From: Candidatus Wolframiiraptor sinensis | GTDB lineage: Archaea; Thermoproteota; Nitrososphaeria_A; Caldarchaeales; Wolframiiraptoraceae | DNA: 64,000 nucleotides | Assembly: GCA_023268255.1 (NCBI GenBank) | Contig: JALNJX010000002.1 | Coordinates: 186,001-250,000, forward strand | Reading direction: 5' to 3' | In this document: positions 1 through 64,000 of the stretch, in pieces | How positions within the stretch are numbered: position 1 is the stretch's first letter | Layout: every line of letters starts with the position of its first letter | The notes under the pieces: model-generated | The model's input: the letters and a program-made list of their open reading frames with translations, nothing else | The model's database searches: none | What the model was told of the DNA's origin: nothing | Program-made: the position numbers and the translations under genes

Positions 1-311
1 GCCTTCCTGAACTCCTCGCATGTCGGGTAGCCGCATCCGCCGCAGTTCAGCTCCTTGGGCTTCGAGGACTTCACACCGATAAGGAGAACAGCATCCGATT
101 GCCTCACGTTCTCGGCATCGCGTTGGAAGAACGCTAGGCCTAGCTCGGAGCCCATGCGCTCCATCTCATCAGCCAGCCTCCTGAGATCGCCCTCATCGGA
201 TATTACCAGGATCTCCAGGTCGTCTAGTCCGCGGGTTTTCGGGGCTGTTCTGGCGCTCACACACATGAGGCCTGCGGCCTGGATCACCTGATCCTTCAGC
301 TGGGATCCCAT
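1..311 (-). CDS. DUF2148-type ferredoxin-domain protein (3' end outside window)
   Basis: The protein starts at ATG 311 on the minus strand and reads MGSQLKDQVIQAAGLMCVSA, running off the left edge after about 103 residues. Near the edge it has a cysteine cluster, CGGCGYPTCEEF, typical of the iron-sulfur binding segment in DUF2148 proteins. The N-terminal part (AGLMCVSARTAPKTRG) also fits that family. The biochemical role of the family is not established; a redox role is inferred from the cysteines. It is divergent from the DHH gene and has a TATA-like TTTAATAG about 25 bases upstream of its start. Confidence 0.7.
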   Translation of the reverse strand, partial: MGSQLKDQVIQAAGLMCVSARTAPKTRGLDDLEILVISDEGDLRRLADEMERMGSELGLAFFQRDAENVRQSDAVLLIGVKSSKPKELNCGGCGYPTCEEFRK

Positions 312-333
312 GACCCCATCTCATAACTGCACG

Positions 334-363
334 CTATTAAACGGTTCGCCGCGGACTTTATAG
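334..363. promoter_or_regulatory. Divergent TATA boxes
   Basis: CTTTATAG at 356-363 lies about 28 bases before the DHH gene start at 388. CTATTAAA at 334-341 reads TTTAATAG on the minus strand, about 25 bases before the start at 311. Both spacings fit archaeal promoters with leaderless or nearly leaderless transcripts. Confidence 0.5.
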
Positions 364-387
364 CCGCCGAGCCGAATAATCTAGGCG

Positions 388-1572
388 ATGATGAACCTGG
401 AGTATAGGGAGGCGTTGGGACGGGTTTCCTCGCTACTTAAAGAGTTCCGCGAGGCTCTCCTGATCTTTCACGATGATGCCGATGGCCTTTGCGCCGGAGC
501 AATCCTCTCCCTCCTCTTGGATAGAGTTGGGATATCGCATAGGCTAATATGCGTCGAGAAGCTCTCTCCGGAGATCGTGAAGCTCATACATTCTCGAGGT
601 GAAGGTCTCTATCTTTACGCGGATATAGGCTCGGGTAGGGCCGACCTGATAGCGCGGGCTCTCGAGAGGTTTGGGGGCGCGGCAATAATCCTAGATCACC
701 ACGACCCGGTTGAGGCGGAGCATCCGAGGCTCCTTCACCTGAACCCCGAGCTGTATGGATATGAGGGCGAGAGCGATGTTAGTGGATCAACCGCCGCCTA
801 CCTCTTGGTTAGAGAGGTGCTGGGCGCGCGGGATGCAGCCTGGATGGCCGTGATCGGGTCGGCTGAGATCCCCGGAGAATTGAGGAAGCTGAATAGAATT
901 GCGCTGGAGGACGCCGTGAGCTCTGGAGACGTGGAGGTAGTCGGCGAGGGCAGTGGAGAGAGCTATCAGGTGAAGTTTCTAGGGAAGTCCTGGAAGGAGC
1001 TCTCCTCAACGCTCTCTGCGATCGGGAGCGTGGGATATTATATGCGGGGGCCGCAGGAGGCTGTGAGACACCTTAAGAATAGGATGATCCCGGAGAGCTT
1101 GGCGGCCAAGTTCGAGGATCTGAGGAGGAGGAAGTTCGCTCAAGCCTTCGCCCTCATCGCTAAGACCGGAATGCGGAGGAGCAGATGGGCTCAGTGGTAT
1201 CATCTCGGAGACCTTTTCAAGGGCTTGGGATCAAAGACCATCGGAACATTAACCTCGATGCTCAGCTACAGGAAGAACATCGATCCAGACCGCTACATCA
1301 TAGGCTTCATGAACTTCGAGCCGGAGATCCCGGAGCTCGGGAGAATACATGGCAGCTGGATCAAGTTATCTATCAGGGCGCCGAGGAAGCTCGCGGGCCT
1401 AGTGGAGAGGGGCTCTATGCCGCCGATCTCCGATCTAGCGATAAAGGCTTCCGAGATGGTCGGCGGATCGGCTGATGGGCACAAGTTCGCCGCCTCAGGC
1501 CTCATACCCGCCGGAGCCGAGGATGAATTCATCCGGAGCTTTGACGGCCTCGTGGGCGAGTTTAAGACGTGA
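388..1572 (+). CDS. DHH-family phosphoesterase, archaeal RecJ-like
   Basis: This 394-residue protein has the DHH-superfamily metal site: FHDDADG at residues 27-33, YADIGSG near 78-83 and LDHHDP at 102-107. The C-terminal half carries a DHHA1-like segment, ADGHKFAASGLIP, near residues 361-373. Proteins of this kind are RecJ-like 5'-3' nucleases or related phosphodiesterases, and several archaeal members act with the replication machinery; which applies here cannot be told from motifs. Two ATGs sit at the start (388 and 391), with a TATA box 28 bases upstream, so the message is probably leaderless. Its end overlaps the convergent pantoate kinase gene by 11 bases. Confidence 0.85.
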   Translation: MMNLEYREALGRVSSLLKEFREALLIFHDDADGLCAGAILSLLLDRVGISHRLICVEKLSPEIVKLIHSRGEGLYLYADIGSGRADLIARALERFGGAAIILDHHDPVEAEHPRLLHLNPELYGYEGESDVSGSTAAYLLVREVLGARDAAWMAVIGSAEIPGELRKLNRIALEDAVSSGDVEVVGEGSGESYQVKFLGKSWKELSSTLSAIGSVGYYMRGPQEAVRHLKNRMIPESLAAKFEDLRRRKFAQAFALIAKTGMRRSRWAQWYHLGDLFKGLGSKTIGTLTSMLSYRKNIDPDRYIIGFMNFEPEIPELGRIHGSWIKLSIRAPRKLAGLVERGSMPPISDLAIKASEMVGGSADGHKFAASGLIPAGAEDEFIRSFDGLVGEFKT

Positions 1573-2476
1573 GGGAGGAGCTTATCGAGCTGGCCAGCTC
1601 AAATGTCTTCACCAGATAATCTGGGAAAACTTCCTTGAGCCTCATCACCGCAACCTCCGCATCTTCTTTCAGCGCCAGCGCGTGGCATGCCTCGCCAATC
1701 ATGTTCTGGGCATAGCCGATCAACCGGAGCCTCTCGAGCTCTCTGAAGATCTCCTGAACCCTCTTGGTCGCGAGCCCCGTCTCCAGCGCGAACTCCCTCG
1801 ACTTCTCGAGAAAAATCTCAGGCGTCGGGTTCTCCAAGATCTCGCCGATCTTCCTGTCCCCGACCTCCTCGATCATATCGAGGTCACCTCGGCTCAGTGC
1901 TCTATGAGTCTCAAGCGGGCCGGCGGCCACGACTATGAGGACGGAATTGCGCGGCAGCGGAATGGAGTCAACTCTGAGCTTAGGAGGCGCGCCAGCATTC
2001 AAAACTAGGATTAGGCCATCGGACAGGAAACCGGCCTCGCTATTCAATCCGGTCCCGCACTCGATCTCTATCTCGTGGACGATCCTGCAGGCGTCCATGA
2101 GTGATATTCCGCGGCCAGCTATCCTGAATAATGCTAGGATCGTTGTTAGGGCCAGGGAGGCGCTCGTGCCAAAGCCCATACCTATCGGGACGCCGACGCT
2201 GTGCCTGAGAGCTATCCTCCCCCGAAGGCCTAGGAGCTTTCTCGAGATCTCGGCAGCCCTGCATGACGTCGGATGATCAGCCGCCGCGCCATTAACATAG
2301 ACCTCTACTAGATCGCTTTCCCCGGGATAATATTCCGCATATGTCTCTATTACTCCGGGCAAGGTGAATCCGCCGCCCCTGGCTCCGACCTCCTCTGGAC
2401 TTTCTCCGCGAGTCTTGGGCGAGAAGATGCTTGAGAGCGGGGCTGGAGCCCGAGCATAGCTCCTTTTAGGATTCAA
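1562..2476 (-). CDS. Pantoate kinase (archaeal GHMP kinase)
   Basis: This 304-residue GHMP-superfamily kinase has the glycine/serine ATP-binding motif GVPIGMGFGTSASLAL at residues 95-110. The N-terminal APAPLSSIFSP matches the substrate segment of archaeal pantoate kinases. These enzymes phosphorylate pantoate to 4-phosphopantoate, the archaeal route to coenzyme A, replacing bacterial PanC/PanK order. It follows the ECF-like membrane gene with a 4-base ATGA overlap (2473-2476), so the two are almost certainly co-transcribed and translationally coupled. No key motif is missing. Confidence 0.85.
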   Translation of the reverse strand: MNPKRSYARAPAPLSSIFSPKTRGESPEEVGARGGGFTLPGVIETYAEYYPGESDLVEVYVNGAAADHPTSCRAAEISRKLLGLRGRIALRHSVGVPIGMGFGTSASLALTTILALFRIAGRGISLMDACRIVHEIEIECGTGLNSEAGFLSDGLILVLNAGAPPKLRVDSIPLPRNSVLIVVAAGPLETHRALSRGDLDMIEEVGDRKIGEILENPTPEIFLEKSREFALETGLATKRVQEIFRELERLRLIGYAQNMIGEACHALALKEDAEVAVMRLKEVFPDYLVKTFELASSISSSLTS

Positions 2477-3231
2477 GCTCTCGCACGCTCCTCACCGAGG
2501 ATCACGGAGGCGCTTGGAATGGCTCTTGAGATCGCTTTGAGGATAGGCGGGAGGGGGAATAGGATGAATGGTATCTCCGTCAGGTATGTCCAGAGAAACC
2601 ATCCGAGAGCGAATATCATAGGAGCATTCCTGATTCCTCCGGGCAGGATGAAGAGCTGGCTGTAAGCCCATAAGCCTATGCCGATTATGGCGCTCCCAGC
2701 CATGAGACCTAGGCTTGAGGCCGCCGCGAGACCGAGGAAACTCCTTTGAGCTAGCACGAGCATAATCGTGAACGCTAAAACGATTATCGAGACCGAGAGG
2801 TAGATCAGGGCGGAGAGCTGGTCAATTAGATCTAAGAAGTAGATGGCCACGCATCCCGCAGCCGGTATGAGCTGTATAGATGTTGCGAGGGCCGCGGAGT
2901 TCCTGCCCCTCCATCTCCGAGCGAGCCAGCCCATCAGGTAGAATGCTGTGAAGTTTGCGGGCACGCCCACGGTCAGGCTCAAGATCGGGTTCCCGTGGAT
3001 CATCATATCGCTTATGAATATGCCTATGGCCGCGCCTATCCCGCCAATCCTCGGCGAGAAGAGTATCGAGAAGATCGCGGGCACGATCACGGATGGCCAG
3101 AAGCGGACGGTCCCAAAAACCGGCGCAAATATCCCTAGATAGGTTAGGTAGCCTAGGGCCGCATAGAGGGCGGCGCATACCGATGTAAGGGAGGCCTCGA
3201 GACCGGGCTTAACACCGTTTCTGCTGAGCAT
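2473..3231 (-). CDS. ECF-transporter S-component-like membrane protein
   Basis: The 252-residue protein is almost wholly hydrophobic with about six membrane segments. The N-terminal region (FAPVFGTVRFWPSVIVPAIF, then GIGAAIGIFISDM) resembles substrate-binding S components of energy-coupling-factor vitamin transporters, where a short loop and an early G/A-rich helix contact the T component. No ABC or T component is present nearby, so it would need a shared energising module elsewhere. Its stop overlaps the pantoate kinase start, so import of a coenzyme A precursor such as pantoate or pantothenate is a reasonable guess. The substrate is not shown by the sequence. Confidence 0.6.
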   Translation of the reverse strand: MLSRNGVKPGLEASLTSVCAALYAALGYLTYLGIFAPVFGTVRFWPSVIVPAIFSILFSPRIGGIGAAIGIFISDMMIHGNPILSLTVGVPANFTAFYLMGWLARRWRGRNSAALATSIQLIPAAGCVAIYFLDLIDQLSALIYLSVSIIVLAFTIMLVLAQRSFLGLAAASSLGLMAGSAIIGIGLWAYSQLFILPGGIRNAPMIFALGWFLWTYLTEIPFILFPLPPILKAISRAIPSASVILGEERARA

Positions 3232-3306
3232 AATGCCGGATCCCCCGCGCAGACTTTTCCGCCTCCCCTAGAGGGGCTGCCTAGATAAGTATTGCATCTT
3301 GGAAAT

Positions 3307-3330
3307 CAATATTAGTCAATACTGATATTG
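3307..3330. promoter_or_regulatory. Palindromic operator before AbrB-PhoU gene
   Basis: CAATATTAGT (3307-3316) and ACTGATATTG (3321-3330) form an inverted repeat with 9 of 10 pairs matching and a 4-base centre. It ends 8 bases before the start at 3339, a position where a bound dimer would block initiation. The gene it precedes encodes an AbrB-type DNA-binding domain, so autoregulation is likely but inferred. Confidence 0.5.
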
Positions 3331-3338
3331 AGTGAGCG

Positions 3339-4301
3339 ATGACGCAGGAGCAAGAGGGCAGGGTCCTGCGAAGCATCATGAGGAGCGGCGGATCTCTCGT
3401 GGTCAGTCTTCCGAAGAGCTGGGTGGAGGCTATCGGGCTTGGCGAAGGCGATTACCTCGTCGTGGAGATCGCCGGAAACTCCCTTATCATCTCGCCGACC
3501 GGCGTTGAGAGGGAGAGCGAGGTTAAGCTGAAGTTCGAGTCAGATACTCGATCGCTCGTGGATAAGATTGTAGCCGCCTATCTCATGGGCTATGACTCGA
3601 TGCGCATAAACTTCCCCCAGCATGTAAAGGAAGTTCTCGAGAGCGAGCTCTTCTACCTGAAGGAGAGGCTCATGGGCCTCGAGATAGTCGAGTCTGCGGA
3701 GTCAACGTTGCTGCTCAGGATGGTTATAGACCCGCTGGAGCTCAAGCCCTCCGAGGTTCTAAGAAGAATGTGGAAGCTCTCGGATGATATGCTGAGATAC
3801 TCCTTCAGCCCCGCTGGCGATAAAGGCTTGGAGACCTCCGGCCTTCTCGAGAAGATCGAGGATGACATGGATAGGCTATACTTCTACATGGTCAGGACAC
3901 TGAGGAAAAGTCTCGCGAACCCGGCACTAGCAGTCCTCCTAGGCCTCACGAGCGTCGAAATCCTCGATTATAGGCTGGCGGCGTATTTTCTCGAGAATAT
4001 AGCCGATAAGGCATTTGAAGTCTCGGGCTTAATCTCGGGCGGCGGTAAGACTGCGGAGAGCGCACTTCACGCCGGCAAGGTCTCGGAGATACTCTTAGCG
4101 AACCATAAGCTCGCGATGGAGGCGTTTCTGAATAGGAGGCTCGAAGTTATACCGCAGATGAAGAAGAATCTGGAGATCCTGACTAAGCTACTGACCCCTC
4201 CAAAGCTCGCAGTCGAGCAGCTCCGGATAAGAGACGCAGTTCTCGGAATCGCGGACATGCAGTATGATATAGCCAACTTAGCTATCCCCAGGCTCGCTTA
4301 G
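3339..4301 (+). CDS. AbrB-PhoU fusion regulator
   Basis: This 320-residue protein begins with an AbrB/SpoVT swapped-hairpin DNA-binding domain (residues about 9-50: VLRSIMRSGGSLVVSLPKSW, then GEGDYLVVEI). A helical region from about 60 to the end fits the PhoU family. Such AbrB-PhoU fusions are common in archaea and are annotated as phosphate uptake regulators. No pst transporter is next to it, so the regulated genes are unknown. A near-perfect palindrome sits just before the start. The stop overlaps the convergent aRF1 gene by 4 bases. Confidence 0.8.
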   Translation: MTQEQEGRVLRSIMRSGGSLVVSLPKSWVEAIGLGEGDYLVVEIAGNSLIISPTGVERESEVKLKFESDTRSLVDKIVAAYLMGYDSMRINFPQHVKEVLESELFYLKERLMGLEIVESAESTLLLRMVIDPLELKPSEVLRRMWKLSDDMLRYSFSPAGDKGLETSGLLEKIEDDMDRLYFYMVRTLRKSLANPALAVLLGLTSVEILDYRLAAYFLENIADKAFEVSGLISGGGKTAESALHAGKVSEILLANHKLAMEAFLNRRLEVIPQMKKNLEILTKLLTPPKLAVEQLRIRDAVLGIADMQYDIANLAIPRLA

Positions 4302-5569
4302 CCGCCGTAGCCCTTCAGGAAGCCCGCGACCCCCCCGAGGCTCTTAAGCATGGCACCCTCTTCATGATCCGATGAGATGAGCTCCACCTTGACTCCCGCT
4401 TTCTCGGCCTCCTCGATGTAGAAGTCCACGAGAGGCTGCTCCCCGGAGACTTGGAGAGATCGCTGGCCACACCTCTCGCAGGGCTTCGCCAGCATCTCGG
4501 GAAGCCTTGAGATCTTCTCATCCTCGCTGAGGGTGTACTCGTATTCCGCGCCGCAGTTACCGCATTTCACTATAACTCTATACTTATCGAGATCCTCCGA
4601 GAGGAGTAGGAGCTCGAGCATCCCGCTTCCCATGGCTCTTAGAATCTCCTTCTCCCCATAGACGGCTCTTGAGTTCTCCCTCGCTATCTCGTCCATCAGC
4701 TTTCTGACGAGCTTCTGCTCCTCGACGAGCCTGAGCTCTCTCAGGAAGTCCTCGGCCTTCCTTATCGCCTCCCTCACCCCCTCCTCGCCCGAGTAAGAAG
4801 TATCGACTATGTGGATCTTGTCCCGGAGCGTGTAATGGAGATATCCCTTCTCGACAAACACCTCCTTAGTTGGGCCTGGACCCGCGACTATCACGCCCTT
4901 CAGGCCAGGCTCTTTGAGAAGGATCTCGTTTGCGTGTGCGGCGACACGCTTATAATACTCGTTTAGGTTCATCTCCCTCAGCCTCTCAAATCTTCGGGCT
5001 GACTGTCCTCCGGCGTGATGCTTCCCCGGAACTCCTGATGTAAACTTCTTCAGCTCGACTATCCTCCTCCCCCTCACCACTGCAACCGCCGCCTCCTCAT
5101 TATCTATTACGAGAACCCCGTAGACGTCCTTTTCCTTGAGAAGCTCCTTCAACGGCTCGAGGTAAAACTTGCTATCGCATCGATATAGCAGGAGGTTTAT
5201 CGGCTCAGGCGGGATGATGTGGTAAACCTCAATCTTCTCGGTTCCGGCTCCGCCATCCTGAGGAATGGCTCCGCTGAATATCACGAGCCCCGTTGGGCCC
5301 GCGCGATCGAATAGCTTGAGCCTCTGAATCGCGCTCTCGATCGCGTCCTGTACGTTCTTTCTCGTGCTCTTCGACTTTATGTTAGCCGCAGTCGAATACT
5401 CCTGCCTGAGATATCCTACGACGTCAGAGATAGGCTTATTCGGCGGAATATAGAGCGAGATTAGCTCTGTTCCCCTGCCCTCCTTCGACTCGAGCTCCTT
5501 AATCAGCTTCTTGAACCTGTATAAGCTAACATAATCCTTTCTGCTAAAGCTCAACTCACCGCTACTCAT
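4298..5569 (-). CDS. prf1: Peptide chain release factor aRF1
   Basis: This 423-residue protein is the archaeal class I release factor, which reads all three stop codons and triggers peptide release on the ribosome. It has the stop-codon recognition motif NIKS at residues 63-66 (in the sequence TAANIKS), YRCDSKF at 128-134, and the catalytic GGQ at 186-188 in KHHAGGQSARR. The C-terminal domain carries a minidomain with two CxxC pairs (CGNCGAEYEY and CERCGQRS), probably zinc-binding as in many archaeal members. Length and motifs are complete. Confidence 0.97.
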   Translation of the reverse strand: MSSGELSFSRKDYVSLYRFKKLIKELESKEGRGTELISLYIPPNKPISDVVGYLRQEYSTAANIKSKSTRKNVQDAIESAIQRLKLFDRAGPTGLVIFSGAIPQDGGAGTEKIEVYHIIPPEPINLLLYRCDSKFYLEPLKELLKEKDVYGVLVIDNEEAAVAVVRGRRIVELKKFTSGVPGKHHAGGQSARRFERLREMNLNEYYKRVAAHANEILLKEPGLKGVIVAGPGPTKEVFVEKGYLHYTLRDKIHIVDTSYSGEEGVREAIRKAEDFLRELRLVEEQKLVRKLMDEIARENSRAVYGEKEILRAMGSGMLELLLLSEDLDKYRVIVKCGNCGAEYEYTLSEDEKISRLPEMLAKPCERCGQRSLQVSGEQPLVDFYIEEAEKAGVKVELISSDHEEGAMLKSLGGVAGFLKGYGG

Positions 5570-5674
5570 GGATATTCACCCCTAACCTCGCGAGGTAGTC
5601 AAAAGCGATGGGGTGGGGGCGTGAAAAACCTTCTCAAGGGCCTAGTTATGGGCTTCTCGGGCCTGTTAAAATGT

Positions 5675-6283
5675 TTATCGGGCCTCGCCGGACTCCAGAA
5701 ACTTGAGCAGGCCGTCTAGCTCGCCCGATCTCTCCAGCTCAGCTATCCAGTCTATCTCCTGATCCAGCTGCTTGAGACCCACTATCCCGCGTGATCTAAT
5801 CACTTCGGCAGCTCTTCTCGCGAGAAGCTCGAGATCGCCGCCGGTTGCGTCCAGCTGGATTACTCTCCTCCTCCCGAACCTCTGAATCGCCTCGACGAGG
5901 GGCTGATCTATAAGCTCCGCTGAGACATTTTCTCTAATCTTTTCATCCGAGTATCCTCTGGCCCTGAGAATGCTTAGTAGTGCTGTTGGCCTCATTCTAA
6001 GGACTATTGCGCATGAGACCTTAATGCCGCGGGGCTTGAAGGCGTAAACAGAGGCCAATACCCCACCCATTCTCAGCTCGGAGCCCGCTGCCGCCGAGAG
6101 CCTCCTGAGATCTACGAGATAAGCCTTGGACTTTTCATCATAGCCTGTATGAAGCCCTCTCATCTCCACCAACTCGGGGACATCGATGAATTTGAGATCG
6201 AGGAAGCCGGCGAGAGCTTTACCGAACATAGTCTTGCCGACACCGGCCACACCCAAGACGAGAATCACAAGACCTCTCCGCAA
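5675..6283 (-). CDS. AK6/Fap7-like adenylate kinase family protein
   Basis: This 202-residue P-loop protein has Walker A GVAGVGKT at residues 11-18. The following segment (LDLKFIDVPELVEMRGLHTG) matches the AK6/Fap7 type of adenylate kinase rather than the canonical Adk. In eukaryotes and archaea Fap7-like enzymes act both as nucleotide kinases and in small-subunit ribosome maturation. The protein is longer than the usual 170-190 residues, with a helical tail (residues about 165-202). Either kinase or ribosome-assembly function is possible; I favour the AK6 family call only. Confidence 0.7.
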   Translation of the reverse strand: MRRGLVILVLGVAGVGKTMFGKALAGFLDLKFIDVPELVEMRGLHTGYDEKSKAYLVDLRRLSAAAGSELRMGGVLASVYAFKPRGIKVSCAIVLRMRPTALLSILRARGYSDEKIRENVSAELIDQPLVEAIQRFGRRRVIQLDATGGDLELLARRAAEVIRSRGIVGLKQLDQEIDWIAELERSGELDGLLKFLESGEAR

Positions 6284-6356
6284 ACAGTATCAAGCCCTAG
6301 AAGGGAACTGGAGGGGTTAAATCTTTCCCGAGACCTATAGTATTCTGAGATCGCTT

Positions 6357-7340
6357 ATGCCGGAGCTTAGGATCGATCCATTATCCGGTAGGCTTGTATC
6401 TTATGCTCCTGAGCGGGCTAAGAGACCTCATGAAGTCGGGCCGCAGGCTCCGAGGCTTCTCGATGATCCGGCTAGATGCCCATTCTGCCCCGGGAAAGAG
6501 GAAGTGCTATCTCCGGCGACCCTCGTCTTGGCCAGGGCTGGAGCTTGCGTGAGGTTTGATCGTGAGAGCGGCGATAAAAGGATCAGAGAATGGCTCGTAA
6601 AATGCATACCGAATCTCTATCCAGTATTCTCGGCGGAGGATGCGCTCAGGGGCGAGCATGGTCTCGAGAAATCTCCAGGGCTGCATGAAGCCGTGATAGA
6701 CTCTCCCGATCATGAGGCCGATCCATGGTCCCTCACGATAATGCAGCTCCAGTATCTCTTGGTGACGCTCAGGGAGAGACTCAGCCAGCTCGAGAAAGAT
6801 GAATTTAGCTATGCTTGCTTTGGCAAGAATCATGGACCATATTCCGGCGCATCGCTGAGGCACCCGCACAGCCACATCATCGCATCATCGATTACGCCGC
6901 CGCTCCTGAGAAGAGAGTCGGAAGCCCTCCGGGCAGGCAACTGCATATTATGCCGGGATAGGGATCCGGCTAGAACCCTGATCTCGACCGGGGGCTTCAT
7001 CGCGATATGCCCATGGGCCAGCAGAGAGCCCTATGAGATCATGGTTTATCCGAAGAATCATCGCCAGAGATTCACGGAGCTCGACGACGCCGAGCTGCTG
7101 GAGCTCGCGAGCATGCTCTCAACGCTCTTCAAGGCGCTGAAAATAATTCTAGAGAACCCCTCATTCAATCTAGCACTCCACACAAGACCCATGGATGCAG
7201 ACGACTTTCACTGGCACATAGAGATAGTTCCGAGGATTCTCGTGCCAATGGTCGCCGAGATCGGGCTCGGCATATACGTGAACACCATGCTCCCGGAGAA
7301 ATCAGCCGAGGAACTCAAAGAAGCAATAAAGCGGATATGA
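6357..7340 (+). CDS. galT: Galactose-1-phosphate uridylyltransferase-like protein
   Basis: The 327-residue protein has the GalT layout: zinc-ligand CPFC at 41-44, a second CILC near 197-200, the active-site HPHSH at 169-173, and a C-terminal HWHIEIVPR segment. GalT transfers UMP between UDP-glucose and galactose-1-phosphate in the Leloir pathway. The canonical HPHGQ is replaced by HPHSH, so the last position is His instead of Gln; this could indicate a related nucleotidylyltransferase. No other Leloir gene is adjacent. The start at 6357 is the only early ATG in frame. Confidence 0.8.
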   Translation: MPELRIDPLSGRLVSYAPERAKRPHEVGPQAPRLLDDPARCPFCPGKEEVLSPATLVLARAGACVRFDRESGDKRIREWLVKCIPNLYPVFSAEDALRGEHGLEKSPGLHEAVIDSPDHEADPWSLTIMQLQYLLVTLRERLSQLEKDEFSYACFGKNHGPYSGASLRHPHSHIIASSITPPLLRRESEALRAGNCILCRDRDPARTLISTGGFIAICPWASREPYEIMVYPKNHRQRFTELDDAELLELASMLSTLFKALKIILENPSFNLALHTRPMDADDFHWHIEIVPRILVPMVAEIGLGIYVNTMLPEKSAEELKEAIKRI

Positions 7341-7633
7341 ACGTGGCAGCTGTACGCGCATCAATAGGCTACAGGAGGAAATCCAAGTATTCCAGGAGAG
7401 ATGTTACGTATATCATGCGATTAAGGCGATGGTGCTCTCGAGGAGTTGATGATGCAATGGCCGGCTCAGCCGAGAGGAGGTCCGCTCATAGGCCCCCCGA
7501 AGCCTCAGCCGCGACGTTCAATCCTCATTGCCTCTAGCCGCGCTAGAAAAACCCCGAAAGCTAGAGAAAAATCTAGCGCCGCGAAGCGCGCGAAAAGGTT
7601 AATGAGAGCTTGACCAGAAGCCTATTAAATGGT

Positions 7634-7718
7634 GCGGGGGTAGCCAAGCCTGGTCAAAGGCGCAGGGCTTAGGACCCTGTCCCGTAGGGGTTCGTGGGTT
7701 CAAATCCCACCCCCCGCA
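7634..7718 (+). tRNA. tRNA-Leu (anticodon UAG)
   Basis: GCGGGGG at 7634-7640 pairs with CCCCCGC at 7711-7717, followed by discriminator A. The anticodon stem CAGGG/CCCTG encloses CTTAGGA with anticodon TAG at 7670-7672. A long variable arm and the T arm GTGGG-TTCAAAT-CCCAC complete a class II leucine tRNA. CCA is not encoded and no intron is seen. It is nearly identical to tRNA-Leu(GAG) at 36960 outside the anticodon arm. Confidence 0.97.
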
Positions 7719-7834
7719 TCGCTTTCAAGACATGTGTCATTGTTATCGGCGGTGAGCCGGCGGAGTTCTTGGCCAATGAGCTAGAGCTTCTGAGAAAAGG
7801 TTTATCACCGCTATATGCGCCGAGCTCTGATCGA

Positions 7835-9090
7835 ATGAGGATCGCTATTCCGGATATTGCGTGGGGCGATTCTAGGGAGAGGGTTCTCGAGTTTCCGGAT
7901 GGATGGAGCGTCAATGTTTACCGGATGAGGGCTTATGATGAGAGGCCCATTAACGCGGAGGATATAATCCGGGCTTTGAGGAGCCCCGTTGGGTCTAGCC
8001 GCTGCGGCGGCTTGCGGAGGGCAGAGAAGAAGTCGTCGTGGTGTTTGACGATCATACTAGGCCCACGAGGGTTATGCCGATAGCCGAGGCCATCCTGAGG
8101 GAGCTAAAGCTCGCGGGAATATCACCTGATCATATCAGATTCATTGCGGCGACGGGAGCTCATGGGGCCATGAGCAGGATCGACTTCTCGAAGAAGCTCG
8201 GGGAGGAGATTCTGGAGGAGTATCCGGTCTACAATCATAATCCTTTTCACGGCTGCGATCACATCGGCGAGACGAGGCATGGGACGCCCGTGGAGGTTAA
8301 TGGCGAGTACCTCTCATGCGATCTGAAGATAGCCGTGGGATGCATACTGCCCCATCCGATGTTCGGATTCGGCGGAGGTCCTAAGATAATCCTGCCTGGA
8401 ATGGCATCGATAAACGCTATAAGCCATAATCATGGCTCGGTCGGCGGCTATGTTGCAGGAGCAAAGCCTCATCCATCGACGGGCTGGGGGAGCGTTGAGA
8501 GCAATATTCTATTAGAGGATGCATGGGACTTTGCCAAGATTTCTGGACTCGACTTCAAGGTGGACGTGATAATTAACGGATTCAATGATTCGACGCGCAT
8601 CTTCTGCGGCGACGTGATGGCCAAGTACCGGATGGGAGTTGAATGCGCGAGGACAATGTATTCCAGCAAGGTCCCCGAAAAATACGATGTGCTGGTCCTG
8701 AATGCTTCATCGAAGTCGAATGAGGCTGTTCTGGCTCTGTCCGCCTGGGGCCGATGCATCAAGCCGGGAGCGATCGTGATAATGATCGCGGATGACCCGC
8801 GCGGCCAAGTAACCCATTACGCCTATGGAAAATTCGGGAAAAGGAGGGGAGGAACGATATTCAATCCGCCCGGGAAGCTCGGCCACGTCGGAAAGCTGAT
8901 AGTGTATTCGAGATATCCTGAGGCTGATCCCCAGCTTCCGATAGCCGCGGAGAAGATGGAGTGGATTAGGGATTGGGGCGAGGTGTTGGAGGAGGCGATG
9001 TCCGCCGCCGGGAGAAGAGATCTAAGAGCCGCGATAATACCGAACGCGGATATCCAGTGCCCTGAGGATGCTCTTTTGCGCATGAGATAA
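7835..9090 (+). pseudogene. LarA-like nickel lactate racemase family (DUF2088), frameshifted
   Basis: Two overlapping reading frames make one LarA-like protein. The first (from ATG 7835: MRIAIPDIAWGDS ... INAEDIIRALRSPVGS) ends in nonsense after about 7995. The second resumes in the next frame with LAEGREEVVVVFDDHTRPTR and runs intact to 9090, including GAHGAMSRIDF and CGDHIGETRHG-like segments (actual CDHIGETRHG). The length from 7835 to 9090 is not a multiple of three, which fits loss of one base near 7995-8000. LarA enzymes racemise lactate or related hydroxyacids with a nickel-pincer cofactor; the true substrate is unknown. Promoter-like TTTAT and TATAT precede 7835. It may be a decayed gene or a sequence error. 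Confidence 0.75.
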
Positions 9091-9165
9091 TTCTCCGGTA
9101 ATACTCCCTCTTTGGCGCTTGGGGAGGCGCTATATCCGGGCTCCCGGCACCATCTTAAGAGCAGC

Positions 9166-10608
9166 ATGCTAACCCTCAATGACATATGTGTGAGGCTATT
9201 GGATTATGGGCCGGCCGGCGAGATAGAGCTACACGGCGAGAAGATCAAGCTCGAGCCTGACACCCTCATAGCCCTAGAAGGCATCGGGACGCTCAGGAGA
9301 GTATCCATAGCCGAGAGATATGGTGAGCTTTTGGAATCTGGTGGCGATCTCAGGAGAATAGTCTCTACATTTCACCGCGAGTCAACTCGAAGGGGCCACG
9401 CATCCTTAACAACATCCCTGACGCTTCAGCTAGAGATATCCCGGTGCAGCAGGGCCGCGTCCCTCCTCTTGGTCTCACCGCCCTTCGGCTCATATCTCCA
9501 AGAGTCTCAGCGGAGGAGCATCGTCAGAAGAGAGGGCTTCTTCATCCCGCCCAGAGCCGCGGCAAGAGAAGATCTCAGATTCACGTATGCCAGGATGGTT
9601 GATGCAGCTCATGACGCGTATTCGAGATTATTGGAAGAGGGCGTGGAGCCCGAGGATGCTAGATACGTTCTCCCGCTCGCCTCGGCGACATCGCTTTTCA
9701 TGAGCGGGAGTCTAGAAACATTCCTCGGATTCATAATCGATGCGGAGAAACATGGGGATGGATCACCATGGTATCCGGAGGAGCTCTCGCTAATCGGCAG
9801 GAGGATCGGCGAGGTCGCTAGGAGGATCGCGCCCCATCTCACGGAGGCTAGGCTGAAGTTTAGGATGAAGCTCCCAACATATCCGTATGCTAATCCGTAT
9901 AGGGAACCGGATCACGTGATCGAAGATCTCGTGGAGAAGCATGGAGGAGGCCCCGTTATGCTGAACTTCATCTCGCTCTTGGAGCGGGCTGATACGATCA
10001 AGGAATCCCTCGAGGATCCAGCGAGAGCACATGTCCTGAACCCGCTCATCCAGGCGGTATTCCTCGAGCCGATGTCCCTCGCAGCCTATCATCAGGCGAT
10101 AAGGCATAGGACCATCCCGACGGCGGTGGAGTCGATATACTCGGCGGCTGAGCGCTGCCTCTCCAAGCCCGAGCAGGGCCTGATTATTCCCCCGAGGATT
10201 GCAAGAAGCAAGAGGCTCGTGGATCTTTTCATGGAGGCGGCGGCCGGCCTTCTGGAAGCATATAAGAAGCTGATCGAGGGAGGCGCCCAGCCATCGGACG
10301 CGATCTACATAATCCCTCAGGCGGTGAGAATATATGCGATCAGATCCTATAATGCGTTTAATCTTCTCTGGCCGCAGGGCTTCATCGCGACTAGGGCGTG
10401 CAGCACATCGCAGTGGGAGGTTAGGAGGATAGCGTATGAGGTCTGGAGGCAGGTTAGCGAGAAGGCCCCATGGCTGGGCGAGCTGATGGGCGAGAAGTGC
10501 AAGCACCTCGGATACTGCCCCGAGAGGAGATGGTGCGAGATAATACTGAAGTATAGGAGTTATGATGATGAAGAGCATAAGCGGGCTCTGGAGAATGAGG
10601 GAAGCTAA
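9166..10608 (+). CDS. Tandem ThyX-like protein
   Basis: This protein of about 480 residues seems to contain two divergent copies of a flavin-dependent thymidylate synthase (ThyX) fold. In the first half RGHASLTTSLTLQLEISRCS is followed by PPFGSYLQESQRR and then PEDARYVLPLASATSLFMSG, which follows ThyX motif order. The second half repeats it as AYHQAIRHRTIP, IIPPRIARS and PSDAIYIIPQAVRIYAIRS, ending with a cysteine-bearing tail (CKHLGYCPERRWC). The canonical RHRxxSxNxxSxRY signature is not intact. It could be a diverged synthase or a structural relative. Start ATG 9166 is preferred because TATAT lies at 9131-9135. Confidence 0.6.
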   Translation: MLTLNDICVRLLDYGPAGEIELHGEKIKLEPDTLIALEGIGTLRRVSIAERYGELLESGGDLRRIVSTFHRESTRRGHASLTTSLTLQLEISRCSRAASLLLVSPPFGSYLQESQRRSIVRREGFFIPPRAAAREDLRFTYARMVDAAHDAYSRLLEEGVEPEDARYVLPLASATSLFMSGSLETFLGFIIDAEKHGDGSPWYPEELSLIGRRIGEVARRIAPHLTEARLKFRMKLPTYPYANPYREPDHVIEDLVEKHGGGPVMLNFISLLERADTIKESLEDPARAHVLNPLIQAVFLEPMSLAAYHQAIRHRTIPTAVESIYSAAERCLSKPEQGLIIPPRIARSKRLVDLFMEAAAGLLEAYKKLIEGGAQPSDAIYIIPQAVRIYAIRSYNAFNLLWPQGFIATRACSTSQWEVRRIAYEVWRQVSEKAPWLGELMGEKCKHLGYCPERRWCEIILKYRSYDDEEHKRALENEGS

Positions 10609-10638
10609 GCTTCCACATTCGCCGAGCCCTGATGGCAT

Positions 10639-10646
10639 TATATACG
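10639..10646 (+). promoter_or_regulatory. TATA box of herA-like gene
   Basis: TTATATAC at 10639-10646 is centred about 23 bases before GTG 10665. An upstream in-frame ATG at 10632 would precede this promoter, so GTG 10665 is the more likely start. Confidence 0.5.
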
Positions 10647-10664
10647 GCTGCCCAGCCCATCATA

Positions 10665-12119
10665 GTGGGGGGTTGTAGGCTGCCCACACCCATAGGCGTG
10701 ATCTCGAGCGGCGCGAGCGAGTCCAGGGCATCCGTGATACTCTACGACGGGATGGAGAAGGTGGTCAAGAATGAGAGCCTTGTCGTAATCAGGAACAAGA
10801 ATGGCAGGGATGTCTTGGCGATATGCAGGGGAGGGAGGGGCATGAACGATAATGTTAGGACCGCTAGCTTCACGCCAGGCATAGCCTATGCGAAGACCGG
10901 GAGATCGCCGAGCAGCGTCAAGGAGTTCTACGTCTTCAACCTCGAGATAATCGGCATGATAGGGGAGAATGGGCTGGAGCAGAACAAGCTCATAATCGCG
11001 CCCACATCGCTCGTCGAGATGTATACGAGCGAGGATGACCCGATGAAGTACCTTTGCAGATCTGATCTTACGATAGGGCACTATTGGGCGGAGCCGAGGT
11101 GGAAGGTGCCGGTTCTCAAGCAGTACATAAACTACCACATAGGCATATTCGGCGTAACGGGCTCGGGGAAGAGCTATCTCGCGAGATACGAGGTGATACC
11201 CCTTCTCAGGAAAGCGGGCTACAGTGTGATAATCATGGACTGGAAGGGAAGCGATTACGCGCCATTCTTCGAGAACGTTATACCGCTTGACCAAGTCAAG
11301 ATAGATGACTCGACCGTCCTGAGATACTTCAGCCAGCTGACGAGGAATTTCGGGTACCTTGAGAGGGAGGAGAACCCGGTCGCGATAGCCGTTGAGAGGG
11401 CGCTAAGGAGAGTTGAGTGGAGGGGGAGGCCGCCCGAGGAGGCTAGGAACCTAATCTACCAATATGCAAAAGCCACTCTGCAGCAGAACGCGGGGAGGAT
11501 TAAAGCCGAGACCCTCCAGCTCTGGCTCGATAGGCTCGACTCATCCTTCGAGCTGATAACGGAGGAGGAGATTGAGCGCTTTCTCGGGACGATCGAGCCA
11601 TGGAGGATCATGACGATGGCGAAGGAGAGGGGCGTAGTCGTGATAGACATGAGCAAGGGCGAGAAGGAGCAGAAGCTCGCGGCATTCTACTCGATAGCCA
11701 GATACCTGAAGAGGCTTATGGAGAATAAGCAGAGGCTCGACGTCGCTCTCGTGATAGATGAGGGGCCGCAGTATGCTCCATGGCAGCCGCGAGGTCTCGA
11801 AAGGGAGACGACCGACATAATAATTGACCTCTGCGCGCTCGGGAGAAGCTATGGCCTCTCGATAGTGATCTTATCGCAGGGGATGGCGGGCGAGATAGGG
11901 CTAAACGCGGCCGTGAGAAGAAACCTCAACACGCAGTTCATAGGGAGAATTCACCCGCTCGACTTCGAGGAGGCTCAGAAGCTCGCGGCATCATACTACA
12001 TCTCGCCCGAGAATCTGCTGACGCTCCCCGAGGGCCACTTCTACTTCCTCGGCAGAATGAATCCATCTCCCACGCCGCTCCTCATAAGCTTCCAGATAAG
12101 CGAAGATAAGGCGCGCTAA
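10665..12119 (+). CDS. herA: HerA-type bipolar DNA translocase ATPase
   Basis: This FtsK/HerA-superfamily ATPase has Walker A GVTGSGKS, followed by the family-typical VIIMDWKGSDYAPFF, Walker B ALVIDEGPQYAP and a sensor region ALGRSYGLSIVILSQ with an arginine-rich AVRRNLNTQFIGRIHP. HerA forms a hexamer that pumps DNA and works with the NurA nuclease, Mre11 and Rad50 in double-strand break end resection. A NurA gene lies 4.5 kb downstream on the same strand; mre11 and rad50 are not in the window. An ATG at 10632 extends the frame by 11 codons but sits upstream of the TATA box. Confidence 0.85.
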   Translation: MGGCRLPTPIGVISSGASESRASVILYDGMEKVVKNESLVVIRNKNGRDVLAICRGGRGMNDNVRTASFTPGIAYAKTGRSPSSVKEFYVFNLEIIGMIGENGLEQNKLIIAPTSLVEMYTSEDDPMKYLCRSDLTIGHYWAEPRWKVPVLKQYINYHIGIFGVTGSGKSYLARYEVIPLLRKAGYSVIIMDWKGSDYAPFFENVIPLDQVKIDDSTVLRYFSQLTRNFGYLEREENPVAIAVERALRRVEWRGRPPEEARNLIYQYAKATLQQNAGRIKAETLQLWLDRLDSSFELITEEEIERFLGTIEPWRIMTMAKERGVVVIDMSKGEKEQKLAAFYSIARYLKRLMENKQRLDVALVIDEGPQYAPWQPRGLERETTDIIIDLCALGRSYGLSIVILSQGMAGEIGLNAAVRRNLNTQFIGRIHPLDFEEAQKLAASYYISPENLLTLPEGHFYFLGRMNPSPTPLLISFQISEDKAR

Positions 12120-12161
12120 AATTACAGGCAAAACCGTCGCTCCGGCGAAACCTATTTCTCG

Positions 12162-13082
12162 GTGATTCATGCACATCATCGCGTGCTCGCGGAAGATGGG
12201 ATAAGGAGATGCGTGGTCAAGCTTATTCGAGCCGCCGCAACTCATCTGCCCGAGGACGTGAAGGCATCCCTGAGGAGGGCGTATGAGCTCGAGGAGAATC
12301 CGCTTGCGAGGCGGATGCTCTCCGCGATTCTCGAGAATGTTGAGCTGGCCGAGGAGCGCGGGCGGCCCATATGCCAGGATACCGGCATCGTGATGTTCAG
12401 CGTGAAGGCTGGAGAGAGGTTCCCATTTCTCGGAAAGCTTCCCGGAATCCTCCGGATGGCTGTCGCGGAGGCGACGAGGAAGATACCCCTCAGGCCCAAT
12501 GCCATGGACATCGTAACCGGGATTAATACTGGGGATAATACGGGCGATTACATCCCGTGGATAGACTGGGAAATAATGCCAGGAGAGGATTATGCGGAGA
12601 TAACTGTCCTGCTTAAGGGCGGTGGTAGCGAGGCGGCGGGCGGCGTCGCGGTCATGACGCCGAGCGCGGGCATTGAAGGAGCATCGAAGTTTGTCTTGGA
12701 GGTGATTAAGGAGGCTGGCCCGAGAGCATGCCCGCCTCTAATCATCGGCATCGGGCTCGGCGGAACCGCTTACGCGGCCATCTGCCTGGCTAAGAGAGCT
12801 CTTCTGAGAGGCATGGGCTCTCGGAATCCGAGGCGGGAGCTTGCCCTGCTCGAGGAGAAGATTCTCGAGATGGTGAATGGGCTCGGCTGGGGGGTTCATG
12901 GCGTGGGCGGCATAACGACCGCGCTGGAAGCGAGGATAGAGGCCTCTCACAGGCATCCAGCATCCCTTGCAGTCGGAGTAGTGTCTAGCTGCTGGGCATT
13001 CAGATACTCCACGATGAGGATTAGCGGTGATAGGGTTGAGTTCCTAACCCACGAGTTCTTGAATGACTTGGAGGTGCGTTGA
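12162..13082 (+). CDS. Fumarate hydratase class I, alpha (N-terminal) subunit
   Basis: The 306-residue protein matches the N-terminal half of iron-sulfur class I fumarases and tartrate dehydratases. It has GRPICQDTGIVMF with the first cluster cysteine, NTGDNTGDYIPWIDWE, and later cysteines in ACPPLIIGIGLGG and VSSCWAF. The pair hydrates fumarate to malate in the citric acid cycle or the reverse. The beta subunit starts three bases after the stop region, so the two form an operon. L-tartrate dehydratase is an alternative for the family. Confidence 0.9.
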   Translation: MIHAHHRVLAEDGIRRCVVKLIRAAATHLPEDVKASLRRAYELEENPLARRMLSAILENVELAEERGRPICQDTGIVMFSVKAGERFPFLGKLPGILRMAVAEATRKIPLRPNAMDIVTGINTGDNTGDYIPWIDWEIMPGEDYAEITVLLKGGGSEAAGGVAVMTPSAGIEGASKFVLEVIKEAGPRACPPLIIGIGLGGTAYAAICLAKRALLRGMGSRNPRRELALLEEKILEMVNGLGWGVHGVGGITTALEARIEASHRHPASLAVGVVSSCWAFRYSTMRISGDRVEFLTHEFLNDLEVR

Positions 13083-13085
13083 GGG

Positions 13086-13688
13086 ATGGAGTACAGGCTT
13101 AAGACACCCATAAGCGAGCAGGAGATCCGGAGGCTCAGGGTCGGAGACCTGGTTATCGTGGATGGGCTCGTGGTCACGATGAGGGATGCAGGCCATAGAA
13201 GGGCCATAGAGCATCTTAGGAGCGGCAGGAGGCTACCAATAGACCTCTCAGGCCTAGTATTGTATCACATGGGGCCTGTCGTGAAGAGAGTTGAGAGCGG
13301 CTGGGAGATCGTGGCTGCGGGGCCGACGACGAGCGCGCGGCTCGAGGCATATGAGCCGGAGCTGATAGAGAGGACCGGGATAAGGCTCATAGTGGGAAAG
13401 GGCGGAATGGGAGCGAGGACTGCTGAAGCATGCATGAGATTCGGAGCCGCTTACGCGATTTACCCGGGAGGCGCTGGAGCATTAGCGGCCAACGCGATCG
13501 AGAGCGTCGAGCGGGTTGAGTGGCTCGACCTCGGGATACCGGAGGCGATGTGGGTTCTCAGGGTCAGGGGCTTCGGCCCGCTGATGATCGCTATAGACCC
13601 GTCCGGAAGAAACTTCTACGATGAGAGGAGGAGAGAGGTCGAGGAGAACATGAGAAGGATTCTGGAAGGCGGCGGGCTCCGGAGATAG
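13086..13688 (+). CDS. Fumarate hydratase class I, beta (C-terminal) subunit
   Basis: This 200-residue partner has the beta-subunit signatures GPTTSARLEAYEPELIERTG, IVGKGGMGARTAEACMRFG and YPGGAGALAANAIESVERVEWLDLGIPEAMWVLRV. It completes the fumarase active site together with the product of the gene immediately upstream. Domain order and length are normal for the split archaeal enzyme. Confidence 0.9.
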   Translation: MEYRLKTPISEQEIRRLRVGDLVIVDGLVVTMRDAGHRRAIEHLRSGRRLPIDLSGLVLYHMGPVVKRVESGWEIVAAGPTTSARLEAYEPELIERTGIRLIVGKGGMGARTAEACMRFGAAYAIYPGGAGALAANAIESVERVEWLDLGIPEAMWVLRVRGFGPLMIAIDPSGRNFYDERRREVEENMRRILEGGGLRR

Positions 13689-13804
13689 CACATGACGAAT
13701 ATGAAATCGTCAATTGGCTCACAGCTCTGGAAACGCTTCCCCCACAGCAGGTATGATGTCAAAATTCTAATAGTGGATTCTGAAGTGAGTAGGCGGGATC
13801 ATTC

Positions 13805-16594
13805 TTGGGAAGCATTGAGCGCATGTTTGATCCTGAGACCGTGGCCGTGATCGGCGCGACCGATAGGGAGGGCTCCGTCGGAAGAGCGATCATGGAGAAC
13901 CTGCTCGAGTGGAAGAATAATAGGGAAATCTTCCCCATCAACCCGAATAGGGAGTCCGCCTTCGGGCTGAAGTGCTATCCGAGCATCAAGGATGTCCCGA
14001 AGCACGTTGATCTCGCGATAATAGCGGTCCCGGCGAAAGCTGTTCCAAAGGTCGTGGAGGAGTGCGGGGAAGCCGGCGTCGACGGCGTGGTGATAATCTC
14101 CGCGGGCTTCAGGGAGGTTGGAGAGGAGGGGAGGAAGCTCGAGGAGGAGATAAAGCGCATCCAGCAGAAATACGGGATGAGAATTCTCGGCCCAAACTGC
14201 TTCGGGTTCATCAGGCCCCACATAGGGCTTAACGCCACGTTTTTCAGGAAGATGCCCGAGCCTGGGCCGATAGCATTCATTTCGCAGAGCGGGGCGCTCG
14301 GGTCGGCGATCCTAGACTGGGCGCTCACGCATCACATAGGATTCAGCATGTTCATATCGCTCGGCTCGATGCTCGACATAGACTTCGGCGACCTGATAGA
14401 CTACCTAGGAGAAGACCCTGAAACGCGCAGCATACTCATCTACATGGAGGGGCTCGACGACATCAAGAGGGCCAGGAAGTTCATGAGCGCCGTCAGGGGG
14501 TTCGCCAGGACAAAGCCGATACTCATCCTGAAGCCGGGGAAGTATGAGGCGAGCGCCAGGGCCGCGAAATCTCACACGGGCGCGATGGTCGGGAGCTTCG
14601 AGATCTATGATGCCGCATTCAAGAGGGTGGGCGCGATCCGCGTCGACGAGATAGAGGACTTATTCAACTGCGCCAGGGTCTTGGACTCCAGATATCTTCC
14701 AGCGGGCCCGAGGCTCGCGATAATAACGAATGCGGGAGGGCCGGGGGTGATCGCCGCTGACGCCGTCATCGATTATGGTGGCGAGGTGGCGAGGCTCTCT
14801 GAGAAAACGATCAAAGCCCTCGACGCGATCCTGCCGCCCCACTGGAGCAGGGGGAACCCGGTGGACATCATAGGAGATGCCGATGTCAAGAGATACGTTG
14901 AAGCCCTGAAGGTCTGCTTAAGCGATCCGGAGATCGACGGCGTCATCGTGATATATACTCCGCAGGGAGCGGCGGGGCCGATCGAGCTCGCCGAGGCAAT
15001 GATAAACATAATCGCCGAGAAGAGGAAGCCCGTCCTCGCTGTCTGGATGGGCGGAAGCGACAAAGTCAGGGAGGCTAGGAAGCTATTCTCCAAGAACGAC
15101 ATCCCATGCTACACGACACCGGAGGACGCTGTGAAGACATACATGTTTATGTACAGGTACAAGCGGAACCTGGAACTGCTTTACGAGACGCCGAGGGAGC
15201 TCTCGATCGACCTGTCGCCGCCTAAATATCATCTCAAGGTGCTGATTAGGAGGGCGAGGAAGGAGAAGAGGGATGTTCTGCTAATAGATGAGGCTGAGCG
15301 CTTCATGAAAGCTTACGGCATCCCAACCCCCGAGGGGGGCCTCGCAAAGAGCGCCGGCGAGGCCATGCTGATCGCGTCCAAGATAGGATACCCGGTGGTG
15401 CTGAAGATAGTTTCCCCGGATATAGTGCATAAGGTTGATGTCGGCGGGGTCGTCGTTGGGGTGAAGAATGAGAATGAGCTCAGAGATGCGTTCAACAAGC
15501 TGATCCAGAGAGTTAGGGAGAGGGTGCCGGATGCGCGGATCGAGGGAGTCTACGTCCAGAAGATGATAGCGAACGCGGATTACGAGCTCATCATCGGGTC
15601 AAAGAAGGATCCGATCTTCGGATCCGTGATACTCTTCGGGGCTGGAGGATTCGGTGTCGAGCTATTCAAGGACTACGCTATAGGCCTTCCACCGCTCAAC
15701 CAGGTTCTGGCTAGGAGGCTTATGGAGGAGACGAAGATCTACAAGTTCCTCGTGAAGGGGTATAGGAGCAAGCCCCCGGTCGACATCGTGAAGCTCGAGG
15801 AGATACTCGTGAGGTTCTCCAACATGCTAGTCGACTTCCCAGAGATCAAGGAGGTCGACATCAACCCACTCCTCATCTCCGGCAGCGAGGCGTATGCGGT
15901 CGATGTGAGGATAATACTGGACCCCGAGCTGGGGGATAGGGAGCCCGAGCCCTACTCCAATCTCGTGATAATGCCCTATCCATCGAAGTACATTGTCCCA
16001 TATAGGCTGAGGGATGGGACGCAGGTGATTCTTAGGCCTATTAGACCCGAGGATGAGCCGCTGGAGGCGGAGTTCATCGAGAACCTCTCAGAGGAGACGA
16101 AGAGGTTCAGGTTCTTCTACACGATCAAGGAGATAACGCATGACATGCACGTGAGGTTCTGCAATATAGACTACGACCGGGAGATGGCGATAATAGCCGA
16201 GTACACCGACAACCATGGGAGGAAAAGGCATGTGGGCGTTGGAAGGCTGATAATGGACCCATTCAGGAAGCGCGGGGATTTCGCGGTGGTGGTCGCGGAT
16301 GATTTCCAGGGGAAGGGGCTCGGCACGAAGCTGATAGATATGCTCATCCAAGTGGCCATGGAGAAGGGCCTTGAATCCATCTACGGCCTAGTGATGCCCG
16401 AGAACACCAGGATGATAGAGCTCTGCAAGAGGCTCGGCTTCGAGGTAAGATACACGCCCGAGGAGGTCATCGTGGAGCTCAACTTGAAGGGCGAGAAGAT
16501 ATCCGAGATACCGGAGCGCGAGATAATAGCCCGCTCAAAGAAGAAGACCTACCTTAAGGTCAGGCCGCCGACGATAGAGTCCGCCGAGCGTTGA
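13805..16594 (+). CDS. ADP-forming acyl-CoA synthetase fused to GNAT acetyltransferase
   Basis: A 929-residue fusion. The N-terminal CoA-binding domain (MFDPETVAVIGATDREGSVG) and ligase domains include SHTGAMVGSFEIYDAAFKR with the catalytic His. An ATP-grasp domain starts near residue 490 (YGIPTPEGGLA ... GYPVVLKIVSPDIVHKVDVGG). The last 200 residues are a GNAT acetyltransferase (VVVADDFQGKGLGTKLIDML, MPENTRMIELCKRLGFEV). This is the architecture of Pat/PatZ protein lysine acetyltransferases, though in archaea some such proteins may keep synthetase activity. The catalytic His is present, so acyl-CoA synthesis is possible. Start TTG 13805 or ATG 13823. Confidence 0.85.
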   Translation: MGSIERMFDPETVAVIGATDREGSVGRAIMENLLEWKNNREIFPINPNRESAFGLKCYPSIKDVPKHVDLAIIAVPAKAVPKVVEECGEAGVDGVVIISAGFREVGEEGRKLEEEIKRIQQKYGMRILGPNCFGFIRPHIGLNATFFRKMPEPGPIAFISQSGALGSAILDWALTHHIGFSMFISLGSMLDIDFGDLIDYLGEDPETRSILIYMEGLDDIKRARKFMSAVRGFARTKPILILKPGKYEASARAAKSHTGAMVGSFEIYDAAFKRVGAIRVDEIEDLFNCARVLDSRYLPAGPRLAIITNAGGPGVIAADAVIDYGGEVARLSEKTIKALDAILPPHWSRGNPVDIIGDADVKRYVEALKVCLSDPEIDGVIVIYTPQGAAGPIELAEAMINIIAEKRKPVLAVWMGGSDKVREARKLFSKNDIPCYTTPEDAVKTYMFMYRYKRNLELLYETPRELSIDLSPPKYHLKVLIRRARKEKRDVLLIDEAERFMKAYGIPTPEGGLAKSAGEAMLIASKIGYPVVLKIVSPDIVHKVDVGGVVVGVKNENELRDAFNKLIQRVRERVPDARIEGVYVQKMIANADYELIIGSKKDPIFGSVILFGAGGFGVELFKDYAIGLPPLNQVLARRLMEETKIYKFLVKGYRSKPPVDIVKLEEILVRFSNMLVDFPEIKEVDINPLLISGSEAYAVDVRIILDPELGDREPEPYSNLVIMPYPSKYIVPYRLRDGTQVILRPIRPEDEPLEAEFIENLSEETKRFRFFYTIKEITHDMHVRFCNIDYDREMAIIAEYTDNHGRKRHVGVGRLIMDPFRKRGDFAVVVADDFQGKGLGTKLIDMLIQVAMEKGLESIYGLVMPENTRMIELCKRLGFEVRYTPEEVIVELNLKGEKISEIPEREIIARSKKKTYLKVRPPTIESAER

Positions 16595-16614
16595 TCTCGG
16601 AAAACCTTTATCGG

Positions 16615-17931
16615 ATGGGCGGCTCTCAACCCGCTGGTGGAGGCCGGTTGAGCGAGCCGGAGAGGGAGACGGCATTCTCGAAGCTTCCTCCAAGGCTCCA
16701 AAAGCAGTTCTTCGAGCTGGCGGAGGAGGCTTGCGGGCGGATCTCAAGGATCCTTAGAAGGGAGGATGAGAAGCTTGGCCAGCTTATGCAAAACCTGAGG
16801 TTTAGGAGAATTTCCGGCGATCGCCTCCCCGATCTCAGGATCGGTGTTGTTGATGGATCCTTTTCGCCGAAGCTCAGCGAAAGGCTCGGCTTCAGGATCG
16901 GGGTCTACGCGGCGACATACATGGTCTTCGATGGCGATGAGATAATCACGGACGATGATGAGGAGTCCATGGAGTCGGGGTACCTGGTATCTCCCCAGAC
17001 CGGCAGCCCGCTGCACACTAGGAAGATCTTAAGCCTTCTCGCGACGCTCCTCGAGCGCAGGCTGGCCCTCCGATGCATCGAGAAGTATGATGTCGATCTC
17101 ATGCTCATCGACGGCTCCTTCTACGGCTTTAGGACCCGGTGTAGCGAGATAAAGGATAAGAGAGTTGATGAGATGGGCCTCGAGGGCCCGGAGCTCGAGC
17201 GGCTGAGCATAAAGACTGGATGGGATCTAATCGACGAGGTCTATGAGCTTACGAGGAGGTTGAGGGAGAGCGGGAGAGCCGTGGCGGTGATAAAGAGGGT
17301 TAGAACAGCGGCGATAGATGGCTGGCTCCTCTCGAGAACATGGTCCCTCAATTCGATGTTGAACAGAAACGATAGAGCAATACTCAGGAGGCTCATGCGC
17401 CCCGGAGAATACTTCGACTACGCGGACCTACTCGGCGAAAACTCATACTACCTCCATTACAGCGGCTTGAAGGGATGGTTCCGCGAGATAAAGAGGAAGA
17501 TCAGTGGAAAGCCCGATGATGAGAAGCTAAGGATAGTCCTTGAGCATGTTGAGGGGAAGCTTAGACTTCAGATAGCGACGGATCTCTGCCCCGAGGGCGC
17601 GTGCGACGCTCTCAAGGACGCGACCTATCGCGAGGTGCTATCTCCGAGGAGGCTTTACGTCAGGCTATCTCCCTATGCCGCGCCGGCATGCATAGAGCTC
17701 GGAAGCGGCGTAGATCAGGATCAAGCCCTAGCCCATCTTCAAGCATCCGCGAACCCGGCGACAGGCCTGCCATTTCCAATAGACTTGATAGATGAGATCG
17801 TGTCATTTGACAGGGAGCTGGCATCGGAGTTCGCGGACGAGGTTGAGGCGAGGCTCCTGCTGAGCTCCGGTCTCGACGTCGATCACGTTTACGGCGAGTT
17901 CGAGTCTATAAATCCGCAGAAGCCGGAGTAG
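16615..17931 (+). CDS. nurA: NurA-domain nuclease
   Basis: The protein carries the NurA nuclease core: RIGVVDGSFSPKLSERLGF with a catalytic acidic residue, later VDLMLIDGSFYGF, a conserved VIKRVRTAAIDGWLL, and a C-terminal LPFPIDLIDEIVSFDRELA. NurA is a 5'-3' nuclease that resects DNA ends together with HerA, whose gene is 4.5 kb upstream. The frame extends to TTG 16591; ATG 16615 or TTG 16648 are more plausible starts because the residues before are not conserved-looking. It follows the synthetase-GNAT gene closely. Confidence 0.8.
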   Translation: MGGSQPAGGGRLSEPERETAFSKLPPRLQKQFFELAEEACGRISRILRREDEKLGQLMQNLRFRRISGDRLPDLRIGVVDGSFSPKLSERLGFRIGVYAATYMVFDGDEIITDDDEESMESGYLVSPQTGSPLHTRKILSLLATLLERRLALRCIEKYDVDLMLIDGSFYGFRTRCSEIKDKRVDEMGLEGPELERLSIKTGWDLIDEVYELTRRLRESGRAVAVIKRVRTAAIDGWLLSRTWSLNSMLNRNDRAILRRLMRPGEYFDYADLLGENSYYLHYSGLKGWFREIKRKISGKPDDEKLRIVLEHVEGKLRLQIATDLCPEGACDALKDATYREVLSPRRLYVRLSPYAAPACIELGSGVDQDQALAHLQASANPATGLPFPIDLIDEIVSFDRELASEFADEVEARLLLSSGLDVDHVYGEFESINPQKPE

Positions 17932-17940
17932 CCTCGGGAC

Positions 17941-18993
17941 ATGAAAGTCTGGATGGATATCCTGAGCCCCAAGCAGCTCCTCCTATTCACGAGCCTGGCC
18001 GAGAGATTTAGGAGGCTGGGCCACAGCATCCTCCTAACATCGAGGAGATATGTTCAGCTTGACGAGCTCATTGAGACGAAATTCAGGGATTGGGGTGTAA
18101 TCAGGGTCGGGGAGTGGGGTGGCGGGAGCATGGAGGGCAAGCTCAAAGCCAGCATAGAGAGAATGAGGATTCTGTTTGATATCGTGATCGGCGATAAACC
18201 GGATGTATGCTTCTCGAGCGGCTCGCCGGAGGCTGCTAGAATAGCTTACGGCCTCGGGATACCCCACCTCATGATCTCCGATACGCCGCACTCGCCGGTG
18301 AATAGGCTATCCGCTCCCCTCTCCAGAAAGATTCTAACCCCCTGGGTAATTCCTCTTCAAGAGTGGATTGAGGCTGGCGCCAGCAGGAGAATGATAGCGC
18401 GTTATAGGGCGCTGGATCCATGCTTCTGGCTCAGGGATTTCAAGCCCGATAGAAGCGCTCTTGGAGACTTAGAGGAGGGAGGTTACGTGCTCTTCAGGAT
18501 GCCCGAGACCCAAGCATCATACCTAAAAGCTGAAGACCGCGAGTTCCTGGAGCTCGCGCGCAAGATCGCCGGGATGCTCGGAGAGATGAAGCTCGTGGTG
18601 CTGTGCAGGTACTTGGAGCAGGCTGAGCTCGCGAGGAGAACTCTGGGCGGAGAGGCGGTGATAGTGGATAGACTGGTTCCTGGAGCATCATTGATAGCGT
18701 TCTCGGCGATCTTTATCGGAGGCGGTGGGACGATGACTCAGGAGGCCTCGCTACTGGGGATCCCGGCAATCTCCATCTACCCGGGAGAGCTTCCAGCGGT
18801 CCTCAGGTTCCTCGTGAAAAGAAAGCTCCTCATGCACATCAGGGAGCCGGAAGCGGTGATCCGAGCTCTAGCCGAGCTTCTGGAGGAGCTCGACGCGATC
18901 AGGGATTCCTGGAGAAGAAGGGCTCAGAATCTCTGGAGGATAATGGAGGATCCCTTCAACGCGGTTTTGAGGGAGATTGAGCTCCTAGCTTAG
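17941..18993 (+). CDS. DUF354 family GT-B-like protein
   Basis: The 350-residue protein starts MKVWMDILSPKQLLLFTSLA and contains KPDVCFSSGSPEAARIAYGLGIPHLMISDTPHS, which fit DUF354, a family with a GT-B glycosyltransferase-like fold. Near the C-terminus GGGGTMTQEASLLGIPAISIYPG resembles the nucleotide-sugar binding region of UDP-GlcNAc 2-epimerases and related proteins. Its function is not established. It follows nurA by nine bases and its 3' end overlaps the convergent gene by nine bases. Confidence 0.7.
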   Translation: MKVWMDILSPKQLLLFTSLAERFRRLGHSILLTSRRYVQLDELIETKFRDWGVIRVGEWGGGSMEGKLKASIERMRILFDIVIGDKPDVCFSSGSPEAARIAYGLGIPHLMISDTPHSPVNRLSAPLSRKILTPWVIPLQEWIEAGASRRMIARYRALDPCFWLRDFKPDRSALGDLEEGGYVLFRMPETQASYLKAEDREFLELARKIAGMLGEMKLVVLCRYLEQAELARRTLGGEAVIVDRLVPGASLIAFSAIFIGGGGTMTQEASLLGIPAISIYPGELPAVLRFLVKRKLLMHIREPEAVIRALAELLEELDAIRDSWRRRAQNLWRIMEDPFNAVLREIELLA

Positions 18994-20592
18994 CCTCCTC
19001 TTTAAGCCCTCGAGCTCGCTGGCTATTGGGTCATAGGCTCTCCTGAGGCTCTCGCGGCACTCCTTCAGAGCCTCATCGAGCTTGCTCCTCGGCAGAGATC
19101 TCGAGAGATACGGGTAGATCATGCTCCAAGTTCTCTCGACAGCGTGCTGGAAGTCTTCGACCGCTTTCACGAGCTCCTTAACCTGCTCGGCGGCCTTGGG
19201 CTCCTCCCTCGCGAGCTCATTGCCCATCCTCCTAATGCTCTCAACCCGCTGCTTGACCTCTGCCCTCAGCTCTAATAGCGTCTTGCGGGCTAGGCCGCGA
19301 TCATAAATCTTATCGCTCGAGATCAAGCCCATGAGCCTCTGATAGATCCCAGTGATCGAGATCACCTCATCGATAAGGCCCTCGCCGGGCCTCTTCTCGA
19401 CAGCTTTTCCCCGAGATCTGTAGATAGCGGTTATCGAGGATGCGAGAAGTATTAGGGATGCTAGAGCGAGGTAAGGCGCTATCTGGAAGAAGCTCACCCC
19501 CCGCTCATAATTCATGACGATCCTGAACTCGCCGGCGTTAATCGGGTCAATGCGATTAAATCGATAGACTAGAATCGTCTTCTCGGGATACTCTCTCCTC
19601 AACTCGATGGGCTCGGGGCTCCACGACTTGACTTCTCCTCCTCTCAATCGTATCTCAACATCATAGGTCCATACTGTGGTATTCAGAGGCATGAGCAGGC
19701 CTATCGAGACCTCTCTATCCCCGAGCTTTATTGGATTGGAGCCTTCGCCCGCCTTAGCGATAACGGTGAAAAACTCGAATCTGCCCTCAGTGAGAGGCTG
19801 CCTCAGCCTCACCGCGACCACGCCGCCCTCACCCGCGCTGCTCGACAGCTTTCCCAGCGCATCTTCGACCCCTAGCAGCTCGAAGCCCTCTGGCAGCTTC
19901 AACCTAATCTCGCTCAGCCGGGAGCCGCCGAGAAGCCTCATCCTCAGCGATATGCTGACTTTCCCATCCGGAACCTCGACGAGGAGCCTCGCCAAGATTA
20001 CGTCGAGAAGCCTGAGGCTCTCGCTCGAGAAGCTTATCGAGACCATGCTAATGTTCTCTCTAGATAGGTCTAGGTCATGCAGCGTTCCGGAGAGCACGCC
20101 GGGCCCGGTCTGATTGAGTAAGCTTGGCGAGATCTCGGCAATCAAGGCATCCTTGGGCAGCCTAACCTCCACCGAGAACTCAGCCCTACTAAGGCCCTCA
20201 ACTCTCGGATGAATTGGAATTCTCAAGGAATACGTCTGAGCAATGGAATTCCATGAAACGATGTCGCGGAAGATGGTTAGGAGATGGATCTCGGGACTCG
20301 GCGCGCCGTCCACAACTATCCAGAAGAAATCACCCTCTACCACGAGCTCGAGCTCATGATCCTCCTCACACGCGTAGTTCACCAGGTTCCTGATGAGATC
20401 CCTCGGAAATCCAACTCTGATGGCGCCGCCGGTCGATGGTAAGACGTCGTAAACGTACACGAGTCCATTCTCATTCACCTCGATAACTCTGCGCGGGGCT
20501 TGTTGATTGAAGGCTGAGGCTGGAGCTATCAGCTGTGAGGCCAGTAGCGCTATCACGAGAGCCGTGAATAACGATAACCTTCTCGACCTCAA
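18985..20592 (-). CDS. Secreted/membrane-anchored protein, ribophorin I-like architecture
   Basis: A 535-residue protein with a signal peptide (residues 1-27, ending PASAF), a large extracytoplasmic beta-rich region to about 375, one membrane helix (IAPYLALASLILLASSITAI, near 380-400) and a cytoplasmic helical tail of about 130 residues. This order, with REYPEKTILVYRFNRIDP before the membrane helix and a coiled tail after it, is like eukaryotic ribophorin I (OST1), an oligosaccharyltransferase subunit. The resemblance is architectural; I cannot claim homology. It overlaps the TatA-like gene by four bases (ATGA), so both are exported-protein related and co-transcribed. Confidence 0.55.
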   Translation of the reverse strand: MRSRRLSLFTALVIALLASQLIAPASAFNQQAPRRVIEVNENGLVYVYDVLPSTGGAIRVGFPRDLIRNLVNYACEEDHELELVVEGDFFWIVVDGAPSPEIHLLTIFRDIVSWNSIAQTYSLRIPIHPRVEGLSRAEFSVEVRLPKDALIAEISPSLLNQTGPGVLSGTLHDLDLSRENISMVSISFSSESLRLLDVILARLLVEVPDGKVSISLRMRLLGGSRLSEIRLKLPEGFELLGVEDALGKLSSSAGEGGVVAVRLRQPLTEGRFEFFTVIAKAGEGSNPIKLGDREVSIGLLMPLNTTVWTYDVEIRLRGGEVKSWSPEPIELRREYPEKTILVYRFNRIDPINAGEFRIVMNYERGVSFFQIAPYLALASLILLASSITAIYRSRGKAVEKRPGEGLIDEVISITGIYQRLMGLISSDKIYDRGLARKTLLELRAEVKQRVESIRRMGNELAREEPKAAEQVKELVKAVEDFQHAVERTWSMIYPYLSRSLPRSKLDEALKECRESLRRAYDPIASELEGLKRRLS

Positions 20593-20990
20593 GATTTGTC
20601 GGGTCTAGGTGGCGCGGCCTCATTATTTAAGGAATTCTGATCAGTCTTGCTCTCTGATGGCTGGGTCTCCTCCTTCTTCTCCGCTTTCTCCATGCTCTTC
20701 TTGAATATAGCTATGAGAAGCTCTTCCCTAGTCTTTCCATACGTCTCTATCCCGAGGCTTCTCGCCTTCTCGATTATATCCCTCTCGATATCCCCTTGAT
20801 CTTGCTGAGCCTGCTTCTCGACCTCGCTCTCGAACTCTCTGACCAGCTCCTGAACGGTTGAGGAGGCCTTCTCATATTCTCTCCTCGCCTCGGCCAGCGC
20901 TCGGGCGAATCTCGGTATGGTTTGCGGATCCCATAGTATGAGGATGATTACTATGAGCGCTATAAAGAGCCACTCTATGCCCTCGATCAT
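20589..20990 (-). CDS. TatA-like twin-arginine translocase subunit
   Basis: From ATG 20990 the protein reads MIEGIEWLFIALIVIILILW, a short N-terminal membrane helix, followed by DPQTIPRFARALAEARREYEKAS. That amphipathic helix replaces the usual FGPKKLPELARSIGKAVREF of TatA/TatB. A charged, glutamine-rich tail ends it at 133 residues. TatA forms the pore for folded proteins. The hinge is divergent (WDPQTIP), so TatB-like or unrelated roles remain possible. A longer frame from 21065 overlaps speE and looks non-coding. No tatC is nearby. Confidence 0.65.
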   Translation of the reverse strand: MIEGIEWLFIALIVIILILWDPQTIPRFARALAEARREYEKASSTVQELVREFESEVEKQAQQDQGDIERDIIEKARSLGIETYGKTREELLIAIFKKSMEKAEKKEETQPSESKTDQNSLNNEAAPPRPDKS

Positions 20991-21003
20991 ATCCGAGCTC
21001 CTA

Positions 21004-21957
21004 TTAAAGAGCTCCAGCACGGGGGGATTTAGGGTTTTGGCTCGCAGCCTTAGAAAACATCCCATCCGAGTAAGTTACTCCCTCAGCCTTAACATGCTTC
21101 AGGTAGCTTCTCGTGAGGGCGAAGATGGCATCATGGACCTCGCCGGAGTAAAATCTCAGCCCCTTAACGCCCCGCTCCTCAAGCCTCTTGTCAACTTCAC
21201 CTCCTCGCAGGTCGGATGGCAGAATCCCCTTAGAGCCCGCGATGAAGCTCCACATCGCCTCAAGGGACTTCACATATGAGGCGTAGAGGCATGTGCGGGG
21301 AAAGACTGAAGCCATGGTCTTCTGGACCGAGGCTACAACAGCATCCCTGATCAGCAGGGGCGCGGCGTGGGTGACGATTATCCCTCGAGCTCCGAGCTTC
21401 CGGAAGGCGAGCTCATAGAACTCCCTAGTATAGAGCTGTATTGACAGCCCTTCCTCCGATGGATCCGTCGCATCCATGATTATCACGTCATAGTGCTCGT
21501 CGGGCTGCTTGGACAGGTATTCTCTGCCCTCCGCGATCACGAGCTTTAGGCGCGGATCCTCGAACCCCTCCCTCCCCCATGGAAGATACTTCTTCACGAT
21601 CTCTATCAGCTCTCCATCTAGATCGACCATCTGTATCTCCTCGACATCAAGGTATCTCTCGACCTCTCTGGCGGTCGCGCCCTCGCCCCCGCCTATTATT
21701 AGGACACGCCTCGGCCTTGGATGAGCCACCATAGCTGGATGAACGAGAAGCTCATGATAGATGAATTCATCCTCCCCGGAGGATTGGAGGAAGCCATCTA
21801 GAAGCAGGACCACGCCGAAATCCCTCGTCCTCAGTATATCGACCCTTTGATACCTCGTTCTCCCGGAATAGATTACCTCCTCGATGCCGTAGAGGGATGC
21901 CAGGCTCTCGGTTATCCACTCGAGGACGAACTTCGTTGAGGATATTCTGATGAGCAT
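21004..21957 (-). CDS. speE: Spermidine synthase (polyamine aminopropyltransferase)
   Basis: This 317-residue enzyme transfers an aminopropyl group from decarboxylated SAM to a diamine or polyamine. It has the decarboxy-SAM site VLIIGGGEGATAREV near residues 84-98, VDLDGELIEIVKKYLP, and the catalytic-loop segment DVIIMDATDPSEEG. It lies five bases after speD. The last 14 bases before the TatA-like start separate the two genes, so one transcript is likely. Confidence 0.93.
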   Translation of the reverse strand: MLIRISSTKFVLEWITESLASLYGIEEVIYSGRTRYQRVDILRTRDFGVVLLLDGFLQSSGEDEFIYHELLVHPAMVAHPRPRRVLIIGGGEGATAREVERYLDVEEIQMVDLDGELIEIVKKYLPWGREGFEDPRLKLVIAEGREYLSKQPDEHYDVIIMDATDPSEEGLSIQLYTREFYELAFRKLGARGIIVTHAAPLLIRDAVVASVQKTMASVFPRTCLYASYVKSLEAMWSFIAGSKGILPSDLRGGEVDKRLEERGVKGLRFYSGEVHDAIFALTRSYLKHVKAEGVTYSDGMFSKAASQNPKSPRAGAL

Positions 21958-21962
21958 ACCAC

Positions 21963-22349
21963 CTATCTCGTTTCTTGGAATTTCTCCATCTTTATAAGCC
22001 CTCGCACCATCTCCGTTACATTCACTTTCTCGGGCTTGAAGCTCCTCACGACATATTCATAGGCTCTCCATGGATCCGCCTTCTCCCCGCAAGTAAAGAT
22101 ATCCAGAGCAGCATAACCATACTCTGGCCACGTATGCAACGATATATGCGACTCGGCAAGCGCTATAATCACAGTAATGCCTCCCCATGGCTCAAACTTT
22201 TTATGAAATTCTCCTAAGTAGGTCGCGCCAGCAGCCTCCACGGCCTCGCGCAATATCGAGACAGATTTATCTATGTCTGAGAGAAGGCTGGAGTCGCATC
22301 CATACATCTCCGCTATTATATGCCGCCCCAAGACCTTCATCTCCCCCAA
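21963..22349 (-). CDS. speD: S-adenosylmethionine decarboxylase proenzyme
   Basis: This 128-residue pyruvoyl enzyme makes decarboxylated SAM for spermidine synthase. The autocleavage site is Glu66-Ser67 in ALAESHISLHTWPEYGYAAL, with the catalytic Cys87 in IFTCG. Length and motif order match the small bacterial/archaeal class (SpeH/SpeD). Crenarchaeal arginine decarboxylases are close paralogues of this family, so that activity is an alternative; the adjacent speE favours SAM decarboxylase. Confidence 0.9.
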   Translation of the reverse strand: MGEMKVLGRHIIAEMYGCDSSLLSDIDKSVSILREAVEAAGATYLGEFHKKFEPWGGITVIIALAESHISLHTWPEYGYAALDIFTCGEKADPWRAYEYVVRSFKPEKVNVTEMVRGLIKMEKFQETR

Positions 22350-22377
22350 TCAGATTCTCCCCTCCCCCGAAGAGCCG

Positions 22378-22387
22378 GTTTAAAAGC
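22378..22387 (-). promoter_or_regulatory. TATA-like element of speD operon
   Basis: On the minus strand CTTTTAAACC (22378-22387) lies about 30 bases before the speD start at 22349. A second A/T-rich box TTTTAAATAG lies about 20 bases further upstream. One of the two is probably the promoter of the speD-speE-tatA operon. Confidence 0.35.
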
Positions 22388-22507
22388 AGCAAGACTATTT
22401 AAAAGCATTTTCCCCACACATGGACCATTCCTAAAATCCCACGTCAAGGCAAAATAGCGGGATCATAACCAAAGTATATTTCATGGATTAACGGCTTAAA
22501 TGAGGAA

Positions 22508-23554
22508 ATGCCGGCGAAAATTTGCGTGGTGAACGTGAGGCTATTCGGAGTTGTCGGCAATATCCACCAAATGCTTCAAGGCCAGGATATAGAGCTGACG
22601 AAGGTTTACATCAACGCGGATGCCCCTATCGAGGAGAAGTGCGAGAAGTTAAGGGATTCAGACATTATAATAGCGGGCTCGACCATAACCTATGATGGAG
22701 AGCTCTTCAGAAGGCTTCCAAAGCTCAAGGCCGTGATACGGTGGGGCGTGGGATACGATAATGTCGTCATAGAGGATGCAACGAGGGAGGGCGTGATAGT
22801 CTCGAGGCTTCCGCCCTACCTGTTAAATGAGGCTGTGGCGGAGCAAGCGGTCGCCCTGATGCTCTCGATGCTGAGGAAAATCCCGCAAGCACGAGACTTC
22901 ATCAAGGCAGGTAAATGGAGGATAAATCAGGGATACGGGGAAGAGTTCGAGACCTTAATCGGCGAATCCCTGGAGGATAAGGTGGTGGGCTTGATAGGGC
23001 TTGGCGCGATAGGATTCAGGGTTCTGGAGCTGATCAAGCCCTTTAAGCCTAAACAGATTCTAGTTTACGACCCATATGTATCGCGCGAGTTCATCAGGTT
23101 AAGCGGCGCGATAGCGGTCTCCAGCATAGATGAGCTCCTTGCGCAATCCGACATAATAAGTATACATGCCCCATTAACACCCGAGACCGAGAAACTGCTA
23201 AACATGGAGAGGTTCAGGAAGATGAAGAAGGGCGTCTATATAATCAACACGGCTAGGGGGAGGATAATAGACTCTGAAGCCCTGCTCTGGGCATTGAAGA
23301 ACGGCATCGTCAAAGCAGCCGCGCTCGACGTATTCGACCCGGAGCCCATACCAGCTGACCACCCAATACTGAAAATGGATAACGTAATAATAACGCCGCA
23401 TGTAGGATTCGCCGTGGATAAGACTTGCAAGCTGATGGATGAATATGCTATAGCTGAAACCCTAAGGATACTTGGAGGCGAAAAGCCCCTCTGGATACTA
23501 AATCCCGAAGTATTGGAAATGCCGAATCTCAGAGCAAAAATAGGGAGAAAATAG
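22508..23554 (+). CDS. D-2-hydroxyacid dehydrogenase (phosphoglycerate dehydrogenase-like)
   Basis: The 348-residue protein has the family layout: a substrate domain (RWGVGYDNVVIEDATREGVIV), the NAD-binding Rossmann motif VGLIGLGAIGFRVLELI, the catalytic Arg in NTARGRIIDSEALLWAL, Glu in DVFDPEP and His in ITPHVGFA. It reduces a 2-oxoacid or oxidises a D-2-hydroxyacid with NAD(P). It lies beside a KDPG aldolase and a second hydroxyacid dehydrogenase, so a role in sugar-acid metabolism is likely. Substrate cannot be read from sequence; serine synthesis is an alternative. Confidence 0.85.
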   Translation: MPAKICVVNVRLFGVVGNIHQMLQGQDIELTKVYINADAPIEEKCEKLRDSDIIIAGSTITYDGELFRRLPKLKAVIRWGVGYDNVVIEDATREGVIVSRLPPYLLNEAVAEQAVALMLSMLRKIPQARDFIKAGKWRINQGYGEEFETLIGESLEDKVVGLIGLGAIGFRVLELIKPFKPKQILVYDPYVSREFIRLSGAIAVSSIDELLAQSDIISIHAPLTPETEKLLNMERFRKMKKGVYIINTARGRIIDSEALLWALKNGIVKAAALDVFDPEPIPADHPILKMDNVIITPHVGFAVDKTCKLMDEYAIAETLRILGGEKPLWILNPEVLEMPNLRAKIGRK

Positions 23555-23570
23555 GGGGTTAGTAAACAGC

Positions 23571-24257
23571 TTACTTCTTCTTCCCATACTTCGACTTTGC
23601 TTCCTTGATGTAGCTTAAGCATTCCTCAACCTTCTTTCTCAGCCCCTCATAGTCCTTGGCATCGATTAAGTCCTTTCTTAAGAGGGCGCCGCCCATGTTC
23701 AAGGCGATGGCACCCGCCTTAATCCACTCCTCAATCTCCTCCTTAACAGGCCTTAATCCCCCTGATGGCATAAGCTTAAGCCATGGATATGGCCCGAGTA
23801 GGTTGCTGATGAATTTCGGAGTCAAAACCTCGGCAGGGAATATCTTGAAGATGTCCGCACCATATTCCTCGGCGGTGGTTATCTCCGTTGGAGTGCTGCA
23901 TCCGGGAATATACGGCACATGCCTCCTATTACAGATCTTAGCAACCTCCGGGTTGAAGTTCGGGCCCACTATGAAGTCCGCCCCCAGGTTTATGTAAAGC
24001 ACGGCTGTAGCCGGATCCAAGATTGTCCCCGCCCCGAGTATCAAGTCAGGCCTCTCTCGATCCCTCCATCTCACTAGCTCCTCGAAAACTAGGAAGGCTC
24101 TTGGACCCCTATTCGTGAATTCGAGAATCTTTGAACCTGCTTCCGCAACCGCGGCTGAAACATTTCTAGCAATCTCAACATCGCCATGATAGAAGATTGG
24201 CACGAGCCCGATGTTTATGACGCCTGCGATCACCTCATGCTTCTCGAATAAGCCCAT
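23571..24257 (-). CDS. eda: KDPG/KHG aldolase
   Basis: This 228-residue class I aldolase has the Eda motif series: EFTNRGP with the catalytic Glu, GAGTILDP, GPNFNPEVAK, PGCSTPTEI, the Schiff-base lysine in DIFKIFPAEV, and MPSGGLRP. It splits 2-keto-3-deoxy-6-phosphogluconate or related keto acids into pyruvate and an aldehyde, as in the Entner-Doudoroff and hexuronate pathways. It sits between two 2-hydroxyacid dehydrogenases; it is convergent with the left one and divergent from the right one. Its preferred substrate in archaea is uncertain. Confidence 0.88.
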   Translation of the reverse strand: MGLFEKHEVIAGVINIGLVPIFYHGDVEIARNVSAAVAEAGSKILEFTNRGPRAFLVFEELVRWRDRERPDLILGAGTILDPATAVLYINLGADFIVGPNFNPEVAKICNRRHVPYIPGCSTPTEITTAEEYGADIFKIFPAEVLTPKFISNLLGPYPWLKLMPSGGLRPVKEEIEEWIKAGAIALNMGGALLRKDLIDAKDYEGLRKKVEECLSYIKEAKSKYGKKK

Positions 24258-24422
24258 TCACTCATCCCCTCTTATTCCGCTTCGCGGCAATCATCTCCTC
24301 ACCTCCTAATTAACCTTGCATTACAATATTAGCAGGCTTGAAGCAGGGAGATTGCGGCTGTGATGGCTCAAACAAACAAAATGCTAATATCCTGCAACAC
24401 TATACGATCACTCGATGTTCAT

Positions 24423-25427
24423 ATGAGTAGGCCCAGGATACTGGTTACACCCAGATCTTACGGTAGATATTATCCAGAGCAACTGGAGAGGCTGAAATCC
24501 GCTGGAGATGTCGAGTTCGCCGAAAATCCTCCCTTGAAGGAGGCTGATCTACTGAAGATAATCGGGAAGTACGATGCGGTGGTCGCCGGCGTGGATGAGT
24601 ATACCGCGAAGGTCATAGATTCTGCCGAAAACTTGAAGATCCTCGCGAGATATGGCGTCGGCACCGATAACGTGGACTTGGAAGCGGCCACGAGAAACGG
24701 GATAATAGTCACATATACCCCCGGAGCGAATACTAATGCTGTCGCCGAGCATACTTTCGCGCTCATTTTAGCCCTGATGAGAGATATTCCGAAGCTGAAT
24801 GAGGCGGGCAAGCAGGGCCTCTGGGCTAAGGGAAGAGGCCTCGGCCGCGAGCTGAATGGAAAGACCCTGGGAATTATAGGGCTTGGAAGGATAGGGAGGA
24901 TAGTCGCGAAGATAGCTAAGGGGTTCGATATGAACGTGATAGCCTATAGCCCGCATGTCCCGAGAGAGGAGGCGGAGAAGATCGGAATAAAGCTCGTCTC
25001 TCTTGAAGAGCTCCTCTCAACAGCCGACATAGTCTCAATCCACACCTCGATGGCCCCGGGAAAGTATCACATGATAGGAGAGAGGGAGCTGAAAATGATG
25101 AAGAAGACGGCATATCTCGTAAACACGGCGAGAGGAGAGCTCGTGGATGAGGCGGCATTAGTGAGGGCGCTGAAAGAAGGCTGGATAGCGGGAGCAGCAT
25201 TAGATGTGCTGGAGCATGAGCCGCCGCCACCAGACAGCGAGCTCCTAAAGCTCGACAACGTGATAATAACGCCGCACGCGGGAGCGCATACATGGGAGGC
25301 CGTGAAGAACATGGGAGACATGGTAACAGAGGACGTAATAGCTGTCCTCAGTGGCAAAAAGCCGAAATACATAGCAAACCCGGAGGTTTTGGAGAAAAAG
25401 AACCTAAGAGCAAAAATCAGCACGTGA
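24423..25427 (+). CDS. D-2-hydroxyacid dehydrogenase (SerA/GyaR-like)
   Basis: From ATG 24423 (MSRPRILVTPRSYGRYY) this is a second family member of about 334 residues. It has ILARYGVGTDNVDLEAATRNG, the NAD site LGIIGLGRIGRIVAKIA, catalytic Arg in NTARGELVDEAALVRAL, Glu in DVLEHEPP and His in ITPHAGAHTWEA. It could be phosphoglycerate dehydrogenase or a glyoxylate/hydroxypyruvate reductase. A longer frame begins at 24360, but a TATA-like CTATACG at about 24399-24405 favours 24423. It is transcribed away from eda. Confidence 0.85.
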   Translation: MSRPRILVTPRSYGRYYPEQLERLKSAGDVEFAENPPLKEADLLKIIGKYDAVVAGVDEYTAKVIDSAENLKILARYGVGTDNVDLEAATRNGIIVTYTPGANTNAVAEHTFALILALMRDIPKLNEAGKQGLWAKGRGLGRELNGKTLGIIGLGRIGRIVAKIAKGFDMNVIAYSPHVPREEAEKIGIKLVSLEELLSTADIVSIHTSMAPGKYHMIGERELKMMKKTAYLVNTARGELVDEAALVRALKEGWIAGAALDVLEHEPPPPDSELLKLDNVIITPHAGAHTWEAVKNMGDMVTEDVIAVLSGKKPKYIANPEVLEKKNLRAKIST

Positions 25428-25484
25428 AACAATTCTCCCTAATTTTTTTAACTTTGTCCACATGCTCGAATCGTAATTACGTAG

Positions 25485-25559
25485 CGGGCCCGGGGGGACT
25501 TGAACCCCCGACCCCCGGCTTAGAAGGCCGATGCTCTATCCATGCTGAGCTACGGGCCC
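25485..25559 (-). tRNA. tRNA-Arg (anticodon UCU)
   Basis: On the minus strand GGGCCCG pairs with CGGGCCC, followed by discriminator G. The anticodon stem TCGGC/GCCGG (one G-T pair) encloses CTTCTAA with anticodon TCT, reading AGA, a preferred arginine codon here. The T arm is GGGGG-TTCAAGT-CCCCC. No intron or encoded CCA is seen. Confidence 0.96.
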
Positions 25560-25686
25560 TTTCCCGGTGCTCTAACAATCTCAATTGTGATGGAGATTTC
25601 AGGCTAATATATAGTTATGCGGGATTGATTACTGCTTGAGGGGATGCGAGCAGCCTATTCGAGGGTATTGCGCTCTAGACTGGTGG

Positions 25687-27663
25687 TTAGTTTATTCCTA
25701 GGAGTAGGAGGAGTTTTGATGCGATTCCGCCAACTAGTATTGCTAGCCCGATTTCCGCTGCGGTGATTGTTAGGGTTGTTTTCGCTCCGGTCTCCTTTAG
25801 CAGGGCTGAGATTGTTGCGGCGCATGGTATATATAGTATTGTCACTATTGAGAACGTTATCATCTGGTTTGCGGTGAGCGCTTGCGAGAAGTCCAGGGTT
25901 CCGAGTAGCGCCGCGAGCGACGTCAGTATAAGCTCCTTCCTCAGGATCCCGAAGATCAGTAGCACGCCGGTTTCCTCCGGTAGCCCCAGCCACCCGCATG
26001 TTAGCGGGCTGAGAATCTTAGATAATGGCTCTAGGAGCCCAAAGATCTCCATGATCTTTACCAGAGCTCCGATCACGACGATCAGGGGGGCGGCTATCTT
26101 GATGTATTCCCGCAGCCTGATCCACGTCATCGTCAGTATTGTTTTGAGGCTGGGAGCCTTGTAGCTGGGCATCTCCATTATGAGCTCCACCGATTCTCCT
26201 GGCAGTATTCTCGAGGCTGCTGAGCCGAGCGCGAAGGCCATTAGCAGCGCGAACAGGTAGAGACCTATGACCCATGATATTCCCAGATATCTTCCGACGA
26301 GCCCCATAACTACGACCGTCACGGCGGAGCATGGAACGAGAGTCGTCATCAGGATCGCTATCATCCTCTCCTTCCAGGTATCCATGACCCTTGTGGCAAG
26401 GCATGCTGGGACATTGCAGCCGAATCCGAGGAGCATTGGGATCACAGCTTTGCCGTGAACCCCCGCCTTATGCATCAGCGAGTCCATCAGGAATGATAAT
26501 CTCGCCAAGTACCCCCAGTTCTCCAAGAGGAATACTAGGAAGTATAGCGGGAGAATGTAGGGTATGGCTAAGCCGATGAGGAATAAGATGCTCTGGGCTG
26601 CCGACCAGCCCACCTCAGATGATGGCGCGGTTCCAAGTGAACTGATCCAGGCCTCGCGCATGAGCTCCGAGAGATCCTCCTCAAAGAAGCTCGCAACCGC
26701 TCCGCCGACGCCGAAGACTATGAAGAAGATCCCCGCGAGCATTACGGCGGCTAGCATGTATCCGAGCACGGGGTGGGTCGCGATCTCGTCGAATCTATCT
26801 CCCAGCGTCGGCTTTCTGGGCTTCACTATCTTCATGCATCTCCTGGCGATTTGATTTGCCGCACAAGCCCGCTCATTCGCGATTATTATTGAGGATTCAT
26901 GTCCGTGAATGTGCTCGAGCTCGGAGATCAGCTCATCGGTTAGCTCGATTACGCCAGGGCTCCTAACTCTGACGAGCTCCCTGATCTCCTCATCGCCCTC
27001 AAGGAGCTTCAGCGCCACCCATCTCGCCGGGTATGGCAAGTCGAGCTCCTTCAATGCTGATTCCAGCATCTCGAGGCGCTTCTCGACCTCCTCACCATAA
27101 CGTATTTTCTTTGGCGTGTAGCTTGTTCTGCTCAGTTCGATGGCCGCGTCAAGGATTCGGGATATGCCCTTCCCGCGCGTCGCTATGGTCGCGATTACGG
27201 GCACCCCTAGCTCCTCTTCGAGAGCCTCGGCATTTATCTCGATGCCGTATTTCTCGGCCAAGTCCATCATGTTCAGCACGAGGACCAGCGGCCTCCCGAG
27301 CTCTATGAGCTGCAGCGTGAAGATCAGGTGCCTCTCGAGAGCGGTCGCGTCGACAACATTTATGACTACATCCGGCTTCTCCTTCGCGATGTAATCCCTC
27401 GAGATCCTTTCTTCGAGCGATAAGTGGGTCAGCGAGTAGATTCCCGGTAGATCCACCACATCTATCAGGAGGCCCTTGTAGTAGAGCCTTCCTTCAGCCT
27501 TATCAACAGTGGTTCCAGGCCAGTTAGCTATGTGTTGATGAAGTCCCGTCAGCTGGTTGAAGATCACGCTCTTGCCGACATTCGCCTGCCCGGCTAGAGC
27601 AACTCTTAGATCGGGCGTGGCTCGTCCGCCGACTCCGCGATCTGGAGCGCTCGCCCACCTCAT
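25687..27663 (-). CDS. feoB: Ferrous iron transporter FeoB
   Basis: The 658-residue protein has an N-terminal G domain (GQANVGKS near 26-33, then IANWPGTTVDK, DLPGIYS and LNMMDLAEKYG) and a long polytopic membrane region with two gate-like repeats (PMLLGFGCNVPACLATRVM and a later FGILRKELILTSL). FeoB moves Fe(II) across the membrane with GTP control. FeoA follows upstream at 27697, and the divergent gene at 28141 encodes a probable metal sensor, making a complete iron locus. Confidence 0.95.
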   Translation of the reverse strand: MRWASAPDRGVGGRATPDLRVALAGQANVGKSVIFNQLTGLHQHIANWPGTTVDKAEGRLYYKGLLIDVVDLPGIYSLTHLSLEERISRDYIAKEKPDVVINVVDATALERHLIFTLQLIELGRPLVLVLNMMDLAEKYGIEINAEALEEELGVPVIATIATRGKGISRILDAAIELSRTSYTPKKIRYGEEVEKRLEMLESALKELDLPYPARWVALKLLEGDEEIRELVRVRSPGVIELTDELISELEHIHGHESSIIIANERACAANQIARRCMKIVKPRKPTLGDRFDEIATHPVLGYMLAAVMLAGIFFIVFGVGGAVASFFEEDLSELMREAWISSLGTAPSSEVGWSAAQSILFLIGLAIPYILPLYFLVFLLENWGYLARLSFLMDSLMHKAGVHGKAVIPMLLGFGCNVPACLATRVMDTWKERMIAILMTTLVPCSAVTVVVMGLVGRYLGISWVIGLYLFALLMAFALGSAASRILPGESVELIMEMPSYKAPSLKTILTMTWIRLREYIKIAAPLIVVIGALVKIMEIFGLLEPLSKILSPLTCGWLGLPEETGVLLIFGILRKELILTSLAALLGTLDFSQALTANQMITFSIVTILYIPCAATISALLKETGAKTTLTITAAEIGLAILVGGIASKLLLLLGIN

Positions 27664-27696
27664 CCGCGTTTCCTCCCGGAAAAAGAACTCTACATG

Positions 27697-28005
27697 CTAG
27701 ACCTCGACGATTATTCTGGAGGCCAATCCTCTTCCTATCATGAACCGCGAGCCCCCTACCTCAACCTCTATGGGGCCTCCGAATGGAGCTCTTCTAACGA
27801 CCTTGATCCGCGTTCCGGGGAGTATGCCGAGATCCGCGAGCCTCTTAGCGGCGCCTCTGCTAACCCTATTCTCGCCTCTCCAGCCCCACCCAAACCTGCA
27901 TCTAAGCCCACCCCAGAATCCAGCCTCATGAGGCGGGCCGCAGGGCGCTATCTCGACCACAACAGCCTCCTGGCCCTCGCTTAACGATGTCAGCAAAACC
28001 TTCAT
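27697..28005 (-). CDS. feoA: FeoA, ferrous iron transport SH3-like protein
   Basis: This 102-residue protein has the FeoA SH3-like core: AKRLADLGILPGTRIKVVRRAPFGGPIEVEV, then GRGLASRIIVEV at the end. FeoA helps FeoB function. The N-terminal segment contains a Cys-Gly-Pro-Pro-His run and a glycine-rich loop (GFWGGLRCRFGWGW) that lengthens the usual 75-85 residues. It precedes feoB by 33 bases on the same strand. Confidence 0.88.
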   Translation of the reverse strand: MKVLLTSLSEGQEAVVVEIAPCGPPHEAGFWGGLRCRFGWGWRGENRVSRGAAKRLADLGILPGTRIKVVRRAPFGGPIEVEVGGSRFMIGRGLASRIIVEV

Positions 28006-28063
28006 CTAGCTCACCACTCTGATCCAGAAGGTTTTTCTATGAGCTGTGATTTTAAATTTATGG

Positions 28064-28084
28064 TGTAAAGCCTTGCACTTTACA
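28064..28084. promoter_or_regulatory. Inverted repeat operator candidate in feo promoter region
   Basis: TGTAAAG (28064-28070) and CTTTACA (28078-28084) are exact inverted repeats separated by seven bases. They lie between feoA (start 28005) and the divergent HTH plus ferritin-like gene (start 28141), with an A/T-rich TATA-like stretch at 28050-28060. This is the expected place for an iron-responsive operator. Binding by the adjacent protein is inferred. Confidence 0.5.
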
Positions 28085-28140
28085 GTGCTATTTTCGCACG
28101 CCAGCTCGAGAAGGCTGTTGCCCTTGGGGAGGTGCCGCTG

Positions 28141-28866
28141 ATGCGAGTCGAGGAGATAGCCTCGGGGATTAGAGCTGTTCTGGCGATGAGGCTTGTAAGA
28201 GATCATGGCTTTAGCAGGAAGAGGGCGGCGGAGGCTCTGGGCACGAGCCAGCCGACGATAACTCTCTACCTGAGTAATAGGAGGGCGTCGTCATCGGCGA
28301 GGAGGATAGCTGCGAGCGAGGCCGCTAGGCGCTGTCTCGATGAGCTTATTGAGAAGATCTTGGCTAGGGGGGCGATCAGCGAAGGTGAGCTTTACGATGC
28401 GGCCTTCAGCATCCGGAGAGCGCTTGAGATGGATGAGAGGGTTAAGATTATTCCGAGCGCGGTGAGCGGGGAGACCGCGAGGATACTCGAGTTTCTTCGC
28501 AAAAGGGTTCAAGCTGAGCAGGAGTCGGCAGAGGAGTTCATGAGGGCTGCTATAAGCTTGAGGGATGACCTAGCTAGAATGATTTTCAGGGCGCTCGCGA
28601 GCGACTGCCTGAGGCACGCCGACATCCTGATGACGCTCATATCGGCGATAGAGGGCGGCGGGGCCATAGACTTAAGCCAGTTGAGGAGAGTAGATATCGA
28701 AACCCTTCTCAGGAAGGAGGAGGAAGCGCATATAGAGAGCCTTGAAGAGGTCGAGAAGCTCTTGCCGAAGGGCTTCAGCACCCTGCTCGTCGAGTTCATC
28801 AAAAGCGATGAGGAGAAGCACTCAAAGGTCCTGAGGATGATCATGAATCTGATGAGAGAAAGCTGA
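28141..28866 (+). CDS. HTH regulator fused to ferritin-like diiron domain
   Basis: Starting at ATG 28141 after a strong GGGGAGGTG ribosome site, this protein of about 241 residues has an N-terminal Xre/sigma-like helix-turn-helix (FSRKRAAEALGTSQPTITLYLSNRR, in residues about 25-50). Its C-terminal half is a four-helix bundle with acidic/histidine pairs: AEQESAEEFMR, CLRHADILMTL, EEEAHIESLEEV and SDEEKHSKVLRM. The last two are ExxH motifs like those binding a diiron centre in ferritins and rubrerythrins. A DNA-binding iron or redox sensor controlling feoAB is the natural reading. I know no named family with this exact order. Confidence 0.65.
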   Translation: MRVEEIASGIRAVLAMRLVRDHGFSRKRAAEALGTSQPTITLYLSNRRASSSARRIAASEAARRCLDELIEKILARGAISEGELYDAAFSIRRALEMDERVKIIPSAVSGETARILEFLRKRVQAEQESAEEFMRAAISLRDDLARMIFRALASDCLRHADILMTLISAIEGGGAIDLSQLRRVDIETLLRKEEEAHIESLEEVEKLLPKGFSTLLVEFIKSDEEKHSKVLRMIMNLMRES

Positions 28867-28901
28867 GATGGGCGGATCAGGTGTTGCTTCAGCTCGCGCG
28901 C

Positions 28902-29561
28902 TCACAACATGATGACCTTTGCGCCCATGATTGATGCGAGATTTTGCGGCACGTCTATGAATGCCCTGCATTTTAGGAGTATCGCCGAGTCACTGGTCGC
29001 GACTATCTCGCTCGATTTGATCAGCAGAGAGTCCACGGTCTTCGCGGTTCTGGCATCGCCTCGCAGGCCGATTTCCGATAACATGCGCCTCGTTAACCCG
29101 GCAATCTCGCCGCTCCTGCTTATCTGCGATTCGTAGAGCACCTCGATCTCTGCGACCCCCGCTCTTTTCAAGAGACCCAAAATCTCTCCGAGCGCTCTCG
29201 CCGTTAACTGCGATGGCTTATACTTCGAGTGCATCTCCAGTATGTCTCTCAACACGCCGTCATCGCATAGTATTAGGGGCTCGCCCCTCAGCATCGCCTC
29301 GATCGTGTTCAGCACATTGAAGCCGTCCACGATCACCTTCTCATTCTCAAGCTGCTCGAGCTTAAGATGCTTAGATCTTATGATGCTTGCCTCCTGCTCT
29401 GTCATAACCGAGCGATAGAGTATCGACCTCTCAGCCCTGCTCAGCTGATATCTGTCTCCAATGAGCTTGAGCGCTGACCGCCTCCTATAACCCCTCTCTA
29501 GTAGGAATTTTAGATCGGTTTTCGCCTCCTTCAAAACATCCAGCCTAAGCTGAGCGCTCAT
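28902..29561 (-). CDS. DUF434 protein with PIN-like C-terminal domain
   Basis: This 219-residue protein begins with a helical DUF434 segment (LKFLLERGYRRRSALKLIGDRYQLSRAERSILYR) and continues with VIVDGFNVLNTIEAML, whose DGFN resembles the first acidic motif of PIN/NYN-like nuclease folds. Further acidic residues occur in LYESQISRSG and TAKTVDSLL. Nuclease activity is possible but unproved. It starts four bases after leuS ends, so it is co-transcribed with leuS; a link to tRNA or translation is inferred. Confidence 0.7.
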   Translation of the reverse strand: MSAQLRLDVLKEAKTDLKFLLERGYRRRSALKLIGDRYQLSRAERSILYRSVMTEQEASIIRSKHLKLEQLENEKVIVDGFNVLNTIEAMLRGEPLILCDDGVLRDILEMHSKYKPSQLTARALGEILGLLKRAGVAEIEVLYESQISRSGEIAGLTRRMLSEIGLRGDARTAKTVDSLLIKSSEIVATSDSAILLKCRAFIDVPQNLASIMGAKVIML

Positions 29562-29564
29562 GGA

Positions 29565-32465
29565 TCACTCGACGTAAATTCCGGGCCTTAGTGGCAGGGC
29601 GGCTGAGGCCTTGCCCATCGGGTCGTAAATGCCCTCAGCGTCCTCGCGGTAGATCTCCACGGCCGCGCCCAGCTCCTCCTCGAGAAAATTCCTAGACCTC
29701 TCGTAGAACTCCTGCTCGCTTCTAGCCGCCTCCAGTATGGACTCCCTTCTATACCTCGATGAGTATGATGATATCAGGTCGAAGATCAGCTTGGCCACCG
29801 TAGGCGCCTTCTTCGGCTCGATCAGCTTCTCACCCACGATCCATTTTATCAGCTCTCCAACCGGGTTTCGTGGCTTGCTATCGAGGAGCTCGATCGCCTT
29901 CTCGAGAATCCTGATCTTGCTCGGCGTCGCGAGGTATATCGCCACGCGCCGCGGGCTCCTCCCATAAACATCCACTATGCTCCTAACGTCGTCTATGAGC
30001 CTCGTCAGGAGCTCCTCTTTCAGCTCCACGACCTCGTTTATCAGCCTCTCATCGGGCTCCGGCCACTTCTCCAGGGAGACGAATCCCTTCTTGCCGAGAA
30101 TGCTCCAAGCCTCCTCAGCCGTGAATGGTATGAAGGGCGCGAGGAGTCTGATCCACACCTCGATGAATGCTCTGGCCGCTCCGCCGAGCCGGCCGCCATT
30201 CCTCCTGAGATACCATTTCCAGTCGTTGTAGAGGCCGTAGATCGCCTCTGATGCCGCTGTTCTGGTCTTCAGGGACTCCATGGCCGAGGTTATTCTCTCG
30301 ATTCTGCGCTGGAGCATTGATAGGAGCCATGCATCGGCCTCACCGCTCTCCGCCGCTTCAGATGATGCAACCTGCTCGCAGATCCTGAGTATCGTCTCGA
30401 GCATCCTCATAGCCTCCCTTGCGTTCTTATCCCTCCAGTCCGGGTCATCCAAGTCCTCCGCCGCGAGCAGCAGGGTCATCCGCGTCGCATCAGCCCCGTA
30501 GATCTCGATCGCCCTCTTCAGCGGTATGAAGTTCCCCTTGCTCTTCGACATCTTCTCTCCCTCGATCTTTACCATGCCGTTTACGCCGATCCCCCTGGGC
30601 CAGTGCCTCGGCTCGAATATCGCGACATGTTGAAAGATGTAGAACGTCAGGTGATTCGGGACAAGCTCCTTCGCCGAGATCCTCATGTCAACGGGATACC
30701 AGTATAGGAACTCATCCCTCATCTGCTTCAGGATGTCCTCGCTCAGGCCTGCCTTCGCCGCGACCTCCGCTGGGTCCCCAACTCCCAGATAAACGTAGTT
30801 CAGGACATCGAATGTCAGCTGCTCGGGCTTCACGATCCCGAGATTAAGGTATTTGCTTATCGTGTAGAGGGCCGGATAGATCGTCGAATCGCTGAGAGTT
30901 TCAACGATCCAGTTCGGATCCCATGGCAGCCTCGTGCCGAGTCCCGTCTTCCTAGCGCATGCCCAGTCCCTAAGCCAGTCAACGACGTTCAGGAACCACT
31001 GCCTAGCCTCCTCGGGGTAAATGTTCATCCTCATTATGTGTTCCTTAACCCTGCTCTTCCACTCGGGATCCGAGTATCTCAGGAACCATTGATCCTCGAC
31101 TATCTTGACAACGGTCTCGGTTCCGCATCTGCAGACGACTTTCTCAGGGAGCTCCCACATCACTCCCCCGAGCCCGAGCTCGATCAGCCTCCGCTTCATG
31201 AGTTCTCTGGCCTCGGCGACGCTCTTGCCGGCATACTCGCCGCAATTCTCCTTCAGAATCCCGCTGTGAAACTCCTTGGAGTAGATGTTTCTCGTGGCCT
31301 CATCGAGCCGGGGATCCGTGTCCGATGTTATTCCAAGCCTCTCAACTTCCTCGACCGCCGGGTAGTCGCCGTACCCCGGAACCCTGATTATCGAGATCGG
31401 CTTAATGCTCTCGATGATCTCCCTTAACCCGTATCTTCTCAGCCTCTCCTCATTCCTCCTCAGCGCTATTATCCCTGCGTAGTCGTAGGGCGCGTGAGCT
31501 GGGACGCTATAGACCACCCCTGTGCCGAAGCCAGGATCGACGAGATCGGCCGGGAATATCGGAACCCTGATGCCCGTTATCGGCGCCTCGGCAAATCTCC
31601 CGATTAGCTTCTCGGGATCCACCAGCTCGATGATCTTAACTTTTATCTGGTGCTGGAGCTTCTCGGCGGCCTGCCTAGATACTATCAGCCTCTTACCATC
31701 AGCCTCAATCAAGACGCACTCGCTCCTTGGGTTTATCCAGATGTTGGTTACGCCGAAGATGGTCTCGGGCCTGAGGGTCGCGGCCGCGAGAAATGCATCA
31801 TGATCCTCGAGCTTGAAGTAGACGAGGGTGTATTCTTCCGGCGAGACTCCTTCTCCGATGAGCCTATCGTGGTCTCCGGTCGGGCTCTCGCATCTCGGGC
31901 ACCAGACGACCGGATGTCTTCCCTTCGCGACATATCCCAAGTTCCTGAGCGTGATGTACTGCCACTCTATGAATCTACTGTAGTATGGGTGGAGGTCCGT
32001 TGTGTAGAATTCCCTCCTCCAGTCCACGGAGAATCCCATGGCCTTGACGACCTCGCGATTCTCCTCCGTATAGTATCTCGTGACATAGGCCGGGTCCGTG
32101 AACTTCTCAAGGAGATCCTGCGGGACGCCATCTATCTCGACGAGCATCCTCCTCACGGCCTCATCTCCCCTCTTCAGCCTCTCGCATGTTCCGGCAACGG
32201 CCTCGCCGGTCCAGTGCCAAGCCCACGGGAAGAGGACATTATAGCCCTGCATCCGCTTGAACCTCGCGTAAGCGTCACCCCTCGTGTAGGTGAATCCATG
32301 GCCGACGTGGAGCGGGGCATTCTGATAGGAATACGGGACGCAGATGAAGATCTTGGAAGCGCCCGGCCTCGGGTCTGCCTCGAAGACCCTCTCCCCCAAC
32401 CACCTCTTAACCCACTTCTCCTCATAGGGTATCGGGGACCTCGCTCTCATATCCATGCACACCAC
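29565..32465 (-). CDS. leuS: Leucyl-tRNA synthetase (archaeal type)
   Basis: The 966-residue class I synthetase charges tRNA-Leu. It has the HIGH motif as HVGHG at residues 53-57, PWAWHWTGE, an editing domain (LRPETIFGVTNIWINP), KMSKS in GEKMSKSKGNFIP, and a long C-terminal anticodon/variable-arm binding region. The length is typical of archaeal LeuRS. The frame opens at 32465 but the start could be either of the next methionines (MDMRARSPIPYEEKW). The window also has two tRNA-Leu genes. Confidence 0.96.
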   Translation of the reverse strand: MVCMDMRARSPIPYEEKWVKRWLGERVFEADPRPGASKIFICVPYSYQNAPLHVGHGFTYTRGDAYARFKRMQGYNVLFPWAWHWTGEAVAGTCERLKRGDEAVRRMLVEIDGVPQDLLEKFTDPAYVTRYYTEENREVVKAMGFSVDWRREFYTTDLHPYYSRFIEWQYITLRNLGYVAKGRHPVVWCPRCESPTGDHDRLIGEGVSPEEYTLVYFKLEDHDAFLAAATLRPETIFGVTNIWINPRSECVLIEADGKRLIVSRQAAEKLQHQIKVKIIELVDPEKLIGRFAEAPITGIRVPIFPADLVDPGFGTGVVYSVPAHAPYDYAGIIALRRNEERLRRYGLREIIESIKPISIIRVPGYGDYPAVEEVERLGITSDTDPRLDEATRNIYSKEFHSGILKENCGEYAGKSVAEARELMKRRLIELGLGGVMWELPEKVVCRCGTETVVKIVEDQWFLRYSDPEWKSRVKEHIMRMNIYPEEARQWFLNVVDWLRDWACARKTGLGTRLPWDPNWIVETLSDSTIYPALYTISKYLNLGIVKPEQLTFDVLNYVYLGVGDPAEVAAKAGLSEDILKQMRDEFLYWYPVDMRISAKELVPNHLTFYIFQHVAIFEPRHWPRGIGVNGMVKIEGEKMSKSKGNFIPLKRAIEIYGADATRMTLLLAAEDLDDPDWRDKNAREAMRMLETILRICEQVASSEAAESGEADAWLLSMLQRRIERITSAMESLKTRTAASEAIYGLYNDWKWYLRRNGGRLGGAARAFIEVWIRLLAPFIPFTAEEAWSILGKKGFVSLEKWPEPDERLINEVVELKEELLTRLIDDVRSIVDVYGRSPRRVAIYLATPSKIRILEKAIELLDSKPRNPVGELIKWIVGEKLIEPKKAPTVAKLIFDLISSYSSRYRRESILEAARSEQEFYERSRNFLEEELGAAVEIYREDAEGIYDPMGKASAALPLRPGIYVE

Positions 32466-32535
32466 GCGCCAGCCGTATTTAACTAGATTACGCGCTGTGA
32501 TCCAGCATTAGCCCACCCATATAGGTTTCGGCGCA

Positions 32536-33207
32536 TCACGCGGGTAACCCCTGGCTCCAAAGCCTCTGGAACTCCTTCTCATACAGCGATGCTATGGTTG
32601 GATCATCTATCACGACCACGTTTTCGTCATTATTCTTCTCGGCCGACCATGTCCAGTTATAGCTGCCCGTAACCACGATCCTTCCATCGATGATCATCAC
32701 CTTATGATGCATCTTATGGGGATTCGAGTCGAGCTTGAGGCTTATGCCGCGCTCGATTAGCTTCTCGTGCTTGCTCCCCTTCCAGCTTGTGCTCTCGGAC
32801 TCGATCAAGACTTTGACCTCAACGCCTCTTTCAGCCGCGCCTATCAGGGCATCCGCCAGCTCGTCAAGCGTGAAGCCGTACATCATGACGTGGATGCTCT
32901 CATTAGCCTTTCTTATGAGGTCTATCAGCAGGCTCGCGCATCCATCCATCAGCCTCGCTATGCAGACCGCCTTAACAGCTCCCGCGCCGGCCACCTCAGC
33001 TACACGGCCGGACACTGTTATGGTCTTCACGCTGCTCACGGTGATTGTGTATGTGGAGAGCTCGGTCGCAGTGACTGTGCGTGTGATGGTCTCGCGCTCA
33101 TAAATCGTGGCCGCGGGTGATGAGGCTCCGAGAGTGTACCCTGCCGCAAGCCCGAGAATGAGGGACAGGATTATGAGCGCCGCGATTGAGGAGCTCCTGG
33201 CCATCAC
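32536..33207 (-). CDS. Phospholipase D-like nuclease, membrane-anchored or secreted
   Basis: This 223-residue protein has an N-terminal hydrophobic anchor (residues 8-29), a Thr-rich stretch (ITRTVTATELSTYTITVSS) and one HKD catalytic motif: His167, Lys169 and Asp174 in MHHKVMIIDG, followed by GSYNWTWSAEKNNDEN. Single-HKD proteins such as Nuc act as dimers that cut DNA phosphodiesters. The anchor puts the active site outside the cell or in the cell envelope. A role in nucleic acid uptake or salvage is possible; phospholipid cleavage is an alternative. Confidence 0.8.
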   Translation of the reverse strand: MMARSSSIAALIILSLILGLAAGYTLGASSPAATIYERETITRTVTATELSTYTITVSSVKTITVSGRVAEVAGAGAVKAVCIARLMDGCASLLIDLIRKANESIHVMMYGFTLDELADALIGAAERGVEVKVLIESESTSWKGSKHEKLIERGISLKLDSNPHKMHHKVMIIDGRIVVTGSYNWTWSAEKNNDENVVVIDDPTIASLYEKEFQRLWSQGLPA

Positions 33208-33283
33208 CCAACCATCCCTCGCCCTGATCCCGGAGGAGGAGCCTTAATATCTTTATGTTAATGGGCGGGAAGGAACTCGAGAA

Positions 33284-33811
33284 ATGATTGAGGCGAGGCT
33301 TAGGGATGCGAGGATCGAGACCGAGAAAGGCGGTGAGGCGATCAAGCTCCTCTCCAAGGGATATGGGTCGGAGGATCAGGCCAGCGGCTTAATAGTCTAC
33401 TCGTATCCGGAGGCGCTCTACCTCGTCGAGACCGGTAGGATGAAGATTATCCTGAGCTCGGGCGAGGGGCTGGACTTCAATCGGCTTCTCGCAACCCTGA
33501 AGCAGCTGGACGAGAACATCTGGAGAGACTACGTTGTTTACAGGGATTTGAGGGAGAGAAACTACGTGGTGAAGGATGGCGTGAATAAGGAGCTCAGGTT
33601 CAGGGTCTTCGAGAGAGGAAAATATGGAGAGGAGCCGGCGAGATACCTCATCGCGCCCCTCATGGAGGGCAAGAACATCTCCGTCGAGAAGATGATCGAG
33701 TGGCTATCAGCCGCTAGGAAGCTGAGGAAGGAGCTGGTCATAGCGGTCGTCGACCGGAGGAATGAAGTCATATACTACAAGGCATCAATCGTGGATCTGA
33801 GAAATGTCTAG
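33284..33811 (+). CDS. endA: tRNA-splicing endonuclease subunit, probably structural
   Basis: The 175-residue protein has the EndA fold: VVYRDLRERNYVVKDGVNKE, then FRVFERGKYGEEPARYLIAP, then a C-terminal VIYYKAS. Active EndA uses a Tyr-His-Lys triad. Here the Tyr position is Phe109 (FRVF), the His position is Pro118, and only Lys166 remains. That fits the non-catalytic subunit of the heterotetrameric enzyme found in many Crenarchaeota. A catalytic partner must lie elsewhere. It overlaps the UbiA-like gene by eight bases. Confidence 0.75.
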   Translation: MIEARLRDARIETEKGGEAIKLLSKGYGSEDQASGLIVYSYPEALYLVETGRMKIILSSGEGLDFNRLLATLKQLDENIWRDYVVYRDLRERNYVVKDGVNKELRFRVFERGKYGEEPARYLIAPLMEGKNISVEKMIEWLSAARKLRKELVIAVVDRRNEVIYYKASIVDLRNV

Positions 33812-34649
33812 GAAGCTGCGAGCCCTCATCAAGCTCACGAGACCCCCGAACGCCATCCTCATGTACATAGCCGTGATAGCAGGAATAGTATTATCCGAGA
33901 GCAAGCTCTTCCAGCCCGAGAAGCTGATTCTCTCCCTCGTAACGGCGTATGGGCTCTGCGGAAGCTCAATGGGCTTCAATGACTACTTCGACCGCGAGGT
34001 GGATCAAGTGAATGCACCTTGGAGACCCATACCATCTGGAGCGATCTCGGCCTCAGAGGCCGTGGCCTTTTCAGCGATCATCGGAGCCGCTGGCTTAGCC
34101 TCCTCGGCCCTAACCTCGATCCAATGCCTGGTAGTCGCATCATTAGCATACGCGTCATCCCTGGCCTATAATGCGTGGCTGAAGAGGAGCGGGCTTCCCG
34201 GAAACATGATCGTGAGCGCTGTCGTCGCGGCTCCATTCATCTACGGCTCGGTACTCTCGGATGGGTACATCTCTCCGAGGCTCGCCATATTCATACTCCC
34301 GGTCTTCCTATCAAATCTCGGAAGAGAAGTGATTAAGGGGATCTCGGACATCGAGGGGGACTCCATTCGAAAAATCAGATCCGTGGCGAGAATATGGGGG
34401 CCGCGGGCCGCGGCGAGGCTCGGCGCATCCCTCTACATCGCAGCCGTTGCTGTGAGCCCGCTCCCTTACCTACTGGAGCTCGTCTCGTGGATCTATATCC
34501 CGCTCGTCGCGGCCGCTGATGCAGGCTTCATCTACTCGGCTTATAGGATATTGAGAAGACATTCGAGAGAGGAGGCGCTAAGGGTGAAATCCATGACGCT
34601 CATCTGGATGCTCCTGGGCTTAGCAGCGTTCATCGCGGGCTCGATCTAG
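33804..34649 (+). CDS. UbiA prenyltransferase, probable digeranylgeranylglyceryl phosphate synthase
   Basis: This 281-residue protein has eight or nine membrane helices and the two aspartate-rich UbiA motifs: NDYFDREVDQVNAPWRPIPSG near residues 53-73, and GREVIKGISDIEGD near 176-189. In archaea the member of this length usually adds the second geranylgeranyl chain to glycerol-1-phosphate ether lipids. Other UbiA enzymes make quinones or haem A precursors, but no such pathway genes are nearby. It overlaps the endA-like gene, so they share a transcript. Confidence 0.8.
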   Translation: MSRKLRALIKLTRPPNAILMYIAVIAGIVLSESKLFQPEKLILSLVTAYGLCGSSMGFNDYFDREVDQVNAPWRPIPSGAISASEAVAFSAIIGAAGLASSALTSIQCLVVASLAYASSLAYNAWLKRSGLPGNMIVSAVVAAPFIYGSVLSDGYISPRLAIFILPVFLSNLGREVIKGISDIEGDSIRKIRSVARIWGPRAAARLGASLYIAAVAVSPLPYLLELVSWIYIPLVAAADAGFIYSAYRILRRHSREEALRVKSMTLIWMLLGLAAFIAGSI

Positions 34650-34691
34650 AAATCTATTTCACGTGGGGCAAGCGCTATCAGCTGAGAAGCC

Positions 34692-35864
34692 GTGGAGCTG
34701 CCGGCTATACTCGGGGGAGAGCCGGTTCGGAAGAAGCCCTACCCGAGCTGGCCCATCCATGATAAGCGCGAGGAGGAGCTTCTGCTAGAGGCCCTGAGAA
34801 GCGGGAGATGGAGCGTTGGCGGAAGATTTCAAGAGGAGTTCGAGCAGAGATTCGCTGAGTTCCAGCAAGCCAAGCACGCGCTCCTCTGCTCGAGCGGAAC
34901 CGCAGCGCTCAAGATCGCGCTCAAGGCCATGGGCCTCAAGCCGGGAGACGAGGTGATAGTCCCAGCATATACTTTCCTCGCGACCGCCACATCCGCGATA
35001 GATCTGGGTCTCAAGGTAGTTTACGCGGACATAGACCCGGACACATACACGATAGACCCTGAGTTCGCGAGAAGCATCATGAGCGAGAGGACGAAGGCGA
35101 TAATCCCAGTTCACATCGCCGGGAGACCAGCCGACATGGACGCGGTGAGGGAGCTTGCAGAGGAGAAGTCGCTGCTAATACTCGAGGACGCAGCCCAGGC
35201 TCATGGAGCGGAATGGAGGGGGAGAAGAGTTGGCGCGATAGGCGATGCGGGGATCTTCAGTTTCTACCAATCGAAGAACATAACATGCGGGGAGGGCGGA
35301 GCCATAACGACGGATGACGACGAGATAGCCGAGAAAGCCTGGTCGCTTAGAAACGTCGGCAGGCCCAGAAAGGGACCGTGGTACGAGCATAAACTCTACG
35401 GCTGGAACTACAGGATAACAGAGTTCCAGGCGGCTGTGCTCATCGCCCAGCTCGAAAGAGCTCCCGAGCTGATGAAGAGGAGGGAGAGGGGCGCAAGGAT
35501 CCTGGACAAGCTCCTCTCCGAGATAGATGGCATAACACCATTAAAGCCCGATAATAGGGTGACGAGGCACGCATACCACCTATACATCTTCAAATATGAT
35601 TCGCGGGAGTTCTCAAACCTCCCCAAGCAGAGATTCGTCGAAGCCTTATCCGCTGAGGGAATCCCATGCAGTGCCGGGTATAGGCCGCTATACAGCTACG
35701 CGTTTCTCCCGCCCAGCAAACCACTACCAAACACGGAGAGGGCATCATATAATGAGGCAGTATGGATTCCGCAATACGTCCTCCTAGCAGATGAGGGGGA
35801 CTTAGAGGACATCCCGAGAGCAATAGAAAAGATAAAGAAAAATGCAAATAATATTCCGAGATAA
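34692..35864 (+). CDS. DegT/DnrJ/EryC1/StrS family aminotransferase
   Basis: The 390-residue PLP enzyme begins at GTG 34692 with LGGEPVRKKPYPSWP and has ALLCSSGTAALKIALKAMG, VPAYTFLATA, LEDAAQAHGAEW and the PLP lysine in FSFYQSKNITCGEGGAITTDD. These enzymes transaminate nucleotide-linked keto sugars or scyllo-inosose-type ketones, for glycan or antibiotic-like sugars. No sugar-nucleotide gene lies next to it, so the substrate is unknown. Confidence 0.9.
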   Translation: MELPAILGGEPVRKKPYPSWPIHDKREEELLLEALRSGRWSVGGRFQEEFEQRFAEFQQAKHALLCSSGTAALKIALKAMGLKPGDEVIVPAYTFLATATSAIDLGLKVVYADIDPDTYTIDPEFARSIMSERTKAIIPVHIAGRPADMDAVRELAEEKSLLILEDAAQAHGAEWRGRRVGAIGDAGIFSFYQSKNITCGEGGAITTDDDEIAEKAWSLRNVGRPRKGPWYEHKLYGWNYRITEFQAAVLIAQLERAPELMKRRERGARILDKLLSEIDGITPLKPDNRVTRHAYHLYIFKYDSREFSNLPKQRFVEALSAEGIPCSAGYRPLYSYAFLPPSKPLPNTERASYNEAVWIPQYVLLADEGDLEDIPRAIEKIKKNANNIPR

Positions 35865-35893
35865 TTCTCTAATACGCTGGTGACCCCTCCGGA

Positions 35894-36886
35894 ATGCATA
35901 CGCTCCTATTACCTGAGGAAGATGTGAGGAAATTGATCTCGATTGATGAGGCGATAAAGGCTGTAGAAGATGCTTTCAAGGAGAAGGCGCTCGGCAACGT
36001 CCAGATGCCACCGAAAGTTTACCTGTTCTACGAGGATGGCGATCTGAGGGCCATGCCATGCTACATCAGAACCTCAAAGATATCATCCGTGAAGATAGTC
36101 AACTCCCATCCCGGAAATCCTGGAAGAGGCCTGCCATCCGTCATGGCGCTGATAGTGCTGATAGATCCGGAGACGGGCTTCCCTAAGGCCGTCATGGGGG
36201 GAACATGGATAACCGGGATTAGAACTGGGGCTGCTGGAGCTGTTGCGGCGAAATACCTCGCGAGGAAGACCTCCAAGATCGCCGCTTTCATAGGCGCTGG
36301 AACCCAGGCGAGAATGCAGTTCCTCGGGCTAATGAGAGTCCTCCCGGGAATAAGGGAGATAAGAGCCTATGATATCAGGGCCGAGGCCGCCAGATCCTTC
36401 CTCGACTTCGTTGAAGAGCATGCCTCCGGCGGGCTCTCGCTTAATGCCGCTAGCTCCGCCGAAGAGGCTGTCAAGGATGCCGATGTAATAATCACCACAA
36501 CGCCGTCGAGAAGGCCCATAGTGATGAGCGAGTGGATATCAGAGGGAACGCACTTCAACTGCATCGGCGCTGATGCCCCGGGAAAGCAGGAGCTCGACCC
36601 AACGATACTCAAGAGAGCATCGAAGATCGTCGTGGACGACGTGGAGCAGGCTACTCACGGCGGCGAGATAAACGTGCCGCTGAGCATGGGCATCATAGGC
36701 AGGGGCAAGATATACGGGGAGCTGGGCGAGATAGTGGCTGGCCTGAAAAAAGGAAGAGAAGATGATCATGAGATCACGATATTCTCCTCAACAGGCTTAG
36801 CAATACAGGACGCCGCGGTCGCAAACATAGCCTACGAGAACGCGATCAGGAAAGGAGCAGGAATAAGGCTGAAGCTCGTGATATAG
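35894..36886 (+). CDS. Ornithine cyclodeaminase/mu-crystallin family (archaeal alanine dehydrogenase-like)
   Basis: This 330-residue Rossmann enzyme has the family signatures KIVNSHPGNPGRGLPSVMAL, GTWITGIRTGAAGAVAAKYLAR with catalytic residues, and the NAD site IAAFIGAGTQARMQFLGLM. Archaeal members include an alanine dehydrogenase; others are ornithine cyclodeaminases or imine reductases. It begins 30 bases after the aminotransferase, so the two are probably co-transcribed. The exact substrate is open. Confidence 0.85.
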   Translation: MHTLLLPEEDVRKLISIDEAIKAVEDAFKEKALGNVQMPPKVYLFYEDGDLRAMPCYIRTSKISSVKIVNSHPGNPGRGLPSVMALIVLIDPETGFPKAVMGGTWITGIRTGAAGAVAAKYLARKTSKIAAFIGAGTQARMQFLGLMRVLPGIREIRAYDIRAEAARSFLDFVEEHASGGLSLNAASSAEEAVKDADVIITTTPSRRPIVMSEWISEGTHFNCIGADAPGKQELDPTILKRASKIVVDDVEQATHGGEINVPLSMGIIGRGKIYGELGEIVAGLKKGREDDHEITIFSSTGLAIQDAAVANIAYENAIRKGAGIRLKLVI

Positions 36887-36959
36887 CCGCTCTAGGATTC
36901 CACAATTTTTAAGAAGACATCCTAGGTTTAAATACCGGATACGCGAAAAACCATCAGAG

Positions 36960-37044
36960 GCGGGGGTAGCCAAGCCTGGTCAAAGGCGCAGGACTGAGGC
37001 TCCTGTCCCGTAGGGGTTCGTGGGTTCAAATCCCACCCCCCGCA
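36960..37044 (+). tRNA. tRNA-Leu (anticodon GAG), integration target
   Basis: GCGGGGG at 36960-36966 pairs with CCCCCGC at 37037-37043. The anticodon stem CAGGA/TCCTG encloses CTGAGGC with anticodon GAG at about 36996-36998. The T arm is GTGGG-TTCAAAT-CCCAC. It is a full class II leucine tRNA without encoded CCA. Its last 17 bases plus two downstream bases recur exactly at 46292-46310, so it is the intact end of an integrated element. Confidence 0.96.
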
Positions 37045-37046
37045 CA
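37028..37046 (+). repeat. Left attachment site (attL) core
   Basis: AAATCCCACCCCCCGCACA begins in the T loop of tRNA-Leu(GAG) and runs two bases beyond the tRNA. The same 19 bases occur in the same direction at 46292-46310. The tRNA-Leu(UAG) at 7634 shares the first 17 bases. Confidence 0.85.
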
Positions 37047-37072
37047 TTTTTACCGGTTCATTTTTACCGGTT
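37045..37072 (+). repeat. Tandem 14-bp repeat beside attL
   Basis: CATTTTTACCGGTT occurs twice without a gap at 37045-37058 and 37059-37072. Each unit has TTTACCGGT; its reverse complement ACCGGTAAA occurs at 46274-46282 just inside the right attachment site. These are plausible arm-type recombinase or excisionase sites. Confidence 0.6.
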
Positions 37073-37197
37073 TGTCTGGAAAACTCTCAAGGAAAGATAA
37101 ATAATATGAGCTATAAGGACCGTTTATGCCTCAGAGAAAATAAAGAATGACGAGCAAAACATTAATGTTACGTAATGCGATTTGAATCTAGCGTGCA

Positions 37198-37836
37198 ATG
37201 CTCTTAACAGTTCTATGGGGTTTAAGGCATAGACGGCTGGCAATAAGAATCTATACTTTACTCTGCTCCATGTGGCTATTACTACTGGCGACCTTTTATT
37301 TCTCGTTTATAATTGCTAATGTAACACTTGAAAGCGCTATAGGTGGTATAATTCTTGTATTTATGCTGGGCTTTCCTCCTTTAATTCCCATAATTTACCT
37401 AAGGAGAAGAGAAGAAAAGAAGGTAAAGGAGGTTCGAATTGATCCATATCTCTCGAGTGCTAAGGAAAAGGCTTTGGCCATGGAGAGATATTTTAAGGGT
37501 GAGACCTCTGTTTCATGGAGCCCAATAATAACCTTGGCTCATGATGCCCTCATATCAATCTTGCAAAGGATGCTCATAGATTTAAAGGGAAGTGAGGCTA
37601 TATCGATAATCGAACAGCTCAGAAGGGAAAAGAAATTATATCTACATACCCTTTCGAAAATGCTTAAAGACAATAATGTCATTGATGAGGAAGATATGAA
37701 AAATCTGGAGATTCTAAGAGATTTAAGAAATAGAATTGTGCACGAAGATTATCATCCAAGCAAGGAGCAGGCATTATGGGTGGTAAACTTTACTAAGACA
37801 TTTATCACAAAACATTACCCAGAGCTAAAATTATAG
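37198..37836 (+). CDS. Membrane protein with HEPN-like C-terminal domain
   Basis: The 212-residue protein has two N-terminal membrane helices (LAIRIYTLLCSMWLLLLATF and GGIILVFMLGFPPLIPIIYL, to about residue 67) and a cytoplasmic helical domain. That domain ends with RDLRNRIVHEDYHP, an RxxxxH-type HEPN motif common in toxin and defence RNases. No other catalytic motif is seen. HEPN domains can be inactive sensors, so RNase activity is inferred. It is the first gene of the island and is AT-rich. Confidence 0.55.
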   Translation: MLLTVLWGLRHRRLAIRIYTLLCSMWLLLLATFYFSFIIANVTLESAIGGIILVFMLGFPPLIPIIYLRRREEKKVKEVRIDPYLSSAKEKALAMERYFKGETSVSWSPIITLAHDALISILQRMLIDLKGSEAISIIEQLRREKKLYLHTLSKMLKDNNVIDEEDMKNLEILRDLRNRIVHEDYHPSKEQALWVVNFTKTFITKHYPELKL

Positions 37837-38465
37837 AGACTTTTAAGTTTCAGCCCTTAATCTGCGCGCATGAGCAAAATTCCGACTTTAAGTTATAAAT
37901 GCTATCTGATTACAATTCAAGAGAAAACCAGCATCATATTTCTATGAAGATTTAGGCGCGATAGTAATGGCAGGTAAGTTAGCAGAAATTGAGGAGCTCC
38001 AAATGAATTAAAAGCTTGGCAAATAGAAAAGAGAAGGAGAGAACCTTCATAAAGGGAAGTTTAAAGAATTCTCTTAAGACGTGTTGCCTTAGCTTACCGA
38101 ACATCTCATCAACTTTGACCTTTCTTTATTTTTCATGAGCTACACTATAGCCTTGAAGACAGATATAAAAATTCCTGATCCTTTGTGAGAGGTTCTTTAC
38201 TATATCATTCGTAGCAGCATAAGAAACAAAAGCTTTTTGGAACTGCCAGTCAATGACATTACGGACATTCTTAATGACTTAATTCGTTAAATTCTTTGAA
38301 AGCTCTGAAATCTTTTTCAATCTGTGAAGATGTACAGGAAATACTATAAATAAAACACTATAACTAATTCCGCTCCCCTAGTCACTTTTATGTTGACGTG
38401 AATAGTATTGAGAGTATTACTACCCAAAAGATAAGCTTACATAATCCTAAGGAATTATTATTTGG
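37837..38465. other. Gene-free AT-rich stretch, possible gene remnant
   Basis: No convincing gene is present. A plus-strand run near 37930-38010 reads KPASYFYEDLGAIVMAGKLA followed by EIEELQMN before a stop and looks protein-like, but no neighbour frame continues it well. It may be the remnant of a deleted gene, possibly the missing recombination functions, though I cannot identify it. Confidence 0.3.
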
Positions 38466-39722
38466 GTGCTAGGCATGTTACTGTCAAATCAAGTAAAAAC
38501 CATACCATCCGGCCTTCAAAAATTAATTGAAAAAGTTTTCACGATTTTTAATAAGACTATAAAACCGAAATCTAAGGTTATTATAACATATTCCGGCGGG
38601 AAGGATTCAACAGCATTGGCAATAATTTTTTATGATTGGCTTGAGAGAACTAGGCCTGAAGATGTGGAGGTTATTTTCCTGCATAATGACACATTAGGAG
38701 AAATACCGCCCATGGAGTCTTGGGCCCGAAAGTTCATGAAACAGGCAGAACATCTTATCGGAGAACTGGGATACGAAGTAAAAGCGATCATAGCTCCTCC
38801 TCCTCTAATAGACACATTTTACTGGAGGGTCATTGTAAGAGGTTATCCCGCTCCCTCATATTCCTTTAGGTGGTGTGTTAAACTGCTGAAAAGAGACCCA
38901 ACTCATAGAGCATTAAGAGAATTTACCGGCGAATCAATATTGATGACGGGCTTGAGGGAAAGCGAGTCTGGCGATCGTGCGAGAAATATCAAGCGAAGAT
39001 ATGGTAGCTGTTCTTCCGGAGCTGGAAAGTGTCTCGCATATTTCTTCTCCAGAGAAAACTTTGAAAACATGAAGAAGATTGCTCCCCTGAGGGACTGGGA
39101 GACCATAGATGTATGGGCTTTCCTATCCCTCGACTCGCCTTTTGACATTTCCGACCTGCTAGACCTCTACAGCTGCGAGGGCGCTAGGTATGGCTGCTGG
39201 TTCTGCACACTAGCCAAGGTCCAGCGAGGGCTATACTCGCTAAACGATGACAGGTATCTATACCTCGATGCAGCAAGGTTGCTCTATAGGAAAATTTCAG
39301 ACATGCCCATTCTTAGGAAACGTAAGAAAACCGGTTATAGCGAACTTGGAGCCTTAAATATTGCTGGAAGGGCAATAATGCTGCGCCTCTTCGAAACTGT
39401 TGAAAAAATTTCGGGCATCACATTATATAGTTTAGATGAGGCTAAAACGAGGTCAGGGTTTACGCTCAGAGAACTTTTCTATGAACTACCAGCAGAGCAA
39501 GCCGAGAAAATAATAACCCTAGAAGACCCCAAAATTAACCCCAAGCGACGCATAAGTCTCCAGAAAATCAAATATCCAGAGATAAAACAGATTCGCATAA
39601 TTGAGAAAACGTTAACAAAAATAGAAAGGGGATCACGAAATGAAAAATCTAGAAAGCTTATTTTAGAAAGAGGATTTGACGCCGTTAAAGAAATAATTGA
39701 AACAATAATCTCTGAATTTTAA
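38466..39722 (+). CDS. DndC-like PAPS reductase-family protein
   Basis: This 418-residue protein is a PP-loop ATPase of the PAPS reductase/DndC group. SGGKDST at 43-49 binds ATP; RWCVK (Cys137), GLRESES at 163-169 and a cluster Cys237, Cys244, Cys247 in SCEGARYGCWFC match the cysteine pattern of DndC, which carries an iron-sulfur cluster and activates DNA for sulfur insertion in phosphorothioation. An additional pair Cys182/Cys189 is present. dndD, dndE, a cysteine desulfurase and dndFGH are absent. It faces, tail to tail, a helicase-nuclease pair. Start GTG 38466 or ATG 38475. True sulfate assimilation is unlikely given the cysteine pattern and the context. Confidence 0.7.
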   Translation: MLGMLLSNQVKTIPSGLQKLIEKVFTIFNKTIKPKSKVIITYSGGKDSTALAIIFYDWLERTRPEDVEVIFLHNDTLGEIPPMESWARKFMKQAEHLIGELGYEVKAIIAPPPLIDTFYWRVIVRGYPAPSYSFRWCVKLLKRDPTHRALREFTGESILMTGLRESESGDRARNIKRRYGSCSSGAGKCLAYFFSRENFENMKKIAPLRDWETIDVWAFLSLDSPFDISDLLDLYSCEGARYGCWFCTLAKVQRGLYSLNDDRYLYLDAARLLYRKISDMPILRKRKKTGYSELGALNIAGRAIMLRLFETVEKISGITLYSLDEAKTRSGFTLRELFYELPAEQAEKIITLEDPKINPKRRISLQKIKYPEIKQIRIIEKTLTKIERGSRNEKSRKLILERGFDAVKEIIETIISEF

Positions 39723-39738
39723 TTAACTTATAGAATTT

Positions 39739-41328
39739 TTATTCCCATCTGAAGAATAAACAGCCATCACCACTTGACACACTGGGCACCCTTCTTAAAG
39801 TGTTATAAGAACTGATATTCGCTAGCTCAAGTATCTGTTCTGTAGTCATCTCTAATTGTTTAACCTTGAGCTTTAAACTTGACTCTTGAAAACTTCTGGG
39901 TTCTTCACCACTTAAATATTCGTACATTTTCTTGGCTTCTCTTCTCAATTTAAAGAGATCGCCCACGATAACCAGCAACTTCTTATGTCTGCTTAACTGG
40001 ACGTTAAAAACTTCAGGTTCCATAAAGTAAATTGTTCTTTCATGATATAATCTACCGGTTCGCTCTTTCCCTAATATGGCAATTATATGAGAGTCTTCAG
40101 CCCCCAGCATTCTATGAATGGTTGTAAAATTGATTGCTTTGATATCTTCCCCGAGAACATCTCCATAAAGATGATGCATGCGTAGCTTCATTTGAAGTTG
40201 CTGGTCAACATAAGGTGCCACAATTGTTACGTTTTCTTTCAAAATCTTTTTAATCGCGCAAGAGAATAATAAACCAACCTTAGCCCTTCTTTCGTTGAAT
40301 AAATAATCTCTCAAATAATCTCCACGTACGTGAACATAAATTATTGGTACTCCTGTGGTTATTGCACTATTCAAGATGTCTACTGTTTTGAAATAATCAT
40401 CATTTAAATTACTTAGCTCTCTAGCCTCATTAGTATCCCATTGGTTTGCTACCTCTTTTAATATCTCATCAGCCTTTTTATAAGCTCTTAAATTGCCACC
40501 ATAGAATCCTACACTGATAGGAGTTTCTGATGGATGTGGCAATCTTCTTGTTACTTCTAAGAATTCGTAAAAGGTCCCTCTTAATTCTTGAAAAGCGGCT
40601 TCGGTAATGTCTATTTCTCCTCTATCAACTTCCATTTTCAACTTTTCTGACAGTAATCCTCTTATCAGATTTGTTAGCAGTAATAAATCTTCTCTGCCCC
40701 TATATTCATCTCCTAATGCTATAGCTTGTTTAGGATCACCAATAACATTGAGTGATTCTAGAATGCCTTCTTTCTCTGATTGTTGAATAAGCTCGAGAAG
40801 TCTATCTGAAATGGTTATAAAGGGTCTATGAATTGGCGATTTGCTTGCCTCATCAATGAGCAGATGATATCTTCTAGCAGCTTCACTCTCATATATTCTC
40901 TGATATTCCGTTGACAACACTATCTTAACGTCATCATCAATTGGTTTTCTTAAATGTTCAAATTCTCCACCATACCTAAATCTTGAACCATACACACGAA
41001 CTTCCTTTTTTAAATCTTCTAAGGTTTTCTCCTGATTTCGATAAATTGAAGCTACTCGTGCAAGCATGTCTGCAACTAGTTTATTCGTCGGTGCAACATA
41101 TAGAAAAACTTCATTTTCATCAGTTTCGTCAAGGCATTCATTAATGACTTGTTGAAAAACTGTTGTTTTTCCAGTTCCAGGGGGGCCTTGCACTAATGAT
41201 ATTCTCTCAGAATCTATTGCAATAATTTTTCTCTTAACTAGTTCCACAGCAGTAATGTTAAAAGATCGTTCAATGCCGAAATCTCCGCTATATCCCTTAT
41301 TAATTAAATAACGTACATCATATGACAT
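39739..41328 (-). CDS. SF1 helicase (Dna2/Upf1-like)
   Basis: The 529-residue protein has helicase motif I VQGPPGTGKTTVFQQ with GPPGTGKT at 48-55, motif Ia VAPTNKLVADMLA, motif II LLIDEASKSP near 157-164, motif III NVIGDPKQAIAL, and later FTTIHRMLGAEDSHI and NVQLSRHKKLLVIVGD as motifs V/VI. This is the superfamily 1B pattern of Dna2 and Upf1 helicases. It is encoded seven bases after the nuclease gene on the same strand, so both would form one nuclease-helicase unit, like Dna2 split into two genes. Confidence 0.8.
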   Translation of the reverse strand: MSYDVRYLINKGYSGDFGIERSFNITAVELVKRKIIAIDSERISLVQGPPGTGKTTVFQQVINECLDETDENEVFLYVAPTNKLVADMLARVASIYRNQEKTLEDLKKEVRVYGSRFRYGGEFEHLRKPIDDDVKIVLSTEYQRIYESEAARRYHLLIDEASKSPIHRPFITISDRLLELIQQSEKEGILESLNVIGDPKQAIALGDEYRGREDLLLLTNLIRGLLSEKLKMEVDRGEIDITEAAFQELRGTFYEFLEVTRRLPHPSETPISVGFYGGNLRAYKKADEILKEVANQWDTNEARELSNLNDDYFKTVDILNSAITTGVPIIYVHVRGDYLRDYLFNERRAKVGLLFSCAIKKILKENVTIVAPYVDQQLQMKLRMHHLYGDVLGEDIKAINFTTIHRMLGAEDSHIIAILGKERTGRLYHERTIYFMEPEVFNVQLSRHKKLLVIVGDLFKLRREAKKMYEYLSGEEPRSFQESSLKLKVKQLEMTTEQILELANISSYNTLRRVPSVSSGDGCLFFRWE

Positions 41329-41335
41329 TCAGCTA

Positions 41336-43279
41336 TCACCTAGGTCTTAAACCACTTCCAATAATCCTCGATAAAAAAGGTTCTACTGGCTCAATTTCTT
41401 CTTTAACCTTTCTTATTTCTTCTAATTGCTTTTCTAAACCTTGTTTAACATTTTCATCCTGCTCATTTTCAAGCATTTTCTTAATCATTCTTTGCATAGC
41501 ATCTATAGATTGTAATTCTGCACCAAGTAAATCAACATTTATCTCAAAAATCAAAATATCATTTCTCTTTTCAGGATAAATATTTAAATATTCTCTAAAG
41601 ATGGCCATCGAGTATCGTAAAGCAGAACTAGGCAAACCTATTATGTACTCTACTCCATTCTTTTCTTCTCTAACCTCTACTTCATCAATCCTACCATATG
41701 TGCCTATACTTAGTAGTGGCGTCCATGAGTCAACAATTGTTATTAAAACTGGCTTTCCTTCCGGAATAACTCTATAAAATCCTTCATCAATTTCTATGGG
41801 TCTCAGTTTTCGATAACCACGTATAAGATCATCCTCTATATAACATTCGTCTAGAACATCCAGTCTAAAACTTCCTAATAGCTTTCCGCGTCTATAAACT
41901 TTCATCTGCATTTTCGCGATAGTAGATGGATACGGTGCCTCACCAAAATGCCACTCAAAGCCTTCTCCATTCCTAATTTTCTCAATAACTTTCTTGATAG
42001 GATATATTCTAAATAGTTCATGTAAGCATCGATATGGTAAAAGCATTTTTTCCTTTTCATCAAAAACTTTAAATCTTAAAGACCACATTGCTCGGTCGAA
42101 ATCAGTTTTTTCACCAAATCCCCTTCCGAAATAAAATTCGCAGGGCCCATATTCATAGTTGTAGTAGCAAAAAGGTTCCCCATTGCGCGTGACGCATGGG
42201 AATGAGTTACGCTCTTTAGGGAAACCACAATATATTTGACTAGGTTTGATTCTAAATATACTTGCTTGTACTTCTCTATCATTAAATGTTAGCATTTTAG
42301 TACATATTCCTTCGAAATCTCTATCTATCGGACTAAAAGCTCTAATATTTGTAGTTAATAAAGTAAGGTGCTCCGCGATTAAGCATACATCGTAAATTAG
42401 TTTTTTGAAACTGTCATACTCTCTCTCAAGCTCATTTGATCCAGTAAACATGAGTGGATGCGGCTTTATTTGTCCTCTTTGAACCGGTCGAATTATTGCC
42501 GGCAGAACTTTTACATTATTAACCCTAAAAGTATTATAGGTGCCGTTTCTTGACAGCTCACCAATAATAGCATTTATAGCTTTCTCTTTGGTGTTATACC
42601 CTAATCGAACTGCCTCCATTAATGCGTAACAAATGACCTGTGCCTCTTCATGCTTTGAAGGTGTCTCACGTGTGGTTTTCCACTCAATAACTAAAGCGGC
42701 TTTTTCTTTAGGAAATTCAAGTATTAAGTCAGGCACTCCGCGCATATGTAAGGTATAATCAATAAATTGTTGTTCAACTATTGGAAAAACTTTTGAACTG
42801 TGGTCAACTCCGATTATGGCTAACATTCGTGGAAGGTTCGACAGAAGATTAAGCATCAATGAAGATGCTAGCAATACTGTGTCATTGATTTCACTCTTCA
42901 GTATTTGTAACAATTGGCGAAAATCGTCAACTTGCAGCATTTCCTCAATCATTGTTTGTACATTATGAGCTTGCGAAAGTACATAAGTAATCCCCTGAGA
43001 GAATAATCTCAAAGATAGTATCCCAAGTAACTTATGAATTGTTGATCCTTTACCAGCAATCCTGGAAACTCTTTGCTCAGGCATATGCCTAGCTCCTATT
43101 GATTCTGCAATCCTTGCGTAATAATAACAAAAGCCAGCGCCTCTTGCAATATTTGTTACTAGTGGAACATGGCTTGCGTATTTCAAAACAGACTCTGCAA
43201 TTTCCAAACAAGTTCTTTCAGCATTCAATTCTTTTTCAAGCACATCAATAACAGAATTGAATAACATCATGTGAGACAT
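41336..43279 (-). CDS. Cas4/Dna2-like PD-(D/E)XK nuclease with iron-sulfur cysteines
   Basis: The 647-residue protein has a RecB-like nuclease core: GSTIH (His82), GVPDLILE (Asp184), ALVIEWKTTR (Glu199 and Lys201) and EAQVICYAL (Gln214, Tyr218). Cys51 before the core and Cys351, Cys362, Cys371 and Cys380 after it resemble the split cysteine set that holds a 4Fe-4S cluster in Cas4, AddB and Dna2. A further 260 residues form an unrecognised C-terminal domain ending in a coiled coil. No cas1, cas2 or CRISPR array is nearby, so it is not a CRISPR Cas4. It is the first gene of the helicase operon. Confidence 0.75.
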   Translation of the reverse strand: MSHMMLFNSVIDVLEKELNAERTCLEIAESVLKYASHVPLVTNIARGAGFCYYYARIAESIGARHMPEQRVSRIAGKGSTIHKLLGILSLRLFSQGITYVLSQAHNVQTMIEEMLQVDDFRQLLQILKSEINDTVLLASSLMLNLLSNLPRMLAIIGVDHSSKVFPIVEQQFIDYTLHMRGVPDLILEFPKEKAALVIEWKTTRETPSKHEEAQVICYALMEAVRLGYNTKEKAINAIIGELSRNGTYNTFRVNNVKVLPAIIRPVQRGQIKPHPLMFTGSNELEREYDSFKKLIYDVCLIAEHLTLLTTNIRAFSPIDRDFEGICTKMLTFNDREVQASIFRIKPSQIYCGFPKERNSFPCVTRNGEPFCYYNYEYGPCEFYFGRGFGEKTDFDRAMWSLRFKVFDEKEKMLLPYRCLHELFRIYPIKKVIEKIRNGEGFEWHFGEAPYPSTIAKMQMKVYRRGKLLGSFRLDVLDECYIEDDLIRGYRKLRPIEIDEGFYRVIPEGKPVLITIVDSWTPLLSIGTYGRIDEVEVREEKNGVEYIIGLPSSALRYSMAIFREYLNIYPEKRNDILIFEINVDLLGAELQSIDAMQRMIKKMLENEQDENVKQGLEKQLEEIRKVKEEIEPVEPFLSRIIGSGLRPR

Positions 43280-43857
43280 AATATTTCCTACCTAAAGAGA
43301 GACTTATATTGGCCTGGCTTATATTCTTTATGGTTATGTTGCTCAATTCATTTGTACAGGCTCTACATTGCAATAAAAGAGGGGGTTAAGAAGGATTTTT
43401 AGTCTATAACTGTATAGATTCTATTGAGCCAAATATCAAATATTAGAACCTCTCTACTAATTAATGATTTGGTATCGCTAATTTACGGGCTTTGTCAACT
43501 CTCATATTTTCTATTTTGAAACTGGAAGGTTAAAAGATGAATCAATCTATTGCTATTTAGAGCACATGAATATAGTGCAGAGGTGAATTTAGGTGATTCT
43601 CTATTTCCCGACTAATCTAGTAGGCATAGGAAGTAATTGCTTTTAGTAAGTCTACTGCATATTTTCTTCACCCTCTCTAAGCTTTTGACGCTTGACATGC
43701 TCTATTGCACTTTATTCCGCTATTTTGTACACAACTTTCTCTAAAAATCCATTTCAATCTTATTGTTCATTTTCATTAAACGTTGTTCATGCATTTGGTC
43801 GGGCTTTAAGTATTTATATTACTGGTTGAAGAACTTATTATTACAGGGAGTTTAAAG
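43280..43857. other. Gene-free AT-rich intergenic stretch
   Basis: It lies between two divergent transcripts (nuclease-helicase leftward; the toxin module rightward). I see only A/T-rich promoter-like DNA and no open frame, tRNA or repeat array. GGGAG just before 43858 is a likely ribosome site. Confidence 0.5.
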
Positions 43858-44604
43858 ATGAGCGTTGCTATTGGACTTTATTTGCTCGGATACTATGCTG
43901 ATAGACACGCCATGTATGTTATGCCCCTTAAGTATAGGGACCTTTATCATTTCCATAACATCCTTAAACATTTAGGAACTATCTTATCAAAAATTATCTT
44001 ATCAAACATCAGCATCATTCCGATTAGATATGCTTATCGTGTTAGAGATCAGCCTGAAAATGTTAAGGAAATTGCTAAAGAACTCGAACCTTATATGAGG
44101 AAATATATAGAAAACTTTTTCTCCGATATCGAAGTTTTTAAAGAATTTCCTAGAAATGAAATAAAACACTTTATCGAAACAATACGCAACTTTGTCAAGA
44201 ATATTATGAGAAAGGATGCTCATCTGGGTGAAGCTTTTGATTTACTTCTTGAACATCTAACAATAAGGCTAAATTGGTTACTAAACAAGCCGAATGAATA
44301 TATTAAAAAAATGTCAAGATTTGTCACATTTTACAAAGATGATGCCTTTGAATACGCGGTTCTCTTTATATCGAGTATATTACTATTGAGGGCCCTAAGC
44401 AAAAGTGTGCCCTTACTGTTTATCTGGAAAGAAGATGTGGAAAAAAGGGAAGTGCTTGTTAAAAAATTTTTGGAAGTAGCGGAAGAACTTGAATGTTACA
44501 CAGTAACATTTCAACTTATGAGCATGCCTACAGGAGAGGAGGTAGAAATCATAGGACAGGCCGTAACTCTAGAAGAATTAAAAAGGGTGCTTAGCATTGA
44601 ATAG
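43858..44604 (+). CDS. Unrecognised partner of RelE-like toxin
   Basis: I do not recognise this 248-residue protein. It is rich in Lys, Ile and Leu, has one hydrophobic stretch near residues 164-185 (YAVLFISSILLLRALS) and long amphipathic helices. The C-terminus ends EEVEIIGQAVTLEELKRVLS. It overlaps the RelE-like gene by eight bases, the usual layout for an antitoxin gene, but it is two to three times longer than normal antitoxins and has no visible DNA-binding domain. Confidence 0.6.
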   Translation: MSVAIGLYLLGYYADRHAMYVMPLKYRDLYHFHNILKHLGTILSKIILSNISIIPIRYAYRVRDQPENVKEIAKELEPYMRKYIENFFSDIEVFKEFPRNEIKHFIETIRNFVKNIMRKDAHLGEAFDLLLEHLTIRLNWLLNKPNEYIKKMSRFVTFYKDDAFEYAVLFISSILLLRALSKSVPLLFIWKEDVEKREVLVKKFLEVAEELECYTVTFQLMSMPTGEEVEIIGQAVTLEELKRVLSIE

Positions 44605-44866
44605 CGAGTACAAGCACGTTATAAATCTCACAAGACGATTCGAGCGTAGCTTGAAAATCTTAAGTAGGGAGAATCAGGAACGTGTATTGAATAAGATAAA
44701 TGAGCTTGGTTTAGGTATAGATGAGGGAAAAATCCTTCGGGGTGAATATAAGGGAATGAGATCTTTAAGAGTTGGCAAATACAGAGTTATTTATGAAAAA
44801 CCTAAGTATTGTACAATTGTACTCTTAGACGTAGGAAACAGAGAGACGATTTATGATAATCTTTAA
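44597..44866 (+). CDS. RelE/ParE-family toxin
   Basis: The 89-residue protein has the small RelE/ParE fold pattern: RRFERSLKILSRENQERVLNK, LRGEYKGMRSLRVGKYRVIY and IVLLDVGNRETIYDNL. RelE members cut mRNA on the ribosome; ParE members poison gyrase. The LRVGKYRVIY strand with Arg is typical. Its start lies inside the end of the 248-residue gene, so translation is coupled. Confidence 0.75.
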   Translation: MNSEYKHVINLTRRFERSLKILSRENQERVLNKINELGLGIDEGKILRGEYKGMRSLRVGKYRVIYEKPKYCTIVLLDVGNRETIYDNL

Positions 44867-45734
44867 AATAGCAAGTAAATATGCGCAGAAAGCGCAGAAA
44901 ATCATTTTTAAAGTAAATTCGCAAACGAATTGAGCCAGCTATCATAAGTAAATTCCCAAAAGTTTATCTCAGGCCTTACAGCGAGAAAGATTATTTCTCA
45001 GACTTATCGCGAAATTGATATTCCGGGAAGACATCAGAACCATTCGAAAGTGTACGGCATATGTGGTCCTACTATTTTTTATGGATGGGGCAACTCGCAT
45101 CAAATTCTATATTGACGCGCCTAATGATCTGATAGAGGATTCATGCTTGATGTTAAAAGAATCATCAATGCTAAAGGGGGAGATTTTTAAACAACTTTGT
45201 GAAGAATACAACCACATACTTGAGGAAGAATTGATGGGATAGAATGGCTTGAGTTTAAACTCCCAACAAAACATGAGGAAGTTTGGGAGAATTTGAGAGA
45301 CAATAGAGAGATACGATGTCTCTATATTGAAATGATCGCTTCGATTACGTTAAGTGTCACTTTCGAACACTTCTTCTTTAAGCGGCCTTAATGGTTAATC
45401 TTATGAGCTCTATTGTTACAGATTCAACCCAATTTTACATTTTAGAAATCTATTTGTCTCTTATTGGTTTTGAAAAATTAATCCCTTAGTTCTTTTATCT
45501 TGTAAAATCTGATCATTTCTGTGAGATAAGATCTCAAAGATGATTTATCGAGTATTAATGGAATAGCCGAACTACCTACAAATAACTCTTAGATGCGATC
45601 CGAGATCTTTCATCTATTTTTGTCTTGAAAAGATTATAAAATCAATAAGACGGACAAGCCTTTTTCTAGAAATCATGTTACGAAATATACTTGTTATGAC
45701 ACCCCAGAGTCTGTCATTATGTTTTTTCATAGGA
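44867..45734. other. Gene-poor AT-rich stretch
   Basis: Only short frames are present. One from ATG 45082 to 45242 (IKFYIDAPNDLIEDSCLMLK and on) and another to about 45390 (WLEFKLPTKHEEVWENLRD) look protein-like but lie in different frames and match nothing I know. They may be remnants of one decayed gene. Confidence 0.35.
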
Positions 45735-46160
45735 TTAACCAAATAAGTTCATTGCAACCAAGAAAAGTAAGGCTAACCATATTACTAAAAATGTTATAGG
45801 CAAAGCATACGCGAGCTTTCGTATTTCAATACCGCCTAATTTCTCTGGATATGTATCAGGTGCATTAGTTTCTTTTACAAGTTTCTGCACCTCACGCTTA
45901 TAATAGAGCATGTATTGGCTGCTCCGATATTGAATGAGAAGCCATATTATACTTAGGATTATTCCTAAAAATGTGATAAGCATTTGAAAGATTACTAATT
46001 GAGGGATATTTTCAACTGGTTTTTGACTAAAAGCCAGAATCAGAATGCTCATAACTACTAGGAAATAACTGTTGCGGCTCCAGTGAAGTCTTGCCTCGGC
46101 ATCCTGCCGATCCGTAAACAATTTCAATTTATTTAACAATTCTTCTAATTTTTCAGACAT
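45735..46160 (-). CDS. Small multi-pass membrane protein, SLATT/RipA-like
   Basis: The 141-residue protein has a charged N-terminal helix (EARLHWSRN) and three membrane helices (SYFLVVMSILILAFS, VIFQMLITFLGIILSIIWLL, YALPITFLVIWLALLFLVAM). A juxtamembrane helix like this followed by SYFL or similar occurs in SLATT and RipA-type membrane effectors that are linked to defence systems. The family call is weak. It ends the island on the right, reading leftward, 130 bases inside the attachment site. Confidence 0.4.
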   Translation of the reverse strand: MSEKLEELLNKLKLFTDRQDAEARLHWSRNSYFLVVMSILILAFSQKPVENIPQLVIFQMLITFLGIILSIIWLLIQYRSSQYMLYYKREVQKLVKETNAPDTYPEKLGGIEIRKLAYALPITFLVIWLALLFLVAMNLFG

Positions 46161-46291
46161 GTGAGGTTCCTTTTACCTAAGAAGTTAACCTCCTGCTTTA
46201 AATAATTTTATAGCTTTTCATATAAAGTATTATAAAGTTTTCTCGAATATCTTCTAAGCGTTGATTTAAAAATACCGGTAAATTTTGGTGG

Positions 46292-46310
46292 AAATCCCAC
46301 CCCCCGCACA
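46292..46310 (+). repeat. Right attachment site (attR) core
   Basis: AAATCCCACCCCCCGCACA is an exact 19-bp copy of the left core within tRNA-Leu(GAG), but no tRNA body precedes it. TACCGGTAAATTTT lies just inside it. Confidence 0.85.
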
Positions 46311-46353
46311 CCATTCATAATGTGAAAATTTTTAGGGGCGGGTTGTCAACATT

Positions 46354-47127
46354 TTGTATGCAAGTTTGAGGAAGTGGAAGATTGGCGATAGGTTCTTAGG
46401 AGATGGTGACTTAAGGATTTTAGCTATTATACTGAGGGGTGGAGGGGCGTTGCCCGCCTCGGTGATTGCTAAAGATTATGGAAGTACATACCCCTATGAG
46501 AGGTTGCCGGTGCTTGTTGAAGGCGGTTTTCTTATGCATGAAGCTGGTAGCTTTAGGTTGACGGAGAAGGGAATGATAGCGGGCGTAAGAGGGTGCTTAT
46601 TGATTGATGAATTCAGGAAGGAGATCTTAAGTTATTTCATGAGGAAGATAAAGAAGATCTTTAGACTTCTAGAGATGAGAGAAGCATTTAGTAAGTCTGA
46701 CAAGGAGAAGCTGCTGGATTCCCTCTTGGAAGCTCTCGGAAATAATGATGAATTCTTCAAGGTGAATCTGCGGTATAGAATTGGTGAGGACTACAGAGAA
46801 TTCGTCAGTAAAATCATTGAGCAGTTCTTTAGGCAGCTTAATCCTAAGGAAGAGCGTTTTTATGAAACTCTTAAGCTATGGTTGGACCGCATAAGAAGTA
46901 GAGAGGATTGGAGCATATTGCTTAAATTGGTTATGGGAAGTTTGGGATTTCTTCTTTCGAGTTCGCATTATTATTTTCGCTCCAAATTGGCTCGAATTTT
47001 TTGGCACATCGGATATTTATTGCGAGAAGCCTGGTTTACCCTTAGCATTTTATGGAGGATAGCCTTTGCTATAAGTCTGGCATTAATTATAATCTCCGTC
47101 ATTTTTAGGATTATCGGTCTTCTCTGA
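46354..47127 (+). CDS. Winged-helix protein with C-terminal membrane helix
   Basis: The 257-residue protein (TTG start) has an N-terminal winged-helix-like segment (LRILAIILRGGGALPASVIA, then RLPVLVEGGFLMHEAGSFRL with TEKG) and a central helical region. The last 30 residues are hydrophobic (WRIAFAISLALIIISVIFRI). I know no named family. It lies just outside the right attachment site and looks less AT-rich than the island. Confidence 0.5.
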   Translation: MYASLRKWKIGDRFLGDGDLRILAIILRGGGALPASVIAKDYGSTYPYERLPVLVEGGFLMHEAGSFRLTEKGMIAGVRGCLLIDEFRKEILSYFMRKIKKIFRLLEMREAFSKSDKEKLLDSLLEALGNNDEFFKVNLRYRIGEDYREFVSKIIEQFFRQLNPKEERFYETLKLWLDRIRSREDWSILLKLVMGSLGFLLSSSHYYFRSKLARIFWHIGYLLREAWFTLSILWRIAFAISLALIIISVIFRIIGLL

Positions 47128-47274
47128 GTTCTGTTTCCTCTAAATTCTGGAATAATGGAAAAAAGGGGAGGAGGTGGGTGCCCTATCTTTTGCGTCGTTG
47201 ACTTCGTTGTCTATTTCTTGCATCGTCGTCCCCGGCCAAGGCTTTCCCCAGGCGCAAGACTGAGGTCTCAGGCT

Positions 47275-48231
47275 CTATTTGCCATCTGGCGGAGCGGGGG
47301 AGACTCGCTTGGCGGCCCGAGCCTTGGGCTGGCTTCGGCTGAGGGTCCTTGGCATAAGGTTCATTAACCCCCCAACCCAAGAATCCCCCTGAGGTGTGCC
47401 GGGGGGAGGGTTGGGGGTCTCCCCCTTTGCCTCCCCTGAGCCGGGCGCCCTCAGGGGGCCTTGGGCGGGGAATCGTTTTTCGTAGTCTCTTAGTATGAAT
47501 CTTATCGGAGCTTCTAGGTATTGTATTCCCAGCATTATCGCTGCAGTTTTCGCCAAGTTGATTATGGAGACGTGATCTCTATCATCTTCCATTCCGCACC
47601 TTGGGCATTTCACGCGCCTTCTTCCATGGTCGGTCATTATTGAGTGACAGCGCGGGCATATGTGACTACTGAATTGCGGCGGGACTTTCATCAGCTTTAT
47701 TCCACGTTTTTCACAGGCTCTTTCCAATCTTCGAAGAATTTTTGCGATGGGCCATGTAGAGTATCGTTGTGCCAGTTCTGGGTCTTTACTCCTTAATTTT
47801 TGTCTTAAAGCCCTTGCATTCAAATCTTCTACAACGATTAGAGCGGCATCAAAGTCCTTTGCGGTTCTTATTATTGTTGCGACGCTATCGTTTATCCACT
47901 GATTCTCTCTCGCCCTAAGGTATGCTAGCCAGCTACTTGCAGGTCTTTTATGCACTTTCATCGAATACCTGTTTATTTTGCGGACGAACGATATCAAGTG
48001 AATCGGCCTTTTCACCCTCAGCCTCTTCGCCGGGTATATTCTTGTCTCGGTTAATCTTATCGCACCAATGGTTACGTCGCTCACGTTGACGTCAACGGTT
48101 ACGAGCTTCAGCTCCCTCGCTTGCTGATATTGAACTAGCTCGTGGGGAAGGCCTTGGCCAGGTTTTCCTCGCATGTCGCTCAACGTAAAACAACTCTTGG
48201 AAGGATATTTGCATAGCTGTTCTAGAATCAC
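47275..48231 (-). pseudogene. IS605-type TnpB, N-terminally truncated
   Basis: This 318-residue RuvC-like protein keeps the catalytic triad: Asp47 in VTVDVNVSD, Glu135 in IVVEDLNAR and Asp219 in EDDRDHVSIINLA, and the zinc ribbon Cys192, Cys195, Cys209, Cys212. TnpB is an RNA-guided nuclease of IS200/IS605 elements. About 120 N-terminal residues are missing, and the present residues 18-40 (LPHELVQYQQAREL) look like an internal deletion junction. There is no tnpA. GTG 48231 is preceded by an in-frame TGA, so the gene is a remnant. The C-terminal tail of about 60 residues runs into a GC-rich hairpin. Confidence 0.75.
47369..47417 (-). other. Strong GC hairpin in tnpB 3' end (possible guide-RNA scaffold)
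   Basis: CCCCCAACCC (47369-47378) pairs perfectly with GGGTTGGGGG (47408-47417), and CCCCC (47385-47389) pairs with GGGGG (47401-47405) inside it. The hairpin lies within the 3' end of tnpB, where omega RNAs of TnpB elements usually lie. Whether it is transcribed is not shown. Confidence 0.45.
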
Positions 48232-48753
48232 CTTCAGCTCTCATGTTAAAACCTGAACTAACTTTCAGATGAAAGGTCACGATCTAAATTTATTCTCTCA
48301 CTCATCTCACAATTTATCAGGAGATAATTGAGGAGGAAGTAGCATATTTCAGGCCAAGGATTTACTGTAAACCATTTATGAAAGCAGGGGTGGGGATAGG
48401 ATGAAGAAGCAATCTTCACGTGTTATAAGGAATTCATTAAGCTTAAGCTGGAGATTTAGCTCGCATGGTCTTACCGAAAATACTTTTGGACCACTAACGG
48501 TTATAGATTTTTCACTAAAGTGAATTAGCTGGAATGACGACCCTTTTCGATGGAAATTGGCATAAAAGGGCACTTATGGAGAAATGGTCAGTGGTACCTA
48601 TGCCTGTTACATTTGTGGTAATACACTTTCAGTTTTCCTCTTCTTTATGTTAATTTGCGATTTGTGCATTGAAAAAGCTATTGTTGGACTGAAGAGTTTC
48701 GTGCGCATTTTTCTGGAATTGCGAAGCTGATCGTCCGCACTTTTCAGGAAAGC
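48232..48753. other. Gene-free stretch between tnpB and protease gene
   Basis: A 65-codon minus-strand frame (48376-48573) lacks recognisable features and is probably noise. No RNA gene or repeat is seen. Confidence 0.4.
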
Positions 48754-49107
48754 TTAGTGAAGTAGCAATGTCCATTCCTTAAGTTTGCCGGTTATTGGAT
48801 CCACTTGAAGGCCGAGTATTTCAAGTGTTGTTACGCCTATGAGGAGCTTATCTATGATGTCTGAGACCAAGACTGGGATGATATCACCCCGACCCTCGAT
48901 CTCTATCCAAGCTCTACTCCGGTCTAGTTCAAGCTTACCAGCGCCCGTCTCAACGATCGTCTTGCCCACCATCTCGAGCCCGACCTCATTGGAAACTTTC
49001 CTTGGAATGACCGTGAGCGTTGCGCCAGTATCCACTAGGCCTTCAACCTCGATTAGGCGCTCCCTGCTCGGCGGCCCTACCTTCACCTTCACAATAACGT
49101 GGCCCAT
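48754..49107 (-). CDS. Retropepsin-like clan AA aspartic protease
   Basis: From ATG 49107 (MGHVIVKVKVGPPSRERLIE) the protein is about 117 residues with the catalytic motif LVDTGAT at 25-30 and a later LLIGVTTLEILGLQVDPITG, matching the flap and second beta region of retropepsin-like single-domain proteases that act as dimers. The family is found in archaea with little known function. The frame extends upstream to 49179, but AAGCATATTTATCC just upstream of 49107 is a likely promoter. Confidence 0.7.
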   Translation of the reverse strand: MGHVIVKVKVGPPSRERLIEVEGLVDTGATLTVIPRKVSNEVGLEMVGKTIVETGAGKLELDRSRAWIEIEGRGDIIPVLVSDIIDKLLIGVTTLEILGLQVDPITGKLKEWTLLLH

Positions 49108-49709
49108 CTTCACGAGATAAATTAGGATAAATATGCTTAAAAACGATATGGCACAGTTGTGGAATCCATAAATCTTCATACGAGTTTTCTTAATTCTTTT
49201 TAGTTCTGATTTTCAGAAAAGTACCAGCAAATTTCGGCAGCAACCGCATCCCGCGCTATGAATATTATATCTCTAACAAGTTCCGAGAAATCGCCTCACT
49301 GGTCGAATGTTCGCCAGAGCCATTCCAGACACCTTATCCGAGAAAATTTTTATGATATTCCCAGTTTGTCAAGTGTGAGCACGGATAGTTATCCTCCTAA
49401 TGATGCTATTACTTATACTTATAGTCATGGAAGCATTGCGGATTAACGCCGGAGATCGACATGCATCGCATGTGCGGGGGCTGTCAGCACAGGTGAGCCT
49501 AACCTACGGTTACTAGTAGTATTGTGACTAGGTCTAGTCCTTTTGAAAAATGCTTGGGCTATGGGTATGATCCACCATGTTGCAATGGACGAGAGTATTC
49601 CGATCGTCGAGAGAATGATTGCCATGTAGCCGGAGTTCGTTTGGGTTGAAGGCTCTCATACGCGTTTCTCGGAAATTAAAAATGTTAAAGGCAATCTTGC
49701 GATGTGATG
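49108..49709. other. Gene-poor stretch before decaying sugar cluster
   Basis: A 60-codon minus frame (49443-49625, MAIILSTIGILSSIATWWII) encodes one membrane-like helix and could be a remnant. Nothing else is recognised. Confidence 0.35.
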
Positions 49710-50568
49710 CTAAGCTTTCAAGTATTTTCTGGCCATCTCTTTGATGAACTTGAGTCCTTCTTCGGCTATCGCGTCTGCGCTGGGGGCGATCTTACGCCAG
49801 ATTGCAGTGGATGCTGCAACCGACTTTATCTCCGGCGTGAAGGATTCTACGACGAGCCATCTATCATAGCCTATCTCGGATAGGGCTTGAAAGACCTCGT
49901 CCCAATTCACGTGGCCTGTTCCCGGTATTCCTCTGTCATTTTCGCAGCAGTGGAAGTGGTTTAGCAGTTTTCCAGCCATTTTTATCGGATCATAGAAGTT
50001 CTTCTCCTCTATATTCATGTGGAATGTGTCTAAGTGAACTTTCATGTTCGGCTCCCCGACGTCTTTTGCACAGCTTCACGGCATCCTCCGCGGTATTCAG
50101 GAAGTATGTCTCAAACCTGTTCACGGGCTCCGCGCCGAGGCTTATTCCATAGCTCTGCGCGTATCTGCATATCTCTCTTAACGCCTCCACGCTGCGCCTC
50201 CACTCCTCCTCGGTTCTGGGCCTTCCCACGATTTTTCCCCAAGCAATGTAGATCACGCCATTGATGGCGTCTCCATCCAGCTGAGCAACTATGTCAATGC
50301 AGCGCTTCATGAACTCTATGCCGCGCCTTCTAACCTCCTCGTCATCGCTCGTAATATCATATTCCTTCGGGAGCCCCATCGAGCCTAGAAACTCCACGTC
50401 GTTTCTTTTCAGCTCCCTCTTCGTGGCATCCACGTCTATGATATCGGGCTCCATTAGGGGAACCTCCACACCATCGAATCCAAATCTCTTGGCCTTCTCT
50501 ATAAGGCGTACTGCTGATTTATCAAAGCGCTCAGTCCAGAGGAAAAGATGCACACCATACTTTACCAT
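49710..50568 (-). pseudogene. D-tagatose 3-epimerase-like sugar isomerase, frameshifted
   Basis: Two minus-strand frames make one TIM-barrel epimerase. The first (50568 down to about 50050) reads MVKYGVHLFLWTERFDKSAV and contains VEVPLMEPDIID; the second reads MKVHLDTFHMNIEE and contains GHVNWDEVFQALSEIGYDRW. The break is at TGC-AAAA-GACGTC: removing one A restores VKLCKDVGEPNMKVHLDTFH. The family interconverts ketohexoses such as tagatose and sorbose or psicose and fructose. A TATA-like AATATAATTA lies about 30 bases upstream of the start. It faces the kinase gene divergently. Confidence 0.75.
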
Positions 50569-50671
50569 GGAGTATAATCTTTTATCGGCGGTAATTATAT
50601 TTTTGTCATGTTAACTAGCTTGCTGAAGATCGTGATTGCGAGGAGACCCTTGTATCGCCTGCAAGTTTAAG

Positions 50672-50680
50672 CTTTATATA
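50672..50680 (+). promoter_or_regulatory. TATA box of FGGY kinase gene
   Basis: CTTTATATA at 50672-50680 lies about 28 bases before the start ATG 50706. The box looks intact even though the gene is broken. Confidence 0.45.
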
Positions 50681-50705
50681 GCTTTAGAAAAAATAGAATG
50701 ATGCT

Positions 50706-52145
50706 ATGGATTATGCTATAGCAACATTCGATATCGGCAAAACCAATAAGAAGCTCATGGTCTTCGATGACGACTTAAAGCCTTAATTCGAGTGCAAAAC
50801 CTACATAGGTGAAATCGTTAGAGATGGTATCCTATGCGATGATGATGAAAAGATCGTGACTTGTGTAAAGAGTAGCTTTAAGGATGTTCTGAAGAAGTAC
50901 CATGTCAAAGCTTTATCGGTTACGACCCACGGCGCGACCGTCACGTACTTGAGCGGGGGCAGGCTCGGCTTTCCCATAGTATCATATAACCACGACATAG
51001 ATGAGAGTATTAGGAGAATGTTTTATGAAGAATTCGGGGATCCATTCAGCCTTTACTCCGTAACAGGCACACCGCCATGGGGCAGGCTACTGAATGTTGG
51101 AATGCAGATATACTGGTTCAGGAGGAGCTATCCGGAAAGATTTGCTAAGATAGATGACATACTTTTCTTTCCCCAATACCTCACTTATGAGCTTTCCGGG
51201 ATGAAGTCATGCGAGGTCACTAGCGCCAGATGCCACACATATCTTTTTGATTTTAGAAAGAGGGGGTGGAGCTTCATAGCCGAGAAGCTTGAGGTAGACC
51301 AGCGATCCCCGGATTTCACCAATGTATGGCGGCCTATAGGAAAGCTCACGATTGATGGTTTAGAAATCATCGTCACCCCCGGGATTCATTATTCAAATGC
51401 TTCAATTCTTCCATATGTTGCTAGAGGACAGAGATTGGTCTTCGCGTCAACCGGGACTTGGTGCGTCTTCATGAACCCCTATTCGGGGTTTAATCCGAGG
51501 AGGGAGGGCTTGGAGCAAAACATACTCTATTACGCGGATCCTTACAGCCGCCCGGTAAAATCTCTAATATTCCCGGGTGGGTACGAGCATGACCATTACG
51601 TTAAACTTATCAAAGAGAGGTTCGGCTTAAGTCCCTTGGGAATATCCCCGAACTTGGAATTAATCGAGGAGATTCTGAGGCGCGGAAAGGACTTCATAAC
51701 TCCGGGGCTGATCGAGAGATCTGGAAGATTCCCATACTCTAAGCCTAGAATAATAGGCGACTTATTCTTCAAGGGCCCGGAGCATGCTTATCACATACTT
51801 AACCTGAGCTTAGCAATACAGTCATATGCCGCCATAGAGTCCATCTCCGGGGGAGAAAATATTGACGTCATTGTCCAAGGCGGATTCGCCAACAACATGA
51901 TATATCTGATGATTTTATCCGCGTTGCTTCCAGATAGGAGGGTTCTCAGGTCAGGATTCTCTGAAACAACGGGGCTGGGAGTCGCGCTCTGTGCCAAGTG
52001 CGCAGTAGAGGACCTCGAGCCTAAGGACGTCGAATTCAATGCGCCCATTGAGGAGGTCCCGAAGCCGGAGATAGACCGGGATAAGCTTGATCACTATGTT
52101 GAGGAGTTCATGAAAGTTGTAACCTCAACGAGCTCTGAGGACTAG
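50706..52145 (+). pseudogene. FGGY-family sugar kinase with in-frame stop
   Basis: From ATG 50706 the protein starts MDYAIATFDIGKTNKKLMVF, with the FGGY phosphate-binding DIGKTNKK, but codon 27 is TAA (50784-50786). The same frame then continues for about 450 codons with VTTHGATVTY, VFASTGTWCVF and IVQGGFANNMIY, and no further stop. The kinase phosphorylates ketoses or polyols; rhamnulokinase-like or fuculokinase-like enzymes are the nearest in layout. It lies back to back with the epimerase, as in a ketose-use operon. A point mutation or sequence error could account for the stop. Confidence 0.75.
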
Positions 52146-52313
52146 ACCATAATGCTTTGAGAGATCTGACGAGAATCGGAGAAGATAGCTTATCACTGAG
52201 CGTGAAAACTCTTTCATAAGATCTTATCAGTGCGCGGGATGTCATCATCCATAAGTCAGATACGGCCGCACACATCATCTAAGATCAACTAGGCCGAACT
52301 CATTATAACTTTT

Positions 52314-52336
52314 AATGTTCATCAATGTCGAACATT
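52314..52336. promoter_or_regulatory. Inverted repeat with nearby TATA box
   Basis: AATGTTC (52314-52320) and GAACATT (52330-52336) are exact inverted repeats separated by nine bases. CATTATAAC lies about 15 bases before them. It may be an operator of a rightward transcript into the glycosyltransferase gene, or a short terminator-like fold. The 52146-52500 stretch otherwise holds no gene. Confidence 0.35.
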
Positions 52337-52554
52337 GGTCCATCAAAGAATTTTATGCATTTTGCCAGTTAAAATTTAGGGACAAAGCTGGCAACGGTCG
52401 CCGAAACATCTACATGGCTACTCAAAGCAATGTTTGATGCGGAGCTTCGCCTGGCAATAACACTTTTATAGTCCCATTCTGCATTATACAGGGGTTTTAG
52501 TGGCTGAGTAATGGTTTACTTAAATTTTCTCTCAGAACGATTTTCTGGATATTA

Positions 52555-54308
52555 TTGATAATCCTGTTATCAATTCTCGTTCCATCGTTCTTTGCAAATC
52601 AATTTCCAAGCTATTTCAAGGCGCTATCTATCTACTACGATTTTCTTTTTGAAGCCTACTTTAAGCTCCCGGGAGCAAAGTCGCTGTTCTCCTTGATCGT
52701 GCTTCTGAATCTCTCCTTGTCTTCCGTGGCTCTATTCATGGCGATATTAAATAACTTTGGAGCCGATGCGTCGAGAGCTCAAATCTTTCCTAATAATGCG
52801 GCCGGGCATCACTTTAACCCGCATCTCGGAGAGAATTCCACTTCCAAATCACCAGTTTATCTCCAATATGACCTAGAGTCGTATAATCAATCCGTGGGTA
52901 GACTTTTTGATGCGAAGAGTGCTCACATGATGGATTTACTCGGCTTCTCAACGCTTGCCGGCTCCGTGATCTCGGGAGTCCCGATGGTCTATTCTATGAT
53001 GGACATGGTCGCTCATAGCTTGAAATATAGCTGGATTGTCGGTATGCCTCATCTTATGCTCCAAAATGCTGAATTCCTCTCATTCGGGAAAAATGATTTT
53101 GCCTTGGACGGGAAAATGTTCTGAGAAAAATCCGATAAGCTAAAGGGCAAGCGTGTGATCCTTGTCCTGCCGACGAATGGTGGAAACTTCAGCACATTGA
53201 AAACCAGCGTTGAATCAGTGATATTTTGGAGAGAGATACTAAAAATGAAGTACGGTGAGCTTGCTGAGATATCTCAATGGGTGGTTTGTGAGCAAAATGA
53301 CTATGAGAAGAATCGTGAGAGCTATAATGAATTGAGCCTAATTGGTTCGAAGATAATAGTTGTTCCAAGGGGCTTCAGCACGGCGAGAGATACGAAATTC
53401 AAGGCGAGAGCTCTCACCTACACGCTGAATGTTATGGACAAGGAGGGATTGATCAACGAGAATGTCTGGATTTACCATCAAGATGATGAGACGAAGGTGG
53501 GCGAGGATACCATGATTGGCATAATGGATTACATTTGCCAATGCTGGCCCCAATGATATCTATGCTACTGGCATAATAATCTATGCTGATGGCTTAATGA
53601 ATACGCCGCCGAGAGTTCAGGAGCCTGCTAGGAGCTATGATGACTTCAGAATACTCTTCACCACAAAGACGCGTGGCATGCTTTCTTTTTGGGCATCATG
53701 GTTCGCACCTACTTGTTAGAGCGGATATAGAGAAGGATGTTGGATGGGATTTCGGTAATGCTAAAACGGAGGACTGGCTATTCGGCCTAATGCTATGGCA
53801 AAAGTATAAGCCTGGTAAGACCATATTGAAAGGATTTGGATATGAGAAGCCGCCTCTCTCGATCGATGGATTGCTGAAGCAGAGGAGAAGATGGGCTCAC
53901 GGGGCTTTGCGGATATTGAGAAGGAAAGATGTCAGGTTGAGGTATCGGCTTGCGGCATTCTATGGCATGATTAGCTGGTTCTCGGCTTTACCATCCTTAA
54001 TAGCGTTCATACTCGCGATCATTCATCCAACCGGCGGATTATTCCCTGGCTCAGGGTTTATAGCAGGCTTTACGTGGTACTCACTATACCGATACTACTC
54101 ATTCGGGTACGCTATTAATAATGCGTATATCAGGAGTGAGAAGAGTGGATGGCTTGGGGGTAGGATTAGGAAAACGCTAGCAATAATCGGCGGAATGATT
54201 CTCGAAAGCCTAGCTCCATGGTACGCTCTCCTCAAGCCTCCAAAGGGTTTTGAGGTGATAAGTAAGGACGAAGGAAGCAGGAGAAAGGTGGCGAATTTCA
54301 ATCGATGA
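52555..54308 (+). pseudogene. Membrane glycosyltransferase family 2 (cellulose-synthase-like), disrupted
   Basis: Three frames make one protein. Frame A (52555-53556) has four hydrophobic N-terminal stretches, an in-frame TGA at 53122-53124, then KRVILVLPTNGGNFSTLKTS and the DxD-like WIYHQDDETKVGED. Frame B (about 53537-53719) reads ANAGPNDIYATGIIIYADGL. Frame C (to 54308) has KTEDWLFGLMLW (TED motif), LKQRRRWAHGALRIL (QxxRW motif) and C-terminal membrane helices. GT2 enzymes of this class polymerise extracellular glycans from nucleotide sugars. One stop and two frameshifts make it non-functional as read. The N-terminal membrane part could instead be a separate gene. Confidence 0.65.
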
Positions 54309-55164
54309 GAATTATGGCTTTTAGGATCTGCATGCTTTTACCCCTGATCACTTTCATTCTTTTACCCAGTATTTACGGCGCTAATCAGCCCGCGGATCTA
54401 TGTTTAGATTTGACCACCGCTTATGACCAGAATTTTAAGTGGTATAACACTAATGGTTCTCTGCCAGCATATCATGCTGATCACTATCTTTTTACCGGCA
54501 GCAAATTCACTAATGTCTATCAAGATGCCCTATCTCTCAAATCTATTGAGGCCGGGAAGACCTTCGCGCTCTCAGCCCGCGTTAGCGTATATATCGAGAA
54601 TCTTTCAGCGAGCGATAGAGATGGGTTCGCGGCCTTCATTACGGATGACACTAGGGTCTTCACGGGGGATGAGTTCGGCTTCGTCGTACGGCAAAGCTCC
54701 TCGACGATCAATGGGTATATTCAGTCCCCAAGAATCCCCGAGTTCTTCAAGGAATTTAAGCTTGAGAGTATACCGGTGGGGTCGGAGAGAACCTATACGC
54801 TTAAGGCGGTGTACGCGGAGATAGGCGATAAGGGGGTTATCAGATTCTTCATAAACGACAAGCGTTTTCGTGCATGATTTTCCAAAAATCTCAGGTGAAA
54901 AATTCTACCTAGTTATAAGCTCCAAGAAGCTCTGTCCAACCCCCATAGATACCTCAAGAAATTACATGAAAGTCTATTCCGCATGCATGATAAACTTGCC
55001 TATTTCAGAGAGCTGATGAGAATCCTGATGCGAGCGCGCACCAGCAAGCTGACCCCCACATGAACTTGATAATCACATTGCTAATATTGAATACCGCAAT
55101 AGCCTCACTTTTACTTGTACTGATCGGGATCATGTTGAGGAAGATCAAGTCGTTCTCCTCTTGA
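54305..55164 (+). pseudogene. Secreted membrane-anchored protein, frameshifted
   Basis: The start overlaps the glycosyltransferase stop (ATGA), so it was coupled to it. It begins with a signal peptide (MRIMAFRICMLLPLITFILL) and a beta-rich domain with many Ser/Thr. The frame breaks near 54860: the next frame continues VFVHDFPKISGEKFYLVISS to about 55016. A third frame, from about 55018, gives ADPHMNLIITLLILNTAIAS and an ending membrane helix. Two single-base changes would restore about 285 residues. The function is unknown; the neighbour suggests exported glycan or sheath. Confidence 0.5.
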
Positions 55165-55361
55165 ATTGCTCTCGAGGAAGTAGGCAGAGGGAGAGCTTCA
55201 AACGCTTGTTAGATCATTAAGGCGTAAGGGGCCGGATCTTGATTCCAGAGAGACTTACGTCAACTAAAAAGAGCTCACTCCCGTCCTCTTTTCCTACTCT
55301 CTCTTTACATCACACTATGAAATTGATATTCATGGCGTTTATTCAAGAAGAATTGAATTGT

Positions 55362-55434
55362 CGCCGGCGGGTGGATTCGAACCACCGACCCCCGGGTTAA
55401 CAGCCCGGCGCTCCACCAGCTGAGCTACGCCGGC
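55362..55434 (-). tRNA. tRNA-Asn (anticodon GUU)
   Basis: On the minus strand GCCGGCG pairs with CGCCGGC. The anticodon stem CCGGG/CCCGG encloses CTGTTAA with anticodon GTT at 55399-55401. The T arm is GGTGG-TTCGAAT-CCACC. It is 73 bases with no intron. Confidence 0.96.
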
Positions 55435-55587
55435 TACTGTTTTTCCTTCGAGCTCTTTCTATTTATCTCTATTTCGGCTTATTTTTCTCGGGGTCTCATA
55501 TCTACGGGTTTGCTGGTGGTGGATGAGTGGAGTCTGGCCGAATAGCATATTGAATCCCGAGTGGGGCTTCATTTGGGCTGGGCGGGG

Positions 55588-56667
55588 ATGGGGTTGACGT
55601 TCATTCTCTATGCTACTGGCAGGTGTAACTTGAGGTGTGGGTATTGTGGCGGGAGCTTTGATCCAGCTAAGGTGCCCTGGCGGGTCGAGTATGATCTGAG
55701 CCTTCTCGATGATCTCGTGAGGGATGGCGATGTGATAGCGTATTATGGCGGTGAGCCTCTTCTGAACATGAGGTTCATTGAGGAGGTTATGGGGAGGTTT
55801 GAGGGATGCCGGCACGTCATCCAGACGAATGGTCTTCTCTTAGACAGGGTTTCGCGGAATACTCTCGAGAGACTCGACGCCGTGCTCGTCTCCATAGATG
55901 GTGATCGGCGCGTGACGGATCGCTGGAGGGGCAGGGGTGTGTATGATAGGGTTATCGGCGGGGTTGCGCGGCTCAGGAAAGCGGGCTTCTCGGGAGACGT
56001 GGTCGCCAGGATGACTATTACGCCCGACTCCGATATCCACCGCGATGTGAAGTATCTTCTCGGCCTCGGCCTCTTCGATCACGTCCACTGGCAGCTCAGC
56101 ATGATCTGGGTTGATAGAGGTCTCTGGGGGGATTTATGGGGCTGGATCGAGTCATCGTATAAGCCTGGTCTCGACAAGCTCATGGAGCTCTGGATCTCTG
56201 GGCTGGAGCGCGGCGAGATCCTTGGGATGGCGCCGTTCCAGGGAGTCCTGAAGAGAGTTCTAAGTGGTGGGCCGACCCCGCCATGCGGATCCGGCGAGAA
56301 CTCCTTCACAGTGCTCACCGACGGTAGGATCATCCTGTGCCCGATTGCTGTCGAGGAGGGTTGGGCTCAGATGGGTTTGCTCGGCGCGATCTCCCGGAGG
56401 GAGCTGGAGGGCCGGCGCAACGTTATCAATGAGCCGTGCAGGTCATGCTGTTTGCTTGGGATCTGTGGAGCTCGGTGCCTCTATACTCATCGAGAGAGGC
56501 TTTGGGGTGATGAGGGCGTCAAGGTGATCTGCGCCTGCTCTCGCCACATAATAAATCTGATCATGAGGAATTTAAGTAGAGTCGAGGAGGCCGCTGAGAA
56601 GAGTGGGCTGCGCTTGGAGGATCTAGCCTACCCCGAGTACAATAATACCGTCGAGATAATGCCTTGA
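55588..56667 (+). CDS. Radical SAM/SPASM protein, possible peptide-modifying enzyme
   Basis: From ATG 55588 (MGLTFILYATGRCNLRCGYC) the protein of about 359 residues has the radical SAM cluster CNLRCGYC, the SAM-binding IAYYGGEPLLNM and a SPASM-like C-terminal cysteine set: PPCGSGENSF, IILCPIAVE, INEPCRSCCLLGICGARCLY and ICACSRHI. This is like archaeal peptide-modifying radical SAM enzymes of the AF1577 type. No convincing precursor peptide is adjacent. The frame opens at 55561, but the preceding residues seem non-conserved. Confidence 0.75.
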   Translation: MGLTFILYATGRCNLRCGYCGGSFDPAKVPWRVEYDLSLLDDLVRDGDVIAYYGGEPLLNMRFIEEVMGRFEGCRHVIQTNGLLLDRVSRNTLERLDAVLVSIDGDRRVTDRWRGRGVYDRVIGGVARLRKAGFSGDVVARMTITPDSDIHRDVKYLLGLGLFDHVHWQLSMIWVDRGLWGDLWGWIESSYKPGLDKLMELWISGLERGEILGMAPFQGVLKRVLSGGPTPPCGSGENSFTVLTDGRIILCPIAVEEGWAQMGLLGAISRRELEGRRNVINEPCRSCCLLGICGARCLYTHRERLWGDEGVKVICACSRHIINLIMRNLSRVEEAAEKSGLRLEDLAYPEYNNTVEIMP

Positions 56668-56794
56668 AGCGCTGTTGGCATCGCTTATCGGGGATTATCA
56701 GGGTGAGCTGAGGTCATCATGGCATCAGCTACTGCAGCTCTCATCATTCTCGATATGTGAGTTGCATCTGGCTTCGGAAAAAACCTTGCGCGCC

Positions 56795-57289
56795 CTACTC
56801 CTTCGGGCTTCTCGGCAGCGCCGTCGCGCCGGTTCTCGCGAGCTCCTTTATCCCGAAGCTCCTCATAAGCTCTATGAACGCGTCCACTTTCTGCGGCGTC
56901 CCGGTTACCTCGACTATCGCGGCATCCGGTGAGAGATCTACGATCCTACCCCGGAATGCTCTCACGTAATAATCTAGGTCGGCTCTGGCCGCTGGGTCCG
57001 GAACATGAACCTTCACAAGCGCCATCTCCCTTATCACCGTGTTATCTGGATCGAGCCTCGAGACCTTCACGACGTCCACCAGCTTTCTGAGCTGCTTTAT
57101 GACCTGCTCGACCACCGGCTCATCCCCATAGAGCGTTATCGTCATCCGCGAAATACCTGGATTCTCGGTCGGGCCCACCGAGATGCTCTCTATGTTGAAG
57201 TTCCTTCTCCTGATGAGCCACGCGACCCTGAAAAGCACCCCAGGCTTATTCTCTACTATGAATGAGATCACGTGAAATGGCTTCTTCAT
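56795..57289 (-). CDS. ilvN: Acetolactate synthase small (regulatory) subunit
   Basis: The protein of about 164 residues has an N-terminal ACT domain (FHVISFIVENKPGVLFRVAW, RRNFNIESISVGPTENPGIS) and a C-terminal regulatory domain (MALVKVHVP ... IVEVTGTPQKVDAFIELMRS). It activates the large subunit and gives valine feedback control. Start ATG 57289 follows a GGAGGTGG site that overlaps the end of ilvB; a frame from 57304 adds five residues. It ends the ilvB-ilvN operon. Confidence 0.9.
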   Translation of the reverse strand: MKKPFHVISFIVENKPGVLFRVAWLIRRRNFNIESISVGPTENPGISRMTITLYGDEPVVEQVIKQLRKLVDVVKVSRLDPDNTVIREMALVKVHVPDPAARADLDYYVRAFRGRIVDLSPDAAIVEVTGTPQKVDAFIELMRSFGIKELARTGATALPRSPKE

Positions 57290-57293
57290 TCGC

Positions 57294-59000
57294 CTAGCCT
57301 CCACCTCTCATCACCTCCCTTAAATCGGTTATCGTCTCGGCCAACGATCTTCCGGGAGGCGCGAATGGCAAGACCGGCTCATCCGGGTTTATCCAGACAT
57401 CTATAACCGTCGTCCTATCACTGCTCATGGCCTCCTTGAACGCCCTCGAGAACTCCTGAAGCGACTGGGGCCTCGCGGCGTTCGCGCCATAAGCCTCGGC
57501 GAGCTTCACGAAGTCCGGCACGCCGCGCCTCAAGCAAGTCGCGCAGTATCTTCCCCCGTAGAATAGGTCCTGCCAGTACTTCACCATGCCGAGCCAGCCA
57601 TCATTCATTATCACGACGATTACCGGTATCTCCTCGACGATCGAGGTGGCGAGCTCCCCCTCCGTCATCAGGAAGCTTCCATCGCCATCGATATCGACCA
57701 CTATCGAGTTGGGCTTAGCGACTTTTGCTCCCAAGGCCGCGGGGAGCCCGAAGCCCATGGTCCCGAGGCCTCCGGATGTTATGAAGGTTCTCGGATGATA
57801 CACCTCGAGGTAGAGGGCGGCCCACATCTGATTTCTGCCGACACCCGTGGTCACGATCCCGTCCGCCGGCAATAGCCTCCTGATCTCTCTTATCACGTTC
57901 TTGGGTGATAGCTCGTCCGCGGGCCGCTGGTCAAGCTTCTCAATGCTTTCCTTAACATCCTTAACCCTCTGGAGCCATGTCGAGGTATCCTTTCTCGATA
58001 AGTCTTTCACGGCATCATGGATCGCCTTGAGAGCTTGCTTCGCGTCGGCGACTATAGGTATGTCTGGCTTAATGTTCTTCCCTATCTCGGCGGCATCTAT
58101 GTCCACGTGAATGAGCGTGGCATCTCTCGCGAATGTATCGAACCTCCCGGTTGATCTATCGCTGAACCTCGTCCCGATCGCGAAGATGACATCCGCCTCC
58201 ATTATCAGCTTATTCGCGGCCGCCGATCCGTGCATCCCCACTCTCCCTATATAGAGTGGATGATTCTCCGGGAATGAGCCCTTCCCCATCAGCGTGATGG
58301 TAACCGGTATCATGAGGAGTTCGGCCAGAGCTCTAAGCTCCTCTGATGCATTTGAGATTATGACCCCTCCTCCCGCGAGCATGACAGGTCTCTCGGCGTT
58401 TAAGAGAGCCTCCGCAGCCCGCTTAACTTGGAGTGGATGGGGCTCCTTGACTAGCTTATTCGCGCGCGGCGGGATCTCGGCCTCGAGGTCTACCTCAGCC
58501 TCCTCCCTTTGCACATCGACCGGGAAGTCTATTAGCACGGGCGCGGGCCTTCCCTCCATGGCCAGGTAGAATGCCTCCTTCACCACCCTCGGAACATCCT
58601 CCGCGTCTTGGATCTGGAAGGAGTATTTCGTGATCGGCGTCGTTATCCCTATTATGTCAGCCTCCTGGAAGGCGTCTCTCCCGATCATGTGTCTCGCGAC
58701 CTGGCCTGTAATAGCGACTATCGGCGATGAGTCCATGTAGGCCGTCGCTATCCCAGTCACTAGATTCGTCGCGCCCGGACCCGATGTGGCCATGCATACG
58801 CCGACTCTGCCGCTAGCCCTGGCGTAGCCGTCGGCGGCGTGGGCTGCGCACTGCTCATGTCTCACAAGAATATGCCTTATACTGGAATCGTGGAGGGCGT
58901 CGTATACCGGGAGGATGGCGCCTCCTGGGATCCCGAATATGACCTTGACCCCTTCATTCTCCAGCGACTTGATGAGAGCCTTAGCGCCGCTCAGCCTCAT
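57294..59000 (-). CDS. ilvB: Acetolactate synthase large subunit
   Basis: The 568-residue thiamine diphosphate enzyme joins two pyruvates, or pyruvate with 2-oxobutyrate, at the start of branched-chain amino acid synthesis. It has the catalytic Glu in HEQCAAHAADGYARASG, GGGVIISNAS and the cofactor motif VDIDGDGSFLMTEGELATS ending in MNDGWLGMV. Length is normal. It is divergent from ilvD 100 bases away and close to ilvN. Confidence 0.93.
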   Translation of the reverse strand: MRLSGAKALIKSLENEGVKVIFGIPGGAILPVYDALHDSSIRHILVRHEQCAAHAADGYARASGRVGVCMATSGPGATNLVTGIATAYMDSSPIVAITGQVARHMIGRDAFQEADIIGITTPITKYSFQIQDAEDVPRVVKEAFYLAMEGRPAPVLIDFPVDVQREEAEVDLEAEIPPRANKLVKEPHPLQVKRAAEALLNAERPVMLAGGGVIISNASEELRALAELLMIPVTITLMGKGSFPENHPLYIGRVGMHGSAAANKLIMEADVIFAIGTRFSDRSTGRFDTFARDATLIHVDIDAAEIGKNIKPDIPIVADAKQALKAIHDAVKDLSRKDTSTWLQRVKDVKESIEKLDQRPADELSPKNVIREIRRLLPADGIVTTGVGRNQMWAALYLEVYHPRTFITSGGLGTMGFGLPAALGAKVAKPNSIVVDIDGDGSFLMTEGELATSIVEEIPVIVVIMNDGWLGMVKYWQDLFYGGRYCATCLRRGVPDFVKLAEAYGANAARPQSLQEFSRAFKEAMSSDRTTVIDVWINPDEPVLPFAPPGRSLAETITDLREVMRGGG

Positions 59001-59100
59001 CGTCTTAGGGCTTGAGGATAGGATCCCCTAAATTAATCTTGACGCGTCCCCCGGGGGCCGCCGGCGCATAGCATTCTTAAGTAAGTGAGGATCGGGGCTA

Positions 59101-60780
59101 ATGGGCTCAAGCATGAGGAGCGATTCGATTAAGCGGGGCCTGGAGAGGGCTCCTCACAGGGCTCTGCTCTACTCTCTCGGGCTCAGCCGCGATGATCTGG
59201 AGAAGCCATTCATCGGTGTGATCAATAGTTACTCGAGCATGGTCCCGGGCCACGTTCACCTGAGAATGATAGCGGATGCTGTTATCCAGGGGGTTAGGGA
59301 GGCAGGCGGAGTGCCATTCGAGTTCAACACGATAGTCGTTTGCGATGGACTCGCGATGGATCATGAGGGCATGAGATATTCTCTTCCATCCAGGGAGCTG
59401 ATAGCCGACTCCGTGGAGACTATAGCCAAGGCGCACGCGCTCGATGGCCTCATCCTGATACCGAACTGCGATAAGGTTACGCCCGGAATGCTCATGGCAG
59501 CGGCGAGGCTCGATCTGCCAACAATCATAATAACCGGAGGCCCGATGCCCTGTGGCTGGTTCAATGGCAGAAAAGTCGCCTTCTCCCACGTCTATGAGGG
59601 GATTGGCAGGGTTAAGTCTGGAGAGCTGAGCGAGGAGGAGCTCGAGATGCTCGCTATGGCCGCGTGCCCAGCCCCGGGCTCCTGTAACGGGCTCTACACG
59701 GCGAATACCATGGCCTGCGTGGTTGAGGCGCTCGGCCTCTCCCTACCCGGCTCCGCCACCCCACCAGCGACAAGCTCTAGGAGGGTCGCGCTCGCCCGAG
59801 AAACCGGGAGGAGGATCATCGAGCTCATACGGGGGAACATAACTGCTTCGAGGATCCTGACGAGGAAGGCTTTCGAGAACGCGATTAGGGTGGATTTGGC
59901 GCTGGGGGGCTCCACGAACACCGTCCTCCACCTGATGGCGGTCGCGAGGGAGGCCGGGGTAGACCTGGAGCTCGAGGACTTCGATAGGCTGAGCAGGGAG
60001 ACCCCGCAGATAGCCGAGCTCATCCCGAGCGGGCCCCACGGCATGGATGATCTCGATAGGGCTGGAGGCGTGCCGGCCGTCATGAAGACCCTCGAGCCCC
60101 TGCTCCACCTCGACGCGCTCACGGTCACCGGGAAAACTGTTGGAGAGAACATTTCCGGCGCCAGGAGGCTCGATGAGGGGGTTATCAGGCCTCTTGATAA
60201 GCCGATTAGGCGTGTGGGCGGGATCGCAGTCCTGAGGGGGAGCTTGGCTCCGAGGGGCGCTGTCGTGAAGACCGCTGGAGTTCCTCCTAGCATGATGAGG
60301 TTCCGGGGGAGGGCGAGGGTCTTCGACTCAGGCGATGAGGCCGTTGATGCTCTGATGAGCGGGAGGATGCGGGAGGGAGATGTCGTCGTGATAAGATATG
60401 AGGGGCCGCGTGGAGGCCCCGGCATGAGGGAGATGCTCGCTCCAACCGCGGCGCTCGTCGGTCTGGGGCTCATCGAGAAGATAGCTCTCGTGACCGATGG
60501 AAGATTCTCGGGGGCTACGCGCGGCCTCTGCGTGGGACATGTCTCGCCCGAGGCGGCTGAGGGAGGGCCAATAGCCGTAGTCGAGGAGAATGACATGATA
60601 CTGATAGATGTCGAGTCGAGAATTCTGGATCTCGAGGTCCATGAGAGCGAGCTTAGGCGTAGAATGGATTCCTGGAAGCCGCCCAAGCCCAGGGCCGAGA
60701 AGGGCTGGCTTCTAAGATATTCTCTCGGCGTATCCTCCGCCGATTCCGGGGCGATTCTCAAGGCATCCTCGGAGCATTAG
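59101..60780 (+). CDS. ilvD: Dihydroxy-acid dehydratase
   Basis: The 559-residue enzyme dehydrates dihydroxy-isovalerate and dihydroxy-methylvalerate in valine, leucine and isoleucine synthesis. It has the iron-sulfur cysteines in [14 protein letters not shown] and [32 protein letters not shown], and a C-terminal [21 protein letters not shown]. It may start at ATG 59101 or ATG 59113. It lies beside ilvB-ilvN in the opposite direction, sharing their promoter region. Confidence 0.93.
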
Positions 60781-60814
60781 GGGATAATAGCCGCCGGTGC
60801 TCGAGTGAGCTGGG

Positions 60815-61387
60815 ATGAGCGGCGGGGAAATGGAGCTGTCCGGATACCTCGTCTCCATCAGACCGAGAACTAGGAGGGGTGCTATCGAGTATGAGCTGAG
60901 GATCGTGAGCACCGGCGGAGAGCTCTTCACGATATACACGCTGAATCCGCCGAGCTTCCTGAGCCCCGCGATCCAGGTTAGAGTTAAAGCTGTTCTCAGC
61001 AAGCAGCTTGAAGCTCCCAGATGGGTTTTAGCTGAGATGAGCCTCATCGGGGGGCCCGGAGCCGCTGAGGTCGCGCAGGCCCTCATAGAGGAAGTCTCTA
61101 GGGGGGTTTATCCGGTGGTGAGCGGCAGGATCGGGGGGATGGCGTTCAGCGTGCCCGTGGATGAGGAGCTGATATCCAGGATTCCACGCCAGCTTCCGAG
61201 CACAGTTTACTGCGTGTTCATGAAGAGGGGGCCGGAGCTCAGGCTCGTTGAGGTGCTGAGTGAGAGGGAGTATATGCTGTTCAGGAAGGCCTCGGAGCTC
61301 GTCTCCGAGATCGAAAGGGAGGCGGCTAGCGTCGATGAGGAGGTGCGCGGATACCTGAGGGAGGCTGAGGCCACAATCGCTACCTGA
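60815..61387 (+). CDS. Unrecognised conserved-looking protein
   Basis: I do not recognise this 190-residue protein. The first 75 residues look beta-rich, like a small OB or barrel fold (IEYELRIVSTGGELFTIYTL, IQVRVKAVLSKQLEAPRWVL). The rest is helical with a coiled-coil C-terminus (SELVSEIEREAASVDEEVRG). Codon use matches its GC-rich neighbours, so it is a real gene. It overlaps the convergent TatD-like gene by eight bases. Confidence 0.6.
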   Translation: MSGGEMELSGYLVSIRPRTRRGAIEYELRIVSTGGELFTIYTLNPPSFLSPAIQVRVKAVLSKQLEAPRWVLAEMSLIGGPGAAEVAQALIEEVSRGVYPVVSGRIGGMAFSVPVDEELISRIPRQLPSTVYCVFMKRGPELRLVEVLSEREYMLFRKASELVSEIEREAASVDEEVRGYLREAEATIAT

Positions 61388-62105
61388 AGATCCGCCTGAA
61401 GTTGAACTCTATCGCGTCCTCGACGTCTTTTGCTGGCATCCTCTTCACCTCGGCGATGAGCTTTACTAGGTCCTCGATCATGTCGGGCCCGAGCCTTAAG
61501 CCCCTGTACTCGTAGGGGCCATCGCTCTCCGTCAATATCATGTCTAGGGGCGCCTCCCTCAGCACATCCATGTGCCTCGGCTGAATCCTCGCCGCGGGGT
61601 TTATTGTGATCATGTAACCGCATTCCCGCATCTCCTCGAGCAGGCTCAGCGGACCATTATACCAGTGGATTATGGCGGATTCCACGTCCATTTTCCTGAG
61701 AATTCCGAGAACATCCGCCCAAGCATCCCTTGCGTGAATGTTCATCGGCAGATCGTATTCTGCCGAGAGCCTGCAGAATGACTTGAAGACATCCATCTGC
61801 TTCTCCCTATTCCCGCGCTTCCCGTCCAGACCTACCTCGCCTATCCCCTTAACATCATCTCTCCTCTCGATGAGGCCTATTACCTCATCTATCTCCTGCT
61901 GCGTGATCTCCTCCAAGCTCCATGGATGGATCCCGATGAATGGCATGATGTTCTCGAACTTCTCCGTGAGCTCGAGCGTTTTCAGGCTGCTCTCCAGATC
62001 CTCCGAGACGGCGATCACGATGATCCCGTCCTCGATGCGCCCAAGAACCTCCTCATTGAGCGAATGCGCGTGGCAGTGTGCATCCACCAGCATGTCTACT
62101 CCCAT
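61380..62105 (-). CDS. TatD-family metal-dependent hydrolase
   Basis: From ATG 62105 (MGVDMLVDAHCHAHS) the protein of about 241 residues has the TatD metal-ligand series: DAHCHAHS, PFIGIHPWS, GIGEVGLDG, LPMNIHARDAW, AIIHWYNG and ILTESDGPYEYRG. TatD enzymes are deoxyribonucleases or exonucleases of the amidohydrolase superfamily. The open frame extends upstream to 62381, but that part antisense-overlaps the YjbQ gene and looks non-coding. Confidence 0.85.
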   Translation of the reverse strand: MGVDMLVDAHCHAHSLNEEVLGRIEDGIIVIAVSEDLESSLKTLELTEKFENIMPFIGIHPWSLEEITQQEIDEVIGLIERRDDVKGIGEVGLDGKRGNREKQMDVFKSFCRLSAEYDLPMNIHARDAWADVLGILRKMDVESAIIHWYNGPLSLLEEMRECGYMITINPAARIQPRHMDVLREAPLDMILTESDGPYEYRGLRLGPDMIEDLVKLIAEVKRMPAKDVEDAIEFNFRRIFR

Positions 62106-62169
62106 GCGTATGCCCTCTTCTCGGGTTTTAAGGCTAATGTTAAATCTCGCCGAGATCGTCCGCGACCAT

Positions 62170-62583
62170 ATGAAGAGCTTTCTTAAAGAGCTGGCGGTTA
62201 GGACCGGTGGTAGGGTCGAGTTCAGGGATATTACGCGCGAGGTCGAGGAGGCAATTAGGGAGAGCGGCGTCAGGAGCGGCATCGCGATAATCTTCACGCC
62301 GCATACGACTACCGGGATATTCTTGAATGAGGATGAGAGCGTGTTGAAGAGGGATCTCGAGAAGACTATGGAGAGGCTCATACCGGAGAAGGGGGGCTAC
62401 ATGCATGATGAGGTTGACTATAACGCGTATGCGCATCTAAGGTCCATAATCTTGGGGGCGTCGCTGGCGATACCCGTGGAGAATGGTAGGCCCATGCTCG
62501 GGGCTTGGCAGAGCATATTCCTCGCCGAGTTCGATGGGCCGAGGAGCAGGAGGGTTTACGTCAAAGTGATCGGATCTGATTAA
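62170..62583 (+). CDS. YjbQ/UPF0047 family protein
   Basis: From ATG 62170 (MKSFLKELAVRTGGRVEFRD) the protein of 137 residues has the family signature GIAIIFTPHTTTGIFLNEDE and later MLGAWQSIFLAEFDGPR. YjbQ proteins have thiamine-phosphate synthase-like side activity in bacteria, but the true role is unclear. It is divergent from the TatD-like gene and overlaps the rhomboid gene by four bases. ATG 62137 is an alternative start. Confidence 0.88.
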   Translation: MKSFLKELAVRTGGRVEFRDITREVEEAIRESGVRSGIAIIFTPHTTTGIFLNEDESVLKRDLEKTMERLIPEKGGYMHDEVDYNAYAHLRSIILGASLAIPVENGRPMLGAWQSIFLAEFDGPRSRRVYVKVIGSD

Positions 62584-63239
62584 AGCGCGATCCGAACTCT
62601 CCTCAGCATCGGCCTGTAGATCAGGGTGATTATTAGGCCGGCGATGAAGCCGCCGAGGTGGGCGGCGTAAGCGACCTGAGAGAATGGCGTTAGGATCGCG
62701 TAGAAGAACTGGAGCGCGGCCATGATTATTATCGCGACTATCGCCGGGGCGACTATCGGGAACCCGATGAAGATGAAGAGCCTTCTCAGCGGGAAGAGGA
62801 CGGCGTATGCTGCCATAACCCCGAAGATCGCGCCCGAAGCCCCGATGGATGGCGTGAGCAGGAGCTGCCTAGCGGGGTGAAATGCCAGGATAAAGTATGC
62901 GTGAGCGTAGTCGGCCGCGATTCCGCTGGCGAAATACAGGATCAAGTACTTGATCCTCCCGAGAACCCTCTCGACATCCGGCCCGAAGATGAAGAGCGCG
63001 AACATGTTCAGGAACAGGTGAAGGAGGTTGCCGTGCAGAAACATCGATGTTATCAGCCTGTACGGCTCCTTCCCGAGTATCGTTAGGAATGGGATTGCGG
63101 AGAAGTTGATGATTATCTCGTCGAAGAGCCTTGGATCGGCCAGCTGGATGATGAGGGTCGCGATCCCTATCGCGCTATTCACTCCTATCATGATCCAGGT
63201 GGCCCTGGCGCTCGGCGTGCTTATTATGTAGCCCTCCAT
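62580..63239 (-). CDS. Rhomboid intramembrane serine protease
   Basis: The 219-residue protein has six membrane helices and the rhomboid catalytic pair: Ser in SIGASGAIFGVMAAYAVLF and His in YAAHLGGFIAGLI. The LHGNLLHLFLNMFALFIFG segment (the HxxxN motif) completes the fold. Rhomboids cut membrane proteins inside the bilayer. The N-terminus is short, so this is the six-helix bacterial/archaeal core type. Confidence 0.92.
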   Translation of the reverse strand: MEGYIISTPSARATWIMIGVNSAIGIATLIIQLADPRLFDEIIINFSAIPFLTILGKEPYRLITSMFLHGNLLHLFLNMFALFIFGPDVERVLGRIKYLILYFASGIAADYAHAYFILAFHPARQLLLTPSIGASGAIFGVMAAYAVLFPLRRLFIFIGFPIVAPAIVAIIIMAALQFFYAILTPFSQVAYAAHLGGFIAGLIITLIYRPMLRRVRIAL

Positions 63240-63528
63240 TACTCGATGACTGAGCCCGCGGCCTATTAACCTTATGGGGTCATCCCCTATCCTAACCTCG
63301 CATGGATATTTTATCTCGAGATCGCTTCTCGGCTTAATCCTTATTCCATATGGGGTGTGGGCGCGTGAGCTGTTTTTCTTTTGCGTCCGTGAAGCCTTAT
63401 AGTCGCGGTTATGGTTGATGGTTTTTTAGGGTGGTGTTATGGGTGAGGTCGAGGAGGAGGGCTTTGAGGATTCTGGCTAGGGAGGCCGGCAGGATGGGAG
63501 CCGAGCTGATGAAAGGAGAGTGATCGAC

Positions 63529-64000
63529 ATGGTCAGGAGGGTTTATGTGGATACGGCTTGGAACTCGAAGCCGCATACATGCTATGACCCGGCTGAGGAC
63601 AGGTTCTTTGAAGTCGAGGATCTCGCTGAGCTCGCCGAAAAATACAACAAAGTTTACATTGATAACACAATATTTCCGAGGATGTGGCCCCAGCTGAAGG
63701 CGTTGATAGACGATGGCGCGAGGATCTTCTATTTTGCTAAGCCGTGGACCTGGAGGAGGTGGCGCGAGAAATATGCTAAGGAGTTGAAGAAGAGGTTCGG
63801 CAGGAAGAAGACAGATTATGGAGATGCATATATTTTGTCGAGGATCCGTGATGAAGTGCCTAAAGCCTTCGCGGAGATCACGCCTTTGGATGCCGTGTTC
63901 AAGCCGTTGCTGATAAAGGAGAGGGCGCTGGCCAGGCAGCTGATGAGGCTGCAGCAGATGCTGGAGCTAGGCATAGACTTCGAGGAGGAAATCAGAGATT
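63529..64000 (+). CDS. Probable IS110-type transposase (partial, runs off window)
   Basis: The frame from ATG 63529 is open to the window end. It starts VRRVYVDTAWNSKPHTCYD, then VYIDNTIFPRMWPQLKALID, WTWRRWREKYAKELKKRFGR and KKTDYGDAYILSRI. The VD, ID and KTDYGDA spacing resembles the DEDD N-terminal domain of IS110-family recombinases, which use a bridge RNA. The match is by pattern only. Just upstream (63240-63528) is a non-coding stretch where such an RNA could lie. Confidence 0.5.
   Translation, partial: MVRRVYVDTAWNSKPHTCYDPAEDRFFEVEDLAELAEKYNKVYIDNTIFPRMWPQLKALIDDGARIFYFAKPWTWRRWREKYAKELKKRFGRKKTDYGDAYILSRIRDEVPKAFAEITPLDAVFKPLLIKERALARQLMRLQQMLELGIDFEEEIRD

Follow-up and report, generated by a model that had tools for sequence, protein, structure and literature searches.

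Gene organization at the feoAB locus

The window, i.e., the whole stretch of 64,000 nucleotides analyzed here, contains a gene in which a helix-turn-helix (HTH) domain is fused to a C-terminal helical domain. Its open reading frame starts with an ATG at position 28141, ends with the stop codon at 28866 on the plus strand and encodes 241 amino acids; a GTG at 28132 is a possible alternative start. The fusion gene is oriented divergently to feoA and feoB, whose identities were confirmed with Pfam and NCBIfam profiles. A previous sequence-only reading had placed the fusion in the span 28064-28866. The ORF proved to be real and conserved, with coding sequence from 28141 onwards, whereas 28064-28140 is non-coding and contains the operator palindrome. 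The families of genomes compared below are termed f1 (the family of the window), f2 and f4 (sister families) and f13 (an outer family). The following features were assigned:

25687..27663, minus strand: feoB (TIGR00437, 508 bits; PF02421)
27697..28005, minus strand: feoA (PF04023, E 4e-22)
28057..28069, no strand: putative operator site 1, TTTATGGTGTAAA, matching WTWACNNNGTWAW at 9 of 10 positions (motif scan)
28064..28084, no strand: inner palindrome TGTAAAG-N7-CTTTACA, to which each of the two sites contributes its inward half (motif scan)
28079..28091, no strand: putative operator site 2, TTTACAGTGCTAT, 9 of 10 positions, 22 bp from site 1 (motif scan)
28128..28134, plus strand: Shine-Dalgarno-like GGAGGTG, 6 nt 5' of the ATG at 28141 (read from the sequence)
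28141..28866, plus strand: HTH plus ferritin-like fusion protein, candidate iron-responsive regulator, 241 aa (ORF call, conservation)
28180..28290, plus strand: helix-turn-helix, residues 14-50, with AF2 helices 26-33 and 37-44 and block pLDDT 88-97 (profiles, AF2)
28318..28437, plus strand: two additional helices, residues 60-76 and 81-99, common to short HTH paralogs, with homology over residues ~6-100 (AF2, profile search)
28468..28863, plus strand: predicted ferritin-like helical domain, residues 110-241 (profiles, domain model)
28516..28518, plus strand: E126 of helix 1, a putative metal ligand that is invariant in the 30 orthologs (alignment)
28603..28617, plus strand: D155-x3-H159 in helix 2, both invariant, with Cys156 (mostly Ser in orthologs) at the canonical Glu position (alignment)
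28717..28731, plus strand: E193 (invariant) to H197 (His in f1 and f4, Glu in f2) in helix 3 (alignment)
28807..28821, plus strand: D223-E224-x2-H227 in helix 4, all invariant (alignment)

On the other side of the fusion gene, a convergent gene with DUF434 and DUF5616 domains (PF04256, PF18481) is located at 28902-29561 on the minus strand. The window comes from a hot-spring archaeon of the genus that includes Wolframiiraptor; its closest named matches were W. gerlachensis, W. allenii and unnamed Aigarchaeota. The order name Caldarchaeales is used as in PMC9246946.

Domain architecture of the fusion protein

Residues 1-100 comprise the HTH domain and two further helices, with block pLDDT values of mostly 82-97 in the full-length AF2 prediction. 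In the window protein the HTH remained below the Pfam cut-off (HTH_3, E 0.0044, 17.5 versus 23 bits; HTH_23, E 0.002); in several orthologs an HTH profile scored above it, HTH_3 reaching up to 28.6 bits. HTH_3 was matched at E ≤ 0.01 by 21 of 30 orthologs, and a family profile searched against the PDB matched the HTH of 3op9 with an E-value of 2e-4. The 30-row alignment omits G025, whose fusion is cut by a contig end, and G028, where it is hidden by an overlapping ORF call; both are included in the genome tally. The protein had been described as distinct from Fur and DtxR regulators, and the profile searches agreed with this view. Neither the N-terminal nor the C-terminal DtxR domain matched the window protein at E ≤ 1, the N-terminal domain PF01325 was found in one of the 30 orthologs at an E-value of only 0.0034, and the FUR domain PF01475 was detected neither in the fusion protein nor elsewhere in the window's genome.

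For residues 110-240, four long helices were obtained in both the full-length and the domain-only AF2 predictions. The window protein showed a sub-threshold match to the rubrerythrin profile PF02915 (E 0.013, 16.3 bits; gathering cut-off 22.8 bits). Among the orthologs, 22 of 30 matched this profile at E ≤ 0.01, the best one with 7.6e-6. In all ten orthologs that were scored singly the match extended over nearly the full profile (from position 8 or before to position 131 or beyond of 137), and one of the ten, L060, passed the cut-off (26.8 versus 22.8 bits). Ferritin_2 matched 8 of the 30 orthologs and the EncB-family ferritin-like profile 7. These matches point with moderate strength to membership of the C-terminal half in the ferritin-like superfamily, as had been proposed, and at the level of sequence the objection that the bundle might not be ferritin-like found no support. 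The closest relatives of the bundle that we found were three standalone proteins of 162-169 aa from related archaea (L074, L075 and L076; E ~2e-17 in a profile test with five sequences).

Modelling, which had been recommended for the recognition of a diiron site, yielded the four helices and gave no such site. In the full-length AF2 model the bundle was poor (block pLDDT 31-65) and its geometry unusable. The domain-only model had a pLDDT of 86.1, yet three of the five models were at 51-57, and a Foldseek search with it returned no match at E ≤ 0.001. The highest VIA Z-scores, about 10 for encapsulated ferritins and 9.6 for sulerythrin, mostly reflect one hairpin and are under the 13 advised for helical bundles. 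A phmmer search of the PDB with the single fusion protein gave nothing under E 0.46, and the family profile found no ferritin under 0.07 and also matched one designed helix bundle. Alignment of the C-terminal domain by hhalign with the ferritin-like proteins of its own genome (L001-L003) gave no convincing match (probability 0.5-2). Site geometry was taken from no model.

The canonical ligand set of ferritin-like diiron sites is E, ExxH, E, ExxH. The C-terminal residues invariant in the 30 orthologs are R122, E126, A130, A153, D155, H159, A160, E193, D223, E224, K226 and H227, and seven of these twelve are Asp, Glu or His at ferritin-like helix positions. The residues agree only in part with the diiron site suggested by the sequence-only reading: the invariant Glu residues of helix 1 (E126) and helix 3 (E193) and the invariant E224xxH227 of helix 4 fit the canonical set, whereas helix 2 departs from it. 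In the latter, ExxH is absent; Cys156 or Ser occupies the Glu position, D155 stands one residue earlier and H159 is retained. Cys156 is invariant in six sequences of the same genus and replaced by Ser in most other orthologs. The two ExxH motifs originally noticed, E194xxH197 and E224xxH227, are both present in the window protein, but only the second is invariant in the 30 orthologs, His197 being Glu in f2. Judging from the alignment, the bundle likely harbors a metal site.

Distribution, operator and exchange with DtxR

When 398 Thermoproteota genomes were searched with the profile, 307 gave matches, mostly to short HTH proteins aligned over residues ~6-100. The full-length fusion was found in 50 of the 398 genomes (f1, 14; f4, 8; f2, 10; f13, 18), and because of this conservation a fusion by chance is excluded. 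In f1, the fusion gene was divergent from feoA-feoB in 12 of the 14 genomes with a full-length fusion. In G006 a second fusion begins beside feo but is cut off by the contig end after 33 aa, and the full-length copy lies elsewhere; in G008 feoB was not detected. In f4, the fusion gene was divergent from a PhnD-like SBP-ATPase-permease operon in six of eight genomes and from FTR1 in G029, and in G037 the locus was cut by a contig end. In f2, it preceded the PhnD-like operon in three of ten genomes and not in six, and one locus was cut. The neighbors within the Caldarchaeales were feoAB in 12 genomes, all of f1, FTR1 in one and the PhnD-like ABC transporter in nine. The fusion does occur beside feo in other archaea, and the feoAB and FTR1 neighbors refute the objection that it is never found near iron genes, although it does not adjoin them in the six f2 genomes. 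Of the full-length f13 fusions, known from 18 genomes of the survey, those in the eight loci read (L069, L071 and L141-L146) had no recognized adjacent iron gene (0/8).

In G029 and G033, two genomes of the same genus, the sequences on either side are colinear over 2.5 kb (91.3% identity) and 6.0 kb (89.5%); between them, FTR1 (864 bp) in one genome replaces the PhnD-like operon (2449 bp) of the other. The right-hand homology starts within one base of the operator. We interpret this arrangement as one regulator with two exchangeable importers. The PhnD-like ABC operon (L055:5210-7655, L116:1479-3907 and others), which replaces feo or FTR1 under the same operator, matches phosphonate families; it is predicted to encode an iron importer. 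In the W. gerlachensis assembly (G003, contig C8, L072 and L009) a second, decayed fusion-feo copy with a multi-stop fusion and a split FeoB was observed; either pseudogene formation or a mixture of strains might account for it.

Within the 150 nt upstream of the 32 fusion genes, the motif WTWACNNNGTWAW was present at 10 of 10 positions in 23 cases, where dinucleotide shuffles gave an expectation of 0.29, and at ≥ 9 of 10 positions in 26 (4.63 expected); these are not independent events because the sequences are related. The 32 promoter rows omit G025 and G028. Control ORFs of the same loci had a 10/10 motif in 3 of 225 cases, all three of which were PhnD-like genes adjoining the fusion in f2. 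The fusion promoters of f13 and of the f2 genera g9 and g13 were without the operator. At feo loci, site pairs scoring 8/10 or better were spaced by 21-23 bp in 11 of 12 cases (a set including G014 and omitting G006). Both sites in the window score 9/10 and neither 10/10, and the inner palindrome at 28064-28084 is the sole perfect TGTAAA-N9-TTTACA in the window's genome. The evidence for this palindrome consists of its perfect match, placement and conservation and not of its count; TGTAAAG-N7-CTTTACA with up to three mismatches occurred once in the window (1.29 expected), a count that is uninformative alone. A wider TGTAAA-N9-TTTACA regulon in the window's genome was considered and rejected: with up to two mismatches there were 11 matches versus 21 for the reversed pattern. 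The only one-mismatch copy, at C4:123663, lies within a predicted ORF.

In f2 and f4, WTWACNNNGTWAW preceded 19 of 20 sufB genes and all 17 PhnD-like operons, eight of which are not linked to the fusion; the counts include all f2 and f4 genomes where these genes were found. Matches to TIGR01980 and TIGR01978 verified the identity of one SufB and one SufC. In three f1 genomes, the PhnD-like genes (L126-L128) have another architecture and were left unscored. The motif was also found 5' of sufC, of a rhodanese-like gene and of riboflavin-kinase-type genes, the last two names being our own reading; the sufC count (6/6) is biased and was not used as proof because it was the motif search that had led to these loci. 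Of the FTR1 promoters, one of five had a 10/10 motif with the called starts, and G020 also reached 10/10 with the homologous start. ATAACNNNGTTAT occurred 82 times in 20 genomes versus 20 times for the reversed pattern. In most PhnD-like and sufB promoters the end of the motif is 3-21 nt away from the start codon, a position that in a leaderless gene would overlap the transcription start and, given archaeal promoter geometry, would suit a repressor. The motif is also present before sufB in G022 and G042 and before the PhnD gene in G022, two genomes (91% and 82% complete) in which a full-length fusion was not found. Sites also precede unrelated genes in fusion-less genomes, e.g., genes that we read as hemerythrin-like. 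At the start of such genes, WTWACRGYGTWAW was seen in L212, L213, L215 and L226, from genera g3 and g5. The sufB genes of G031 and G032 (L174, L197) are apparently interrupted by an intein-like insertion, the SufB match being split or followed by unrelated in-frame sequence.

A search of 46 genomes detected FeoB_N in 26. Among 22 scorable feo loci, 12 had the fusion without an adjacent DtxR gene, six an adjacent DtxR gene without the fusion, four neither and none both (Fisher P 0.0028, with relatedness ignored). Unscored loci were those of G006 and G030 (contig ends), those of G052 and G059 (unread) and, in G003, G004 and G019, a second feoB fragment. The DtxR box, whose consensus we take to be TTAGGYTANCCTAA, was perfect (12 of 12 positions) at 5 of 10 fusion-less loci and at none of 12 fusion loci, a set including G006 and omitting G014. 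The best scores at the latter were 6-9 of 12 positions, with 7 of 12 in the window. The perfect boxes lay 5' of feoA or dtxR at the four loci with neither gene and in G019; the fusion-less feo loci had an adjacent DtxR gene in six of ten cases and a perfect DtxR box in the other four. G018, which has DtxR, shares its genus with four fusion genomes. The fusion stands at feo where related archaea have DtxR.

Proposed control of iron uptake and alternative explanations

We consider it probable, with appreciable doubt remaining, that the fusion protein is a one-component, iron-responsive transcriptional repressor sensing Fe through its bundle; DNA binding, repression, sensing and the identity of the metal are what we infer from the data described above. 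The N-terminal HTH would bind WTWACNNNGTWAW, at feo as two copies 22 bp apart, which corresponds to two helical turns. The bundle would bind ferrous iron via E126, D155/H159, E193 and D223/E224/H227. Fe(II) in the bundle would favor the DNA-binding form and thereby shut the divergent feoAB promoter and the gene's own promoter, and under iron shortage the apo-protein would release the DNA and Feo would be made. In the sister families, the same regulator or operator might govern FTR1, the PhnD-like ABC transporter and the SUF genes for Fe-S assembly. Repression as the direction of control is suggested by the operator position and by analogy with DtxR, whose members respond to metal, and iron as the metal by the Feo and FTR1 context. 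The sequence-only reading had left iron and oxygen as alternatives for the signal; the transporter context favors iron.

The operator might instead belong to short HTH paralogs of 106-127 aa, with the fusion using part of the sites or none and a regulator with Cys ligands, perhaps an Fe-S protein, acting at the suf sites. These paralogs, presumably the COG2522-like short Cys-containing HTH proteins of Thermoproteota, are widespread and share residues ~6-100 with the fusion, but have Cys/His motifs instead of the bundle. One of them, a protein of 117 aa with PCE ... CxxC encoded on contig C7 of the window's genome (L230:2755-3108, plus strand), sits between two aminotransferase-V (cysteine desulfurase-like) genes and before a NifU_N gene, in a row that also includes a TusA-like ORF. 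It has a 10/10 operator 20 nt upstream and is a candidate Fe-S or cysteine-ligand regulator. A 10/10 operator also lies 4 nt upstream of a short paralog in the fusion-less genome G023, and control by such proteins would explain the suf sites in G022 and G042. However, four of the seven short paralogs had only 7-8/10 upstream and one was unscored, the 10/10 sites at the fusion's own promoter (23/32) argue against this explanation, and fusion-less feo promoters are without the operator, so that we regard it as possible but unlikely. Because short paralogs have 10/10 sites in C7 and G023, the operator may pertain to the entire HTH family. A tentative proposal that we hold to be somewhat doubtful is an iron and Fe-S regulon under a pair of sister repressors on the one operator code WTWACNNNGTWAW. 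A short Cys-ligated, perhaps Fe-S, HTH protein would serve cluster supply and the ferritin-like fusion would count iron, the fusion having displaced DtxR at feo and the PhnD-type ABC transporter joining the iron importers.

In a further alternative, the bundle of the same regulator would sense redox state, oxygen or peroxide, and an oxidized di- or mono-iron site would switch the HTH and induce iron uptake and SUF. Rubrerythrin-like relatives react with O2 and peroxide, SUF is classically induced by oxidative stress and low iron, and Cys156 does not vary within the genus. In view of the Ser found instead in most other orthologs, of iron transporters as the constant neighbors and of DtxR proteins or boxes as the alternatives at feo, we consider this explanation rather improbable. 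Still less credit can be given to a bundle that binds Mn or Zn or merely serves dimerization. Judging by their titles, some crystal structures have Mn in ferritin-like and rubrerythrin-like sites, and a ZnuA/ABC-3 operon is convergent to the fusion gene in some f4 genomes, but Feo and FTR1 are iron transporters, and dimerization alone would not need invariant Asp, Glu and His at ligand-like positions. That a DtxR-family protein encoded elsewhere binds the sites with the fusion as a bystander is very improbable: the DtxR C-terminal domain does occur in 41 of 44 Caldarchaeales genomes, including the window's own, but TTAGGYTANCCTAA is unlike WTWACNNNGTWAW and is distributed over the feo promoters as described above (5/10 versus 0/12), and fusion and adjacent DtxR were never together at feo.

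As an iron-responsive repressor, the fusion would resemble the DtxR/IdeR/MntR family (Fe_dep_repr_C, PF02742) in being a metal-sensing one-component HTH regulator at feoAB, the place held by DtxR in sister genomes; the sensing is assumed by analogy. It differs in the absence of DtxR domains, in its operator and in having a ferritin-like sensor half instead of the DtxR metal-binding and dimerization domain. With ferritin-like and rubrerythrin proteins (PF02915, including EncB) it shares, besides the profile matches (22/30 and, for the EncB family, 7/30), the DExxH of helix 4, the Glu of helix 1 and the His of helix 2. In contrast to these, the window protein scores below the cut-off, has Dx3H and not ExxH in helix 2 and carries a fused HTH. 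The standalone bundle proteins have DSxKHA and DExRHH motifs as in the fusion but lack the HTH, and no iron gene was recognized beside their three loci, where neighbors were not profile-annotated. The short Cys-containing proteins share the HTH, the two following helices and, in two of seven cases, the operator; they differ by PCE/CxxC or CxxH...CxxC motifs in place of the bundle. ThiR is an archaeal analogue combining an HTH with a ligand domain, for which no relevant paper was found among the open-access entries listed.

Prokaryotic iron regulators are thought to comprise few families, i.e., Fur, DtxR and sensors of heme or Fe-S, for example Irr and RirA. The latter two appear in a passage of PMC7762939. 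Among the open-access entries listed, bacterial systems were found for regulators of Fe-S biogenesis, and no description of such a fusion or of archaeal feo or suf regulation was found, nor was one found under the old name of this lineage. A term search of the main text of the Wolframiiraptor paper (PMC9246946) gave no mention of FeoB, DtxR or suf. The regulator type is real and conserved, is neither Fur nor DtxR, is tied to iron uptake by its context in f1 and is apparently undescribed in the open-access literature.

If the proposed function is correct, this would be, as far as we know and could find, the first transcription factor with a ferritin-like fold as iron gauge. A ferritin-like bundle as the sensing half would represent a further solution for a regulator, built from a storage or oxidase fold, and would illustrate the way in which DtxR was replaced at feo in an archaeal lineage. 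The operator code predicts a regulon comprising feo, FTR1, suf, rhodanese and riboflavin kinase genes, and it would assign iron import to the PhnD-like ABC transporter in spite of its match to phosphonate-uptake families. Because of these two predictions, the proposed regulator is testable.

Follow-up and report, generated by a model that had tools for sequence, protein, structure and literature searches.

A DndC-like gene beside a split Dna2-like nuclease-helicase: a probable variant of modification-based defence in archaea

Introduction

Do a DndC-like gene, a Dna2-like nuclease gene, and a helicase gene that lie side by side in an archaeal genomic island act together as one defence system, and which mark would such a system place on DNA? 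The locus that raises this question lies in a window of 64,000 nucleotides, the whole stretch of DNA that was analysed, from an archaeal host genome of 1.23 Mb. Defence surveys have given archaea little coverage (PMC12988326). The accounts cited here present Dnd, Ssp, and BREX type 4 as phosphorothioate systems (PMC10853773, PMC12707154, PMC12839542). The exchange of methylation and phosphorothioation is an accepted theme, where type-4 BREX swaps the methylase for a PAPS reductase (PMC12839542) and some Dnd systems are described as carrying a cytosine methylase instead (PMC10853773). No description of the trio was found in a literature search that had subscription journals mostly outside its scope, and its novelty is provisional.

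Results

Genomic island that carries the trio

The DndC-like gene (38466..39722, plus strand), the helicase gene (39739..41328, minus strand), and the nuclease gene (41336..43279, minus strand) are intact open reading frames. A sequence-only reading of the window had described a DndC-type gene with SGGKDST beside a nuclease and a helicase, and the intact frames and profile matches agree with that description. The tail-to-tail arrangement of the DndC-like and helicase genes that it reported is also present, with 16 bases between the stop codons rather than the reported 17.

That the trio lies inside an island, as had been claimed, is borne out by low G+C, tRNA-Leu repeats, and a break of synteny at 37045. 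The AT-rich island (37047..46286) is ~9.3 kb long, and G+C drops from 0.55 upstream to 0.34-0.39 over most of it. The left attachment repeat (37023..37046, plus strand) is the 3' end of the tRNA-Leu(GAG) gene (36960-37045) plus one base, and the right attachment repeat (46287..46310, plus strand) is a copied tRNA-Leu 3' end. The copies lie 9,264 bases apart and are identical at 22 of 24 positions (19 exact). Two genomes of the same genus match the window at ~78% identity over the upstream gene and the tRNA, and the match ends exactly at 37045. No integrase gene was seen within the island (37047..46286).

Other genes were observed in and near the island. At its left edge, a gene (37198-37836) encodes a predicted membrane protein whose C-terminal part is HEPN/DUF4145-like. 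A 248-aa protein with a weak AbiEii match overlaps a ParE-like toxin gene (43858-44866), and these genes are a possible toxin-antitoxin pair. A TnpB-like protein with a Cas12f1-like TNB domain is encoded just beyond the right repeat (47275-48231).

The partners of known phosphorothioate systems were searched for. A genome-wide profile search of the host for DndD gave only a 16-bit match, with none over the cut-off, and neither DndE nor DndFGH is among the island genes, which upholds the earlier statement that these partners are missing. SspB and SspC, the SspB, SspC, and SspD set of Ssp, and PglZ, BrxC, and BrxL were likewise not found in the island with Pfam and PADLOC. The host genome has three NifS/SufS-family desulfurase genes, of which one (L155), unlinked to the trio, is IscS/NifS-like. 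IscS is able to substitute for DndA (PMC8569181), and the desulfurase of a Dnd system (DndA or host IscS) has a counterpart in L155.

The DndC-like protein

The DndC-like gene encodes a predicted PP-loop sulfurtransferase of 418 aa with SGGKDST at residues 43-49. It matches the PADLOC DndC profile at 8.9e-34 and TIGR03183 (DndC) at 1.1e-30 with 106.9 bits, which is below the equivalog cut-off of 290.4 bits; the canonical DndCs of L141 and L142 score ~500 bits on the same model. The match to SspD is weak (2.4e-08) and that to BrxP is just 7.8e-15. The best annotated plasmid matches carry the name DndC.

In a tree of 108 relatives, built by a quick search and with several long branches, the protein falls into an eight-member clade (support 99) that is sister to canonical DndC. 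The clade grows to ten members with L140 and L026 (support 97), lies outside canonical DndC, and is separate from PRK13795-type and CysH-type reductases. The protein groups with DndC and keeps SGGKDST, RWC, and GCWxC, which place it in the DndC superfamily; by its sequence, it is assigned to a deep clade of its own within the DndC group. The earlier reading had left room for a grouping with sulfate assimilation or tRNA thiolation enzymes. That identity was rejected on the tree and on the far better match to DndC models (1e-30 for TIGR03183 vs 8e-4 for cysH and 0.018 for TtcA).

The cysteine pattern was claimed to be DndC-like, and this holds in part. FRWC (C137) and GCWxC (C244, C247) are kept in all ten clade members compared, but the ECP and PSCG motifs found in most aligned DndCs are missing from the clade. 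A C182/C189 pair replaces them in most members, though not universally, and is present too in a Thermus-type group. A DndC homologue of Thermus parvatiensis that has a C-x5-C-type insert was also observed (L030:9686-10885), in a region with integrase- and repressor-like genes that resembles a mobile element.

The AlphaFold model of the protein (pLDDT 75.6) has a PP-loop fold, and its nearest solved structures are CysH, TtuA, and NcsA. The structure comparison that had been proposed thus returned the PP-loop match but not the comparison with DndC; no DndC was found among the solved structures, so the match is a generic one.

The nuclease and the helicase

The nuclease gene encodes a 647-aa protein of the Cas4/Dna2/AddB type with a PD-(D/E)XK domain (PDDEXK_1, 2.5e-07; weak match to the Cas4 profile) and a predicted 4Fe-4S cluster (C51, C362, C371, C380). 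The residues D184, [ED]199, K201, Q214, and Y218 and the four cysteines are kept in 12 of 12 aligned copies while identity falls below 30%. QxxxY and a 1+3 cysteine layout are typical of Cas4, Dna2, and AddB, and the window nuclease fits this Fe-S class in all these features, as the sequence-only reading had recognised. No match was obtained in a PDB sequence search with the nuclease profile.

The helicase (529 aa; Pfam AAA_19/AAA_11/AAA_12) is of the SF1 (UPF1/Dna2-like) type. GPPGTGKT, DEAS, GDPxQA, and NVQLSRH are intact and stand in invariant alignment columns; motifs I, II, III, and VI are all present, which places it in the UPF1-like SF1 class. Its nearest solved relatives in the PDB are UPF1/NAM7 and SEN1. 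Nuclease and helicase genes are co-directional and 7 bases apart; their order, nuclease first, matches that of the Dna2 domains and agrees with the earlier description of a split Dna2-like pair.

Recurrence of the trio and exchange of its partner

The loci come from nuclease matches, from DndC-profile matches, and from searching 214 genomes that belong to another order. Of 398 genomes in the phylum, 11 gave a nuclease match, of which one (G359; 99 residues, 5e-4) was discarded as spurious. Altogether, 19 distinct nuclease-helicase loci were found, all in one archaeal phylum, and nuclease precedes helicase on one strand in 17 of them. A modification gene lies within a few kb of the pair in all 19. 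It is DndC-like in ten (window/G000, G185, G244, G270, G065, G171, G034, G007, G535, and G559) and a DUF1156 methylase with a DUF499 ATPase in nine (G155, G044, G208, G020, G348, G401, G552, G437, and G453). G401 is apparently the same assembly as G496 and was counted once; in G244, a DUF1156 methylase also lies nearby. Five loci (G437, G453, G535, G552, and G559) were fetched after the pattern had been noted, and all five fit it.

The co-occurrence that the sequence-only reading had put forward as a check was found, with the DndC-like, nuclease, and helicase genes side by side in ten loci from ten genomes and seven families. The trio is more than chance because it recurs in ten genomes. Full-length genes of the DndC-like clade occur in ten of the 398 genomes, and eight of them adjoin the pair. 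One of the other two is broken by frameshifts (G397). The second (G079) is the C-terminal part of a frame of 1,122 aa (L137:2232-5600), beside a 2,337-aa frame with no Pfam match, on a 13.6-kb contig where neither nuclease nor helicase was found.

The DndC-like gene and the methylase/DUF499 pair swap beside the same nuclease-helicase, which goes beyond the earlier reading. Partner type changes once on the nuclease tree (0 of 500 label shuffles as low) and twice on the helicase tree (3-5 of 500 as low), compared with 4.8 changes for shuffled labels. The swap is not one-for-one because methylase-type loci carry the DUF499 ATPase and bare DndC trios do not.

Five loci are bare trios (window, L016, L140, L179, and L180), and L180 has the gene order and orientation of the window with zero or one base between genes. 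Extended loci (L018, L019, L136, and L138, with a decayed copy in L139) add two class-I methyltransferases that are conserved and divergent from the DndC-like gene. They also hold conserved genes of no assigned function, one with a weak ATPase match. These extra genes could act on the sulfur mark. L016 adjoins a CRISPR array of ~42 repeats with cas1/cas2, and L019 and L136 adjoin a C5 DNA methylase. The neighbours of DndC-type loci point to defence.

Several related arrangements were observed. In L017, the nuclease gene directly adjoins a second PAPS-reductase-type gene that is very divergent (L017:6928-7734), and a DUF1156 methylase is encoded downstream of the DndC-like gene. In a Thermoproteota MAG (JAADDE010000056.1), DndC-like, NurA-like, and HerA-like genes lie in a row (L026:2-5450). 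This is a further compact trio whose degrading pair differs, and it may be Tdp-like; the same assembly carries a methylase-type nuclease-helicase locus (L161). The canonical dndB-dndC-dndD-dndE-dndA order is present in other genomes of the phylum (L142:5191-11375 and L143), which can serve as controls.

The pair was not found beside the DndC homologues of named bacterial genomes, where one helicase match was obtained (L086). No relatives were found among IMG/VR viral contigs with the nuclease and helicase profiles, and no match was obtained for the nuclease among plasmids, the helicase among phages, or in a single-protein search of genome contigs. The nuclease profile also gave no match in the 28 genomes searched from a locus-linked archaeal phylum, a negative that carries little weight.

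Discussion

Proposed function

The trio is real and coherent and recurs across genomes; it is probably a variant of modification-based defence, and its mark and chemistry are predicted. Since the nuclease-helicase pair always lies beside a modification gene, and this gene is of two unrelated types, the pair most plausibly serves as the restriction half of a self/non-self system. With moderate confidence, we favour the reading that the trio is a minimal modification-restriction (antiviral) module where the DndC-like protein would mark DNA with phosphorothioate and the Dna2-like pair would degrade unmarked DNA. By analogy with DndC, phosphorothioate is the most likely mark. We infer this mark and the attack on unmarked DNA, as well as a target sequence and protection by the mark.

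In the proposed mechanism, a host cysteine desulfurase would feed sulfur to the DndC-like protein, which would activate a DNA phosphate with ATP and insert the sulfur to give a phosphorothioate. The nuclease and the helicase would be the two subunits of a Dna2/AdnAB-like machine, which would unwind and degrade DNA without the mark; viral or plasmid DNA would be destroyed, whereas host DNA would be spared. Because phosphorothioate linkages are resistant to many nucleases, the mark might do no more than block this machine. The helicase may have a double role, also making DNA strands accessible to the DndC-like enzyme. With DndD absent from the genome, and DndE-, SspB-, and SspC-like genes not seen in the island, the DNA-handling step may, speculatively, fall to the helicase. 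The missing ECP and PSCG cysteines count against the phosphorothioate reading, and so does the lack of linked DndD and DndE, which are held essential in Dnd systems (PMC8569181). The uneven swap, with a DUF499 ATPase in methylase-type loci and none in bare trios, likewise counts against the favoured reading.

A bolder proposal, which we put forward tentatively and rate as somewhat short of probable, is that the trio represents an undescribed archaeal class of phosphorothioate modification-restriction systems with three genes. One Dna2-like helicase-nuclease would both deliver strands for sulfur marking and destroy unmarked DNA, without DndD/E or SspB/C. The mark would be an exchangeable module because adenine-methylase systems employ the same effector pair.

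If the mark is phosphorothioate, the trio would rank with the smallest sulfur-marking defence systems known, and the need for a DndD/DndE- or SspB/SspC-type partner in marking would come into question. Since one effector pair occurs with two unrelated kinds of mark, it can be tested cleanly whether the pair reads the mark itself or is simply blocked by it. The trio is also searchable as a unit.

Alternative explanations

The sulfur may be placed elsewhere than the DNA backbone, as a thiolated base or a phosphorothioate that is further methylated, in a module that would still be one of modification and restriction. The deep clade and altered cysteines of the DndC-like protein, and the two class-I methyltransferases beside its gene in the extended loci, are consistent with such a mark. 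The bare trios have no methyltransferase, and the closest sequence kin is DndC, a backbone enzyme, which makes this explanation rather unlikely.

We consider it unlikely that the nuclease-helicase is a mark-dependent or abortive effector that is activated by the sulfur mark, as reported for SspE. This idea draws on the role of SspE as a phosphorothioate-sensing effector (PMC13251355) and on the use by both Ssp and Dnd of a mark from a DndC homologue (PMC12707154). However, the same pair works with a DUF499 (BR/Hma)-type methylase, a type read as marking self (PMC12839542), and no separate reader domain was detected.

A DNA repair or end-resection module, with break resection by the Dna2-like pair and a redox or Fe-S role for the DndC-like enzyme, would account for the Dna2-like architecture and the Fe-S nuclease. 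The patchy presence (11 of 398 genomes), the mobile island, the CRISPR and methylase neighbours, and the swap with a DUF1156/DUF499 system known from defence argue against it, and we regard it as quite improbable. That the DndC-like protein thiolates tRNA or serves sulfate assimilation, its linkage being accidental, is hardly credible: the fold model is closest to CysH, TtuA, and NcsA among solved structures, but the DndC model scores far better, the tree separates the protein from PRK13795-like reductases, and accidental linkage is largely refuted because ten genomes from seven families carry the trio.

Comparison with known systems

The preferred reading, a minimal module that marks DNA with sulfur and degrades unmarked DNA, has its nearest known kinds in Dnd, Ssp, BREX type 4, Tdp (An et al. 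2025, Nat Chem Biol 21:1160, doi 10.1038/s41589-024-01832-w), and the Hma/DUF499 systems. The trio shares with Dnd (DndABCDE with DndFGH) a DndC homologue with the PP-loop, FRWC, and GCWxC and, as predicted, the marking of DNA to tell self from non-self. It differs in having no linked DndB, DndD, DndE, or DndFGH, a DndC-like protein that is under the family cut-off and without ECP/PSCG, and a Dna2-like nuclease-helicase as effector. Canonical Dnd was rejected on the score (106.9 < 290.4 bits) and on the absence of DndD from the genome and of DndE from the island.

Ssp (SspABCD-SspE/FGH) likewise combines a DndC homologue (SspD) with a non-Dnd partner set. It was rejected since the trio has no linked SspB, SspC, or SspE and the SspD match is weak. 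BREX type 4 resembles the trio in having a PAPS-reductase-type enzyme in the place of the methylase (PMC12839542); it was rejected as PglZ, BrxC, and BrxL are missing from the island, and DUF4007 is not linked to the trio either.

The DUF499-centred BREX-related (BR)/Hma systems are connected to the trio by the nine sister loci, which pair the same nuclease-helicase with a DUF1156 methylase and a DUF499 ATPase. Among the DUF499 ATPase, N6 methylase, and Swi2/Snf2 helicase of BR/Hma, the sister loci have the first two and the bare trios have none of the three. Published BR systems have a Swi2/Snf2 helicase that is often fused to a nuclease, and no SF1 helicase accompanied by a Fe-S nuclease as a distinct protein was found in their description (PMC12839542). 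Here, the SF1 helicase and the Fe-S nuclease are separate, and the DndC-like protein replaces both methylase and ATPase.

The trio shares with Dna2, Cas4, and AddAB-AdnAB the 1+3 cysteine Fe-S nuclease and the SF1 helicase; here, each is encoded by its own gene, and both genes are linked to one for DNA modification. Tdp of Thermus is reportedly a very compact phosphorothioate system of thermophiles with one DndC-type enzyme and two DNA-degrading proteins, and its ATPase is said to be a hexameric HerA-like translocase and not an SF1 helicase. The trio is likewise compact, with a DndC-type enzyme and two predicted degrading proteins, and its SF1 helicase would set it apart from Tdp. The DndC-like, NurA-like, and HerA-like genes of L026 are closer to the Tdp plan than the window trio is. 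The Thermus system would be the nearest functional analogue of the trio.
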